NCBI GenBank assembly: GCA_963556145.1
Contig: OY744465.1
Span: 5,518,001-5,582,000 of the forward strand
DNA length: 64,000 nucleotides
Direction: 5' to 3'
Source: Hygrocybe punicea
Taxonomy: Eukaryota > Basidiomycota > Agaricomycetes > Agaricales > Hygrophoraceae
Part shown: positions 1 to 64,000 of the stretch, piece after piece
How positions within the stretch are numbered: position 1 is the first letter of the stretch
Layout: each line of letters opens with the position of its first letter
Notes under the pieces: generated by a model
What the model saw: only the letters and a program-made list of their open reading frames with translations
What the model was told of the DNA's origin: nothing
Database searches by the model: none
Translations under genes and position numbers: made by a program

Positions 1-46
1 ACCTTCTCCTCACAGAAAGGACTTCATATTTACATTACCATAACAG

Positions 47-1054
47 GTCTATGCAGCTGGTTCGGAAGATATGGACACCCTTACATTTGCTGCGCCCATC
101 CTCTATCGGCACCTTACCTTTTCTGAAGCTAAAAAGCAACCGATCAGCGAAATAAATCTTGAAAAGGCACTCGAGGGCCTTGACATGGGCATGTCACAGG
201 TAGGATATCCGACTTTTTTGCAAGCCACTCCACTAAACGTTTTTCGTTCAGTTCATTGACCTATGTATTCTACTTGGCTGCGATTATTTGGAGCCTATAA
301 AGGGAGTGGGACCAAAATCCGCTCTAAAGCTCATCCGTGAATACAAAGGGCTAGCTGGCGTGATCAAACATCTTCGTTCCAAGTCAGTTATCTTGTCCTC
401 CACCTTATCTTATGCAATAGTAAATAACCTTGGATTTGATTTGGTGAATTAGAGCCGCGGAAAAGGCAGAAGCAGAAGATGTAAAGAAGAAGAAAGGTGG
501 AATCTCTGTCCCAGAAGAATGGCCTTGGGAAGAGGCTAAAATGGTATTTGAGAAACCTGACGTAACACCGGCAGAAGAGATCGAGGTCGGTTGATCATTT
601 TCTTCAATTTACTTGCTTCGAAATCTGACATCCTTCAGCTGGAATGGACAAACCCAGATGTGGATGGTTTGGTGCAATTTCTGGTGACTGAGAAAGGATT
701 CAAGTGAGATCTTCTGTTCTCGTGGCGTTGTTTTTTGTCCTGACGGTGCTGTTCTACATTTTAGCGAAGATCGTGTTCGAAAAGGAGCCGAGAAACTTCA
801 AAAGCATCTAAATAGCAAGCAACAAGGACGACTAGATGGTTTCTTTGCCGTTCTGCCCAAGACATCACCAAAGAAGGTCAAGAGCGAGACCGGCAAGGGT
901 AAAGAGAAAAAATCTGACGCAAAAGGGACAAAACGAAAGGTTCATGTTCCTTGTAAACTTTTAATAACGCTTTTACTGATGTACGCCTCCACCTTTGTAG
1001 AATGACGATAAAAAAGAGGGAGGGAGCAGCAAGAAGGCGAAAGCCAAGACATGA
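47..1054 (+). CDS. FEN1: Flap endonuclease 1 (FEN1/Rad27), 3' portion, 5' end outside window
   Basis: Structure-specific nuclease that removes 5' flaps during Okazaki-fragment maturation and long-patch base excision repair. Six exons are readable: 47-199, 252-382, 453-585, 639-703, 765-939 and 1001-1054. All junctions keep frame and use GT-AG ends. The visible part starts in the internal nuclease domain ([10 protein letters not shown], then [12 protein letters not shown], the helix-hairpin-helix region [11 protein letters not shown] and PVPEEW-like [11 protein letters not shown]). It ends with the PCNA-interacting box QGRLDGFF and a lysine-rich tail. The order and spacing match eukaryotic FEN1, so the call is firm. 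The N-terminal nuclease domain lies upstream of the window. Its 3' end converges on NOP12 with a gap of about 180 bp. Confidence 0.96.
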
Positions 1055-1234
1055 TAATTCGATACGGTTTCCTCCATTTATAATTTACATTCCTTGCTTG
1101 TCTCTCTCAACATACTTTCATAGTCTGCTCAGCCTAAATTATATTTACTGCTGTTGTATCCAAATCGTCTCTTGGGTTGATATATCTTTTCCGAACCGGA
1201 AGCATATATGGAGGACAGAAATGCTGAGGCAAAA

Positions 1235-3343
1235 CTACTTTTTCATATTCCGCTTCGCCAAACTCGGCTGGCTCCTGACCCTCCGTTTGATCTCCTTTCG
1301 TGGAGCAGACACTCTTTTCTTCATGGCTGAATCTTTGCGAACCCTCTCCCGCCGATCCTTCACTCGAGGTTTCACCCCACCTTTCTCCAACGCTATCCTG
1401 GCCTTCTTTTTGGCTAATCTCCTTGCCACTCGGTCCACGTCGGAGGATTTGTACTCCTTGCGAGCTTGTTTCGGGAGTTGGGCGAGTTTCTCGCCGAGAG
1501 CGGGATCACCTTTCGGTATTATGGGGACGGGGTGTGACTGTTGGATAGAACCAGGTGTGGTGGTGGTGGCGGTAGCGGTGGCGGCGATGCGACGGGAAAC
1601 GGAGGCGCCACCGGGAATAGTCTTGCAACGTTGGACGCGCAACTTACGCTTGGCAAATTTCAACTTTTCTTTTTCAAGCGCTAGGATCTCGTCGACGCAT
1701 TCACGGTCCTATACAATAAATAAACAAACGTCGTAAACATGAAGTGTCGACCATGCTGAAATACATGCTCACCGCGAACTGAACGTAAGCGAATCCTTTT
1801 CCCAGTTGAGTGTCTTTATCTCGGACGATTCGTACCCGTGACACCCAATACTTTGTCCCCTTCTCCTCACCGGTATTCTCGTCGTCCTCAATATCGTCCC
1901 CAATTGGAGGGCCTCGCTCTGCGCTAACTATCCCCTCAAAAAACGCCCTCAAGTCATCCTCTTTACTCGCAAAATCAAGGTTCCCAACAAAGATAGACAA
2001 TTTGGGGTCTCCGTCAGTTGTGTTGTGCTTGTTCGTCTTGTCTCGACTCGGCCCACTGTTGCTCACATGATCTACGCGAATTCTGCGGTCCATAAATATT
2101 GTCCCGTCACATTTTTCCACGGCCAACTTGGCAGCTTCGTAGGGGTCCATTGTTGGAGGCGGCGGGGGAAGATTGGAGGGCCGGGATTCGACGGGGGGCG
2201 CATGGGCAAACACGATATAGGCATTCACGGTGTCTGCGTCGGAATGAAATTCTTGATGGATAAAGGCGATTTTCCGTTTTTGTTGAGGAGTCAGGATTTT
2301 TTTCTGGTCACTCTTATTAGCATCATCATCTCCCTTCTGTTCACGCCAAGAGGAGATGCGATCGCGGTCGTGTGGCCGTAGTTCCTTAGTTGGCGTTGGA
2401 TTGCTCTTGATTTTGCTATGTGTGAGGTTCACGGATGCTCCATCGTCTTCTGCAGTAGGCAGCTTGGAAGTCGGGCTTTGGAATGGAACGGAGCGGAAAC
2501 GAGTGGATTCGATTTTGGCCGACGTGACTTGTGCGAGAATGTGACGTTGAAGCTGCTTGAGCAGAGGCTATTCGACGGAGTAGAATGTTATGAACAAATA
2601 GAAGCCTTGACGAGGGACAATCGTGGCACGTACTCTTTTTTGCGCGACTTCAAGGGGAACGTTGCCAACAAAAATAGTTCGCAAATCTCGTTGATTTGGT
2701 GTTTCTTCGCTCGGGGTGTATTTTAACTTTGCTCCAGAACGGCTGCTTGTGCTCTTAGAACCGGAAAGCGATTCGTGGACAAGCTGAGAGGGCTCCCCTT
2801 CTGTATCAGATGCATCTTGATTGGAATTCTTCATGTCAGCAACTCTTCCGGCGAGATAACCGTCTTCCAAATCGTTATCGTCGTCCTGCTCGTCGTGCTC
2901 GTTGATATTCTTTGCCTTTGCCTTTGCCTTTGCTTTTGCTTTTACCTTTCCACCTTTCCTTCCCTCGTCTGCTGTTAACTTGCCATTGACCTTCAGTTTC
3001 GCTTTTTTCGATGTTTCATCCTTTTCACCGTCGGTCCGCACTCGTTTCCTTTTCGAGCTATGGGCCTCGGTAGACTGACCGAAACCAGCCGTGTCCTCAC
3101 CCACTAGTTTGTGCTTTTCTCCCGGATTCTTGGATGAACCTACGGTAGAAACAGAGATTGCAGAACTAGTAACAGGTTTGACCTGTAAAAGATAATGTGT
3201 ACTCGTAACATGACTTGACCGAGAATACGGTAACATACGCTCGAACGGAAGAGTGCGTCCAACTCATTGTCAATAGGCTTTTGTAACTTTCCACCTTTAA
3301 TGGAGGAGGAATTCGAACCTAGTAGGAGGGTTGAAAGGGTCAT
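1235..3343 (-). CDS. NOP12: Nucleolar RNA-binding protein Nop12 (RBM34-type, two RRMs)
   Basis: Predicted nucleolar protein needed for 25S/5.8S pre-rRNA processing (family knowledge from yeast Nop12 and animal RBM34). Exons 3343-3239, 3182-2634, 2567-1773 and 1708-1235 join in frame to 640 residues. The N-terminus MTLSTLLLG is typical. A long Lys/Asp-rich low-complexity stretch follows, including an alternating Lys-Ala run. RRM1 begins near TIFVGNVPLEV (about residue 205) and continues across an intron with the IESTRFRS motif. RRM2 has LSIFVGNLDF and ends GKGFAYVQF, just before the last intron. The C-terminus is strongly basic, as in Nop12. The start is the first ATG of the conserved N-terminus. 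Upstream lies a non-coding gap before the protease gene. Confidence 0.93.
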
Positions 3344-4223
3344 TTGGCGCCCAGTCTGGTCATGTGATGGCTATCCCTCTTCAACAGACTTCAACTGCAT
3401 TCGATATGGAGTTCAAGTTATGCCCTGCCTCAGAGTCCAACCCTAGTATAATAGTGCTACTGCAGAAGCCTACAGCCGTTTGGTAGCCTAGGCTGAAAAC
3501 TGGCGAATTCCAGCAAACCTAGTAAGGGACGTCAAAGGTGACCGAAGCAGATACTATGCACTAGTACTCTGGGTCAACACTGCGGTATCATTGAGCACTG
3601 CGCGCCTGTATCGTAGATAGCACGAGCTCCTCATCCTCCTCCTCATCGTACGACCTCGGCCAAGAGGTTAGGGAATTGGTTCAGCACATTGCATGGAAAC
3701 GAATGCATCGGGGTCTTGAGATCAGGGAATAAAGATTTAGCGAGTGCAAACATCTTGCGACGGCGTTCGCACGACGCACTCAGTTGCGGCAACTGCAGCG
3801 ATGGCTGGGTCGGAAATCTTCGTGTAAGAAGGTAGGGGAGGGGCCTTGTCGTCCTTGGTCATAATGGCACGATACATCACACGATACATCAAGCATCAGA
3901 CCAGAGCATTACCCTTCGGAAGATTGGCATACGTGCGAGTATTTTCAATGCTTTGCGCAGCAGTGTGTCCGGGCATCGACCTATTACTCTCCACACGCTG
4001 AGCCATCTCAACAAGGTGTTGCAGTGGCCGTCGTCAACCCAAGAGCCTGCATAGTCCACTCGGATTACGCTGGCAACAGTTGATAAGACATTCCTTACGA
4101 CGTAAGGGCTATGTAGATACGACACCTGCTGATGCCTGGCAAGATCAGCAGCGCTCATCTCGTTAATTTCCTCTTTCACGGCCATTTCGACCGTCGCGCT
4201 GGGCGCACTTTGCAAGAGTCTCA
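3344..4223. other. Intergenic region with no supportable gene
   Basis: About 880 bp between the divergent NOP12 and aspartic-protease starts. A minus-strand open frame at 3889-4224 contains one ATG-started piece (MAVKEEINEMSAADLARHQQ) followed by a possible donor. No continuation reads as a recognisable protein, and I could not build a convincing splice model. It must hold the promoters of both neighbours. No repeats were seen. Confidence 0.5.
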
Positions 4224-6483
4224 ATGCATTGCATTTATATATTCTTCGCTGTCCTTTACTTGCAGTCGTGTTTTAGCTTGGCCCTACCTCTACAATTCCG
4301 AAGCCGAAGCAATGCAAATGATGACTCGACGGCTTGTGACGTTCAAAACTGCAGAGCGGTGGAAATCAGCCAGGGGTCATTAGAACTGGACGGGCTCACT
4401 GGATCTGTTGGACTCGGGGACAGCCAAGATCTGTATGTGAACTCTTTCCCAGAACATGAACAATCGTCAATCCGATGTCTTTTCCTAGGATGTACACTGT
4501 TCCCATTGAACTGGGAGGTACGGTCGTGGCTCTACATTTAGGTTGATTAATCTTTACCTTCATCGAACCTTTTTGTTTCCTCAAGTCTTCTCTAGACACC
4601 GGTTCAAGTGATCTTTGGGTTGCATCTCAAGCTTGCCAGTCTACTCTTTGCCAGAACACCGATGTACCTCTCTATGAATCCTCGTCGTTTAATCCCTCCG
4701 GAAAAAGTATCACTCTGAATTACGGGGACTCCAAAACAGGCACATTTGCTTCAGGTCTCATCGGAAAGGATGTCGCTACCATCGCCGGTATAGCTATGCC
4801 TAATCAACAGTTTGCTGCCATGAATGCCACAACAAACCCTGTTCTTCAATATGGTGCTGCTGGCATATTAGGTCTTGGTTTTCCTAGCGCCAGGTATTGG
4901 TCGGAATCGTATATATCGACGAGCAATGGTTCAATATCTTTTTTTCTGGCAGCATGATTCAAACTGCCGTTGTGAATCAGAAGGTAAACTTTTGTCTGCT
5001 CTTACTCCGTACTGGGTTGTTATACTGTTCTTTCGGTAGTTCGATGACACGCCTACCAACGACGAATTCTTCAACGCTATTCCTGATGATGGGCCTCTGC
5101 TCTCACGCATGGTCATGTCTGGTAAACTCGCCCAGCCCATGTTCGCCGTTAGTATGACATGCATTGTTGGTTCCTTTGGCATTGACAGGTTCCATCCATT
5201 TCCCATAGATAACTCTGCAAAGAGACACCGTTGAGATTGGTGGCAATGGCGCGCTTACCATTGGCAAGCTCCCTGACGGAATCGACAATTCAAGTTTGAC
5301 TTGGGTTCCCGTTCGGCTGTACTCTCATGCTGAGGGGGGTATGTCGCCTCCTACATTTGCCCCAAATGAGGTGTGTGCGTAAATCTCGTCAACCAACAAT
5401 CAGAGTTAACTTATCTGGGTAGGTTTATCCGCTGTACGCTTGTTTCAAATTTATTCTATATGCCAGGAGTAACAAGACATCATGTAGGCGCTGGGAAATT
5501 GAACTTGACGACGTATACGTTGACGGAAGATTAATGCCCAAGTCAAATATTCCTAGCGGTGGCGTGTCGCCAGGAACTGTCTCCGCACTCATTGATACCG
5601 TACGTCCTGATTCTCCTGATGATGCCACGCTACTCATACACATTTACATTCAGGGCAACTCTTTGATCAGGGGCCCCAGCGACGTCGTTCAAGCTGTCTT
5701 GAGTGCAGTCTCCCCTCACTACGCTGCCACCAAGACATCCGCAACCATGCCTTGTTCGGTTCCTCACACAATGACATTCAAGATCGGCGGACAAATGTTC
5801 CCTGTAGATCCAGCCAACTTCATTGGCCCGTACACCGAAGACGCCAAGACATGTGTGGCCAGTGAGCTGGTTCCCACTGATCCTCCGAGAGTGGGAGCGT
5901 TGTACAGCTGGAGTCTGGGGGATCCGTTCTTGAAATCGTGCGTGAGACATCTTGCTCACCATGGCTCTCCCGCCTGACTCATGTGTCTTACCTGGCAGGA
6001 ACCTAGTCGCCTTTTATTACGGCAACCTTACTCACCCATCCGTTGACCCACCTCGTATTGGCTTCCTTTCAACCGTCCCAGCCAATGCGAAAGCATCGCT
6101 GGCAAGTGCCGTAGAAGCGGCCGCCCAAAATAGAGGCTCATTCCAATGCAAGTACCATTCGTCATCCTGAGAGCTCTATCATCTCATCCAACCTACTGTC
6201 TCAAAATTGTTCTGCAGCCACTTTCCAACTTGCACCGACAGCTAGTGCAGACATAGCTGCGGTAACGATTACACCCAGCACGGCTGCAGTCACTCCTACT
6301 GCGTCACCAGTCACTCCTACTGCGTCACCAGTCACTCCTACTGCGTCACCAGTCACTCCTACTGCATCACCACCGTCCACCGAATCGATCTCTTTCCCAC
6401 AAATCAATGCGGCGCTCCCCGCCGAATGTGGGTGTGTTTGGCTTGCTATTCTCTGTTTTGTTGTGCTTTTCAGGTTGCTGTGA
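4224..6483 (+). CDS. Secreted pepsin-like aspartic protease (family A1) with probable Thr/Pro-rich C-terminal anchor region
   Basis: Extracellular or cell-surface endopeptidase. Exons: 4224-4432, 4489-4541, 4596-4893, 4953-4983, 5040-5147, 5209-5370, 5423-5433, 5488-5599, 5654-5937 and 5999 onward. A hydrophobic signal peptide follows the first ATG. The first catalytic motif, LDTGSSDLWV, is split across an intron. The second, ALIDTGNSLI, lies at the exon 8/9 junction. The hydrophobic-Gly motif AAGILGLGFPSA is present. Exon 7 is only 11 nt, needed to restore NEVYPLRWE. The 3' end is uncertain. The frame meets a stop at 6168-6170, but the next 300 bp encode a Thr/Ser/Pro repeat and a hydrophobic C-terminus ending at 6483. 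A weak intron (donor near 6153, acceptor near 6244) would join them. Anchored aspartic proteases of this shape are common in agaricomycetes. Confidence 0.88.
6289..6372 (+). repeat. Four tandem 21-bp repeats encoding VTPTASP
   Basis: Four in-frame copies of a 21-bp unit, the last with one changed base. They encode a likely O-glycosylated Thr/Ser/Pro stalk before a hydrophobic tail (CVWLAILCFVVLF). The frame is open from about 6220 to the stop at 6481-6483, which argues that it belongs to the protease gene. Confidence 0.8.
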
Positions 6484-6638
6484 CGCAAGCAGTTGAGTCT
6501 CATTACGTAGTTGGTAAGGGTAGAAATTGGTATTTAGACTGTGGTTCGGAACTTCAATATAAAAACATTAATAAACCGGATCCAATAACATTATCCACGA
6601 CTCCGGTGTCGAAACAAGTAAAATTGCGCCAAATGATT

Positions 6639-8289
6639 TCAAGTCATTGGCCATTCAGAGAACGCACCCTGACCGAATCTAAAGAAGCTGATATTCCCGA
6701 CATCGACCGCTGCTATGACAATTGTTTTCTTCCCCGCCTTCAGCGCCATGAAGGGATTTGGCCTGCGCACCGGGGTGGAGCTTGCGATTGGCCGTAGCCG
6801 CACGGCCCACGGAAACAGTCGCTGGAATAACGACTGCCAGACAAGAACTGGAGCCGATGTGGGTGTAGATACGGGCGCTGATGGATCCGGAACAGATTTT
6901 CCAGTAGCTTGTCGTCTTTGGCGTGGTAATGGGGGTGGAAGTTCAGGGAGGAGATCGAATAAGGCACTTAGTTCGCCAAGGGAGGGCACCGGTGTTGTCC
7001 GTGCGCTACACACACGAAGAAATCAGCATGGTCAGGGAAAATAACACATGTTGCTTACTCTACAACGACGACAGAAAAATCTGGAGGAGGTGGCGCCGAT
7101 TTACGGAATGGAGTTGATGGCTTGTAGAGGTTGAAGAAAAATTTGTAGGGCGAGTTCGACGGCTTCGCAGACAACAAGGGAATTCCGTGTCCTGATGGGA
7201 TGATCCGCAGAGATTTGAATAGAGAAGCTGCAGAGAAAGGTGAAGTTCGAAGAATCGGCGTGAACTAGAGATGTCGCATACTATAGTTTTTATCATGGTG
7301 AAGAAAATAACTAAAACGGAGCGGCCTCCACCAATCGAAACCTGCCGTCAACGACCGGATGAACCTCGACAACCAATATGAAAACACAGCACAAAGTCGC
7401 TGAGATACTGTTTGTTCCCGCATTGCTCTCAGAATCGGCGGAGGAGGACTGGGATACCACGTCGTAGGAGGGTCGGCTCGAGTGACAACGTATCCCAGTC
7501 TTTTCAGGTACGCGTATACCTGCGTTTTTCCAGATGAGTGACCACAAAAATACAGACAGAGAAGGTGAGCTATGCACCTGATACTTATCAAGCGTCAAAT
7601 TTTCCATACCAATCATCTCGCTGTATGCTTGATGAACACTCATGGGAGAACCTTGTACATCTTCCAACCCCAAAGTATTTTTGGTCAATAGATCACTTTG
7701 CTTCCAGCAGAAGAGTGCACCCCGTTCGACGAGATATATGGCTTCTTCTGGAAGTAATTCCAATCTTTTGTACATTTTTCCTGGTTCTCCTTCAGCAGGC
7801 AGAGGTCGAGGGGTAGAGTGACCCATTACAGAGAAATGAATTCCGCGAGCCAAAGTTACATGAACTCGGGCGATATCCGGATGCCATATACCATAACTGA
7901 TAGACTTGCTAGAATGCTTGAGAATTAAGAAGGTGGTCTAAGGTAGAACATACTGGATGGATTACCTCGAACTGTTACGAGTCGCTTTCAAAGCATCGAA
8001 CATGGCATCTCTTGCACGATCCAAGATGTGCAGCTGTAGGCCTGAGCCGCCTCCTGGGGCGGGTTCGAAATCCTTTTCTCCGCGTTTTGGAATTACAGGA
8101 CGTGCAGTACCCGACCTGAGCAGACATTCAAGTTGGCAAGCGTCAATGCTGTGGCGCACTTGCTTACAATAATTTCGTCCAATCGGGCCCGTCATATTCC
8201 TCCCCTGAAGACTGTCCATCCTCTTCTTCCGTCTGTTCGCCCAATTTCAGATCCAGAGGTGCATTGGGTATTTCGAGCGAGTCATCCAT
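6639..8289 (-). CDS. SEN54: tRNA-splicing endonuclease subunit Sen54
   Basis: Structural subunit of the heterotetrameric tRNA splicing endonuclease, which binds and positions intron-containing pre-tRNA (established for Sen54). Six exons join in frame: 8289-8168, 8115-7966, 7908-7578, 7519-7282, 7227-7059 and 7005-6639, giving 458 residues. The N-terminal Sen54 domain is clear: PKRGEKDFEP, RDAMFDALKATR, HFSVMG, LELLPEEAIYLVERGAL and YQVYAYLKRLGYVVTRA. The C-terminus carries the conserved VDARTTPVPSL and GKKTIVIAAVDVGNISFFRF followed by FGQG. The middle is Pro-rich and variable. The first ATG gives MDDSLEIPNAPLDL. The gene is divergent from PET8, with only 77 bp between the two starts. Confidence 0.95.
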
Positions 8290-8366
8290 AGAAATTATTG
8301 TTCAAGTGGAAGTCACGCGACGGCGGTGACGCGACCTCTACAATTTGCGAGCAAAAGCCTCTCGCA
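8290..8366. promoter_or_regulatory. Bidirectional intergenic promoter, SEN54/PET8
   Basis: The 77 bp between two divergent ATGs must contain both core promoters or 5' leaders. Most of it (from 8303) was carried along in the PET8 duplication at 47,408, where 14 bp between short repeats is missing. No TATA box is evident. Confidence 0.55.
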
Positions 8367-9538
8367 ATGATGGAACCCAAACCGGCTTTCCTTCATACAC
8401 TCGCAGTAAACAAATGGATCTAAACAAAGTAGACTGGCATTAATTACTTAAATCCCAGGCAGGTGGCCTTGCCGGAACGGCGGTAGATCTTCTTTTGTTT
8501 CCACTTGACACTATCAAGACGCGCCTGCAATCTGCCCAAGGGCTTGCTCGCGCTGGAGGGCTCAAAGGGGTTTACAAAGGGGTTGGAAGCGTCATCGTCG
8601 GTAGTGCACCAGGAGGTAAATCGAGCTACTCATATAACGTTCGACAAAAGTTGATTCGACTTCTGTGCAGCGGCGGCATTTTTCTCTGTGTATGAAACCT
8701 TGAAACACAACCTGCCCTTCCCAACCCATCTTGCGCCCGTCAACCATATGTTCTCTGCATCCATTGCTGAGATTGTACGGGATTTGTTGACCCTCTCTTG
8801 ATCTACTTTTTCACGAGCTTTTTGATCAGTTCAGGCGGCGTGTTTGATACGTGTTCCCACTGAAGTAATCAAGACAAGAACGCAGACATCCGTTTACGGT
8901 GCCTTGGCGCAATCATCCCTCGCAGCTGCCAAAGTTATCCTATCCACGGATGGTTGGCGTGGGCTCTATCGAGGTTTCGGGTCAACAATAATGAGAGAGG
9001 TACATCTAGAATGGCTCGCGGACTCATTTCACCATTCTCAAATTTGTCCCACAGATTCCTTTCACTTCCCTCCAATTTCCCCTTTATGAAATGTTGAAAT
9101 TACAGTTATCACAGCAAGTCCACAGAAAGCCATTGTACGCACATGAAGCTGCCTTGTGCGGCAGCATCGCAGGGGGGACTGCGGCTGCCATTACAACTCC
9201 TCTCGATGTACTTAAAACTCGAGTGATGCTTGATCTCAGAGTAAGCAACTGAATCCGCGACATTACGCTGGTGTTCACTGTCACCTATAAAGGACGGTTC
9301 CAAAGAGAAGCTTCCCAGCTTACTTACCCGGCTGCGTCAGATTTACGCATCTGAAGGCATCGGCGCACTTTTTGCTGGTGTTGTTCCTCGGGCGTTATGG
9401 ATATCTGCAGGCGGAGCGGTTTTTTTGGGCGTTTATGAGTGGGCCATACATGGGTTAATGGACTATAGATACTATTAAACCCTGTTGATCTTTGGATCAC
9501 TCGCTCTCTATTCTACACCGCCCACCCGAGACTCCAGA
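8303..9538 (+). repeat. Segmental duplication unit, copy 1 (contains PET8)
   Basis: Nearly identical to 47,408-48,616 in the same orientation. The match starts at the shared CAAGTGGAAGTCACG and stops after ACTCCAGA, 60 bp beyond the PET8 stop. Differences are scattered substitutions, a 14-bp upstream deletion, an 8-bp exon deletion and small intron indels in copy 2. This copy keeps the reading frame. Confidence 0.93.
8367..9478 (+). CDS. PET8: Mitochondrial S-adenosylmethionine carrier (Pet8/SLC25A26 type)
   Basis: Inner-membrane carrier importing SAM into mitochondria for methylation, lipoate and biotin synthesis (family knowledge). Exons 8367-8405, 8459-8615, 8671-8774, 8835-8999, 9055-9240 and 9293-9478 encode 278 residues in frame. 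Three mitochondrial-carrier repeats show the signature P-x-D/E-x-x-[24 protein letters not shown] and [10 protein letters not shown]. The Pet8-like blocks [60 protein letters not shown] and [15 protein letters not shown] are all present, which separates it from other SLC25 members. Two adjacent in-frame ATGs exist; I chose the first. A frameshifted copy lies 39 kb downstream. Confidence 0.95.
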
Positions 9539-9757
9539 TTGAACTGATGGTAGCAGTTCGTGCGAAAGTGGAGACTGTCGACCTCAGTTCCCTTCAAGCC
9601 CTAAGGCGAGCAGCATCCGAAGTCGGGTCAATATGCACTATTATGTAGATGAAGTACAAATGCTTTCATGTATGTTGTTCTTGCCTAGCATTGAGATAAA
9701 GGCAATGGGCCACCTTATTACACTTTTCCTAACAATAATAGGTAGTTGTACGTTTTT

Positions 9758-12700
9758 CTATCCAAGTTTCTTGCATCCAAGCTTATGTCGTGACCAGTCA
9801 GCATTCTGGCAATTCTTTCCGCAATACACCGTCTTCGTGCAACGACTGCACCTCATCAACCTCCCTCCCGCTTTACTCGCACCCTTTCCACAACGGGCGC
9901 ACGAAGAAACGTCGACGTCGACGTCTCGGTTCGAGTTCACGGTCCCACTGCCTCCATCGACACTCGCCTCGTCATCACCTTTTTGAAGTCCTTTGACTCG
10001 CGAGTGATCCTTCAATGTCCCAGCAACACTTTCCACATACGGCACGGCAAACAGCTGCGAGAATGCAGCACGCGTCACAAATGGCGCCAATGCCTTCCAC
10101 TTCGCTACCTCTCTAAATTCGCCCAGCCCCACACCTTCCCCGCATGCACATATGGGATTCTGCTCAAACTCAACGGAAAGCGGTATTTTGCCTGTCTTAG
10201 TGTACTGGCAGGTCGGTTTGTGACTCCATGTCCGGCAACGTTCCACAAATACAGGAAACAGGTGCTTCCACGCCGTGACTTCCTCTCCTTTCGTTACAAT
10301 ACTAATGTTCAGCGTGAGGTTGGCAATGAGCTGTGCGTGTTGGTCCAATAATCGGTGGGTCAATGGGAGGATACAAGTGTCTGCGACCAAGGTAGCCGAT
10401 GCTAAATCAAAGCAAAGGCGGTTAATGAAAATGAGAGTGTACACTCCGCCATCGGAAGGGTCGGTGAATCCAAATATCCTGCGTGCATTGGGTTCGATCG
10501 CACGACTGAATAGCGCGTGGAGCGTGTCTTTCACATTAACAAGTACATCGGCTTCTGATGACATCTCCCGTAGATCACGTTCACGATCTGACAGTCCGAG
10601 AGAAACATGTGGATTAACCCAATCGGTCCCATGCTTGCGTGGATTGAATGTCGGTAAACGTTGTAGATCCAGTCGGTGAACGTTCCAAGCTGTCAGGGTA
10701 CCGTCTCCACATGGAAGCAATGGGAAATTCTTGATCGAGAAACCACCTGGACGTCGATGCCAAGATAATGGGACAACAGCCTGCGAATAATGTCAAGGTC
10801 CGCAATTTTATGTTTATTTCCAAGGAAATAAGTACAAACCTCAATCCAACCCGACTTGCGTGCGATACGCAGCTTGGTTTCTTCGCCGTTGACAGGGAAT
10901 GGGTACGTCAAAAGTTTCGACTCTTTACCTAAAGTCACCTCTATAACACATGGAGACATTTGCTTCGATCCCGCCTCTCCCTGTACATCTTCTCTAGCCA
11001 ACTTCCCGATCTCCCATTTGGTTCCCAAAGTCGAGATCTTCAAATCACGTACAGCTACAGAAACCCGTTCATGCGTGATTGTTGGTGAAGGTGGCTCCAG
11101 ATTAGTTTCTCTTGTGGAAAAATATGGGCTTTGCGGTACGATGTGAAAAAGCTTTGGGTCCGAGAGATTGACACTGAATAAAGACATATTATCGCCTAGC
11201 TTGTTTCTGAGCGCTGATGTCATGGCAGGTGTGATGTATACTCCCAAGCCAACTTGCATATCCTGTATATCCGCAATAATAAAGCAATACGACGGGATCC
11301 AGACGGAGAGCACAAGATCAGACGATCCCAACGATCCCTTCGGATTCTCATCCACGATGGCACGAGTGCTACTCCCGCTACCTTCGACAGTCAGGTTGCC
11401 AAATACGAGCTGGATACCTGAGAACATACTGTGAAAAGATGTTGACCAGAAATTACATAGAAGAAAGGGTGTCCCAATGTTTGGTTGGTCCAAAACCTTA
11501 AGCTTCTGTCTAGGAACAGTGAGGAGAAGGCAGACCACCGGGGGGACTGTCACCCAGTTCCGGAACAATGCAGTTTTCGCAAAATTAATGGTGGGTGGCA
11601 TCTGGTAAATTTCAACGGAATACACGCCTCGCCTATGAAGCTGGCAGCAAAGATCTTGATAGAAGTTGGTCCCTAGAATGAGCTTTCTATCCGCCTGAAA
11701 CATGTCGAATAGATTTTCCATGACCAACCGCCAGTTGGTCTGGACCCGTGATTTGACAAGGCTGAGGAGTGCTGCGAATGTACTTCTATCATAGTGAATG
11801 AGATTTGTCGACTTCCTTGGATTTTGCATGACTGCAGACAGGTTTTCATGTTGGAACATGTGATGGTAGATATCGAAGAGAAGTTTCGCCAAGTCAAGGG
11901 GGTCGAACGTTGAGAACAACCGGTCCTGATTGAATTGATGCAACGCAATGGTATCACCAAGGTAAGGTATCTTCCACGCAATTCGTTCGTGATATTGCTT
12001 GTTGGTTGTCTCGTCGAAGATCTGTCTCATTAAAATCTCATGCACGTTGCAATGAGAGTTAAAGCCGGAGAGATAGTCAACCGGTGCAATTCCACAGAGC
12101 AAAGAGATCACTTGAATATCTGTGCATAAACGCTCCATGAGGGCTTTCATGCCGTCATCAGCACCGACTATAAGGCTCTCGGTGTAGATGGTAGAAGACG
12201 GTCCATGAATTAGGAGAGGAACCGTTGCGATGAGTACATTTAAAAGTCCTATATGATCGGCGATGTTGGAGGTTTCGATGACGTTGAATGCTGTAGGAGC
12301 TGCTCGAGACATGTCAGCAGCGTAATCGCCTCCGTCAAGCACGAGTTCAGCCGCGGAAAAGGGCGAGACAAACTGGGAGGCCGATGTCGAACCTGTGGTT
12401 TGACAATTCCGGAGAGTATGGCATAATGCAAGAGCGTCGCCAACGAAGAATCTTACGATGACAGGGCTATGGGAACTTGGTAATACGGCTTTCTTGAAGG
12501 TATCACACCATTCCTTGAACTGAGATTGTGCGCAAGCGATCAAGTCATCGATTGTGACCGACTTTCTAGACTTGTGTTCTGCGGCAAAAGCTGCAAGAAG
12601 GTGGAAACTTTGCAGAGGATACGACCCATAATGCAGATAGCAACCTTCCCCCATGACGGAATAGATGAAAGTAGGGTTCAGGAGCTTCGCCGATTCGACG

Positions 12701-13500
12701 TCCTTTGCATTGGTAAAGACCGTACCAGTGCGCCAATAATGTTCAAAATGAGATGATTGGATATTGACCACGTCCATCATGAAAGGACCGGCCGAGCGAG
12801 AAGTCGAATATAGTGTGCCAGTGGTAGATCCGCTACCAAGGTAATTTTTGTATGTACTCAGGAACATAGCCAGGATGCGATCGTTCTTCTCATTGGAGAA
12901 GCTTGGAGCACGTACGTATAACATCCAGTGGTGATGAAGCTGGGCTAAGGTATGGCGATCACAGACACGCAGAAATGCGGAGTACTGAGAATCTGCCCAC
13001 GCTTCTAGATCACCGGATATTGATACGAGCTTCTGACATTGTTTAACGAGCAATGTCAGCGAGGCTTGGTCAAGTTTGAAATGGTAAAATATGTTCCAAA
13101 TACGAGTTGTCGGGCATCCATCAACGACTAAGGTAAAGAGAAGAACATTGCGGGCTACGTTCAACGTAAGTGGTTAGCAGGAAAAAAACTCATGTCGAGG
13201 ACCAAGGATAAGTGACCTAATACGGCTGGCTCAAGATCGCAGCATGTGAAGTCGAGACTGCGCGGCTCTTCGAGGAGTGAAATCAGCGCTCGAGATTGAG
13301 CCTCGGAAGACATCGAACTCACTGCTTGGAGACTTGATGGACGCGTAGAGCGTATACAATATGCTGCGGGGGTCGCCACATCCGAGAAGTAGAATCTTCG
13401 CGTTCTCTTCTGGAGGTAAGCCCTGGGTCAAGCAAACCGGGGCAGTGTTCCCTATGGCATAGTAGAATATTTTGTTGGGCCAGAAGCACGGATGAGACAT
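9758..13500 (-). CDS. DUF4470 and MYND zinc-finger protein
   Basis: Large protein of a basidiomycete-expanded family, molecular role unknown. Exons 13500-13323, 13267-13217, 13154-10840 and 10780-9758 join in frame to 1,188 residues. The N-terminal DUF4470 region reads FYYAIGNTAPVCLTQGLPPE, ILLLGCGDPRSILYTLY and, after two short introns, LDFTCCDLEPAVLARNVLLF. The C-terminal 45 residues form a MYND finger: CARCGKG, then RCSRCTKTVYC, CQNADW and HKLGC, giving the usual C/H spacing for two zinc ions. The first intron has a consensus GTGAGT donor. The long middle has no motif I recognise. MYND fingers usually bind proline-rich partners, so a protein-interaction role is inferred only. Its 3' end faces PET8. 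Confidence 0.88.
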
Positions 13501-13939
13501 GGTGGCAAAGCTATCGATGAACTATCGATGAAAGAAAGCCTGAGCCTCGGCCCGGGGGGAGAGGCGGAGTTGATAACCGGAAGTTTCCTTTTGTAGACCG
13601 TGTCATCGGAGTAAAAATTTGACGCGCTATTTACGGTAATCAATTCTTCGTATGGCAACCGAGAGTGATCAGCTGCAAATCAAGAATGATCAGCTCCAAA
13701 TCGGGAGGAGTTAGCTCCAAATCGAGAGGATGCCGAGCAATTACCATTCGGCTGGCTGAAATGACCCCGAACAGTGCCTCAGCAATATTTTTGTCGTAGC
13801 TTGTGGGTTCTCTATATGATGACAACAAATCCTGGCAATAGTATTGAAACTACAGCAAAATGACAGTGGTCCATGGCACACTAGTTTACTTATTCAAGCT
13901 GGGGACAATGCATCAGGAAAACCTGATATTACTTATTCT
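13501..13939. other. AT-rich intergenic DNA
   Basis: Start of the repeat-rich block. A short direct repeat around a TGATCAGCTCCAAATC-like unit lies at about 13,667-13,735. No gene is supportable. Confidence 0.5.
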
Positions 13940-14668
13940 AACTTATTATTGCTTTTTGGCATGGCACAAATTTCCAAATTAGTATATGCAATGTGGCTGT
14001 AATGAACTTTTGAATTTTATCTCAACAAAGAATGATCAGATGGCCTCACATTGTATGGGAAAGTTGATCAGAAAATTATTCTCTAGATTCTCATGAAGAA
14101 ATTGAAATGATTTGTCTCAGAAATGACATGTTAAGATAATACACTGAATTTTATGTCTTTTGAATTCTTTAACAATTCTGAGTGCAACTCCACAGTCAAT
14201 TGTTGCTTGAGTGATCTTGGTATAGTATTTCTGATGTGCCAGTGGTATTTTGGTGTCATCAATGTCCTCCCATAATATGCCTTTACAATATACTTATATC
14301 ATATACTGACTAAATTATCAAAACATATAGTATGATAACAGTTGTAATACCAAAATATTGCTGGCACACCAGCAATCGTATACCAAGATCACTCAAACAA
14401 TAATTGACTGTGGAGTTGCACTCAGAATTTCTAAAGAATTCAAAAGACATAAAATTCAGTGTATTATCTTGACATGTTATTTCTAGGACAAATCCTTTCA
14501 ATTTCTTCACAAGCATCTAGGGAATAATTTTCTGATAAACTTTGCTGTACAATGTGAAGCCATCTGATCCTTCTTTGTTGAGATAAAATTCAAAAGTTCA
14601 TTATGGCCACTTTACATATACTAATTTGGAAATTTGTGATGCCAATATATAAACAGCAATAATAATGT
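13940..14668. repeat. Large imperfect palindrome, arms of about 320 bp
   Basis: The left arm (about 13,940-14,262) is closely repeated in reverse complement at about 14,341-14,668, with about 80 bp of spacer. Landmarks on both arms are a block containing GAATTCAAAAGACATAAAAT, a GTGCAACTCCACAGTCAATT block and a CCAAATTAGTATATG block. AT-rich, no ORF. Could be a foldback-type MITE or two MITE copies inserted head to head. No clean target duplication was identified. Confidence 0.8.
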
Positions 14669-17600
14669 GACTTAAATTATCTTGAAATTTATATCAAGAC
14701 AATTCAAGTATAACTCAATTAAGTCACACTGTCTTGGCCTAAGTAGGTACAGTTTATTGATCCTACCTTAGTTTCTGATCAAGACAAATTAAGATGATGA
14801 ATCAATTGACAAAGATCCATTGATTAAGAATGGCTAATCACGCTTACTCAGATTGTCTTTTGAGTGCAGTAAGGTGTCTGTGGTCCAGCTCTGAATTCAG
14901 AAGCTGGACCCAGGCTGAAGTAGAAATATTATAAGAACGAAGTAATACAAAGTAAACAGAAAGACAGGAGGCTGTGGAACTGTGTACAGAAAAAGGGGTA
15001 AGCGGAAAGGGTGGGAGAATGTAAGATGGCAAGAGACTGAAAATGAGAGGTGAAGAAATTAAGAGGAAGGGAGGAGAAAAGGATAACTTACTCGAGGTGA
15101 GACTGAGACGTGATGAGGATGGCAGTCTCAGCCTCGAGAGGTGTTTATATAATGTGAAAGGGGTAAAGTAAGACAGGGTCATCCTCGGTCTCGAAAGGGC
15201 AAAGGATGAGGCAGGAAGTGTGCATGGGCTCCAAGATGATGAGGGAGTACGCATGGGCTCCAAGTCAAGCATCGGTTGACTGGGGGGAGGACATATGCAT
15301 CACTCTGAAGCTTCTTCAAGTGTAATTAGACTATAGTAAATAAATAATTTAAAAATTGACTAAATCAAGACTGTGAACTTCACTAAGAGAAATCAAGACA
15401 TGAAAAATGGTGCAAGTGGCATAAAATACCAGCATAATGCAGAGACTCAGAGTTGGGAAAGGCACAGCAATGAGTGGAAATCATCAGGAAAAACACTAAT
15501 GCTCTGAGGCACTCTGAGACTTTGATCTTCTGCGACTTTGGAGATTTTGAGTTATCACACTTTGAAGTATTTCATTTGTTCTCTTTGTTCTCTATTTTCA
15601 TTTATTGTTCTCTCTACCTATCCTTTCCTCTATATGCCTTTTATCTCACACATCTCCTTTTAGTATTATCCTTTCATCCCTCTTTCTTTGTCCTTCCAGC
15701 TTGTATACCTGCCTGTATGAGCCACTAGACAGAGAACCCCTAGAGAATCAAGACAGACTGTCATTCCTCCTTCATCTCAGAGCTTCTCCTTCATCCTAGT
15801 TCTGTTCTCTTCAAATTCTATCATGTTCTCTCACACTGGATGCAAGCCATAGTATTTCTACTCAAAATATTCTTGAAATTAATCCATGTTACTTTATCAC
15901 ATCATTGTAAGAAAAAGTTTAAAAACATTTTGAATAATTTCTGTTCATTCAAAGGAAGTTATCATAAAAATATCTTGAGTGCTATCATAAAAGAAATACA
16001 ATTTCACAGTCTTTGAACATCTTTTCTTTTCTTATAATTTTTATCATATCTTTACCATACCTTTTTCAGAAATATACAAAAAATATGCACTATATATCTT
16101 AATGTTTTCTGTAAATGACATGTGAAAATAATATGGATTGATTTCAAAACAATTTCATGATATTTTTATTAGAAATATTATCGCTTGCTACTACAGGACA
16201 TTCTTTATACTTTAAATGGTGGTGTTTCATCATGTTGAGACCAGGTCACGCAGTTAAGATACAGCGAGAATGTCGAAGCCGCATGCACATAACTCAGCAT
16301 CAGTTGTGCAGATCGCTGTGACGGCGAGTTCTGTTGTAGACCTGGAAAGCAGATGGTGGAGCAGATCCCCCTGCCATTCCTCACATCCTGCTCTGACAAC
16401 AATGACAACAACATGGCCCATGTCTACAATGAAAACCATGGCCTAAGGCATGAGTGTGAAATGAAATCTGCCCCCATTTCTGGCCTGCCACCTTTACCTA
16501 TGCCCTTTCTGTTGTCCCTGGATACCATTCCTGATGTATGCCCCACATTTGCATACCAGCAGTCCCCAAACATGTCCCCACAATCACCATTTTGATGCAT
16601 CCCACCATCCCCCAAAATGCCATTTCCATCATCTCTTTGTCCTCAATATGTATGAGCATCCCACCATGTCCAACTCCATTTTGCCCCCATTTTGCCACTT
16701 CCCATGCTTCTTCTGACCCCTCCTACATATTGGAATTATGTGGAATCCGCCACTCAAGCAGAGAATTATGTAGACTTATCCTGACTAATTAGTAATACTG
16801 TTAGTAAGCATTTAGGAATATTCTAGCATACATTCCCTAGTATTTTTAAAAAGGACACTGTATGTACTCTATTTATAGTCTTATAGTTTCCAACAACACT
16901 TTCCTATAGTCATTCCTGTATGTACTTGTAATCTTGTTTGTGGATTGTAATACACAATCATCTATTATACTTACTATGGTTCTTGGGGTCGGGTGTCGTT
17001 AGTCAGCTTTGGAGAATCAAAAATCTGGACTTTGAGGCTGATCACTCTTGGTTTCCATACTTTGCCAATCCAGCTGCAGTCGAGTCGATATATAAATCAC
17101 ATGTCATGGTCGAAGTAGGATTTGCACAACTATCCACCTTGTTTCAACTGACATGGCCTCTCAGAACGATACAGGGCTGCGAAGGAGCAAATGAACCAAA
17201 ACCATCGCCTCTGCTGAAACTGCCTCCATACGGGTGCACTCATCTGCTGCAGTCGCCACAAAGGTGATGCGGAACACGAGGTCAAAACATGCTGCGATCA
17301 ACTCTGGATGACGTAAATGTGTCAGACATGGCCCTACCAAGAAATCCATCAAACAGACTAAAATCAACATGAAAGCAAATCACAAATATAAAGGAAAGGA
17401 GAAAAATAGAGCGGAAGAGATGGAAAGTGATTCTGCATCTGACAACGAGGAAGATAAGTTGAAAAGCACAGTGGAGGCGGTATCCACTCTTCCTTGTCTC
17501 CATATTGAATATTTGTTCTGATTGCCAACCCTTTCTCAGACATTCAAAGCAGCTGCGGACCAACATGTTTTGCTTATGTGGCTCAAGTACTGGATATATG

Positions 17601-17680
17601 ATTCCCCCCACCCCTCTTCCTTCCGCTGATCACTCCTGTCTGTTTTCCCATCATTCAAGAATATTCGCCTGCCCTCCCGG
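14669..17680. other. Non-coding, AT-rich repeat remnants
   Basis: No protein-coding gene is supported. A perfect 29-base hairpin-forming sequence lies at 14,882-14,910 (GGTCCAGCT, CTGAATTCAG, then AGCTGGACC). Purine-biased DNA follows at 14,980-15,250. At 16,309 a short piece matches the first 35 or so bases of the LTR-like family found at 17,681 and 37,439. The rest (16,350-17,670) has only short unrelated frames. Confidence 0.5.
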
Positions 17681-19509
17681 TGTGACAACGAGTTCGGTTG
17701 TGGACCCGGAATTGGATCTATGGAAAGGGGTGATCTGCTAGAAAGAGATCAGAGGAGTAAAGTCTTTCTATAGTGTCTAGTCAATCCAACCCGAATCCAG
17801 GGTTCCAGATCAGAGGGGAAGTGTAGGGGAAAGGATGAAGAGAGTAATAGACGATATAGAGAGAGGACTAAAACTATAGATCTGAGATGGGACGATAAGA
17901 TGTAATATGATGTGGTTGTAGTATAAGAGTACATCTTTTATACTACTGGGAGGGATCCTGTGCTGTAGTAACTATGTACTACAAGCGAAGGCTGTAAGTG
18001 ATAGGGGGAGTGGAGTGGAGAATAGGAGGAGTGATGCTATGTACTAAGAGACAGGAAACGAAGATATATGATGTACAACTATATACATACTAATTCCGGG
18101 TCATTAGAGACATCGCATCTTGAGTAGGAACGATTCTGGAGGGGGAATCCGGAGCGGAATCAGTGGAAAAGACCGGAATCAGGCGGAATTGACGATATAT
18201 GAATGGGAATGGACGGGGACGATGTGGGATATGAAGAGGATTCGGGTCCAGACGACCCGGAGCCTCTACTAGTGTTGCCGAAGTTCAGTTCGGTCCGGTT
18301 CCGACCCTTTTTGGCGGAACCGCGAACTGAACTTCGGGTCCGGTTTGGCGCATGGCCAAACCTGGACCCGGACAGCATTGAACTGTTTCTCCGTGTTCAG
18401 TCTGGGTTCAGACGCGGTCTGAACCCCGGACCGAGGTGGGCTCACCCCATGAGCTCTGTTCTCCTCGTGAATGGCAGGCACGTATCAATCGATACGGCGC
18501 TACACTTCGCGAGGTAGTTGGGCTGCGGGGGAGCCGTCCGGCGCTGCTGCTGCTGCTGCCACTGCCACTGCTGCTGTTGCTGCCGCTGCCAGTGCTACTG
18601 CTGCTGCCGTCGCCGTTGCTGCTGCCACTGCTGCTGCTGCTGTTGCGGCCGTTGCTGCTGCTGCTGCTGCCACTGTTGCTGCTGCTGCTGCTGCCGCTCC
18701 TGCGCTCCTGCTGCAGCCATTGCCATTGCCGCTGCCGCTGTTGCTGCTGCTGCCGGCATTGCTGCTGCTGCTAGCCGTTGTGGTTGTGGTTGCCGTTAAC
18801 GTTGTTGCCGCCGCTGGTGGTGATGTTGGATGGCTTTGGCTGTTGCCGCTGCCGCTGCCACTGCTGCTGCTGCCATTGTTGCCGGCGCTGCTGCTTCCGC
18901 TGTTGCTGCTGCTGCTGGCCATTGCTGTTGTCGTTGCCTGGTTGCTGTTGCCATTTCCGTTTCCGTTGCCGCCGCTGGTGGTGGTGGTGGTGGTGTTGCG
19001 GCTGTCCCGCGTCCGTTGGCATTGCGTTGGCGTTGGCATTCAACTTGTGCCAAGGTGGGTGTGGTCGCGATGTGGTCGCGGTCGAGTTGCCTGTCGCAAA
19101 TAACATTAGTAAAGTTAAGAAAAAACCGAAACATACCTTGATGAACACAACACAATTTGTGTTGTGTTCAACCCGCGTTGATGTTGCTGTGTTGCGTGTG
19201 TTGCTGTGTTGCGTGTGTTGCTGTGTTGCGTGAAAGGTCACGGCCAGTCACATGATGCCGTTTAACACGAAATAGTAAGTAAAGAAATACGAAAAACAAA
19301 TGAAATCAATACCTTAAAAATATCCGCGTTCGCGGTTTGAACGCGGTTTGGAGCCATTCAGGAAATCCGGCAGGCCTCGAAACCCGGAACTGAACCCGCG
19401 GTCCAGTTCAGCACTTGGCTGAACTTAGACCGAACTTAGGGTTCGGTTCGGGGTTTGAACCGGGTTCGGCTAGGTTCGGAACTGAACTACGGCAACACTA
19501 GCCTCTACA
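17681..19509 (+). mobile_element. LTR-like element (TGTGAC...CTCTACA family), interrupted by a hAT-like insertion
   Basis: Bases 17,681-18,269 plus the end at 19,501-19,509 match the 606-bp element at 37,439-38,044 along its length. Landmarks are the GGTGATCTGCTAGAAAGAGA block, the GATCCTGTGCTGTRGTAACT block and the terminal GAGCCTCTACA. It starts TG and ends CA like an LTR. I see no target duplication here, so this copy may be a recombinant. The hAT-like element is inserted nine bases before its end. Confidence 0.75.
18270..19500. mobile_element. Non-autonomous hAT-like element with triplet-repeat cargo
   Basis: 1,231 bp bounded by terminal inverted repeats starting TAGTGTTGCCG (left) and ending CGGCAACACTA (right), with GAAGTTCAGTTCGGT-like subterminal inverted matches. 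It is flanked by an exact 8-bp duplication, GCCTCTAC (18,262-18,269 and 19,501-19,508). An 8-bp duplication and TAGTGTTG-type ends are hAT characters. The related element at 37,439-38,044 shows the unoccupied site. The interior is dominated by CTG/CCG-type triplet runs (about 18,540-19,020) open in several frames. No transposase is encoded, so it needs one in trans. Confidence 0.88.
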
Positions 19510-19579
19510 ATGGTATATCTCATTGTCCCACACTCAAAGCTGGTTGATTGGTTGACATATCAGACAACAACTCCTCAAC

Positions 19580-19846
19580 ATGCTCATCACCATGCACAAC
19601 GCTGGTGTTGTCCATGGCAACCTTGATCTATGGAACTTGCTCATCAATGCTGATGGTCAGGCAACCATCATCGACTTCAGCCATGCTGAACTTTCAGACA
19701 AGGAGCCCAGGATGGAGTATGAGATACAGAAGCTTGGCAAGGTGCTAGATGGTCATAATGCTTGGGTGGAGGAGCAGTGGGTAAAGAAGATTGCTAAGAG
19801 AAGGGCTAAGTTTATGGTGGCGCATATTCCTGCAGCCCCAGGTTAG
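19580..19846 (+). pseudogene. Protein-kinase-like fragment
   Basis: An 88-codon frame carrying a degenerate catalytic loop and activation-segment pair, VVHGNLDLWNLLINADG then ATIIDFSHAEL. This resembles the RIO/Fun-type kinase-like proteins abundant in agaricomycetes. Only about 60 residues of kinase core are seen, with no N-lobe, and it sits between transposons. I read it as a gene remnant. Catalytic Asp of HxD is replaced by Asn, so activity is unlikely. Confidence 0.6.
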
Positions 19847-20263
19847 TGTCTCATGAAATGGTGGGGTCGAATGGACATGATATCACAACATACTTTGGTC
19901 GACAGTACTGCTGGGGCAACAGTGTACTACATTCCCATTTGGAGGATTCTTGTCTGCCCCAAATTGTTTATCCAGATATCAATCTGACTATTTAACAGGG
20001 AGGTTTCCTGACCATGTACTTAATACTAGTAATCAATAAACCACATAGTGGAACCAGAAACACGACTAGAAAGCAAAATGATTTTACAGTAAACACAGAA
20101 CAAGTTGAAAGCAGAGATCAAAAGCATAGAGCAAAAGCAAGATCAGAGCAACACAGTTAGCAAAAAAAACAAAGCAAAGTCAAAAGCAGAGAGTCAAAAC
20201 GAGAACAGAGAAACACGGATAGCAAAAAAATTAAAGCAAAGCATAACCAGGGTATTTGAGGTG
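19847..20263. other. Intergenic, no supported gene
   Basis: Short purine-rich stretch with Lys/Gln/Ser-coding frames (20,105-20,250) that look compositional. Nothing recognisable. Confidence 0.4.
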
Positions 20264-20497
20264 TCAACGTCTGGCCCTCTCCTTTCCACGTGCACGGACG
20301 TCAGGGCCATATTCCCTGAGGATGTCATGGAGCAGACTTATTTCATTACGGTGGGCATTCCTGGCAGACAACATTAAGGCCTGATCGAAATCAATGATTG
20401 TAGTCCTGCCAGTGTCATAAATGAAAAGGTTTGAGGGTTGAAGATTTCTGTGTGCAACACCTGCCGCATGAATACCCTGAAGCACATCACGGAACAC
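20264..20497 (-). pseudogene. Second protein-kinase-like fragment, truncated by an LTR-like insertion
   Basis: The minus-strand frame reads VFRDVLQGIHAAGVAHRNLQ then PSNLFIYDTGRTTIIDFDQA, a kinase catalytic loop (HRNLQPSN) and DFD motif. The 5' side stops exactly at the LTR-like element starting at 20,498, whose 4-bp target copy ACAC is at 20,494-20,497. The rest of the gene is missing or lies across the insertion, upstream of the coiled-coil gene. Confidence 0.62.
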
Positions 20498-22185
20498 TGT
20501 AGATGCAGGTTTGGGGTGGCTTTGGAAGATAGATCCTAACCAGAGGGTGTCAGCTTGAAAGTGACAGTGGATAATCAATGTCAGGGGTAGTGGTAAAAGA
20601 GTAGTAAAAGAAAAGCCGCCATATAAAACTAAGGAAATGGACAAATAACGATAAACTGGACTGAAAATGAATAAATAAAAATGAACCCGACAATGCCAAC
20701 AATGTTGGGTATGGCAGGTCAGGTCAGGTCAGGTCGGGTCGGGTCGGGTCAGAAACGATGAACAAAAGATAGGAACTAAGAGGAGGTCAATGAGGACAAC
20801 TACGAAAGTCTAAGAGTTTACGAGGACAAGCATTTGAAGAGATTGAAAGATGCTTCTGACTGTAAGGAAATGGGGACTAAGGGTATCTTTTTCTTGTATG
20901 GTCGTTGGGGACTGTTTTTATAGTACATAGATGGGTAGTCTACTTTTGGTCATGTCTATTTTGGCTGATGGAAACTACAAAGGAAAGTTGGAAAGGGGAT
21001 CTGAAGTAGTGTTGCCAAAGTTCAGTTCGGTCCAGTTTTTCGCTATTTTTGAAAAACCGGAACCGGAACCATTGGTTTGGTTCAGCCAAATGCCAAACCC
21101 GAACTGGAACCGTGTCAAACGGTTTCACGGTGTTCGGTCTGCGTTCAAGCGTGGTTCGAACCGCAAACCAACCTCCAAATACCTCGCGTGGGCCAGATGC
21201 GTGTCAATTGACGTGGCTGTCACCCTCACAAGGTAGATGGGGGGGCGCTCCATCTGTTTTTGCGAGGTTGGGTTGGGGGGCACTTTCCATGGGCATCCAC
21301 ATGTGCTACCTACCTCGCAAAGAACGGGGACGCATCAATTGACACGCTCCATCTGTTTTCGTGAGGTTGGATGGGGCCAGGGACTTTCCATGGGCGTCCG
21401 CACGTGCTGATGACCTCACAAAGAATGGGGCACGTCAATTGACGCGCTCCATCTGTTTTCGTGAGATTGGATGGGGCTGGGGACTTCCTATGGGCCGCCT
21501 TGTCCATTCCCCTCGTTAGCCGATGTCGTTGGGACTGGATTTGGGGGACGTACCTGGGCCAGTAGGTGGGCGCACCACCCTCCCAGCCTTCAACTCCCCA
21601 TCGTCGTCGTCATCGTCGTCGTGTTGGTGTTGGTGTTGTAAGTGGTGGTGGAGGTGACAATGGTCGCGATCATCCACGTTTGACGCGGCAGGTGGCTGCT
21701 GCCACCGGTGTTGCTCTGCTGCTGCTGCTGGCATTGCTGTTGCTGCTGCTGCTGCTGCAGTTGCAGTTGCAGTTGCAGTTGCTGCTGCACAGTACAAAGC
21801 CATGGATTGTAACGTAAGGGAAATACGAGGATGATCTCAGATTTTCCGATGTTATCCTCACATTGTCACTGAAATCCTTCCTCCGGATGATGTCAAGGTA
21901 ATTACATGATTTTCCATCATATCTACTGCATTTCGCTCGAAGTTTTCTCATGTTATCCCCAACATTCCTGACGAGGGTATACACACAGAATTAATAATTA
22001 ATAATATTATTATTGCTTTATAATCGATCGTTATAATCGGTATATATAAATAATAATATATATATCGCTCATGCCTGTTGGCACATTGTAAACTAACGTC
22101 AAATGAATGCCATATCATGCTGTGCGCGTCACGAGAACGTTTACGAGGATTTGTGACATGTCAAGCTCGAGGTGCAGCCTCTACA
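20498..22185 (+). mobile_element. LTR-like element (TGTAGATGC...CTCTACA family) with nested material
   Basis: Begins TGTAGATGCAGGTT and ends GCAGCCTCTACA, flanked by ACAC (20,494-20,497 and 22,186-22,189). The first 500 bp match the 909-bp element at 29,179-30,087, including AGATCCTAACCAGA, the GGGTC pentamer run (about 20,720-20,750) and the segment around 20,940-21,000. The extra length comes mainly from a hAT-like end at 21,007 and CTG-rich DNA. The right end lies 43 bp upstream of the ATG of the coiled-coil gene, so it could affect that promoter. Confidence 0.75.
21007..21240. mobile_element. Left end of a hAT-like element nested in the LTR-like element
   Basis: Starts TAGTGTTGCCAAAGTTCAGT and follows the subterminal sequence of the element at 18,270 (TTCAGTTCGGTCC, then a GTTTCNCGGTGTTCGGTCTG block). 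No matching right end was found before 22,185, so it is truncated or rearranged. After it come three copies of a module with a (T)CAATTGACG core (21,207-21,440) and CTG-rich DNA (21,720-21,790). Confidence 0.6.
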
Positions 22186-22814
22186 ACACTGCCAGTCCCC
22201 ACCACAAAGTTGCTGACGCTCGTGCCCAATGTCTTCAGCTTCTGGTGCTAGCGTGCCGACGTCTGGTACTGGCACATCCATATCTGCCTCAGGATCGGCT
22301 GCCTCCAGTAAACCATCCTCGAGTCATGGTGCAGGAGGGCACAAGGCGGCAGCTCTGATTGCAAATGTCAATGACCAGAAACTAAGGATAACTCAACTTG
22401 AGACTGACAACGAAAAGCTGAGAGCCGAGGTGGACCTTGTCAGAAACTGGTGCAAGAAATACAAGAAGAAGTTCGATGAAATGATGGGTATAACGCAGGA
22501 GAAGTTTGAACATATGGATGGAAAATTCAAAAAATTAGCGGCAGATTTTGAAACTGCAAAGGCGACACATTTAACACATACCAGTGGGTCCGAGAGCCCA
22601 AGTGACGATTCAGAAGCAGAAAGAGTCCAGTTATTGATGAAGAAGGAACAAAAGGCAGTGGAGGCAAGCGTAGTGGCATTTTCAGACACAAACCTGTTGG
22701 TTAGTTCAGTCGTCATCCATATTTAATTTCATATTATTCACGCCAATGCAAAGGAACTTACCAGATACGTCTTTCCACTGCGGCTCGGCATCCCTAAACT
22801 TAAGGCTGAAAAGC

Positions 22815-25500
22815 CAGTAGACCCAGTCGTTTTGGTTAACCCGATCGCAGATATAGTTGCAAAAGGTAGGTACACATAGCGCAGTTGCTTGCTGGGGGGG
22901 TAGGTTAACCCAAAAGACAGCACTTGCTGGGGAAATGTGGTGTGGTAGGTTGACCCAGGTACAGTTCTTGCTGGTCAAGGGTGGCTGGTTGGGTCAACCT
23001 GGTGTCAGCTCCGCCATGGAGTCGGTTAACCCAGGGCAGCTATTCCAGGACGGTTGGGTTGACCCAGGCCTAGCTGTTCAAGCCATGTGGGTTGACCTGG
23101 CTGCAGTTATTGTTGCAGCACTGGGTTGACCCCAGTCCAGCTCTTGCTGCAGGCTTGGGTTGACCTAGATGCAGCTTTTGCTGCAGAACTGGGTTGACTA
23201 GGGCCCAGCACTTGCTGGAGGGTGGGGTGACTGGGGTCCAGCGATTGCTGCAGCACTGGGTTGACCTGGCCCCAGCTCTTGCTGCAGCACCGGGTCAACC
23301 AAGGGCCAGTTATTGCTGCAGGATGGGGTTGACCTGGGCCCAGCTATTGTTGCAGCACTGGGTTGACCCGGGTCCAGCACCTGCTGCAGGGCTTGGGTTG
23401 ACCAGGATCAGCTATTGCTGCAGCACCAGGTCAACCTGGTCCCAGGTATTGCTGCAGCATTGGGTCAACCCAGGTCCAGCACCTGCTGCAGGGCTTGGGT
23501 TGACCAGGATCCAGCTATTGCTGCAGCACTTGGTTGACCCTGGCCCAGCACTTGCTGCAGGGTAGGTTGACCAGGGTCCAGCTATTGCTGCAGCACTGGG
23601 TTGACCCAGGTCCAGCACCTGCTGCAGGGCTTGGGTGGACCGGGAGCCAGTGATTGCTGCAGCACTGGGTTGACCTGGCCCCAGCTCTTGCTGCAGCACC
23701 GGGTCAACCCAGGGCCAGTTATTGCTGCAGCATTGGTGGACCCAGGTCCAGCACCTGCTGCAGGGCTTGGGTTGACCAGGATCCAGCTATTGCTGCAGCA
23801 CCAGGTCGACCTGGGCCCAGCTATTGCTGCAACATTGGGTCGACCTGGGCCAGCTATTGCTGCAGGATTGGGTTGACCTGGCCCCAGCTCTTGCTGCAGC
23901 ACCGGGTCGACCTGGGCCCAGCTATTGCCACAGCATTGGGTTGACCTCGGCCTAGCTATTGCTGCAGCACTGGGTTGACCCAGGTCCAGCACTTGCTGCA
24001 GGGCTTGTGTTGACCGGGATCCAGCTATTGCTGCAGCACTTGGTTGACCCTGGCCCAACACTTGCTGCAGGGTAGGTTGACCAGGGTCCAGCTATTGCTG
24101 CAGCACTAGGTTGACCGAGGTCCAGCACTTGCTGCAGGATAGGTTGCCGGGGGCACAGCTCATTCTGCAGCATTGGGTTGATCCTGGACCCACTGATGGG
24201 GGCAGGCTTGGGTTCACTAGGGTCTGGCTAGTGTTCCAGCACTGTGTTGCCATGCCCAGCTTTTGCTGCAGAAAAGGGTTGACCCTGGCCCACCTCTCCC
24301 TGCAGCATTGGGTTGACCAGTGTCCAGCTCTTGCTGCAACATGGGCTCATGTCAGTCGACAGGCTTGCATCACATCCCACTTTGCCTGCATGTATTTCAT
24401 GTTCCAAACATTGACAGAGCTCACACCAGCTCAAGCCAATATTTATTCAGAAACTGCCATATAAAGTAATCAAAAATTTTCAATCTGCACATGACACACA
24501 TGTACCACATAATATAATTTGAATGCACTTATTCAAAGCACAGGGAATAGCAAAATCAAAAAATTATTATTTTGACAATGCACAATATCTTACTTTTACT
24601 ATCAGCTATCAGCCATTACAGGAGCTACTTATTCCCAATGACAATCTATGACAAAATCAGAACTTACCCCACTTGGAATATTGTGCTTTTCTATTTAATA
24701 TTGCTCAATTACCTCACTATTACTTAAAATAGACACATAAATTTAATGATTATTTTATCCAAATACATAATTAAATAGTGAAGGGCAGAAGGCAGGTGAG
24801 AGGAAGATAGGTGGGTGTGGAGTGGGAGGAAGGTGGGAGTGGGAGAAGGGAGTGGGAGTGGGAGAAGAGGGAAGGTGGGAAGGCAGCAGGGAAGGGAGGG
24901 TGACGGAGACGGAGACGGAGACGGAGACGGAGACGGAGACGGAGAGAGGGAGGAGAGTGGACTGTACATACGTTCCCGTTGTCCTCGTCGTCTTCGTCTA
25001 CGTCTCTGCTGTCCTCGTCCCCCTCGTTCCCGTTCCCGTTCCCGTTCCCGTTCCCATCGTCCCCGTCCACGCCGTTCCGGTCCCTGTCATTCCCGTTCCC
25101 GTCATTCCTCTCGTCGTCGTCATCGTTGTCGTTGTCATCATCATCCTCGTCGTCCGATGGATCGTCATCGTCGTCTGCGTCGTCCTGTCGTCCCCTAGCT
25201 GGCCGTCCCCGTCGTTCCCGTCCCCGTTGTCCCCGTTCCCAATGTTGTCCTCGTTGTCGTTGTCCTCGTCTCCGTCCCCGTCGTCGTCCTCGTCGATCCC
25301 TGGATGGTCGTTGACTCTGTCGTCCTGTCGTCTCTTCGCTGGCCGTCTCCGTCCCCATCGTCTTCCCCGGCTGGCCATCTGTGCCCTCGTCGCCTCTGTC
25401 CTCGTCGTTGCCTGCCATCCGCTGTTTCGGCCCTTCAGTTGGGCGTTGACGTGACTTGGCGCGGGCATGCGTGTTGCGGTCAATTCCAGGCGCAGCAGTG
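22815..25500 (+). repeat. Left inverted arm of the 14.3-kb element
   Basis: Reverse complement of about 34,190-37,099. Agreement is base-for-base over long stretches, for example the outer 150 bp, the AT-rich block at 24,440-24,800 and the flanks of the minisatellite. It is weaker in the acidic-repeat part (24,960-25,480), so the inner limit is approximate. Confidence 0.85.
22880..24350 (+). repeat. 34-bp minisatellite, left arm
   Basis: About 40 degenerate copies of a unit like CAGCTATTGCTGCAGCACTG plus GGTTGACCTGGGCC. Each unit has a GCTGCAGC core and a GTTGACC or GTCAACC block. Many frames are open through it on both strands, but they are repeat artefacts. Confidence 0.9.
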
Positions 25501-25538
25501 AGAAAGTCCTTCATAAAAACAATAATATTAGCTAGCAT
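24964..25538 (-). CDS. Acidic-repeat ORF of the large element, left arm
   Basis: The minus-strand frame runs through Arg/Gly-rich and then Asp/Asn/Glu-rich sequence (DDDDDPSDDEDDDDNDND and similar) and stops being acidic at a GTAC/GTATG-like boundary before the CTCCC tract. Upstream, across the LINE insertion, a Q-rich frame (REQQQQQNQVEG) ends at a good donor (AAG, then GTAAGTAG), suggesting a spliced gene. Not recognised; highly repetitive, so coding status is uncertain. Confidence 0.35.
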
Positions 25539-25882
25539 AGTAATAGTAATAAATTTTGAGAAATCTACTTACCTTCTACTTTTTTTTTTCTCCCAGTTTA
25601 TTCTCCTTTACAGTACATTGTATGTAGAGATTCCTGTTATGTATGCTACTTGTCATGTCAAGTGGGTGCATGAAGTCCTGAGGCAACATGTGGGAAGCAG
25701 CAGTGCCGTTCCCGGTAGGAGTGTATCTCCTGTAATAACTGAAACCCGGGTATGGGTAGATTATAAAATATAGAATGGGAAGGTCGGGGCCGTGGGGCCG
25801 GGGGTATGCGGAACAGGGTGTACGATGCGCGGTATGTAGTGCGTGGGATGTGAGTGTGGTGGGATGACGGGGGGCGGTGGGG

Positions 25883-28800
25883 TTAGCTGCTACATTCGTG
25901 TGTGATGTCGGGAATGTGTCCAAACGCTTGCCAGAGTCGCTGTGTGTCGTTGATGTAACGGAAGAGCGGTGGAAGGTGCTTTGGGGTGCATAGCAGTTTC
26001 TTCACATATCCTGCATCACGCCCTACCGTTCGGCGTAGTTTTCGGCGTGCATGGTCGTGTGCTGGGCAAAACAGGAGAAAGTGGGTGACAGTCTCGTGGT
26101 GACGACGACAGCAAGGACAAGTGGGGGTGTCAGCGCGGTTGATCTTATGCAAATGATGATTGAGTCCCACGTGGCCTGTTCTTAGCTGTGTGAGGATTGC
26201 GACGTGTTTCTTGGGCAGAGATCGGGTCATCTTCCGATATGTGGCCGGTGAGAAGCTCGGGTCGATTTCCAGGAGCCGTCTGCATCTCGGGGACTGGGCC
26301 CATTCCCTGTCTGCCCGTTTCTTTAGCCTGTCTAGGAACGACCTCGCCGCTGCTGTCTTGCTGTGTGGTAGAGCGTGCCGTAGTGGGGCGGGAAGTCCTG
26401 TGGCTGCCGTTACGTTCCCTTGTGCTGCTCTCTTCGCATGACCATCTGCTGCCTCATTGCCTCCGATGCCCTCGTGTCCCGGTGCCCATTTTATTGTCAG
26501 ATTCATCCTCTTATGTTGCCTCCTAACCATGTCTAGCCTCTTGTGGAACAGGTCGAATATGTAGTGTGAGGGGCCCGCTTCGAGAGATTTGATCGCCCGT
26601 ATCGCTGCCTGTCCGTCCACGAACATTGAAACACCCCGAACCCCCTTTTCTCCTCTCAGCAACTCCAGTCCCAGTATCGTGCCTATCCCTTCTCCTTCGT
26701 GTACCGTGTGATGCTCCTGTTTACCTAGTTTGTACCTTCTGACTCTCTTTCTCCTCCGCCCTGCTCGCATGAGTACCGCCGCTGCGCCTATCATACCATC
26801 CAAACCTGATCCATCAGTATATATTTTGATATCGTTGTTATCTTGTTCGTGAGCTTCCTTGGCCTCTTCTCGTGACGGCCGTATCTGCGTCGTGACCTCT
26901 GGTTCCCATTTCGTGTCGTATCTGCATGTGGTGATCTTTTCCATGTGTTCCGTTTTGACGTTGTAGTCCCATATGAGGTCATGTATGGGGGTGGGGTGTC
27001 TTTTTACCCGGCGTACCCGTGCGTTCTTGACGGCTTTGCTTAGTGGGTGTGCCGGCGGGAGCGTTGCAAGGCGTAGGGCTGCCCATTGTCGAGTCCTATC
27101 TACTAAAAAGTGAAATGGTAAAAGGTCTGCGTGGACATCTAGGATGTCGGTGGCCGTGGTTGACAATGCGCCGGTGATCATTATGGCTGCCTTGCGTTGT
27201 ATGCCTGTTAGTTTTCGTACCATCGCTGTGCCTCCTCCGCCTCTCCTAGTCCCTCTTCCGTCTTTCTTTGAAGTTGAGCCCATGAAGACCTCCGCAGCGT
27301 AGAGCATTCTTGGTACCGCGATCGATAGGTAAAGCCTTCTCATGATCCTCGCCGGTATCCCCCCTGATGTCTTAGATAGCCTCCTGAACTCCAAAAGCCA
27401 GTCCTGGCCCTTTTTGAGTGCTGCCGCTCCCTGTTCCTTCCATCGAAGTTCGCGGTCAATGTGTATGCCAAGAAACTTGATTGATGTCTTGGGGGGTATG
27501 GGTCTTCCAGCAATGTTAATCGGTAGCCCTGTTATTATGATTCTTTTCCGTGGGTTATCTGGGTCCACCTGTCGTCGTCGCGTCAGATCGATAAGCTGGA
27601 ATTTGTCGACACCAAATTCGCAGTTATGTTCCCTCGCCCACTCTAGAATGCCGCCCGGCCTCTCCATAATGGACTCCAGCTTCGCATGTGCTTCCCCAAA
27701 ATTCCGGCCCACCGCGAGTACGTTCGAGTCGTCAAGGTATAGGATGCCATGTTCCCCATTGCGTGGGATGGGGATGTCGAGCTGGTCTGAGTTGTAGAAT
27801 AGGTAGCACGTCGGCGAGACGGGGCTGCCCTGGTCAAGTCCGTTGTCTACATCAAAGGGTTCTGAGGTGAATTCATCGAAGGTCAGTGTGGTACGACGGG
27901 CTGTGAGCGTTCTCTCTAGCCACCCAGTGATCTCCACTGGTACACTACGTTTTCGCATATTATGCACCATACGGTCAATGGCTGTACTCGGAAAGGCCCC
28001 TTTGACATCAAGGGAGAGTAACGATACCACATTACCTTTCCGCCATTCATCCTTGATTATCTTGCTCATAAATAGAATCGCGTCCATTGTGCTACGGCCA
28101 GCTCTCCCTCCAAAGTGATTGTCTGGCAAGACTCGGGCTCTCTCGCTCATGACTGTGATGTCTTCGTTGACGCATGAGTTCATCAGCCTCGCGTACCCAT
28201 CCGATAGTACTATGGGCCGCCATGCTCCAGGGATGGAGTAGTCTGGCTTGCCCGGCTTCTTCAGTACGATTGTCTCCGTGACCGCCCAATGTCTTGGGTA
28301 CATCTCCAACCCAAAGGTCGCTCTGAAAATGGGGCCGAGAAAGGGGACCAGCATATCGCCGGCGTTCTTGAATACTGCATTTGGTGGGGTGTTGCATTTG
28401 GTGCCCTTGTATGGCTGCATACGTTGGATGGCTCTGTGGATTTGCACGTTGGTGATGGGTCGGAAGTTCCATGCTGGCGGTGGATACTCGGGGTCTTCGG
28501 GGACTGATGAGGTGGCGGGTTTGCTGGGGAAGAAGTTGCTGTGAAAAGCTTTGCTCTTATCTGCGTTAGTCGTCAGTTCGCGTTTCTCATTTGTTGTGGT
28601 GTCTGTAATATATAGTGTGGGCACCTTCGCCCTCCCTCCGTCTGATGCAGGACCTGTCACCAATCGGCTCGCTGTCCATTGACTAGATGTGTCGATACTC
28701 TCTAGCCATTCCAACCAATGTGTTGCCTTAACCGTCTGTATATGAGCTGCATACCTGTGTTTGGCTGTTTTGTACGCCTCGTGGATTGGGTGTCCCTCCA

Positions 28801-30770
28801 CGTGTCGGTACCGGTATGATTTGTTGCCGAGGTTGCGGACCGTTTTCCGTTCTGCTCTCAGGTCTTGATTCCACCATCGTTTGCTGTAGGGGGATAGTTT
28901 AGTCACAGGGACACATTTCGTTACCGCGTTCCAGACCGCTCCCTCCAATTCTCCTAGCGCCCGGTGGAAGGAGTCGTGCGACGTGAGTTCTGCTGGGGCT
29001 GGGAGGGTGTCCAGGTTCTCCTTGAGCGAGTTTCTGAACTCCGTCCAGTCCGCCGCGCGAAAGTTCAGGCGTTGTATTTGAGGTCTAGACGGGGCGGTTA
29101 GATCTAGCATCGTAGTTATCGGGAAGTGGTCGGTCTTGGCTGGCCTATCGCCTGGTCTCGTGTCACATAGCACTACGTTGTAGATGCGGGTTCTTGGTGG
29201 CTTCGGAACTATATAAAGAAATAATATAAAGATCCTAACCAGAAGGTGTCAGCGTAGAAGTGACTGGATAAATCAGTGTCGGGAATAGAAGTAAAAAGAA
29301 GGGAATGTTAGTAAAAGTAAAGCCGCCGCGTAAAACTGGACTAATAACGACGAAGCCGGCGATGAATGGAGTGAAAACGGACAAATAATAAAGAACCCGA
29401 CGATGCCGACGATGTCGGGTACGGCGGGTCGGGTCGGGTCGGGTCGGAAATGATGAACGAATATACGGAAACAACGATAAAGACGACGAAGTGAACTATA
29501 AAAAGCTAAGGATCTACGTGGACGAGCATTTGAAGGGATTAAAAAGTGATTCTGACTAAAGGGAAACGGGGACTAATGGTATCTTTTTTTGTACGATCGT
29601 CGGGGACCGTTTTTATAGTACAGGAAACAGTAATCTACTTTCGGACGTGTCTACTTCGGCCGATGGTAAGCTACAAAGAAAGGTTGGAATGGGGATGTGG
29701 AAAGGGGGGTTGCAAAGCAACGAAGACAGGAAATGGAGGGGAAAACGAATATGCAAGGAAAAGATCTAGAAAGTCCTACATATCTCCGAAAGGACGAGGG
29801 GATGCATAAATAAAGTAAATCCGAAGTCGGGGATTGAGTCCGAAGAGATCCATCTCCTGGAATTGGAACTCCGAGGCGTTTGAGGCTGCCGGATTTAGCC
29901 CAAAAGCGGCCGTCACAAAGCGGCATGTGTCGGGTTACGTCGGTCACGTCGGGTCACGTCACGTCACGTCACGTCGGGTTACGTCGGGTTACGTCGGGTT
30001 CGAATGTAAGTTGAATGGAGGCAGCGGGTTCGTCCGGATTTGTGATATATCGATGATACGGACTCAGAGGGACATCGACCCTCTACAACGTGGTCCATTA
30101 TGGAACTAGAGCAGAAAACGTTGTCAACTCGGGTCATGTTGCCCGTCGACATGGACTGCAGCGTTGGTGTGCCCTCTGGTAATGCCATTCTCATGTCGTA
30201 TCGGGCTAAGAGGTCTAACAAAGGTCCTGCTGCTTCGAGGTTAGCATTGGTGAAGAGGTGGTTGTTACGCTCTTCATCCCAGAGTGGGTGGTGGCGGTTG
30301 AAGTCTCCTGCCAGGACGTAGTGGACTGGGGTCTGGGCTGGAGCTCGAGCTGCTACGCTACCAAGGTAACGTCGCAGTGTGGATATGTTGTTGTTGTTGT
30401 TACAGTCATTGTATACATTGATGATTCTGATGATCCCAAAGTTCCCTTTTATCTCTGCCGCTGTGATGTCAGGTGAGTCAATTAGTATTGGAGACCAGGA
30501 GTCAGATCGGAGCCGTCTGTTGACCAGTATTATTGATCGGGTGGGATGTGTTGTGTGTCTGTCATGGTGTCATGGGGGGTATATCACTGTGTAATAAGTG
30601 TTGGCTCTCGAGAGCCCCTTGAAATCGACGTATGGTTCCTGTATGAGAATAAAGTCATAATTGGTTTTGATTGAGTCTAGCATGTCGTGTTGGGCTACGA
30701 GCGATTTGTTGACGTTCTGTTGCCATAAAGTTAGTGGTTTCGATGAGTCGGGAGTGGGAGCGGAGGTCAT
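25883..30770 (-). pseudogene. LINE ORF2: endonuclease, reverse transcriptase, RNase H
   Basis: Without the 909-bp insertion and one 4-bp target copy the frame is 1,325 codons, stop included. The N-terminal APE-type endonuclease shows TLWQQNVNKS, LIQEPY, AGDFNRHHPLWD and RVDNVFCSS. The RT core has PGAWRPIVL, LSLDVKGAFPS, GLDQGSPVSP and the catalytic YLDD. RNase H has IYTDGSG, the Glu of HEGEGIG, and FVDGQAAI, with a late WAPGHEGIGGNE. A CPCCRRHHETVTHFLLFC finger ends the protein. A single TGA near 30,570 interrupts the endonuclease; a CGA-to-TGA change would explain it (inference). Start ATG overlaps the ORF1 stop as ATGA. Confidence 0.92.
29179..30087 (+). mobile_element. 909-bp LTR-like element inside the LINE
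   Basis: Begins TGTAGATGCGGGTT, ends CGACCCTCTACA, flanked by ACGT (29,175-29,178 and 30,088-30,091). Removing it with one ACGT restores the LINE frame (HVVLCDTRPG). Shares its first 500 bp with the element at 20,498, including the GGGTC pentamer run at 29,420-29,450; it adds an ACGTC/GGGTTACGTC repeat at 29,940-30,000. No coding capacity. Looks like a solo LTR; the autonomous parent is not in the window. Confidence 0.88.
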
Positions 30771-32716
30771 ATATAGAGCTCCTCCGTCGAGGGTGAGTGG
30801 ATAGGATGATGTTGTTGGTGTTGGTGATGATGTTGTTGGGGTGGGTGTGGGGTCATTGTTCGCGGCACAGCGGTCGTTGTGTCTGTGTGGGTAGATTTCC
30901 GTGTCATGATGTGGGTGGGGCCTTCAAGCGGTTCGTCAGCCCACCATCCTCCGGAGGTAGGCGGCGCTGGTCTATCTGTCCAGTAAGTGTGTAATGTCTG
31001 TTGGGCAGTTTGCGTGCTTATCCTCTGGTTTCGTCGATCTGTAGCTGGTGCTAGTGCTGTCCGCCGTTGTTCGGCTCCTGGGTGGCTTCTGTCATGAGGT
31101 CTCTGGTTGTCTCTCCCTCCTCTATTTTGTTCACATCGTTTGTCCGGATGTGGGTATGGGGCGTTGTCTGTGGGTGCGTCCCTTCTCCACGTCGTGTCAA
31201 ACGTGTTCCGCATGGGATCCGTGTCCGTTCTGCCCCATGTGCTAGGGTTGTTGGTGGGGAAGAGTCTGTACTTGGCGTCGGGGTCTCGATCGCGTGTTTG
31301 ATGGAGACGCTCCCTGAAGACTCGACATTGTCGGTCAGCAGCGCCATGTCTGCCCTCTTGGCAATTGGCACATCTCAGTTCCCCGGTGCCGCATAGCTGA
31401 TCTGCTGTGCGGTGGAGCCCCGCACAGCGTGCGCATACATCGTGGATGGATTTACAGTCCCTCGCGATGTGGCCGAATTTCTGGCATTTCATGCATCTCC
31501 GCAGGTCCATCAATGCTTTCTTTGTCCTGCATTGCTTTCCCTCTATGAAAATACCGTATTCTAGCGTGTGGTTCGCAGCTTCTCTCGTGCTGAAGCCCAC
31601 TGACAAGAACGCGAATCTCTGTCCCGCTCGACGAAGGTGGGGTGGCTTGATCCATCGTGCCTCGTATATCGCCATCCTGGGAAGGGAGCTGGCTTGCTCG
31701 ACCTTCTCGATTGCTGTTTGTTCATTCGGGTCAAAGGAGGTAGGGACGTGTTCGGCCACTACTTGGTACGTCCTCGAGCTCCCTGTTGATGTCCCTCCAA
31801 ATTGCGCCATAAATGCGCACATTACTTCCTTGGACTTTAAGTAGTTCGCCGCCTGCGTGGAGTTGAGTGTGTATATTATCGTTCCAGATTGTGTTCTGCG
31901 TGCTCCCACAAAGGCCATGCCATTGGGTTTGTCTGCTGCCTGCATACCCATCAAGTCAAGGGCCAGGGTCGCCTTCTCCACCAACTCTTTCTCGGATAGG
32001 TTCACTAGCGGGTCGTCTTGTGTATCGGGTAGTCTGCGTACTACAATCTGCTTGTCCAATGCGTTTCCTTTCGCTATCGGCGCTGCGTGTTCCGGTGGGA
32101 TCTGCGTGGTGGTCCGTACGATCGATGCGAAGGTGGGTGTGCTGTCAGTGTCAGGTTGTTCCCGATTGGTGGCCGCCTCTGCCATCTTGGTGGCTGCCTC
32201 TACCGTCTCTAATGCGCTTTTCGTGCGGGTTGTAAGTTCGTCTAAGTTGGCTCGGAGATCGTTTAGTGTGTTCATCATTTGATTCGTCACCCCCCGCAGC
32301 GACTCCTCCTGCTTGCCACTGGCTTCCGTTGCTGCTGTGATCGTTTCGGCTGCCGTGGTCAGTTTGGGGTGTACTATCTCGTCCATTTTCCTGTCTATTT
32401 TCGCCACTGCCTCGTTCGCCATCGTGTCCAATCCCATCTCCTCTAGAATGAATGCCGAGGCCCTCAGGATGTTCACCACGGGTCTGGGCAGCTTGGCTAT
32501 GCCCCCTGCCGCTTGTAGTAGGACATACGCTAGTCTCTGGGTAGTCATCTTTTCTCCTTGCGTGATGTATCCGTCCCGTACCAGAGCCGTTCTGGCATCT
32601 TTCACATTGAGCACGTCAGTCAAGACACCCGTGGCATCAGCTAACTCATCTCTGGTTGGTCTAGTCGCGTGGTTTTTGTCTAAGTTACCTCCCGGAGTTC
32701 GGTTTTTCGAGGTCAT
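30767..32716 (-). CDS. LINE ORF1 protein with zinc knuckles
   Basis: Intact 649-codon frame. Predicted nucleic-acid-binding, particle-forming protein of the LINE. The N-terminal half is helical, with Thr/Ala-rich coiled-coil-like sequence. The C-terminal half carries three cysteine knuckles in tandem: CMKCQKFGHIARDC, CARCAGLHRTADQLC and CANCQEGRHGAADRQC. A His/Gln/Pro-rich tail follows. The stop TGA overlaps the ORF2 start (bases 30,767-30,770), suggesting termination-reinitiation as the route to ORF2 translation. Confidence 0.92.
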   Translation of the reverse strand: MTSKNRTPGGNLDKNHATRPTRDELADATGVLTDVLNVKDARTALVRDGYITQGEKMTTQRLAYVLLQAAGGIAKLPRPVVNILRASAFILEEMGLDTMANEAVAKIDRKMDEIVHPKLTTAAETITAATEASGKQEESLRGVTNQMMNTLNDLRANLDELTTRTKSALETVEAATKMAEAATNREQPDTDSTPTFASIVRTTTQIPPEHAAPIAKGNALDKQIVVRRLPDTQDDPLVNLSEKELVEKATLALDLMGMQAADKPNGMAFVGARRTQSGTIIYTLNSTQAANYLKSKEVMCAFMAQFGGTSTGSSRTYQVVAEHVPTSFDPNEQTAIEKVEQASSLPRMAIYEARWIKPPHLRRAGQRFAFLSVGFSTREAANHTLEYGIFIEGKQCRTKKALMDLRRCMKCQKFGHIARDCKSIHDVCARCAGLHRTADQLCGTGELRCANCQEGRHGAADRQCRVFRERLHQTRDRDPDAKYRLFPTNNPSTWGRTDTDPMRNTFDTTWRRDAPTDNAPYPHPDKRCEQNRGGRDNQRPHDRSHPGAEQRRTALAPATDRRNQRISTQTAQQTLHTYWTDRPAPPTSGGWWADEPLEGPTHIMTRKSTHTDTTTAVPRTMTPHPPQQHHHQHQQHHPIHSPSTEELYI

Positions 32717-33654
32717 AGGATTATAATGTATCTTAGGATCCTATCAGGTAGAAGTTAGGCTATCGTAGTGTTCGTTCAATTGTGCAAGAGAGGTGTGGGG
32801 CCGCCGCTCAGGTTTCCTTTGTTGGGGTCCTGGTCGGGGTGCCACGCGGTGTGTTGCCAAGCGATCTCACCTTCTACTTGATTTTGCTGCTGTTGCTGTT
32901 CTCGTGGACGCATCGTGGAGTACGCGACGATTTGAACCCACGCCGGAGGTTGCCGATTGCCCAAACGGGCGCGAGTTGCCTTATATGTAACCAAGATCTT
33001 ACTTTTCTCAGTGTAATTGCATGGAGCACAACAACTGTGTAGCACATTTAAGACCACGTAGGGATAGAATTAGCCTCTAACTACGTCCCCCCCAAATTTT
33101 GTATTTTATTATGGCATACATAGAGAGATATCCATGATTCATTGATACCTCCCTGCCAATTTCGGACCCTTAAAATGCTACTTTACCAATATTGCTCTGA
33201 AAAATATGAGAATAATTGTGAAACTACTATGTAAAGTATCTATTGTATTGATGATCAGTGCCTGGCACTTGGTGGTCCCAGAATCTGTTGTAGCCAAGAA
33301 ATGAAAGGTTCAAAGTAAAGCTGAACTTGAAGTTCGGACTTGGTTGATGGGTCAGCCACAATGCACAATTCTGTGCATTTGCTTGGCTGAAACAAAGGTG
33401 CTGGTCCACCAACAATCAGGCACTTATGTGTACCACAATGAGTACTCATTAAAGTACTCCTGAGATTAATTTCAGATTTTTAAGACAAAGTTAGATCATT
33501 AAGGGTCCAATTCTGGCAGAGGAATGGAATAAATTGTGAATAGCTCTTGATGCAGGGCCGAATAAAATACAAATTTTAGTATGAGGGTAGATATACCATA
33601 TTTACACCTTTTGAGGATTTCACTTGGGGTATGCATGCATTGTTGTGCATGCTA

Positions 33655-33999
33655 AGATAGGCCTCATTCATATACGACCATATGTGACATTTCGTGACAA
33701 ATCATGTGCCCTCAGCCATTTCGAAACAAATGTGACATTTTGATTGAAAATATAGCCTTGTTTGTAGGCATAGATCAAACTTGCTTTTGCATCTCCTCAT
33801 TACACAGGTCAAAAATAAAAATTCTGCTTCCTGGGAGTTGTTTGGGATACAATTATGTGTAGTTCCCAGGAGCCATAAATTTTATTTTTGAAATGTGGAT
33901 GGAGGAGATAGGCATTTGGTGAGTTAAACTGTGTTTTACCTGCCAAGCGTGACAATTTTCATCACATGACATTAGTCGTATTTGAATGAGGCCTATCTT
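33655..33999. mobile_element. Tc1/mariner-like MITE
   Basis: About 345 bp with terminal inverted repeats AGATAGGCCTCATTCATATA (left) and a matching right end …GAGGCCTATCT, one base different within 20. Flanked by TA on both sides (33,653-33,654 and 34,000-34,001), the Tc1/mariner target. An internal inverted pair (AAAAATAAAAATTCTG... / ...AATTTTATTTTT with TCCTGGGA/TCCCAGGA) adds hairpin potential. Non-coding. Confidence 0.75.
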
Positions 34000-34001
34000 A
34001 G

Positions 34002-34477
34002 AAGATTCAAAAGCTTCAGCGACACTTCCATGTTTGGCAACTCGAACCCGTTTGGGAAATCGGCAACTGCCGGTTGGCTTTCCCGCGCGAGTTCAAGCGT
34101 TGTTTTCAACAACGCGTCAACAACGGGAGATGGGTGCAGAGGAGCACCCGAGGTAAATTTCTGATTTTAACTTGTGTTCTTTACTAATTGTTGACCTTTT
34201 CCAGCTACCCCACGCCAAACAGGCGATTCCGAACACCCAACAGCAGAACACAACGCGCCAGCAAACAGAACGGAAGCCGACGAAAACGGCCACCGTGAGG
34301 ATGGCGGAAACGAGGATGCGCCAACGACCAGGACGGACGGCCGAGACAACCACGACAGCAACGACGAGGACAGTCGACGAGGTCACAGACGGCCGGCGAG
34401 GGGACGACGGGGCGGAGAAGGATAGCGACGGGACGACAGGACGACGGAGACGACGACGACCATCCGGGGGACGATGA
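34002..34477 (+). CDS. Putative two-exon acidic-repeat ORF of the large element, right arm
   Basis: A frame reading KSFSDTSMFGNSNPFGKSA ends at GAG plus GTAAATTT (34,153), and the next acceptor TTTTCCAG (to 34,203) opens a frame ATPRQTGDSEHPTAEHNAPA that becomes Asp/Glu/Arg-rich. This parallels the left-arm frame. No family recognised. A MITE lies immediately upstream, so the true start is unclear. Confidence 0.35.
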
Positions 34478-37099
34478 CAACCATCCAGGTGACGACGAGA
34501 ACGACGACGGGGACGGAGACGCGGATGACGACGACAACGAGGACGATGACGACGAGGACGGGAACGACGGGAACGGGTACGACAGCGACGGGGACGACGG
34601 GGACGAGGACGGCGGAGACGCGGACGAGGACGACGGGACGAGGACGGCGGAGATGCAGACGAAGACGACGAGGACGACGGAAACACGAGAGGTATGTACA
34701 TCCCACCCCTGCTCCCTCTCCCTCTCCCTATCCCAGTCCTCCTCCATCTCCATCACCCTCACCCTCTCCCTGCTGCCCTTCCCGGCTGCCTCCACCTTCC
34801 CTCTTCTCCCACTCCCACCCCCTTCTCCCACACCCATCCCCTTCTCCCACTCCCACCTTTCTCTACTCCCACTCCCACCTTCTTCCCACTCCCACTCCCA
34901 CTCCCACCTTCTTCTGACTCCACACCCACCTATCTTCCTCTCACCTGCCTTCTGCCCTTCACTATTTAATTATGTATTTGGATAAAATAATCATTAAATT
35001 TATGTGTCTATTTTAAGTAATAGTGAGGTAATTGAGCAATATTAAATAGAAAAGCACAATATTCCAAGTGGGGTAAGTTCTGATTTTGTCATAGATTGTC
35101 ATTGGGAATAAGTAGCTCCTGTAATGGCTGATAGCTGATAGTAAAAGTAAGATATTGTGCATTGTCAAAATAATAATTTTTTAATTTTGCTATTCCTGTG
35201 CTTTGAATAAGTGCATTCAAATTATATTATGTGGTACATGTGTGTCATGTGCAGATTGAAAATTTTTGATTACTTTATATGGCAGTTTCTGAATAAATAT
35301 TGGCTTGAGCTGGTGTGAGCTCTGTCAATGTTTGGAACATGAAATACATGCAGGCAAAGTGGGATGTGATGCAAGCCTGTCGACCGACATGAGCCCATGT
35401 TGCAGCAAGAGCTGGACACTGGTCAACCCAATGCTGCAGGGAGAGGTGGGCCAGGGTCAACCCTTTTCTGCAGCAAAAGCTGGGCATGGCAACACAGTGC
35501 TGGAACACTAGCCAGACCCTAGTGAACCCAAGCCTGCCCCATCAGTGGGTCCAGGATCAACCCAATGCTGCAGAACGAGCTGTGCCCCCGGCAACCTATC
35601 CTGCAGCAAGTGCTGGACCTGGGTCAACCCATTGCTGCAGCAATAGCTGGATCCCGGTCAACACAAGCCCTGCAGCAAGTGCTGGACCTGGGTCAACCCA
35701 GTGCTGCAGCAATAGCTGGATCCCGGTCAACACAAGCCCTGCAGCAAGTGTTGGGCCAGGGTCAACCAAGTGCTGCAGCAATAGCTGGATCCCGGTCAAC
35801 ACAAGCCCTGCAGCAAGTGCTGGACCTGGGTCAACCCAGTGCTGCAGCAATAGCTGGATCCCGGTCAACACAAGCCCTGCAGCAAGTGCTGGACCTGGGT
35901 CAACCCAGTGCTGCAGCAATAGCTAGGCCGAGGTCAACCCAATGCTGTGGCAATAGCTGGGCCCAGGTCGACCTGGTGCTGCAGCAAGAGCTGGGGCCAG
36001 GTCAACCCAATCCTGCAGCAATAGCTGGATCCCGGTCAACCCAAGCCCTGCAGCAGGTGCTGGACCTGGGTTGACCCAATGCTGCAACAAGAGCTGGACC
36101 TGGGTTGACCCAATGCTGCAACAAGAGCTGGACCTGGGTTGACCCAATGCTGCAGCAAGAGCTGGGCCCAGGTCGACCCAGTGCTGCGGCAAGAGCTGGG
36201 ACCAGGTCAACCCAATGCTGCAGCAATAGCTGGCCCTGGGTTGACCCGGTTCTGCAGCCAGAGCTGGGGCCAGGTCAACCCAATGCTGCAGCAAGAGCTG
36301 GGACCAGGTCGACCCAATGCTGCAGCAATATCTGGCCCAGGTCAACCCAATGCGGCAGCAATAGCTGGGCCCAGGTTGACCTGGTGGTGCAGCAACAGCT
36401 GGAACCTGGTAAACCCAAGCCCTGCAGCAGGTGCTGGACCTGGGTTGACCCAATGCTGCAGCAATACCTGGGACCAGGTTGACCTGGTGCTGCAGCAATA
36501 GCTGATCCTGGTCAACCCAAGCCCTGCAGCAGGTGCTGGACCCGGGTCAACCCAGTGCTGCAACAATAGCTGGGCCCAGGTCAACCCCATCCTGCAGCAA
36601 TAACTGGCCCTTGGTTGACCCGGTGCTGCAGCAAGAGCTGGGGCCAGGTCAACCCAGTGCTGCAGCAATCGCTGGACCCCAGTCACCCCACCCTCCAGCA
36701 AGTGCTGGGCCCTAGTCAACCCAGTTCTGCAGCAAAAGCTGCATCTAGGTCAACCCAAGCCTGCAGCAAGAGCTGGACTGGGGTCAACCCAGTGCTGCAA
36801 CAATAACTGCAGCCAGGTCAACCCACATGGCTTGAACAGCTAGGCCTGGGTCAACCCAACCGTCCTGGAATAGCTGCCCTGGGTTAACCAACTCCATGGC
36901 AGAGCTGACACCAGGTTGACCCAACCAGCCACCCTTGACCAGCAAGAACTGTACCTGGGTCAACCTACCACACCACATTTCCCCAGCAAGTGCTGTCTTT
37001 TGGGTTAACCTACCCCCCCCAGCAAGCAACTGCGCTATGTGTACCTACCTTTTGCAACTATATCTGCGATCGGGTTAACCAAAACGACTGGGTCTACTG
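34190..37099 (-). repeat. Right inverted arm of the 14.3-kb element
   Basis: Mirror of the left arm. It has about 100-200 bp more of minisatellite than the left arm, consistent with unit gain or loss. The inner limit is set where the spliced-looking acidic exon begins after an acceptor near 34,203. Confidence 0.85.
35395..37010 (-). repeat. 34-bp minisatellite, right arm
   Basis: Inverted counterpart of the array at 22,880-24,350. Local order of variant units is similar at the outer end and shuffled toward the centre (about 35,620-36,000 has an amplified higher-order unit that repeats ATAGCTGGATCCCGGTCAAC). Confidence 0.9.
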
Positions 37100-37438
37100 G
37101 AAAAGCTTCCCTGGTACCCCACCTGTCCATCTGATTCACCCGATTGGCCACGAGAAAGCGGAACGAATGAGAAGCTCCTGCGCTTCCGGTGGGACAAGCC
37201 TTGGGACGATGAGGACAATTTCTACTCTATCCGAATGATCATATCGCACATGAAACGACACGGGGCACAGCTTGTGCCTAGCGCTTCCACGGCCCTCAAT
37301 AACATCAGCGAAGAGGATTTGGAGAGCCGGGTCATTGCCAAGTTCACCGCATTGCAGAAGGACCTGCGAATGGAAGGATTCCTCAATGCGCAAAACAGGA
37401 AAATCATTCGACCGGTTACAGTGCTGGTGCTTGAACGT

Positions 37439-38044
37439 TGTGACGGCGAGTTTGGGTGTAGATCCGGAAAGGAATCTACTAGAAGGGGTGATCTGCTAGA
37501 AAGAGATCAGAGGAGTGAAGTGTTTCTATGTAAGTCTAATCAATCCAACCCGAATCCGGGGTTCCGGATCAGAGGGGAAGTGTGGGTGAAGGGGGTTCGA
37601 AGACTAATATAACTAATACAAAGAGAATAGGACTGAAGGGGAGTGATACTATATAATATGATGTGGTAGAGAGTGGTAATCTACTTGTTTGTAGTGTAAA
37701 AGTACACCTTTTATACTACTGTGAAGAGATCCTGTGCTGTGGTAACTACGTACTACAAGCGAAGGCTGTAAGGTGATAGGAGGAGTGGAGTGGAGAATAG
37801 GAGGGATGGGGCTATATACTAAGAGACGGGAAACGAGGATATATCATATGTAACTATATACGAAGAGATTCCGGGTCGTTAGAGACAGCGCATCTTGAGT
37901 GGGAACGATTCCGGAGGGGGATCCGGAGCGGAATTGACGGAAAGGACCGGAATTGGGCAGAATTGACGATACATGAAAGGGAATGGACGGGGACGATGTA
38001 TGATATGAAGAGGATCCGGGTCCAGACGGCCTGGAGCCTCTACA
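37439..38044 (+). mobile_element. 606-bp LTR-like element inside the coiled-coil gene
   Basis: Begins TGTGACGGCGAG, ends GGAGCCTCTACA, flanked by ACGT (37,435-37,438 and 38,045-38,048). It matches the element at 17,681 throughout and lacks the hAT insertion, so it shows that insertion's empty site. Removal with one ACGT keeps the gene in frame (VLVLERGEEGGGPIVAGEVG). Likely a solo LTR; contains TATATAA-type AT motifs but no ORF. Confidence 0.88.
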
Positions 38045-40613
38045 ACGTGGTGAAGAGGGCGGAGGACCAATTGTTGCCGGTGAAGTGGGTGTGGAGGTGC
38101 AAGCTATACCTGGTGCAGCTGCGGAGAAGAAAAAAAAGAAATCAGCGTTGATAAGTCATGCTAAAGGTGTGAGTACAATCTCTATGCCATTGAGAACCAT
38201 TGACATGACCATTGGAAAAAGAAACTTGCTGTTCGAATTCGGAAAAGATCCAACTTGCTCAAAGAATCCAAGTTCTGTGATCCGAAGTACGACCATGCAT
38301 TCACCGCCAATGTCATGTCAGACGATGAAGACAAGATGGGAGATGATGGGAAGTGGACTGGGAGATACATTTCACATGCACCGGTGTACAGAAGCGAAGA
38401 GGTAGTTTCACTGAACATACCACGATGAATTCGAAGACTAACCTTTGAACAGTTGAAAGACTTGCTTGCTGCTGTAGATGCCACACAAGATCCTGACCCG
38501 CAACATCGGTGTTGTCTTCGTGTCCGAGGTGCAACAGTTGATGACCCTCCAAAGGTGTCAACCAAACTGGAAAACAAGGCACACAGGTGGATGATCGATG
38601 AAGAGTGGCTTGGCCTACCTGAAAATCAGCGGTATGATGTAGAGACGCGGATTATCCCCAGCGGCAAAGCATGGGGAGATGCTGAGGACCCTGATGTTGC
38701 CTTGGAGAAGCGCAAGCAATTCAAAGAGGAGAAGCGAGAGATCAAACAGAACAAAAAGATGCGTGTCGCTGTGGGGACTGGAAACAGTAAGGGACAAGGG
38801 AAAGGAAGGAAAGCTGCCAAGATCTCGAGTGGAACGGGAAAACAAAGTGCAGGGAATAAGGGGAAGGGGAAGGCCGCCGCAATAGAGTCTGCATCCTCCA
38901 GTGAAGATGACGATGATCTCTATGCTGATGTTGAGAATTTGGAGTGATGGGTATGAAATTTAGCACGAACCACAAGTCTTCCTCATCTTCATCCTCGTCT
39001 TCTAGTTCATCAGGTTCGTTTCCTTTCTGTAAAATGCAAGTCATGATCAGTAGTTCTGTAATGCAAGTGATGTCATTTACATGATCAAAAGAAATGGAGA
39101 TCCAGAGTTCTTGCCGAATCATATATGAAAAAACAGGGATGAGTGCCAAAGGGACTTCGATCGCTGAGGCTGGGATGACTTCATAATCTTCAAATTTGCC
39201 TGCATATGAAATGTGAATGCCGAGAATTGATGCACTTCGTTTGTCAATTTACAGTGATCTTGAGATTGCAATGGAAACGTACTAAAGATCCCATGGCATG
39301 TGTGGAACATTTTCATCTGATGACATTCGCCGAACTATTGCACAGACATGAGGTGATTTCTCGCCCACTTTCACACAAAGAAGAGTTGTGATTTCCACTG
39401 GCACCCGCTTTTCGGTGTCTTTAGAGATGAATGCATAGCAGTCCGCTTGAGTTTTCTTGTTTGAGGTGGAGCCGTACCGAATTCCATCCTTTCGTATGTA
39501 AGTCAAAGAGCGGCAAACCTCTGAATGATAAAATGGAGTTCAATCTCCGAGGGAGGTGTCATTGACAATGTTGAGATCTGGCCATAGTTGTTGACAGTAT
39601 TCCAGAAGCAGTTAGTATGCACTGGCAGCTGATGTCCCAAGTGGGTGGCATTGAAAGAGATTGATTGGTTTTCCCAAGTGTCGGGGAAGCGAGACAGAGT
39701 CAGTTGAAGCCTCACTTTGATATACAGCAAGCTCAGTCATCATTCCACCCCGTTGTTCTTGTGCTTCTGTATGAACAATTTGATCAACATATTGACGCTC
39801 TTTTGGATGAGCATCAGCTGGAAGAGCAAGAAGATACTCGTATATGAGATGTGTCATCACCCAGTGGCGAAGTAGGGTGAGCTCAATTCGTCCGCCATCA
39901 TGGCCATTATGGTGGACCTTTTTGAGCATCCCATTGAACCGTTCGAAGGCAAACAACCACCAGCCGTAGACAGGTCCAAATAACTTGATAAACTTGACGT
40001 AGTGCATGGCCAAATGGTGGTTAATGGTGGTATGTATTCAGAGGACCTTTAGTGCTCGGCAATACTGTGATAGAAAGTCTTGACCAATGTGAGCCTGAGC
40101 CATGGATATCTGGCGGGAGCTGAGTATGTGGACAGCTGCGCAAAGCGAGAGAATCGCAGAGTAAATCGCACGAAGGTTGCGAGAATGCTGAGGAATCAAT
40201 GTAGCATTTGGGGGAATAGGCAGTTCTCCGGCCTTGATTTCGTCATTTTCATCTCTCCAAGAATACCACAAAATGACCGGGCAAATGGTCAGTATATGCC
40301 GCCATTCATCAGCCTTCTTGAGAGACTGGTTTTCGCCAAGCTACAGATGCAAACTCAAATGGTTACTGCAGTACCAGCGAAGTGTATAACTCCTCATACA
40401 TTTTTCGGTAAGCGAGTGACATGGCTTGGCCATATGACAGAATTTATGACAGCCTCGAACCGCTGTAGTAGTTGTGCCTGGCACATCACGTGACCAGACC
40501 CTAGTCAGTAGGCAGTTCCGGATGTAGTAGTCAGTTCCTCATCCTATCGACTTCACACCTTTCCGAGTGATTCCATCCCCGATCCCGAGAAGTCCCTCGG
40601 GACCACTCCATCG

Positions 40614-40637
40614 TGGTGATGAGAGCGCGATTCGAAC
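40614..40637 (+). promoter_or_regulatory. Primer-binding site of the TRIM
   Basis: Three bases after the left LTR. TGG (complement of CCA), one discriminator base, 7 bases GATGAGA, 5 bases GCGCG, then ATTCGAAC, exactly the complement of a tRNA 3' end through the T-loop. The tRNA species is not assigned. Confidence 0.8.
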
Positions 40638-40887
40638 CACACCACCAGAGACCACAACATTCCACTCGCACAGACCCTTTTTGAGCACAGCAACAGAGAT
40701 TTTCGAGCACAGAGTACCCCCCCGAGAGCCCACCCACGTGATTCCACGCAGCACACCCATGCAAAACACTACAAAAAACAATCTCCGATGGCCCCAGCAT
40801 TACGTCCGCATCATTCTACACGCCCCGCGACCATCCTCACGACTTTTCGTCCTTCCTCACCATTCCGCACAGCCACCTCACGCAGCC

Positions 40888-41832
40888 ATGTCACCAACTG
40901 CACCCACCAAGAATCCACCCACCCACGCGCACCCACAGCACCCCACACTCGTTAAACCCCCCCCAAGAGGTTGCCGAGCCAGACGACGAATCCAACAACA
41001 CCGTCACGCAGCAAGACATGCCCTCGACATCACCATCCCCGTTTTCAGTTTACCTTTTTTTATGAGCCACTCCACCACCTACCCCGTCTTCGGCATCTCC
41101 GTTTTCACGCCCACCCATCTGTTGCCACATCGCCCAACCGCCACGTCACCAAGTCGACTGGCACACCTCGCCCGCGTCGGCACCTTCTTCCACGATCCCA
41201 TGGGCCCAGCACAACACGCCCGCGCCAACTTTCTCACGTGTACAGCCCTAGCACAGCCCCAACAGCCCATGCCCACGCGAATGACGCATCTGGCCCCACC
41301 CAGCGCAACTCAACGACATACCCCCCAACCACGTGCCCACAAACCCCACGCCGGCTCGTTTCACGGCCCCATACGCCCGTTTCCAGCGCCATCGACCATC
41401 CCCGCACATCCACAGGCCATCCCAAAGGGACCGACACACCCCGGCCCACCATACCCCACCTCCACACACGCAACCCCACGCCCAACACCCCTACACGTTC
41501 ATGCACTACCGCGAGGACCCATCCATGCGATACGGCCACTCCCATCCACATACCGAACAACGCGAGCCCATTCGCAACACCACCACGGCCATGAACCCCA
41601 CGACCCCATCCGCGCAACATACCACAACAGCCATACCCCAAACGGACGCATTCGCGGCCCCACTCACGCATCGTACAGCATCCCCATGTCCCTTCGCGTC
41701 GACCCACGCCCAACAACCCACCCGCTGGCCCCGTGCCACGCCGCGCCACTTCCATTTCCACATTCTACCACTTGTTCTCCATCTTTTTTACACCATGACC
41801 CATCATTGTTAGATTCTTCTGGGGTAGACTAG
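40888..41832 (+). CDS. Pro/His/Thr-rich frame in the TRIM interior
   Basis: Long open frame from an ATG at about 40,888, extremely rich in Pro, His, Thr and Arg. Two other frames are also open because the DNA is C-rich. A frame change at the C-run near 40,960 would give PQEVAEPDDESNNTVTQQD, more like a normal protein, so a degenerate gag is possible. Coding status doubtful. Confidence 0.25.
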   Translation: MSPTAPTKNPPTHAHPQHPTLVKPPPRGCRARRRIQQHRHAARHALDITIPVFSLPFFMSHSTTYPVFGISVFTPTHLLPHRPTATSPSRLAHLARVGTFFHDPMGPAQHARANFLTCTALAQPQQPMPTRMTHLAPPSATQRHTPQPRAHKPHAGSFHGPIRPFPAPSTIPAHPQAIPKGPTHPGPPYPTSTHATPRPTPLHVHALPRGPIHAIRPLPSTYRTTRAHSQHHHGHEPHDPIRATYHNSHTPNGRIRGPTHASYSIPMSLRVDPRPTTHPLAPCHAAPLPFPHSTTCSPSFLHHDPSLLDSSGVD

Positions 41833-41982
41833 TCTACACCCACTTCCTTTGCTTTTCTTGTGTTCCCTTCCTGTTCTCCCCTCTTCTTTCAGCCCTTCAG
41901 TTCCCTTCTTTTTTTTTTCTTTCTTTTTTTTCTGCTCTTTTTTGTTTTGTTTGTCTTTTGCTAGCGACGAGGGCGTCGCTAT

Positions 41983-41998
41983 GAGAGAGGGGGGCACT
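41983..41998 (+). promoter_or_regulatory. Polypurine tract of the TRIM
   Basis: AGAGAGGGGGGCACT directly before the right LTR (starts 41,999), the expected plus-strand priming site. Confidence 0.75.
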
Positions 41999-42989
41999 TG
42001 TAGTAGTTGTGCCTGGCACATCACGTGACCAGACCCTAGTCAGTAGGCAGTTCCGGATGTAGTAGTCAGTTCCTCATCCTATCGACTTCACACCTTTCCG
42101 AGTGATTCCGTCCCCGATCCCGAGAGGTCCCTCGGGACCACTCCACCGCTGCTTTGGTGAATTCTGTCCACCCACGCCAGAGAACATATATGACTTGAAT
42201 AATACCTCCATAAAGATATGGCCAATAATGCCTGAGTGTTACGAAGTCAGCGAACAATAACTGAAGTGCTTTCTGACAGATACCGAGGAACACGTTGTGC
42301 ATGAAGTCCAAGACCGTTTTCAGTGTCACAAGCCAGCCAGCCATCACATTTACAAATGACCATCGAATGCCATAGTCTCGGAGTATTACATGCTGCCATC
42401 AAGGTGCTGCGTTCCTAGATCGAAATGCCCACTTTAGCATTTCGTAGTCGTCTTTCTCATTCCAGTCTAACAGAAATACTCGGTCAATGTTTCTAGGAAG
42501 TAACAGATAGGAAAGTACTGAAGTCAAACCCCTCAAGTTTGTCAACACTTAGAATATTTGTGTCGCAGTATGGACATGGATGGAAGTCATGGCCATGTCC
42601 AGCTGTGCCATTGAATTTCCGAGCTGCCAGTGTGTCGCAATTTGCACAAATGTAATCTGTGTAAATGTCTGCGGGATCCTCACCGTGGATGTCCATTTTA
42701 ATTCCTGCATATATGAATGTATAGCAAACACATGGAGAAATAAATTGATGCTTACCTTGATTGAGAGCCATCATTTCTTTCGTTGACGGCTCCAATGCAT
42801 GGTTTAGTTGTTGTTGATTCAGCTCTGAAGGTCCTGGCAATATTGCTGGACATATGGAATTGACTTGAAGGTATCGGTGATCGCGAGGGAGGTTGTTGAT
42901 GGATAGGTACACAGGGCCTGTTGAATGCGGTGTCATGACCCCAAATGTTTTTGGGTGTAATGTCATGGGTTTACCATCGGACCACGGAC

Positions 42990-44353
42990 TTAAATATTTA
43001 AGTGCAAGACTATGAATGTACACCTACACTCATTTGTACCCATTTTATGCATTTCCATACTACGCATGCTAGTGAACAGACATAAATAGCATATATGCAT
43101 ATCTTCATATTATTTATCATGGCTTCACTAGCAATGCCCAGACCTAGCCATTTATGTATAGTGCACAGAGGCATATCCCCCACTCATTAGTATTTATTAT
43201 ATATTTCTCTGCATTGCGCATGCAGGGAGACAGGCACAACTAGTACTCTTACCTATATTAGCAGTAATGGATTGATTACAAATCTTGTTTACTTGTATTG
43301 ATAAAAAGCGGCTCAACTAGATAATGGGAAGTGAAAGATAAGATGTGAACAAGAGGATGATAAGATAATGATAAGATAGGATGCATCAGAGGGTGATTGA
43401 TAGTTTGCTTACATAAAGACAATGGAGGTTTATTGTTCTGAACAGTTCATTGTTCTAAACAGTCCAAAAGGAGATATAAGTTTACTCAGCCCACTGTTCA
43501 CAGCCTCTTTGATGCCATCCATTGTTCTCATGACTCAGTCCCATTGTTGTCACTTTCCCATTGTTATCAGTCCCCCATTGTCCCCCAACAGTATAAATAG
43601 GGCCCCCAAATTCCAGTAGTCAGTAGGATTTCCCCCCTCACCAATAGTAGTCAGTCTTAGTTGGGTTCACACAGTGTGATCCCTCATTCTATTAGTGCTA
43701 GTAGTCACTCATTGTAGTAGCTAGTGCTTCAATCCAGTCCAGTTCACTCTCAATCCAGTTCAGTTCACTCTGATACTATCATTCTCTGAGTTCCCCTTGT
43801 CACTAAGGAGAATTCACTCAGTTCACTCAGTTCATTAGTCAGCTTTAGTCAGCTTTAGTCAGCTAGATATATTTCTAAGGTTAAGGTTTCATCCTAAACA
43901 AAACAGAGTATTCAAAAGGTATTAAAGATATCCCTGAACTAGTAGCCAATGTGCGTTTGAAGCTTCGGATTTAAGTCAGATATTATAATACCCAGAGATA
44001 CTCTTGATTGAATAGGCCCTGTGACCAGAACAATTCATATTAAATTGGTGAATATTGTTATCAGTATTCATTAATTCACATTTTATATTCCAGTAGTGAA
44101 TATTAGTATCATCAGTACATCACGCTTTACAATTGCTATTTATACCTACTCAAAGTCTCATTTCTTAATTGAAGAGACCTCATCACTACATTCTGTTGAT
44201 TCATTCAGTCCATCACGCTTTACAATCACTGTCTATATCTACTCAAAGTCTCAATTCTTAGTTGAAGAGACCTCACTATTACAATCTATTCACCCATAAA
44301 GTATATATACTTACATCAACCCCTTCCTGATTGGTTATTTAGATATTAGAAAC
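42990..44353. other. AT-rich insertion in the transposase remnant
   Basis: 1,364 bp between two copies of CCACGGAC (42,982-42,989 and 44,354-44,361). Contains a TATAAATAGGGCCCCC promoter-like motif (about 43,592) and repeated AGTAGTCAGT and CAGTTCACTC motifs (43,610-43,860), suggesting an LTR or MITE-like unit. No terminal inverted repeats seen. No gene. Confidence 0.45.
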
Positions 44354-46493
44354 CCACGGACAACAAGAAGGTACCTGAACAAAGTCAACTCCAGTACTTC
44401 TTGGTGAAACAAACATTCACATAACAGCGGACACCCGTTAAACGCACCGAACCTGTACATGTGATATCAACGACATCAGTTACGATCAATATAGCAACAC
44501 GACATTCTAGAAGAACATACCAGTCCATATTCACGGTTATTTGAAGGCCAAATTGGTGCGAAGACAATTTCATTGGTACTTGATCATTTGCAATGTCACG
44601 CACAGTCCCCTGGTTTCCAACTTCACGGACCATCCCTGTCGTATTCTTGTACCACATATCACCATCGTGGATGTCCTTCATAATAAAATTCTTGTCGTCA
44701 TTGCGTCCTGGTTGATGATGAGCTTTCCTCTCAACCATCTTTCCGAATCTGGGTCACATAAACATTCGCCGTAGACTCTCAATTATTGAGACTTGAGGTG
44801 TGATGAGATTTGCAATGCGCTTGTTATCTCTGATCGTGTAAATAACTCCAGCACAGTTTGGGACAGCGCAATCCAGCGACGGCAGATCCAAGAGTTCCTT
44901 AGGCAAGTGCTGCTTCCAGCACAAGGGGCAAGTAGCATATTGGATGATCCATAGATCAGGGTCCATCCCAAGTCATCGTCGTGCACTGACAAGAGTTCTA
45001 ACAGGTCTGGGATAGATTGGAAGCCTATCAGCCATGAAAAGAACATCTAGAGTTGCATTCAGTTGTGCAGTGGCACGCTCCCAGGTAAGGTTGCCAAAGA
45101 CGTTCCCCATTACAGCCTGTAGATATGCCATCCGAATGTAAGACTTTTCTTGAAGAGCTGGAATAGTAACCGGTGGTCGCTCTTCAATGTTGCAATCTAG
45201 CCCAGGATCTGGAACAAGTGGCAAGTTAACAGCATGGAAGATCTCTCCGTTTGGTGTAGCCTGGACATGCAGAGGTTCAAGAGGCAATTGTGAAGGCAGC
45301 GAAGCTGATCTGAGTCTTGATGGCAAAGGAGAATTGTCATCGTCATCAAACCAGTCGCCAAAAGTATCGTCTGAGATTACAAGATCAAGATAAGCATCGT
45401 GTATGACAGAAACAGAACCAGCCATGGGAATGTTCTCTGTCAAAGACACACTGGCAAGGCCTGGGCCCTCAACGATTTCTTCATTTTCAAGAGGCTGAAT
45501 GTTGGTATCATGCTCAAGCTGCCCAGAGTCCTGAGGATTTTCCAAGACAGCTAGAATGAGATCCTGATCCACAGCTAGTGCAACAGTTGGAACGGTAGCA
45601 ATTTTCGGGTAAGATTTCGCACGCTTGGCCTGCAGCTGCTTCGTTTGGTATTTAAATCCTTGTGGGTGAAGTGAGCATCTTGCACAAAGACAGGGTATAC
45701 ATATCTGCAATGCCGGCATTAGCAGCAGCAATTTAATGCCTGTTAAAAGGATTTTGGAAGCAGTGAGAAGTGATGTTGTATATACATATCGACGCATTAT
45801 AATTATGCATCATGTGATGTGAAATCTCTACATTTTATTTATTAATAATATTATATATAGATATATGCAATACACCTTGCGGGCAATGTGTGGTATCTTC
45901 ACATTGTCTCAGATTGTTCTTTGAGGGAAATACAACAACATTGTGCTCTAAGGGTGACGCAAGATAATCTGACATTGCCTAAGGTTGCCCTCTCAGGGAA
46001 ATGAACATCTGGGATAATGCCGGGAGAATATAGGATAATTTGAAATTTACTTAAAATTTGCCCACAAGGTGGTCTCGCCGCTTTGTGCTGTGCTGCTGCT
46101 GTTGCAGTTGCTGTCATTTGGGGCCATTTGGCCGTCGTTGGGGTGGTGGCATTGGTGGTGTTGCCACTGCCGTTGCTGCTGCTGCCGCTGCTGCCATTGA
46201 TTCACTCCAACTTGCGTTGGAACACGAGGGAGGTTGTTGGGTGGAGTTGACCGCAGGCGCCTTCTTTATGCGGTCAAGGTGGGCCACGGGGGGCTGTTCT
46301 ATGTAAGAAAATGTCAGTAAAATATAGTATGAAGCCGTTACTTACCGTGGTTGTTGAGTAACGTTAGTGTTGAGTCGAAATTGGGGTGTTGCGCGAGTAT
46401 GATCAAGGTCACATGACCTAAGTTCACGTGACTGCATAGAAAAAAATGTGAAAAATTAAGTATCTAAATGAGTATCTATGTAGGTAACTATAC

Positions 46494-46625
46494 ATTACGG
46501 TTCGCGGTTTGAACCGCGTTTGAATGCGGTTTGGACCACATGTCAGTGCCAGAACCGTACTTCTGGTTCGGTTTGCGGTTCAAACCGGGTTCGGATCGGT
46601 TCCGAACCGAACTTCGGCATCACTA
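46494..46625. mobile_element. Right end of a hAT-like element
   Basis: Ends GAACTTCGGCATCACTA with subterminal GGTTCGCGGTTTGAACCGCG and GGTTCAAACCGGGTTCGGAT, the same design as the right end at 19,320-19,500. CTG-rich DNA (46,090-46,200) precedes it. No left end was found, so its extent is unknown. Confidence 0.6.
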
Positions 46626-46627
46626 GA

Positions 46628-47040
46628 ATGAAGATTTGCCTGGAGCCCATGTGTACTTTGTACAGGTGAACAAGGACAGAACAAGGGAGAGTCTGAGCCA
46701 AGAGTGGTACTTTGTACAGGTGAACGAGAATGTAGTAAGTGTGCCCAAACGAAGATTTGCCTGGAGCCCGCATATACTTTGTATGGGTGAACGAGGACAG
46801 AACGAGGGAGCGTCTGAGCCAAGAGGGGCCTGGAGCTTGCTGGTACTTTGTACGGGTGAACAAGAAGGATGCCTGAAAGAAGATTTGCCTAGAGGTCACA
46901 TGTACTTTGTATGGGAAAATGGGGATGGAACGAGGGAATGAGGGAGTGCCTGAGCCAAGATAAAAGCTTGCTTGTACTTTGTACAGGCGAACAATGAGTC
47001 TCTAGGAATACTCACTAGTACTTTGTACAGGTGAGTGATG
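46628..47040 (+). repeat. Degenerate tandem repeat with TACTTTGTAC core
   Basis: At least seven copies of a variable-length unit containing TACTTTGTACAGGTGAAC or TACTTTGTATGGGTGAAC, alternating with GAAGATTTGCCTGGAGCCC and CTGAGCCAAGA blocks. Begins directly after a hAT-like end. Confidence 0.75.
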
Positions 47041-47089
47041 ACAAACAGTAAATACAAAATAATTATATATGTGACACTACAAATTGCCT

Positions 47090-47211
47090 TTTTTGGATGG
47101 TTAACCGCGGTTTAGCCGTTGCCCCAACGGTCCGGTCCGGCTAATAACCCATATATGGGTTAGCCATTGTTAGCCGTAGCCGAGCCGAGCCGGACCGCGC
47201 CGTGGCAACAC
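47090..47211. mobile_element. Possible second hAT-like right end
   Basis: Ends CGTGGCAACACTA, like the end at 19,500, after a GGTTAGCCATTGTTAGCCGT inverted-repeat-rich stretch. No partner end was identified; low confidence. Confidence 0.4.
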
Positions 47212-47407
47212 TAAATTCAGCTGCTAATATGGTCAAAATAGCCATGTTGGTGGAAACTTACCTTTACATCTTGTGTGGGGATTGCAATGTAAGGCGGCTC
47301 CATAAGTAGGTCGTCCAGGTGATACTTGCCTTGCCAGGTAAGGCAAGGTAAACTTATTGCACTTTTGCTGATGGCCCGCCCGCCCGTCCGCCCCGCCCGC
47401 CCGCGGC

Positions 47408-48616
47408 CAAGTGGAAGTCACGACCTCTCCAATTTACGAGCAAAGCCTCTCGCAATGATGGAACCCAAACCGGCTTTCCTTCATACACTCGCGGTAAACA
47501 AATGGATCTAAACAAAGTAGACTGGCATTAATTACTTGAATCCCAGGCAGGTGGCCTTGCCGGAACAGCGGTAGATCTTCTTTTGTTTCCACTTGACACT
47601 ATCAAGACCCGCTTGCAATCTGCCCAAGGGCTTGCTCGCGCTGGAGGGCTCAAAGGGGTTTACAAGGGGGTTGGAAGCGTCATCGTCGGTAGTGCACCAG
47701 GAGGTAAACCGAGTTACTTATATAACGTTCGACAAAAGTTGATTCGACTTCTGTGCAGCGGCGGCATTTTTCTCTGTGTATGAAACCTTGAAACACAACC
47801 TGCCCTTCCCAGCCCATCTTGCACCCGTCAACCATATGTTCTCTGCATCCATTGCTGAGATTGTACGGGATTTGTTGACCCTCTCCTGATCTACTTTTCA
47901 CAAGCTTTTTGATCAGTTCAGGCGGCATGTTTGATCCGTGTTCCCACTGAAGTAATCAAGACAAGAACGCATTTACGGTGCCTTGGCGCAATCATCCCTT
48001 GCCGCTGCCAAAGTTATCCTATCCGCGGATGGTTGGCGTGGGCTCTATCGAGGTTTCGGGTCAACAGTAATGAGAGAGGTACATCTAGAATGGCTCGCGG
48101 ACTCATTTCACCATTCTCAAATTTGTCCCACAGATTCCTTTCACTTCCCTCCAATTTCCCCTTTATGAAATGTTGAAATTACAGTTATCACAGCAAGTCC
48201 ACAGAAAGCCATTGTACGCACATGAAGCTGCCTTGTGCGGCAGCATCGCAGGGGGGACTGCGGCTGCCATTACAACTCCTCTCGATGTACTTAAAACTCG
48301 AGTGATGCTTGATCTCAGAGTAAGCAACTGAATCCGCGACATTACTGGTGTTCACTGTCACCTATAAAGGACGGTTCCAAAGAGAAGCTTCCCAGCTTAC
48401 TTACCCGGCTGCGTCAGATTTACGCATCTGAAGGCATTGGCGTGCTTTTTGCTGGTGTTGTTCCTCGGACGTTATGGATATCTGCAGGCGGAGCGGTTTT
48501 TTTGGGCGTTTATGAGTGGGCCATACATGGGTTAATGGACTATAGATACTATTAAATCCTGTTGATCTTGGGGATCACTCGCTCCCTATTCTACACCGCC
48601 CACCCGAGACTCCAGA
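47408..48616 (+). repeat. Segmental duplication unit, copy 2
   Basis: Counterpart of 8,303-9,538, same orientation. The left boundary follows a C-rich CCGCCCG run (47,380-47,405). The right boundary lies 152 bp from the HOS3 stop. Upstream it lacks 14 bp present in copy 1. Confidence 0.93.
47455..48555 (+). pseudogene. Frameshifted copy of the SAM carrier gene PET8
   Basis: All six exons and splice sites of the gene at 8,367 are present. An 8-bp deletion after ACAAGAACGC (at 47,970) shifts the frame in exon 4, just after PTEVIKTRT, and a stop follows. Two of the three carrier repeats are therefore not translated correctly. Otherwise mostly silent or conservative differences, so the loss looks recent. 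Confidence 0.9.
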
Positions 48617-48767
48617 ATCTGGTCTGAGATTATGCAACGGCTAGACTATCCTGCAGCGCAGGGGCAACTTTAGGTATATGTTCGGTATTATAAAGGGATT
48701 TCGCAAATTCAGGTAACGTTGCTTTGAATGACTCCCGCAGAGAACCGGTGGAAAAGAGAGGCTTGTC

Positions 48768-51039
48768 TCATGAAAATGATTTGGGAGCAGGCCCAAGGCG
48801 TAATATAACACGAGGCAGCTTCTTCGCTGCAACTGCTGGGGGTATTGGTCGGGGGTCTTCCTGGGCGTTAGAAGACGAACCACTGCATCCTAGAGTATCT
48901 TTGTCGGGAATGAATGAAGTGTTCTGCGAAAGTTGCATGTCGTCAAACATCGGAGCATGTCTCTCGTCCTCGAATCTGATCTTCGCCTTGACACTCGGAG
49001 ATGGTACAGGACTGGGTTCTTTAGATATAGGTTTCTTCCGGTCACGAAGAGTCATTGACGTGGGCGGTATTGGGATCGAATTACGAGACGACGATGGCGT
49101 CATTTTCTGGCCAGAGCCTGCATCGATGCTGGATAAAATGGCGGAGGTCCGCTCGATCCAGGGCTCTGTGAAACTCAGGGAAGATCTCCCTCCTCGGCGT
49201 TTCTTTGTGGCTTGTTCCAGCTGGGCCGTCAAACAAATGTCAGAATTTCGATAAAAGAGGAGATGTTAACTGACGTTGGCCAAATTCTCAACACTCCACC
49301 AACTCTCATTAACCTCTGCACTCAAGTGGCCGGTGTCCACTAATCCCGACAAGTGCGCCATGGCCCCACTAGTCAGCGCACGGTCGCTATACCCACCTTC
49401 CAACACACTGATGATTCTGCCTCGCGCATAGCGGTTTGCGAATGCAGAGGCATCTTTAGCAAAGCGATGGTAAAATGATGCAGGTACTCTCCGGTTATGT
49501 CTCGACATCGCCGGATACTCATGTTCACAGGCATCAAACCCGCAGCTGCAAGGGCGAATCAGAGATGGACCGACACCAAATGATCTGACGAACCTGATGA
49601 ATACAAGAACATCGTCTTCCAAGCCGGTATCTTCCACGAATTCCTTCGCTCTTGTTAAGAGCTTGCTATATTGATCTTTGTATAAAACCTCCCAGAAATG
49701 CTCCTCGGAGGAATATGGCTGCAGGTGAATATTTTCAATATACTGACCATGCGGACCGTGAAGGGAGACCGACGCCGCCTGAACGAGGTCAGTCTTTCCA
49801 TCCTTCCGCAAGAATTATTGAATTACGCCGTCGTGGGCCCAAATCATTCTTATCTTACCTCACAAGGGTATGAAAGGATGTCATGTACCGAGCCATAAAA
49901 TATTTGAAGGCCAGGCTTCCGTGGAGTAGTTGTCTCTGTCTCAAGAGTGAGGCGGTATGCTTCTTCGTTGATTTGCCACGAGATGGCTTGTGTACCATTA
50001 CCTACAATCATGACCGAACGCTTCAGGATTACAAAGTTCACACCGCAGACATCTGCATTTACCATGGTGTAAATCAATATCTAGGATTACCACACGGTTA
50101 ATGTCGTGCTGAAGGTGAGCTACACATCATATATATCAGTGAGAGTAAAGGCGCGTTGGAAGGAGGAATTGACCATGGGCTGCTCCGACAGCAACATTAT
50201 TCACAAAGCAAAAACCCGAAGGCGTGTCCTCTCCACAGTGATGACCGGGTGGGCGGATGGCGACGAACGCACGGTTGGCTAATACCTCTGATTTCGTGGT
50301 TGATTCTGGTGCATTGCTACGAGAGTACCCTGCAGATCTTATTACAGTGTCAACTGCTTCGCAGATGGTACCGAGGGCGCCTTGGATTGCATCAATTGAA
50401 CTTGGACACACTAAAAAATTCAAGTGAAGAGCGATCGAATAAAAGCTGAAAGAAGAACTTACAATAAAGGTCGCTTTGCGAAAGACCTTCAGGGATCTCC
50501 GAGCCACCTGCCGCAATCTTATCGTGACTATTTCTTATCCACGTTGCGAGGTTCTGGAGGTAGACATCGCCGTCTATATCGCCATGGATGAATTTTACTG
50601 CAGGATGCTTCGAGATATCTACTAATGCAGAGCTTTGCACAACTGTCGTGTGCAGTCCTGGAAAGTCAAGACTGTCGGAGGCTATGTTCAGGCGAAGAAG
50701 CGCATCTGTCAAATCGTCCCTATCCAACACATCGTTGTCAGAATTTGATGCGCGGCTTCCCGAGGACCCAGGTTCAAGGAGGATTAGCTCCTCCAGACGA
50801 GCAAGGGCCGCAGCCAATCCTAGTTTGACCGCACGGAGACGCTCGGGACGCTCAAAGATGGCGGAAGTGTCTCGAGAACGAATGTATCGATGTCGACAGC
50901 ATAAATCTTGTAAATATACTGCAGTTCCTCCGTTGGCATTTCTCAGCGAGCGCGGAGTGTACGGTACAGCATCATTATTTGCAATGTCCGGTAACGGTGT
51001 TGGCAGTACGAAAGACGTTTCCGTGGCTTGCATTGCCAT
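48768..51039 (-). CDS. HOS3: Class II histone deacetylase, Hos3-type
   Basis: Zinc-dependent lysine deacetylase. Exons 51039-50463, 50410-50174, 50119-50063, 50001-49859, 49802-49594, 49545-49275 and 49220-48768 encode 648 residues in frame. Catalytic landmarks: [20 protein letters not shown] (about residues 255-275), DIDLHHGNGTQ (metal-binding Asp and His, split by an intron at HHG), GFDACEHE and EGGYSDRA. The [20 protein letters not shown] and [10 protein letters not shown] run, and NIHL before the catalytic C-half, match the Hos3 lineage. A Ser/Pro-rich C-terminal extension of about 150 residues follows the domain. In the first of these, the usual ISAGFDA reads ISCGFDA. Starts at the first ATG of [10 protein letters not shown]. 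Confidence 0.93.
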
Positions 51040-51183
51040 CGATTAGCTAGGAAGAGTATTAGGGAAGGCAGGTAAAGCTATTGCCACTGCCGCGGCACGT
51101 CTGTCTATTGTTTGTCACCTGACCGTGAACTTTGCATACGCCTGGCATTTAGTATCTATTATTAATAAACTACGCGTCTATTC

Positions 51184-53985
51184 CTACGGCCTGATCTCCA
51201 TCAGCTTCAAGCGAACTTTTTCCAACCGCTGCATCCGAGCATTCAGTCCATCGCGTTCAGCAACGAGCGAGGGATCCTCAGTCAGGTACTTGGCACAGCG
51301 TGCACTCGCGCCGTCGGAATCAAGCCTGAGTTTTGAGACAAGGAATTGACCCAGTTCATCAGACACCGCCTGGACGAAGGAGACATCGATGGCTTTGGTT
51401 ACGGTGTCCGAGAAACACTGCGACATGGATGAGTACCGATTCACTATCTCTGATATGGGAATGGAGCCACCTTAGTCATTATTTCGCAATATGCCCTGAC
51501 TTCCGCCATGAATAGTAATTCAACTCCATACTCCTCTGTCACAGAGGTCAAAGGTTTTGCAGGCCACTGAGCGAATGCTTTTGGTGCAGCAAATCCATTC
51601 GCTAGAGTTGTTCCTCCTGTGAAGTTCTAAGCATCAGAGATTGGATGATTGGACTGTCTAACTTACCTGACGTCGGAGCATTCGCCGGGGTGGAGGAAAA
51701 TGAAAAGGAGGTAATATTTCGCTGAGCATTGGCTCGAGCTTCCTTGTACTTTTCAAGCCATCCGTCTTTTAATTGCACGAAATATTCCTGGTTATGAGTG
51801 AAAGGCCTCGTCTCCCAGCGTATTACATTACGAAGCTGCCAGAGGCACTCCTCATGATGGCGTTCCATAAGTTCCATGATAAACCGTCTATATTCTTCAG
51901 TCATATGTGTGATCAATAAGCGATGTTGAATGAACCTACCTCAGAACGTCTTGAAACGCAGGATACCGAGAAAACATCCTGACAATACAGTCCTTCAAGA
52001 CTTCAAACACAGTGTCGTAGATGCGAGCGAGGCAGCTTGTGACAGTAGATTCCCAAGTGGTTTGGGTCTGCCGAATGAAGGATGAGACGTTTTCGAAAGG
52101 CACATGGCCATGAAATTCTCGTGTGATGGACCTTACCCAACGAGGTCAGTGGGTGAGAGATGATAAAAGGTGATCCCTCACTCGTTGATGCGCTGTTTCA
52201 CCTCCTTCAAGAATACAGGCGGCCCGTTGAGGGCGGGTGTGGGGCTGGGAGTTGGCCCATCCGGCCTTCCTTCCTTAGGAAACTCCTTTTCGTCTATGAA
52301 GGGTCGGAAATCGGGAATGGTGGAAATAATGCTCTTGTTGAGCGTTGCAAAAATATTTTGGTTGTTCTTGACCAAGAGCGGGTTCGAGGGGCTGCCATCC
52401 ACATATTCTTTGACCTTGGCCGAAAAGTTGTGGATAAGCCATGTCATGGTTGTTATGGGCTCGTCTCCGACTGATTTAGGTATCTCGGATAGTCGAACTT
52501 TGCACTTCTTCAATAAATCGTCTGTCTCTGACTGAATTCGTGGAAGGCTATGTGGGAGAATGAAACTGTGACCCAAGACATCAGAAGCAAAAGGAGCATA
52601 CGATGTGCTAATAACATCTACGAGTAATTTCCCCAAGACAGGAATGAGGTTGTCAGTGCCAAAACGGCGAGAATCAGCACTGCACCAGGGCGAGGTGCGT
52701 GCAAAATACTTCATTTCGGAGGCACGAGCATCTACATAAGTAATGCCGCTCTGCCGTTGACGGCTTGCAGGTTGAATGGTGCAGTAGTATCCGTGGGTGC
52801 GGGGATTGGTCCGGCCTTCAATATAGTCAAGCCAGCCATTGCGCTCGTCAACATTGTTGTCAGTGACCATGTCTGCTTTTGTCAAAACACCTGTGAGAGA
52901 AGGTCATTTTCAGTAGAATGTAATGCTCGTATAGCAACAGTCGAAGCTACCTATGGTGCGTCGGCCTTCGGGGTCTACTCGGCGAGCAAGTTCATCGGCT
53001 TTCTGAGTCGCAGTGTCCGCTAGCAGAAATCCACGCTAAGCAGGCGGCCACTCTGAAAGAAGGAATAATATACCTGACATCGATAAAGTCATCAGAATTA
53101 GACAATTTCCTTGGATATATGATATGACAAGATCCTCCACAAACTTGGCCTCAGGTTCATCGGTGTAAATGAGTCCTAGAGCAACGCACACGTGTAAATA
53201 AAATAGGTATAGCTCCTAATCAAGGAGAAAAGCCAACCTGGAAGATCAATGAAGGAGAGATCCGTCAACGCTGGACCTCTGAGGTCTACACAGACGACAT
53301 TCTTAGAAAATCGTTTGAATTGCTTCCCACTCGCCGAAGCCACTTGGAGGTCTTCCTTGCTCTTGCTCAAAAAGTCCTCGAACGGAAGGGAAGGGTTGAG
53401 TACGGCTGCTTGAGCACGTCGAAGAGCAAGTTCGACATGGTCGTGGTCAGTGATAGGGGGGCCAAAATCAACTTCCCTAATGTCATTGTTGCGGACATCG
53501 TATTCATCAAACTCCCAACGGATCCGGATTTGGCAGGACCAGGGATCGAGTGACGATACAATGCGGCATTCCATAGGGCAGCGAGTACAGGTCCCGGCAT
53601 CACGGGGAACGCTAATCTGCAGAACAGGAGATATGTCCTGTCAGATCAATTAAAATTTTCAGAAAATCAGCATAAATTACCCCACAAATAGCCTCGATGA
53701 GACTAGATTTGCCTATCGAACCGACATTGTAAAGTCACATATATATTTACGAGAAATCATCTCGACTGACCTGAGCTCTGATTTCCGATTACGGTGATAC
53801 TAGGAACCTCCAGATCCGCCTGCGTCCTAACAGGGGTAATTCAGTCAGTACTTGTGCCATGAAGCAGCGGGATGATTAAAAATGTACCCCATTGCCCGAA
53901 GCTGCTTCACCAGCTCCAAAAGAACTTTACGACGAGTGGCATAGTCGCTGTTGAAAATGTTCGCAGGGTGTGTATCCGTTGTCAT
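51184..53985 (-). CDS. Dynamin-like GTPase (Mx/Vps1-related)
   Basis: Large GTPase acting on membranes. Eleven exons: 53985-53888, 53826-53771, 53712-53681, 53616-53238, 53175-53074, 53019-52951, 52890-52182, 52131-51940, 51887-51667, 51616-51471 and 51417-51184, total 745 residues in frame. G1 GNQSSGKSSLIEAI (about residues 47-60), switch-type PRDAGTCTRCPMEC, G3 DLPG and G4 TKAD are all intact. A stalk region follows, with RIYDTVFEVLKDC and MELMERHHEECLWQLRN, and a C-terminal GED-like helix (SDTVTKAIDVSFVQAVSDEL). No pleckstrin-homology or Pro-rich domain, so it is the shorter Mx-like type found in fungi. Function not assignable. Confidence 0.92.
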
Positions 53986-54419
53986 GGGTATTTGCAGCTG
54001 GGAGGTGGGTACCGGCCAAAAGATGTCGAAGTTTATAGCCCGGAGCGAAGGGATATTGCAATAGATTTGGACCCACAAAAGCAACCATCAAAGAGGTGGC
54101 ATTAATATTGGCACTTCTTGGGTAACGACTGTTTTATTATTGGCAGGCTTCTTTGTTCTTTTTTCAGGAACGTTTTTCATATGAATTTTCGAGGTGTTTG
54201 TTCTCGGCGGTACAACTTGAAGACGTAGGACGTGGATCATCCACAAACTGTTAATGTTCGAGTCTTCGAGAGGCTATCCATAAATCCGAATTCTGTTCAA
54301 ACGATGCCTCTGCATTTGGCGGTATTCCAGGTGATGGAGGACATTCAACATTGAAGGTACGTATACCAAAATGGAGTACAATGACTTGAATGTCCATGAT
54401 TCACACTAGAAATACTGTT

Positions 54420-56120
54420 TTACAGCGTTTGCAATTTATCCAACAAAATTGCCCACTCTACAACAGTCACACCGTTCTTCAATGCCGCCTCTTTCACCTC
54501 TCTATCCCTCGTCTCTTCGCTCAACCTTGATACAGCCCGCAAGTGTTCTTCGCTTCTGATCCCGAGGCGCAGCAATGCCGGTTCGATGTGAAGTAGCGAC
54601 GGCCGACACGATAAAAGGACGGCGTCAAATGAAGAGGAACCATCATCCTTGATGCTGCCAATGCTGGACCCAGAGCTGGTGCATCGGAAAGTGGGTGGGG
54701 AATGGCGTCCCTTGCTCGGGGTCGACGTTCGTGGAGGAGTACTAGTGCGTCTACGATTGTTGGATCGTGCCATTTCGGGAATACTCGTCCGAGAAGGAGG
54801 ATGGACGGCGTCATTTTCCCTATTGGGCGTGGATGTACGTAGAGGGCTGCGGCTATTAGCTTCGAGAGACTGGGACCAAGGCGCGCCAATGTTCGTGGGC
54901 AATCTCACCGTACCAGGCGGAGAGGAAGTTGGATCGGATGAAAGCCTGTGGCTTGGTTTCTGAAATGATGATCAAGGCTTCTCATCATCTGCTCATGACT
55001 GTTCCTTACCTTGAGGGACAGGGACAGACGGCCGTCGTTAAAGACTTGTGTTTGCCCGTTCCCCATCTCACCACTAACACCGGGATTACTGTTGGGCCTC
55101 AGTCTCTGGCGACTATCTTCGTGGGAGGCCCTCCTTTTCGCTCTATAGGCTAGACCGTCCGCTGCCCTCGCCCTCTCATAGGCTTCCCTGTCACCTTGCG
55201 CGTAATTGTTAGCCTTCACATAGTATACACTTATCTCGTCATCATCACTTTCAAGCCTCGGAACTTCTTCCCTCCAAGTCGATATTGTAACAGTCCTCTC
55301 CGGTCCATCCTCTACCACGCATCGATCAATCATCTGGTAGTCTTGCCCTCTTGCTGGCCCACATCCGTCTCCTTTCGCAAGTCGAAGTGCCTTTCGTCCT
55401 CCATGCCCGTTCCAATATGCCTGCTTTCCCTCTGGTACGATTAGACTTCTATCCCCACCACTTGTGACTGTCACCCGTCTTGAACTGCCATTATTCGACC
55501 CTGCATTCGAAATTTCTTCTTGCCTGGTCCTCACAATTGACCCCTGGTTACGCTTCCGCTGAAACGTCTTCTGCATCTGATCCATGTAATACTTTCCGCA
55601 GTTCCCATATTCGCCAAACCCGTTCTGGCTGATGTCGCGATTCCTGTATCCACCGGCACCACCATAGCTGCTGGTGTCTCCGCTCTCAGGTCGGGCGCGG
55701 GTGTCGTTACGAAGACGGTGTCGAGTACCCCACTCAGACTCGTCGACTGTTTCGGGACCTTTTGCGGCTGCATTCGTGATCGCATCGAAATTGTCATCGA
55801 GCGGGGGCGAGGTTGACGGTGCGTAGAGCTTATCCTGGGCCACCCACTCTACATCAGGGCCGCCCATCGTGCATGTCTGAGTCATCGCATCGAAATCATC
55901 GTCGAGCGGCGTCGATATCGATGAGAAGTGGGATCGCTGAACCAAAGTCTTTCTGGGACGATGTTTATTCTCCACCACGTAGACGGGCTCGGATTCTGGG
56001 TTTATTTTAAATCAGGAAGTAAAGCGTCCGTCTCGAAATGCCAACAGAAGGCAAAATCCGCGATTTTATCAAAAAAACCAAATACTTACTGCGGGCGCTG
56101 TCACGGTCGTGAAATTCCAT
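54420..56120 (-). CDS. Disordered hypothetical protein, conserved C-terminal helix
   Basis: Exons 56120-56090, 55995-55010 and 54959-54420 encode 518 residues. The short first exon (MEFHDRDSAR) is needed because the frame upstream of 55,995 has a stop; donor GTAAGTAT and acceptor CCCAG are good. The protein is rich in Asp, Arg, Ser and Pro, with two SxSTPLDDDFDA-like repeats near the N-terminus and RTSTP repeats later. The C-terminal 60 residues (LLHIEPALLRLGI, SEEHLRAVSRLSEE, GVTVVEWAILLDKLQ) look helical and ordered. No known domain recognised. Collinear with its neighbours. Confidence 0.8.
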
Positions 56121-56381
56121 TCCCTCCTGAAATGGCTTCTCCAGCGGGTGGGGGAGAGATAGTGCTTACACTCCATGTGAGCAGACTTTGGGCTAATATC
56201 AGGAGCTTTCGTTTCCATGAGGCTGCATCGTGTTTTGAGGAGACATTGCACGTGCTCACAACGCAGTGAAAAGGGGTCAAGTCGTGAATCTTTTTATTAC
56301 ACCTAAAATACATTATCTTGACAAAATTATACACAATAAAATATGCTATGAATGAGTGAAGGCTTTTAACCTTTTGGCTGA

Positions 56382-58005
56382 TCAGGGTCGCAAGATCTCC
56401 ATGCCACCCCACTCCAGTACACGGTATAGGCGCTCATCCAAGGCCCGATCAAGGTTCACGCCTACGACGTCTTTCCACCAAGCAACGGCAGAACCATGAG
56501 CGTCACGGGCTGTAACTCGAGCTCGTGCATTAGGCCAATTCGGCAACTCTTCATCGGCGATACCCTTGAACAGCATAAAAATACGACTGACAATGTCAGG
56601 TGTCGGAACAATATCAAGGGGTGCGGCGTGCTCATATGCGGACTGGGGTAGAAAACGTAACGCGATATGGTTGTGTTTCAGGAATGACGGTAGCCAATAC
56701 CTATGAGAGAGAGAGAGGGGCATTTGCGTCAACAAATATGATGATGATGAAATGAGATATATATACGACATACGTGATGAACGACGTTCTGGCTTCCGTG
56801 TGGAGGCCAAGAACCCGAAGTACCTGATCGAGGTAGTTGGTCACATCGCCGGCGGGTAAGACGACGGAATCTATATCCGAGAGATCACTCGATGAAGGAT
56901 GGAAAACTTCTTGCACAGAGGATCGACCCAAAACCGGAGATGGTGGGGGAGAAATTGGAGTCGCGCTTGCCTTATTCGTACTGCGCAGTCAGGGAAAAAA
57001 ACAGATGATAAAGGTCGAACAGAGACAACGTCGTCAAAAAAAAAACGACTTACTGAGCCTCCCAGAACAGATATGTCATTTCCAACCCTGTGTTGACCTC
57101 CGTCAGACTCCCATCTTGGTGGACCCGGACTTTCCACTGGATCTGTTCGTCCAGGTCCGAGGAAAGCGACTTGATGATGGGGACGACAGGATAAATTGCG
57201 GAGAATGTCCAGTCAGGAACCAAGGAAAGCGTGACGGTAGCGTCGATATCCGAAGGCGAGAAGAGGTAAATGACTGGCTTTCCGCCGCACTGCTCTGGAT
57301 ATACATCAATCTCGTCCCCATCTTTCATGCCATAATGCTGGAGAGACTTCGCAGAATCGAGTACGGAGCCATCATATAGCAACCTTGAGTCACAACCTGT
57401 GGAATGGCGAACAGCGTCGGTCAACCTTCTACATAGAGCTGTGGGTTTAAGTCGCAACCGGAGACAGCAACCGTCGATAAGAATAATTTTTAACTCGATT
57501 GTACCTGTGCGGAAAGTGGCGTCGATCTGAGAATGCCTAAACGGACAAAACGTTGGAACCAACCGAACTTTAGTTCTTGGTTAGGAGAAGGCGGAACCAC
57601 GATAGGTGCGAGGTCACGCAGTTGGGATGATTCGCGCACTGTCACTGTGGTAATGTGGTCGCTGATGAGATCCCAAGACTCTGGTGTGATCTCAACAAGC
57701 GTGCCACGGGAGACGTCTAGTTCGTCCGTCTCCAGGACCGTTGCCGCTTTCGAAAGGCGAGGAAACTGCTGGACTGCAGCGCTCAACGCAGCCTGTGGAC
57801 CATACGGTGAGTCTTGGTAGTTGGTAAACATTCGTTGCTCAAGAAACACAACCACATACGGCGTATGTTTTGGGCTTTGGCACGACAAGTTTCCTTCAAG
57901 CGACTTGTGCCATGCTTCAGGATTAAGAGGGTCTCTCTGGTGCTGACCTTGACGGGTGTAGCCTTGGGCATTGCAGAAGTAGTGTTGTTGGCAAAACTGC
58001 GCCAT
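56382..58005 (-). CDS. Ubiquitin-fold protein of agaricomycete type, unknown function
   Basis: Exons 58005-57552, 57504-57054, 56980-56774 and 56700-56382 encode 476 residues. A central ubiquitin-like domain runs from IELKIILIDG to LQHYGMKDGDEIDVYPEQCGG, with the ubiquitin beta-grasp order and a diglycine at its end. The chain continues (KPVIYLFSPSDIDATVTLSL, TGLEMTYLFWEA, EARTSFITYWLPSFLKHNHI, LEWGGMEILRP). That C-terminal half is a conserved mushroom protein of unknown role. The N-terminal part holds VVVFLEQRMFTNYQDS and VEITPESWDLI. I chose the ATG at 58,005; the open frame continues upstream without ATG, so the N-terminus is uncertain. Confidence 0.78.
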
Positions 58006-58693
58006 TTTGCCGCGCCTGGCGTGGCGCTTGGCGATCGCCACAGTGGCGCAATATTGGTGGTTGGCAATACTAGAGGTAAGGGCCACCTTCGGTGGCGCAA
58101 CCTTGCTCCTTTTTTTAAAGGCGATGGGCTAATATTTGTGAGCGGTGGGAAAGTACAAGGAAGAGTAGTTAGTTAGGTGCAAAATGCGGTCTGTCACGAA
58201 CTGCTTTTCATCGTTTCGACTTCAACCTGTCCTCCTCATCCTCGGCAAATCTTCTCTCTTCAACCTTCTCTCATCGACCTTGCTAGATTCCACCGCCTGA
58301 CTTTCCTTTTCAGTGCGTTTCACCTTCTCATCATTCTCTTCCCATCCACTGTACTGTATTAAGGACAGTCGTTCAATTGAAATGACAACCATTGGTGTGA
58401 ACGTACCGTGAACTTACTCTGTCCGTCTTCCCTTGAACCCTCACCACATGTTTGTGGGCAGCACCACGATTTTGCCATTCCACGCAGACAACGTTCGTCG
58501 CCATGATGTCTTTCGTCACTCTCTTTTAAAAACCCTCATTTTATAACATGATCGTGGACGTTCACTAATGTAAGACATCCCACCCCACGACTCACCTTCC
58601 TTGCCCCTAATTGCAGTGACATCTCATAATCCCGTCGCACAACTTGCATTTACATTTCCTAATTACAAGGGCTTCGTGGACGCTTCCTCGCAC
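58006..58693. other. Intergenic, no supported gene
   Basis: Upstream of the ubiquitin-fold gene. Pyrimidine-rich at 58,200-58,330. Short frames only. Confidence 0.45.
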
Positions 58694-59204
58694 CTTAGGC
58701 AGCACTCTAGGGATGTTCCCACGGCCTCAAAGGGGGGGTTCTTATGTGAGGGAGAAGTGGCCTTCGAGGCCGGGTCTCGGGAGGATCCTTCGCCATAATT
58801 TTTGCTGACCTCCCAGAGCATTTTCTGGGGTCCTATAAATATGTTTTCTGAGCATTTGATGAGCATCCACATATGTCTTATAAGTGAATGTTTTTTCTTC
58901 GAGCCTCCTAGACATTTTTTGAACCTCCTAGAACTTCCTAGGCATTACATAGCTACTATAATAGTACTAATTCCACTCCCATGCCCCTGTCAATCGGTAG
59001 TATCCCAAGAGCAGGCGCTGTTGCTGAGTGGCGGTCACAAGCAGATGACCATCGGCCCCAACGTCGCCCTCCACCTCCCGGATTCCACCTGAGCTGCTCT
59101 GGCCCTCGGTGAGGCAATTGAACCTCTCAGACACTAGAGGACCTCCCAGTACTCCAGGGCCACCGTCCAGCGGAAATGCTGTGTGCACCTAAATTAATGA
59201 GGGA

Positions 59205-60085
59205 GAGGGAGAGGAGAGAGCAGGGAGGGAGCAGGGAGGGAACGGGGAGGGAGCAGGGAGGGAGCAGGGAGGGAGCAGGGAGGGAACGGGGAGGGAGCAG
59301 GGAGGGAACGGGGAGGGAGCAGGGAGGGAACGGGGAGGGAGCAGGGAGGGAACGGGGAGGGAGCAGGGAGGGAACGGGGAGGGAGCAGGGAGGGAACGGG
59401 GAGGGAGCAGGGAGGGAACGGGGAGGGAGCAGGGAGGGAACGGGGAGGGAGCAGGGAGGGAACGGGGAGGGAGCAGGGAGGGAACGGGGAGGGAGCAGGG
59501 AGGGAACGGGGAGGGAGCAGGGAGGGAACGGGGAGGGAGCAGGGAGGGAACGGGGAGGGAGCAGGGAGGGAACGGGGAGGGAGCAGGGAGGGAACGGGGA
59601 GGGAGCAGGGAGGGAACGGGGAGGGAGCAGGGAGGGAACGGGGAGGGAGCAGGGAGGGAACGGGGAGGGAGCAGGGAGGGAACGGGGAGGGAGCAGGGAG
59701 GGAACGGGGAGGGAGCAGGGAGGGAACGGGGAGGGAGCAGGGAGGGAACGGGGAGGGAGCAGGGAGGGAACGGGGAGGGAGCAGGGAGGGAACGGGGAGG
59801 GAGCAGGGAGGGAACGGGGAGGGAGCAGGGAGGGAACGGGGAGGGAGCAGGGAGGGAACGGGGAGGGAGCAGGGAGGGAACGGGGAGGGAGCAGGGAGGG
59901 AACGGGGAGGGAGCAGGGAGGGAACGGGGAGGGAGCAGGGAGGGAACGGGGAGGGAGCAGGGAGGGAACGGGGAGGGAGCAGGGAGGGAACGGGGAGGGA
60001 GCAGGGAGGGAGCAGGGAGGGAGCAGGGAGGGAACGGGGAGGGAGCAGGGAGGGAACGGGGAGGGAGCAGGAGGGAGCAGGAGGG
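59205..60085 (+). repeat. 22-bp minisatellite, about 35-40 copies
   Basis: Unit GGGAGGGAACGGGGAGGG plus AGCA, almost invariant from 59,270 to 60,000, more variable at both ends. 22 is not a multiple of 3, so all frames share the same 22-residue repeat (Gly/Arg/Glu plus, Pro/Ser/Leu minus), giving long open frames that are artefacts. Strong G/C strand asymmetry. Confidence 0.95.
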
Positions 60086-62680
60086 AGCGGGGACAGAGAG
60101 AATGAGGAGAGGGAGGAAACCAGGAGGGAGCGGGGACAGAGAGAACGAGGAGATGGAGGAAACCGGCAGCCTGAGGGAGCGGGAGGGAGCAGGGACAGAG
60201 CGGGGGAAGGAGGGAGAGGGAGAGAGCATGGAGAGAGCGTGTGGGGAGGAGAGGGAGAGAGAGGGAACAGGGAGGAGAGGGAGAGCGCGAGTGGAGGAGC
60301 AGGGAGAGAGGGAATGGGGGAGGGAGAGCGCGCATGGAGGTGGAGGAGAGAGGGAATGGAGAGGGAAGAGAGAGAGCAGAGCAGGGAGAGAAATACAGCG
60401 GGGGAGAGAGGGATTGGGGGACGGAGAGCGGAGAGGGAGGCAACGGGAAGCAGAGAGGGAGCGAGGGATCGGGGAGCGGGAGGGAGAGAGAGAGCAGGGA
60501 GAAGAGGGAGAGGGAGAGAACTGACCTCGTCATCTGTCGTCATCGTCCCCCTCCCCCTCCCCCTCGTCCTCGTCCTCATCGTTGTCTTCTTCGTCGTTGT
60601 CCTCGGCGTCTCCCTCATTAATATTGTCCTCGTCCTTGGCCTTGGCCTCTTCATCTGTGGTATCCTCACCATATTCCCTCTTCTACCCTCCCTGAACCTT
60701 TCTGGCCTCTCTTTTCGGTCATTAGTTTTGGCAGAATGATTGGAAGGTGAAAGGGACTTACAGGACGCGTGGGTGAAAGAGAGAGGCGCGACAAGAAGAA
60801 AACGCGACGCGTTTGTTGGTTGATTGATTGTTGATTGACATTGATCACCTGACCACCTGCAACATGGAAGGTATAGGTGGGGAGAGGTGCGAGGTTTTGG
60901 GAGAGGTTCGAGAGAGGTTCGAGAGAGGTCCGGGAGAGGTGCGGAGAGGTGTCGGAGATCGACAACAATTGATCAACCAATGAGAAATCGTTTAACGGTG
61001 CACTGAATGTAAAAATACACATATTCGACAACCACTGCGTCAAAAATCAAGAAAAAAATACCAAGCACTTCAACGGTCACTGCCGCTCATGCATGTGCTC
61101 ATGCTCCATCCTGGATATTACTTGGAGCCGCGACTTTGGTACGTTAGTGCATCCGATGACCCCTGCTAACCAAACCCGTGACTAAACATCAAGTATTCCT
61201 ATTAGTACTACTACTACGTATACTAGTACATGTTTGCTCGGTGAGTTTCTCCACTCTCGTGTTCTGCCTCTCACATCTTTGCGGCTCATTGCACCCATTT
61301 CAGAGCCGTTTGCACCCTCATCCGACCACAACTTCACTTGCTTTTTGGTGAGAACACAACCAGTGGAAGCAAGGACGACGAGGCGATGAAGACGACGAGG
61401 ACAAAGAGGATGACACCGATGGGCACGGTGACAGAGACGACAAGGAGGGAAAGGATGACGACAAGAACGCAGACGACAATGAGGAGGGGAACAGCAGGAA
61501 CGATGGGAACACAACGGTATCCACCCACTCTTCCTCTACCCGCTCACTCTCCCCGTCCCCACTCTCGCCTCGGTCCCACACACTCTCCCTACTCCCCCGC
61601 CCTCCTCCCACTCTCTCTTTTCCCTCCCCGCACCTCTCCCGCACTCTCCCTCTCTCCATCCCCTCTCCTCCCCATTTCCACTCCCCACTGTCTCGTTCTC
61701 TCTCCATTCCCTCTCCCCGCTCTCACTTCCTCCCTGCCATTTCTTCTTCCCTCAGCCCCCTCTCTCTCCTCACCCCACACTGTCTCCTCCCCACACTGTC
61801 CTCCCTCCACTCTGGCTCCCTCTCCGCTCTCCAATCAACAAACCGCGACAATGACGACACCGACAACGACAACGGGGAGCATGGAAAGCCGGGTCGGAGG
61901 TGTGGTGCGCCCACACTCCGGCCCAGGTATGTTTTTTTCTATCTACTTTCGTCATCCACTTACCCCCTCCCCCTCATAGGTTACCTCGTGAACCCAAGCG
62001 CACGTTGAATGACGTGCGTCTTGTGCCTTCGAGGTGACGGCGATGAGGGTAACAAAGAGGGGCCAGCACCAGTACCAGCACCAGCACCAGCACCAATGCC
62101 AGCACCGGCACCACCCCCGAGTACCTCGCGAGGGCCGAGCCCACGTCAATTGACGTCTATGGCCAACCTCGCGAGGTTAGGAAGGCAAAACATAGCACTG
62201 GCACTAGCACCAGCACCAACAGTGCCAACGCCAGCACCGGCACTGGCACCACCCCCAAGTACCTTGCGAGGGCCGGGCCCCTATCAATTGACGTCGGCGG
62301 CCAACCTCGCAAGGTTGGGAAGGCAAAACATACCTCATGAGGGCGAGGCCCATGTCAATTGACGTGGCCGGCTACCCTCACGAGGTAACAGAATGCCTGA
62401 TCGGTGGTGAAACCACGGGTGTGCCCCCACTCACGGTTTGGCCATGAAACCATTCCCAAAATGCGTCAGGTTGCCCAAGACCCGTTCCGGGTATGGTTTA
62501 CGAGGGTTCGGGTATGGTGTCATGCCACTCTAACCCTTACCCGACCCATGATGCACCCTGGTAGCCGCTCCACGGGCCCCAGTCCCACCCTCTCTCCCTC
62601 CACTCTCTCTCCCCCCTCCCTGTTCCCTCCCTCTCTCCCCGATCTCTCCTGCCCCATTCTCACCCTCCCCTAGTGTCTAA
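60086..62680. other. Low-complexity DNA with acidic-repeat and CAATTGAC modules
   Basis: GA-rich 60,086-60,530; CCCCTC run 60,545-60,575. A frame at about 61,360-61,510 reads DDEEDKEDDTDGHGDRDDKE-like and ends at a GTATCC boundary before a long CTCCC-rich tract (61,520-61,840). Another short acidic piece follows (61,850-61,925, ending GGCCCAGGTATG), homologous to a reversed piece at 21,540-21,620. Two copies of a 140-155-bp unit with CAGCACCA and GTCAATTGACGT lie at 62,059-62,335. No gene recognised. Confidence 0.5.
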
Positions 62681-63109
62681 GAGGTTTGAAAATTTATTTA
62701 TGATTCAGAATGAGTACTCTTATAGTAGCTAATGTAGTGTCTAGGAGGCTCAAAAAATGTCTAGGAGGTTCGAAAAAGTGAAATAAAATAAAATATGTAG
62801 CTTAAAAGACATGTGGATGCTCATTGAATGCTTGGAAAACATATCTATATGCTCCCAGAATATGGAACATCACCCGAGCCTCTAGCGGAGCAACCTGGAG
62901 GTGCAAAGATGACCCGGCATGCCCAGGACAATATGGTAATTAGTACTGATCGGGAAATGTATTGCAGAAGCTCTCGAGAGCCAGGCCTCTAAGGCCACTT
63001 TCCCATCACATAAGAACCCCCCCTTGAAGGCCGTGGGAACCTCCCCGAAGTCCTGCCTAAGGTGCTTCCTCGCCTTAGGAGCGAGCACGTCTTTTAGGCA
63101 ACGCGACGC

Positions 63110-63478
63110 ATGACAATACAGGAGAGTTGTTGGGTTTGGAGGGTCTGGGTTCCGGTGCGGAACCGTCCAAAATGGTGCCGCGATTTTCGGCAACATCACG
63201 TTGACGGTCGACGTTGTCCACAATGTGGACATAGACGGTGAAAGTTTGTTCGAGGACGTTATCAGTGAGTCTGAAACTGGAGGGAACATCTTGTATCTCA
63301 ACGGTCGCTGACGCGCTGACGCGTTGCAGACATTCCCGAGTCGGAACCAGTCTGTGACGTCGTTTGTAACAGGTCAGGTAGACGAAGCCGTATGGACTCG
63401 TGTACTGGATGTCGGCTGCGGCTCATACATGAAGAAAAACAGGGACTGTCGTCATTGCGTCCATCGGCGCCCCTTTTG
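63110..63478 (+). CDS. Unresolved gene fragment at window edge
   Basis: A frame reading CGTVQNGAAIFGNITLTVDVV, then HNVDIDGESLFED can be spliced (donor GTTATC after 63,260 or so, acceptor CGTTGCAG at about 63,330) to TFPSRNQSVTSFVTGQVDEA and VWTRVLDVG. It reads like ordinary protein but I do not recognise the family, and the 5' part lies across the repeat unit or is missing. A competing frame on the same exon is also open. Treat as tentative. Confidence 0.3.
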
Positions 63479-64000
63479 AATGAAAGGAGTCATGTCATCA
63501 TCATGATCTACGGGACACCGATCAAAGGTTATTCAGCAAAAACAGTTCCGCGATCAACGGCTCTGGGAGGAGAGGGGTCGGGATGTTTTTCAGCCGTTTC
63601 TTGTTTTGTAAGCCTCGCTTTTGTTCTTGGACTCGTTTATGCCGAATCACATCGAATTTACCGCATTTTTCCACATCAAAAGTTTTGTAGACGGTGATGA
63701 CCTGCATATCCACGAAGTTCAATGGGCGCCGAGGTTTTCAGAAGAGCAACAGAATTCGGATGTGGTATATCAAAGGAGTTCGAATGTGGTGGGTTCGTTT
63801 TGGGTACGGGTAGTGGCAACTTACGATTATGGTGGCAGTATGTCCACAGCCATCGAATATACTACAGAGGTTAATTTATCTTGTCATGTAATGCGGGCTG
63901 GTGGCTTATGTACATGTGCAGGACAACATGTGGCAACAGTGGAAGGGAAGGAGTGGGACTCGTTAACGTGAGAGGAAAAGGTTCAAGGGTGCTTTCATTC
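63479..64000. other. Window end, no supported gene
   Basis: Only short unrelated frames; no repeat or motif recognised. Confidence 0.4.

Follow-up and report, generated by a model that had tools for sequence, protein, structure and literature searches.

The interrupted exon and its insertion

The window analysed in the current study is a 64,000-nucleotide stretch of the Hygrocybe punicea genome (contig OY744465.1, positions 5,518,001 to 5,582,000, forward strand), and coordinates given without a contig name refer to it. An insertion with long inverted arms spans nt 22815–37099 and is flanked on both sides by GAAAAGC (nt 22808–22814 and 37100–37106), the exact 7-bp duplication claimed in a preliminary description of this DNA. 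The terminal inverted repeats claimed there are also present and exact, reading CAGTAGACCC... from nt 22815 and ...GGGTCTACTG finishing at nt 37099. The arms had been described as inverted, built of minisatellite, and almost 3 kb long. The first two properties were borne out, but the inverted alignment runs from the tips only to about nt 25184 on the left and about nt 34491 on the right (81–88% identity in two main alignments), an arm length of 2.4–2.6 kb. A 34-bp minisatellite makes up part of both arms, with 37 units in the left and 42 in the right. The sequence of the copy contains no Ns, and an Rfam scan of the window gave no matches. The features of the locus are:

22808–22814, plus strand: target-site duplication GAAAAGC, left copy, 7 bp
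22815–22934, plus strand: left terminal region, near-invariant between copies; candidate transposase recognition region
22815–25184, plus strand: left inverted arm, in inverted alignment to the right arm at 81–88% identity
23088–24345, plus strand: left-arm 34-bp minisatellite, about 37 units
25571–25581, plus strand: 11-bp duplication ACCTTCTACTT, left of the nested LINE
25582–32868, minus strand: nested LINE (reverse transcriptase, RNase H, endonuclease and one further long ORF)
29176–30087, minus strand: insertion within the LINE, probably a solo LTR (96% over 915 bp)
32869–32879, plus strand: 11-bp duplication ACCTTCTACTT, right of the nested LINE
32869–33654, plus strand: middle region of the foldback, 99.6% identical to locus L023
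33655–33998, unstranded: nested 344-bp MITE-like element, recognised by comparison with sister copies; its ends are short and inverted, its duplication is TA
34491–37099, minus strand: right inverted arm, in inverted alignment to the left arm
35397–36825, minus strand: right-arm 34-bp minisatellite, about 42 units
37100–37106, plus strand: target-site duplication GAAAAGC, right copy, 7 bp

Elsewhere in the window, at nt 59205–60093, lies a 22-bp minisatellite of 40.6 units (97% matches).

It had been proposed that the element interrupts an exon whose halves rejoin in frame (KAEK-LPWYP), and this is upheld by paralogous loci in the same genome, which match the joined translation (...KAEK|LPWYP...) with no interruption (22 matches, some of them partial). 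The best full-length, stop-free paralog (C6:937241–937552) covers residues 1–104 at 73%, and another stop-free locus (C40:112731–113039) covers the same residues at 55%. The insertion thus entered coding-like sequence of a multigene family. A homolog search with the joined exon gave two matches, and the one that was aligned spans the right half only, so that it is the genomic paralogs, not the homologs, that test the join.

Nested insertions and the size of the element

The bounds of the 14.3-kb element described previously are correct, but its size is inflated by later arrivals. The larger of these is a LINE of 7.3 kb, in which Pfam domains for reverse transcriptase (RVT_1, 6.4e-18), RNase H (RNase_H, 2.5e-7) and endonuclease (Exo_endo_phos_2, 5.4e-14) were recognised. 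It is bounded by its own 11-bp duplication, has a run of T at the left junction that marks the poly-A side, and is missing from the sister copies compared. The LINE is itself split by the probable solo LTR, which has matches in a 29.9-kb copy (L069) and a 17.9-kb copy of the family (both described below). Subtracting both inserts (LINE and 344-bp element), each with one copy of its duplication, leaves a foldback element proper of about 6.64 kb.

A transposase encoded by the window copy itself was considered and rejected, as its longest ORFs belong to the LINE and the three ORFs tested gave no match to a DNA transposase. What remains has the form of a foldback, i.e. long inverted arms of tandem repeats around a middle without a transposase gene, in agreement with the earlier view that this is a member of a non-autonomous, foldback-like family.

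The CAGTAG family in the genome

That such a family exists was evident from a search of the genome (92.2 Mb, 42 contigs) with a 28-bp end pattern, allowing up to three mismatches, which returned 179 forward and 172 reverse matches (351 in all), while a reversed-pattern control returned none. The paired copies examined end in CAGTAG...CTACTG, termini for which the search pattern itself selects. From 136 places among the matches listed, 51 pairs of neighbouring ends could be formed, with a median spacing of 7271 bp; the pairing rests on position, the duplication having been checked in a minority of pairs. Among these matches the spacing is 6–8 kb in 32 of the 51 pairs and reaches 49.3 kb at most. 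An exact 7-bp duplication flanks 26 of 28 scored copies, is absent from the other two (L027 and C7:917438), and in none of the 26 does the match extend past 7 bp. No strong base preference is seen among the 26 duplications. Two further loci, L038 and L039, lie outside the 28; each has a left end, and the 10 kb examined from it contain no right end.

The tip sequences fall into three subfamilies. A separate search with the terminal region of the window copy (nt 22815–22934) gave identities of 99–100% in 40 scored matches out of 371 candidates. The near-identical tips, together with the many exact duplications, point to a recent spread, and as far as sequence comparison can tell the family was probably active recently.

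Since long palindromes are at issue, the structure might be thought an artefact of assembly. Two loci (L029 and L031) each contain a gap of 100 Ns and a duplicated interior (99.75–100% over 800 bp), indicating that the assembler had trouble with these palindromes. For the family as a whole such an origin is made unlikely by the different exact duplications at 26 loci, to which may be added the three tip subfamilies and, in the window copy, a sequence free of Ns whose nested insertions carry duplications of their own. We regard an artefact as extremely improbable.

Several copies are unusual in structure. At C3:2236302 and 2236394 the left tip is doubled at a distance of 92 bp, and it is the outer tip that bears the 7-bp duplication (GATCAGA). 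Two pairs of CAGTAG ends are widely spaced, 49.3 kb apart at C7:1528547–1577817 and 38.8 kb apart at C6:4656742–4695553. As the two ends of each pair share an exact 7-bp duplication (CCTAAAA and TCCATAG, respectively), each pair probably bounds a single insertion. In the 17.9-kb copy (L034+L035, C6:1669299–1687190) a set of ORFs occurs twice, at a distance of about 4.9 kb, and may represent nested LTR retrotransposons in tandem.

KDZ transposase genes associated with CAGTAG ends

The preliminary description could name no common eukaryotic DNA transposon superfamily that combined such a duplication with such arms, and suggested that a transposase gene sharing the ends be sought. A candidate was found in the paired element at C35:5028002–5038637 (L072), a 10.6-kb copy which holds a KDZ gene between CAGTAG ends and is flanked by the 7-bp duplication AGCTTGG. 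In a 1000-base read of this copy the KDZ domain (PF18758) was detected in two ORFs (2.6e-35 and 1.6e-11), and a CxC2 cluster lies upstream of it at C35:5031876–5032202. A 200-base read of its arm, beginning 700 bp from the left end, proved to be the family minisatellite, 80.7–82.6% identical to each of 18 aligned copies. The element is known from 1280 bases altogether (40+40+1000+200), which cover the KDZ gene in part.

KDZ matches are abundant in the genome (at least 186, with 150 of 429 candidates scored), and six of the genes, that of the 10.6-kb copy included, form a close group at 92% identity or more (150 of 214 candidates scored). A CxC2 cluster adjoins each of the other five as well. 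Four of the six have an exact CAGTAG end on their 3' side, from which they lie 1964, 2592, 2759 and 5249 bp inwards; of these four, only the gene of the 10.6-kb copy lies between two ends among the matches listed. The remaining two (C3:1422786 and C7:5420536) have no exact end nearby among the matches listed. As a control, we took the 102 KDZ genes of lower similarity that share a contig with a listed end. Just one of them is placed in this way, inward of an end by no more than 8 kb and in the same orientation. That lone match is the KDZ gene of an element nested in a 21-kb CAGTAG copy. A rough estimate of the probability of four out of six by chance is 1.5e-7, for a distance that was picked post hoc. 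One close KDZ gene thus lies inside a copy, and three more lie beside such ends.

The 21-kb copy (L059+L064, C3:2944800–2964100) introduces a second KDZ family. Its KDZ and TET/JBP genes were at first candidates for native genes of the CAGTAG family but were rejected, for they lie inside a nested element of about 16.9 kb that has arms of its own, composed of 44-bp and 18-bp repeats, and recurrent ends (at least 41 matches, with 40 of 80 candidates scored; several are near KDZ and TET genes). Within it were identified a Tet_JBP oxygenase (4.6e-16), a KDZ match (2.5e-11, above the Pfam cut-off) and a CxC2 match below the cut-off. The ends of this family, CACATCATG...CATGGGCTG, are likewise of the CA..TG type. 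Duplications of 7 bp flank two other copies, AGTATGT (computed) and TCCACTC (by eye), while the element in the 21-kb copy has an imperfect one (TCCAGGG vs TCTGGGG, 5/7, by eye). The KDZ domains of the two families are only 28% identical, so that minisatellite arms occur in two distant KDZ families of one genome. Another large copy, of 29.9 kb (L069, C1:8208030–8237883; duplication TGATATT, 7 bp), harbours a TET/JBP gene of diverged sequence together with a piece of a DDE_3 transposase, either of which may be native or nested; a homolog search with one of its ORFs gave a single, uninformative match.

These large copies bear on whether the KDZ genes near CAGTAG ends belong to the family at all. 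The family could instead be a foldback of another superfamily that generates 7-bp duplications, such as hAT7, families of which create them in rust fungi (PMC12730594), and the KDZ genes would then be passengers or parts of nested elements. A KDZ+TET element is indeed nested in the 21-kb copy, the 29.9-kb copy has its DDE_3 transposase piece alongside the diverged TET gene, and for the 10.6-kb copy, read over 1280 bases only, nesting of a KDZ element is conceivable. However, the close KDZ genes near ends are oriented alike, and three of the four lie 2.0–2.8 kb from the end, which is unlike random nesting, and the same placement is seen for only one of the 102 other KDZ genes. The 10.6-kb copy, moreover, has the family's own arm and 7-bp duplication, and the KDZ family known to nest is a different one, with different ends and 28% identity in the KDZ domain. 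We therefore consider this explanation unlikely. Still less probable is a foldback of Mutator type whose duplication has an unusual length: described foldbacks are mostly attributed to Mutator, where tandem-repeat arms are known (PMC4079207), but here 26 of 28 copies have a duplication of exactly 7 bp and none has one of 8–10 bp, and the gene found is KDZ.

The superfamily of the window element can, after all, probably be named, as KDZ, given a KDZ gene within a copy that shares the ends and the minisatellite arm and likewise has a 7-bp duplication. A KDZ-type transposase in the larger copy would explain the 7-base duplication. It is highly likely that the window element is a non-autonomous foldback belonging to a KDZ-group, Kyakuja-like family of cut-and-paste DNA transposons.

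Conservation of tips and arms

The first 100 bp of the tips are 99–100% identical in four comparisons. Beyond them, the arms of subfamily B drop to 68–96% per 100 bp relative to A and C, a difference that points to constraint at the tips. This constraint is read from subfamily B, because A and C have closely similar arms (90–100% per 100 bp; L026 vs L033). Within single copies the two arms are at least 0.998 identical in 10 of 18 cases (alignments with free end gaps). The within-copy value exceeds the best match to another copy of the same subfamily in 10 of 18 (barely so in L032) and is lower in the other 8. The window copy runs counter to arm homogenisation, its arms matching each other at 0.955 and those of another copy at 0.996. 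In part of the copies the values hint that one arm served as the template for the other.

A mechanism can be proposed on this basis. The KDZ transposase may act in trans on the conserved terminal ~100–120 bp, and would cut at the tips, stagger the target by 7 bp and so move the foldbacks. Like the arm repeats of Galileo, which contain extra transposase-binding sites (PMC4079207), the arm minisatellite may be an array of additional sites of this kind, and in some copies one arm would derive from copying of the other. A broader proposal is that KDZ transposons in this genome built minisatellite arms more than once, that the repeats are transposase-binding arrays, and that the two arms within a copy serve as templates for rewriting one another (e.g. 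by hairpin-templated repair at each transposition), making foldbacks a regular stage in the life of KDZ elements; we hold this to be doubtful, but offer it as a speculation.

Comparison with known systems

The KDZ, CxC2 and TET/JBP genes of this genome fit a mushroom-type fungus, given their published distribution (PMC12730594). Kyakuja elements of Agaricomycetes create 7-bp duplications and have 5'-CA..TG-3' termini (Kojima 2025, PMC12730594), and the CAGTAG family resembles them in its duplication (26 of 28), its CA..TG termini and its KDZ transposase. It differs from the two Laccaria families, Kyakuja-1_LB and Kyakuja-2_LB, which are reported to have no TIRs (PMC12730594), in having minisatellite arms of 2.4–2.6 kb and some 350 ends. 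Because of these arms we assign it to the KDZ group and go no further than the label Kyakuja-like. The same domain family, KDZ, provides the transposase of Zisupton and Dileera, but these make 8-bp duplications (PMC12730594) whereas the longest flanking match here is 7 bp in 26 of 28. With hAT7 of rust fungi the family has in common a 7-bp duplication (PMC12730594), the difference being the hAT transposase of the former.

In overall form the closest parallels are Galileo (P superfamily) and Tetris of Drosophila, which also have long inverted arms, internal tandem repeats and non-autonomous copies (PMC4079207). Unlike both, the CAGTAG family combines a 7-bp duplication with a KDZ transposase; Tetris makes duplications of 8–10 bp and has no known transposase (PMC4079207). 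TIRs as such are not new to the KDZ group, since a study of Marasmius oreades refers to TIR motifs in its KDZ and Plavaka elements (PMC8290104). No description of KDZ foldbacks with minisatellite arms was found in the literature searched, and it is the kilobase minisatellite arms together with the foldback form that make up the part without a description found for the KDZ group.

Significance

Foldback elements are often orphans, with no transposase known for them. For the family described here a likely transposase was located elsewhere in the genome, within a copy that shares its ends and arms. The literature examined yielded no link between the KDZ group and foldbacks, and the present case suggests that the foldback form can arise within this group. 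With about 350 ends and three tip subfamilies, the family provides a tractable system in which to study how minisatellite arms grow and how they remain similar to each other.
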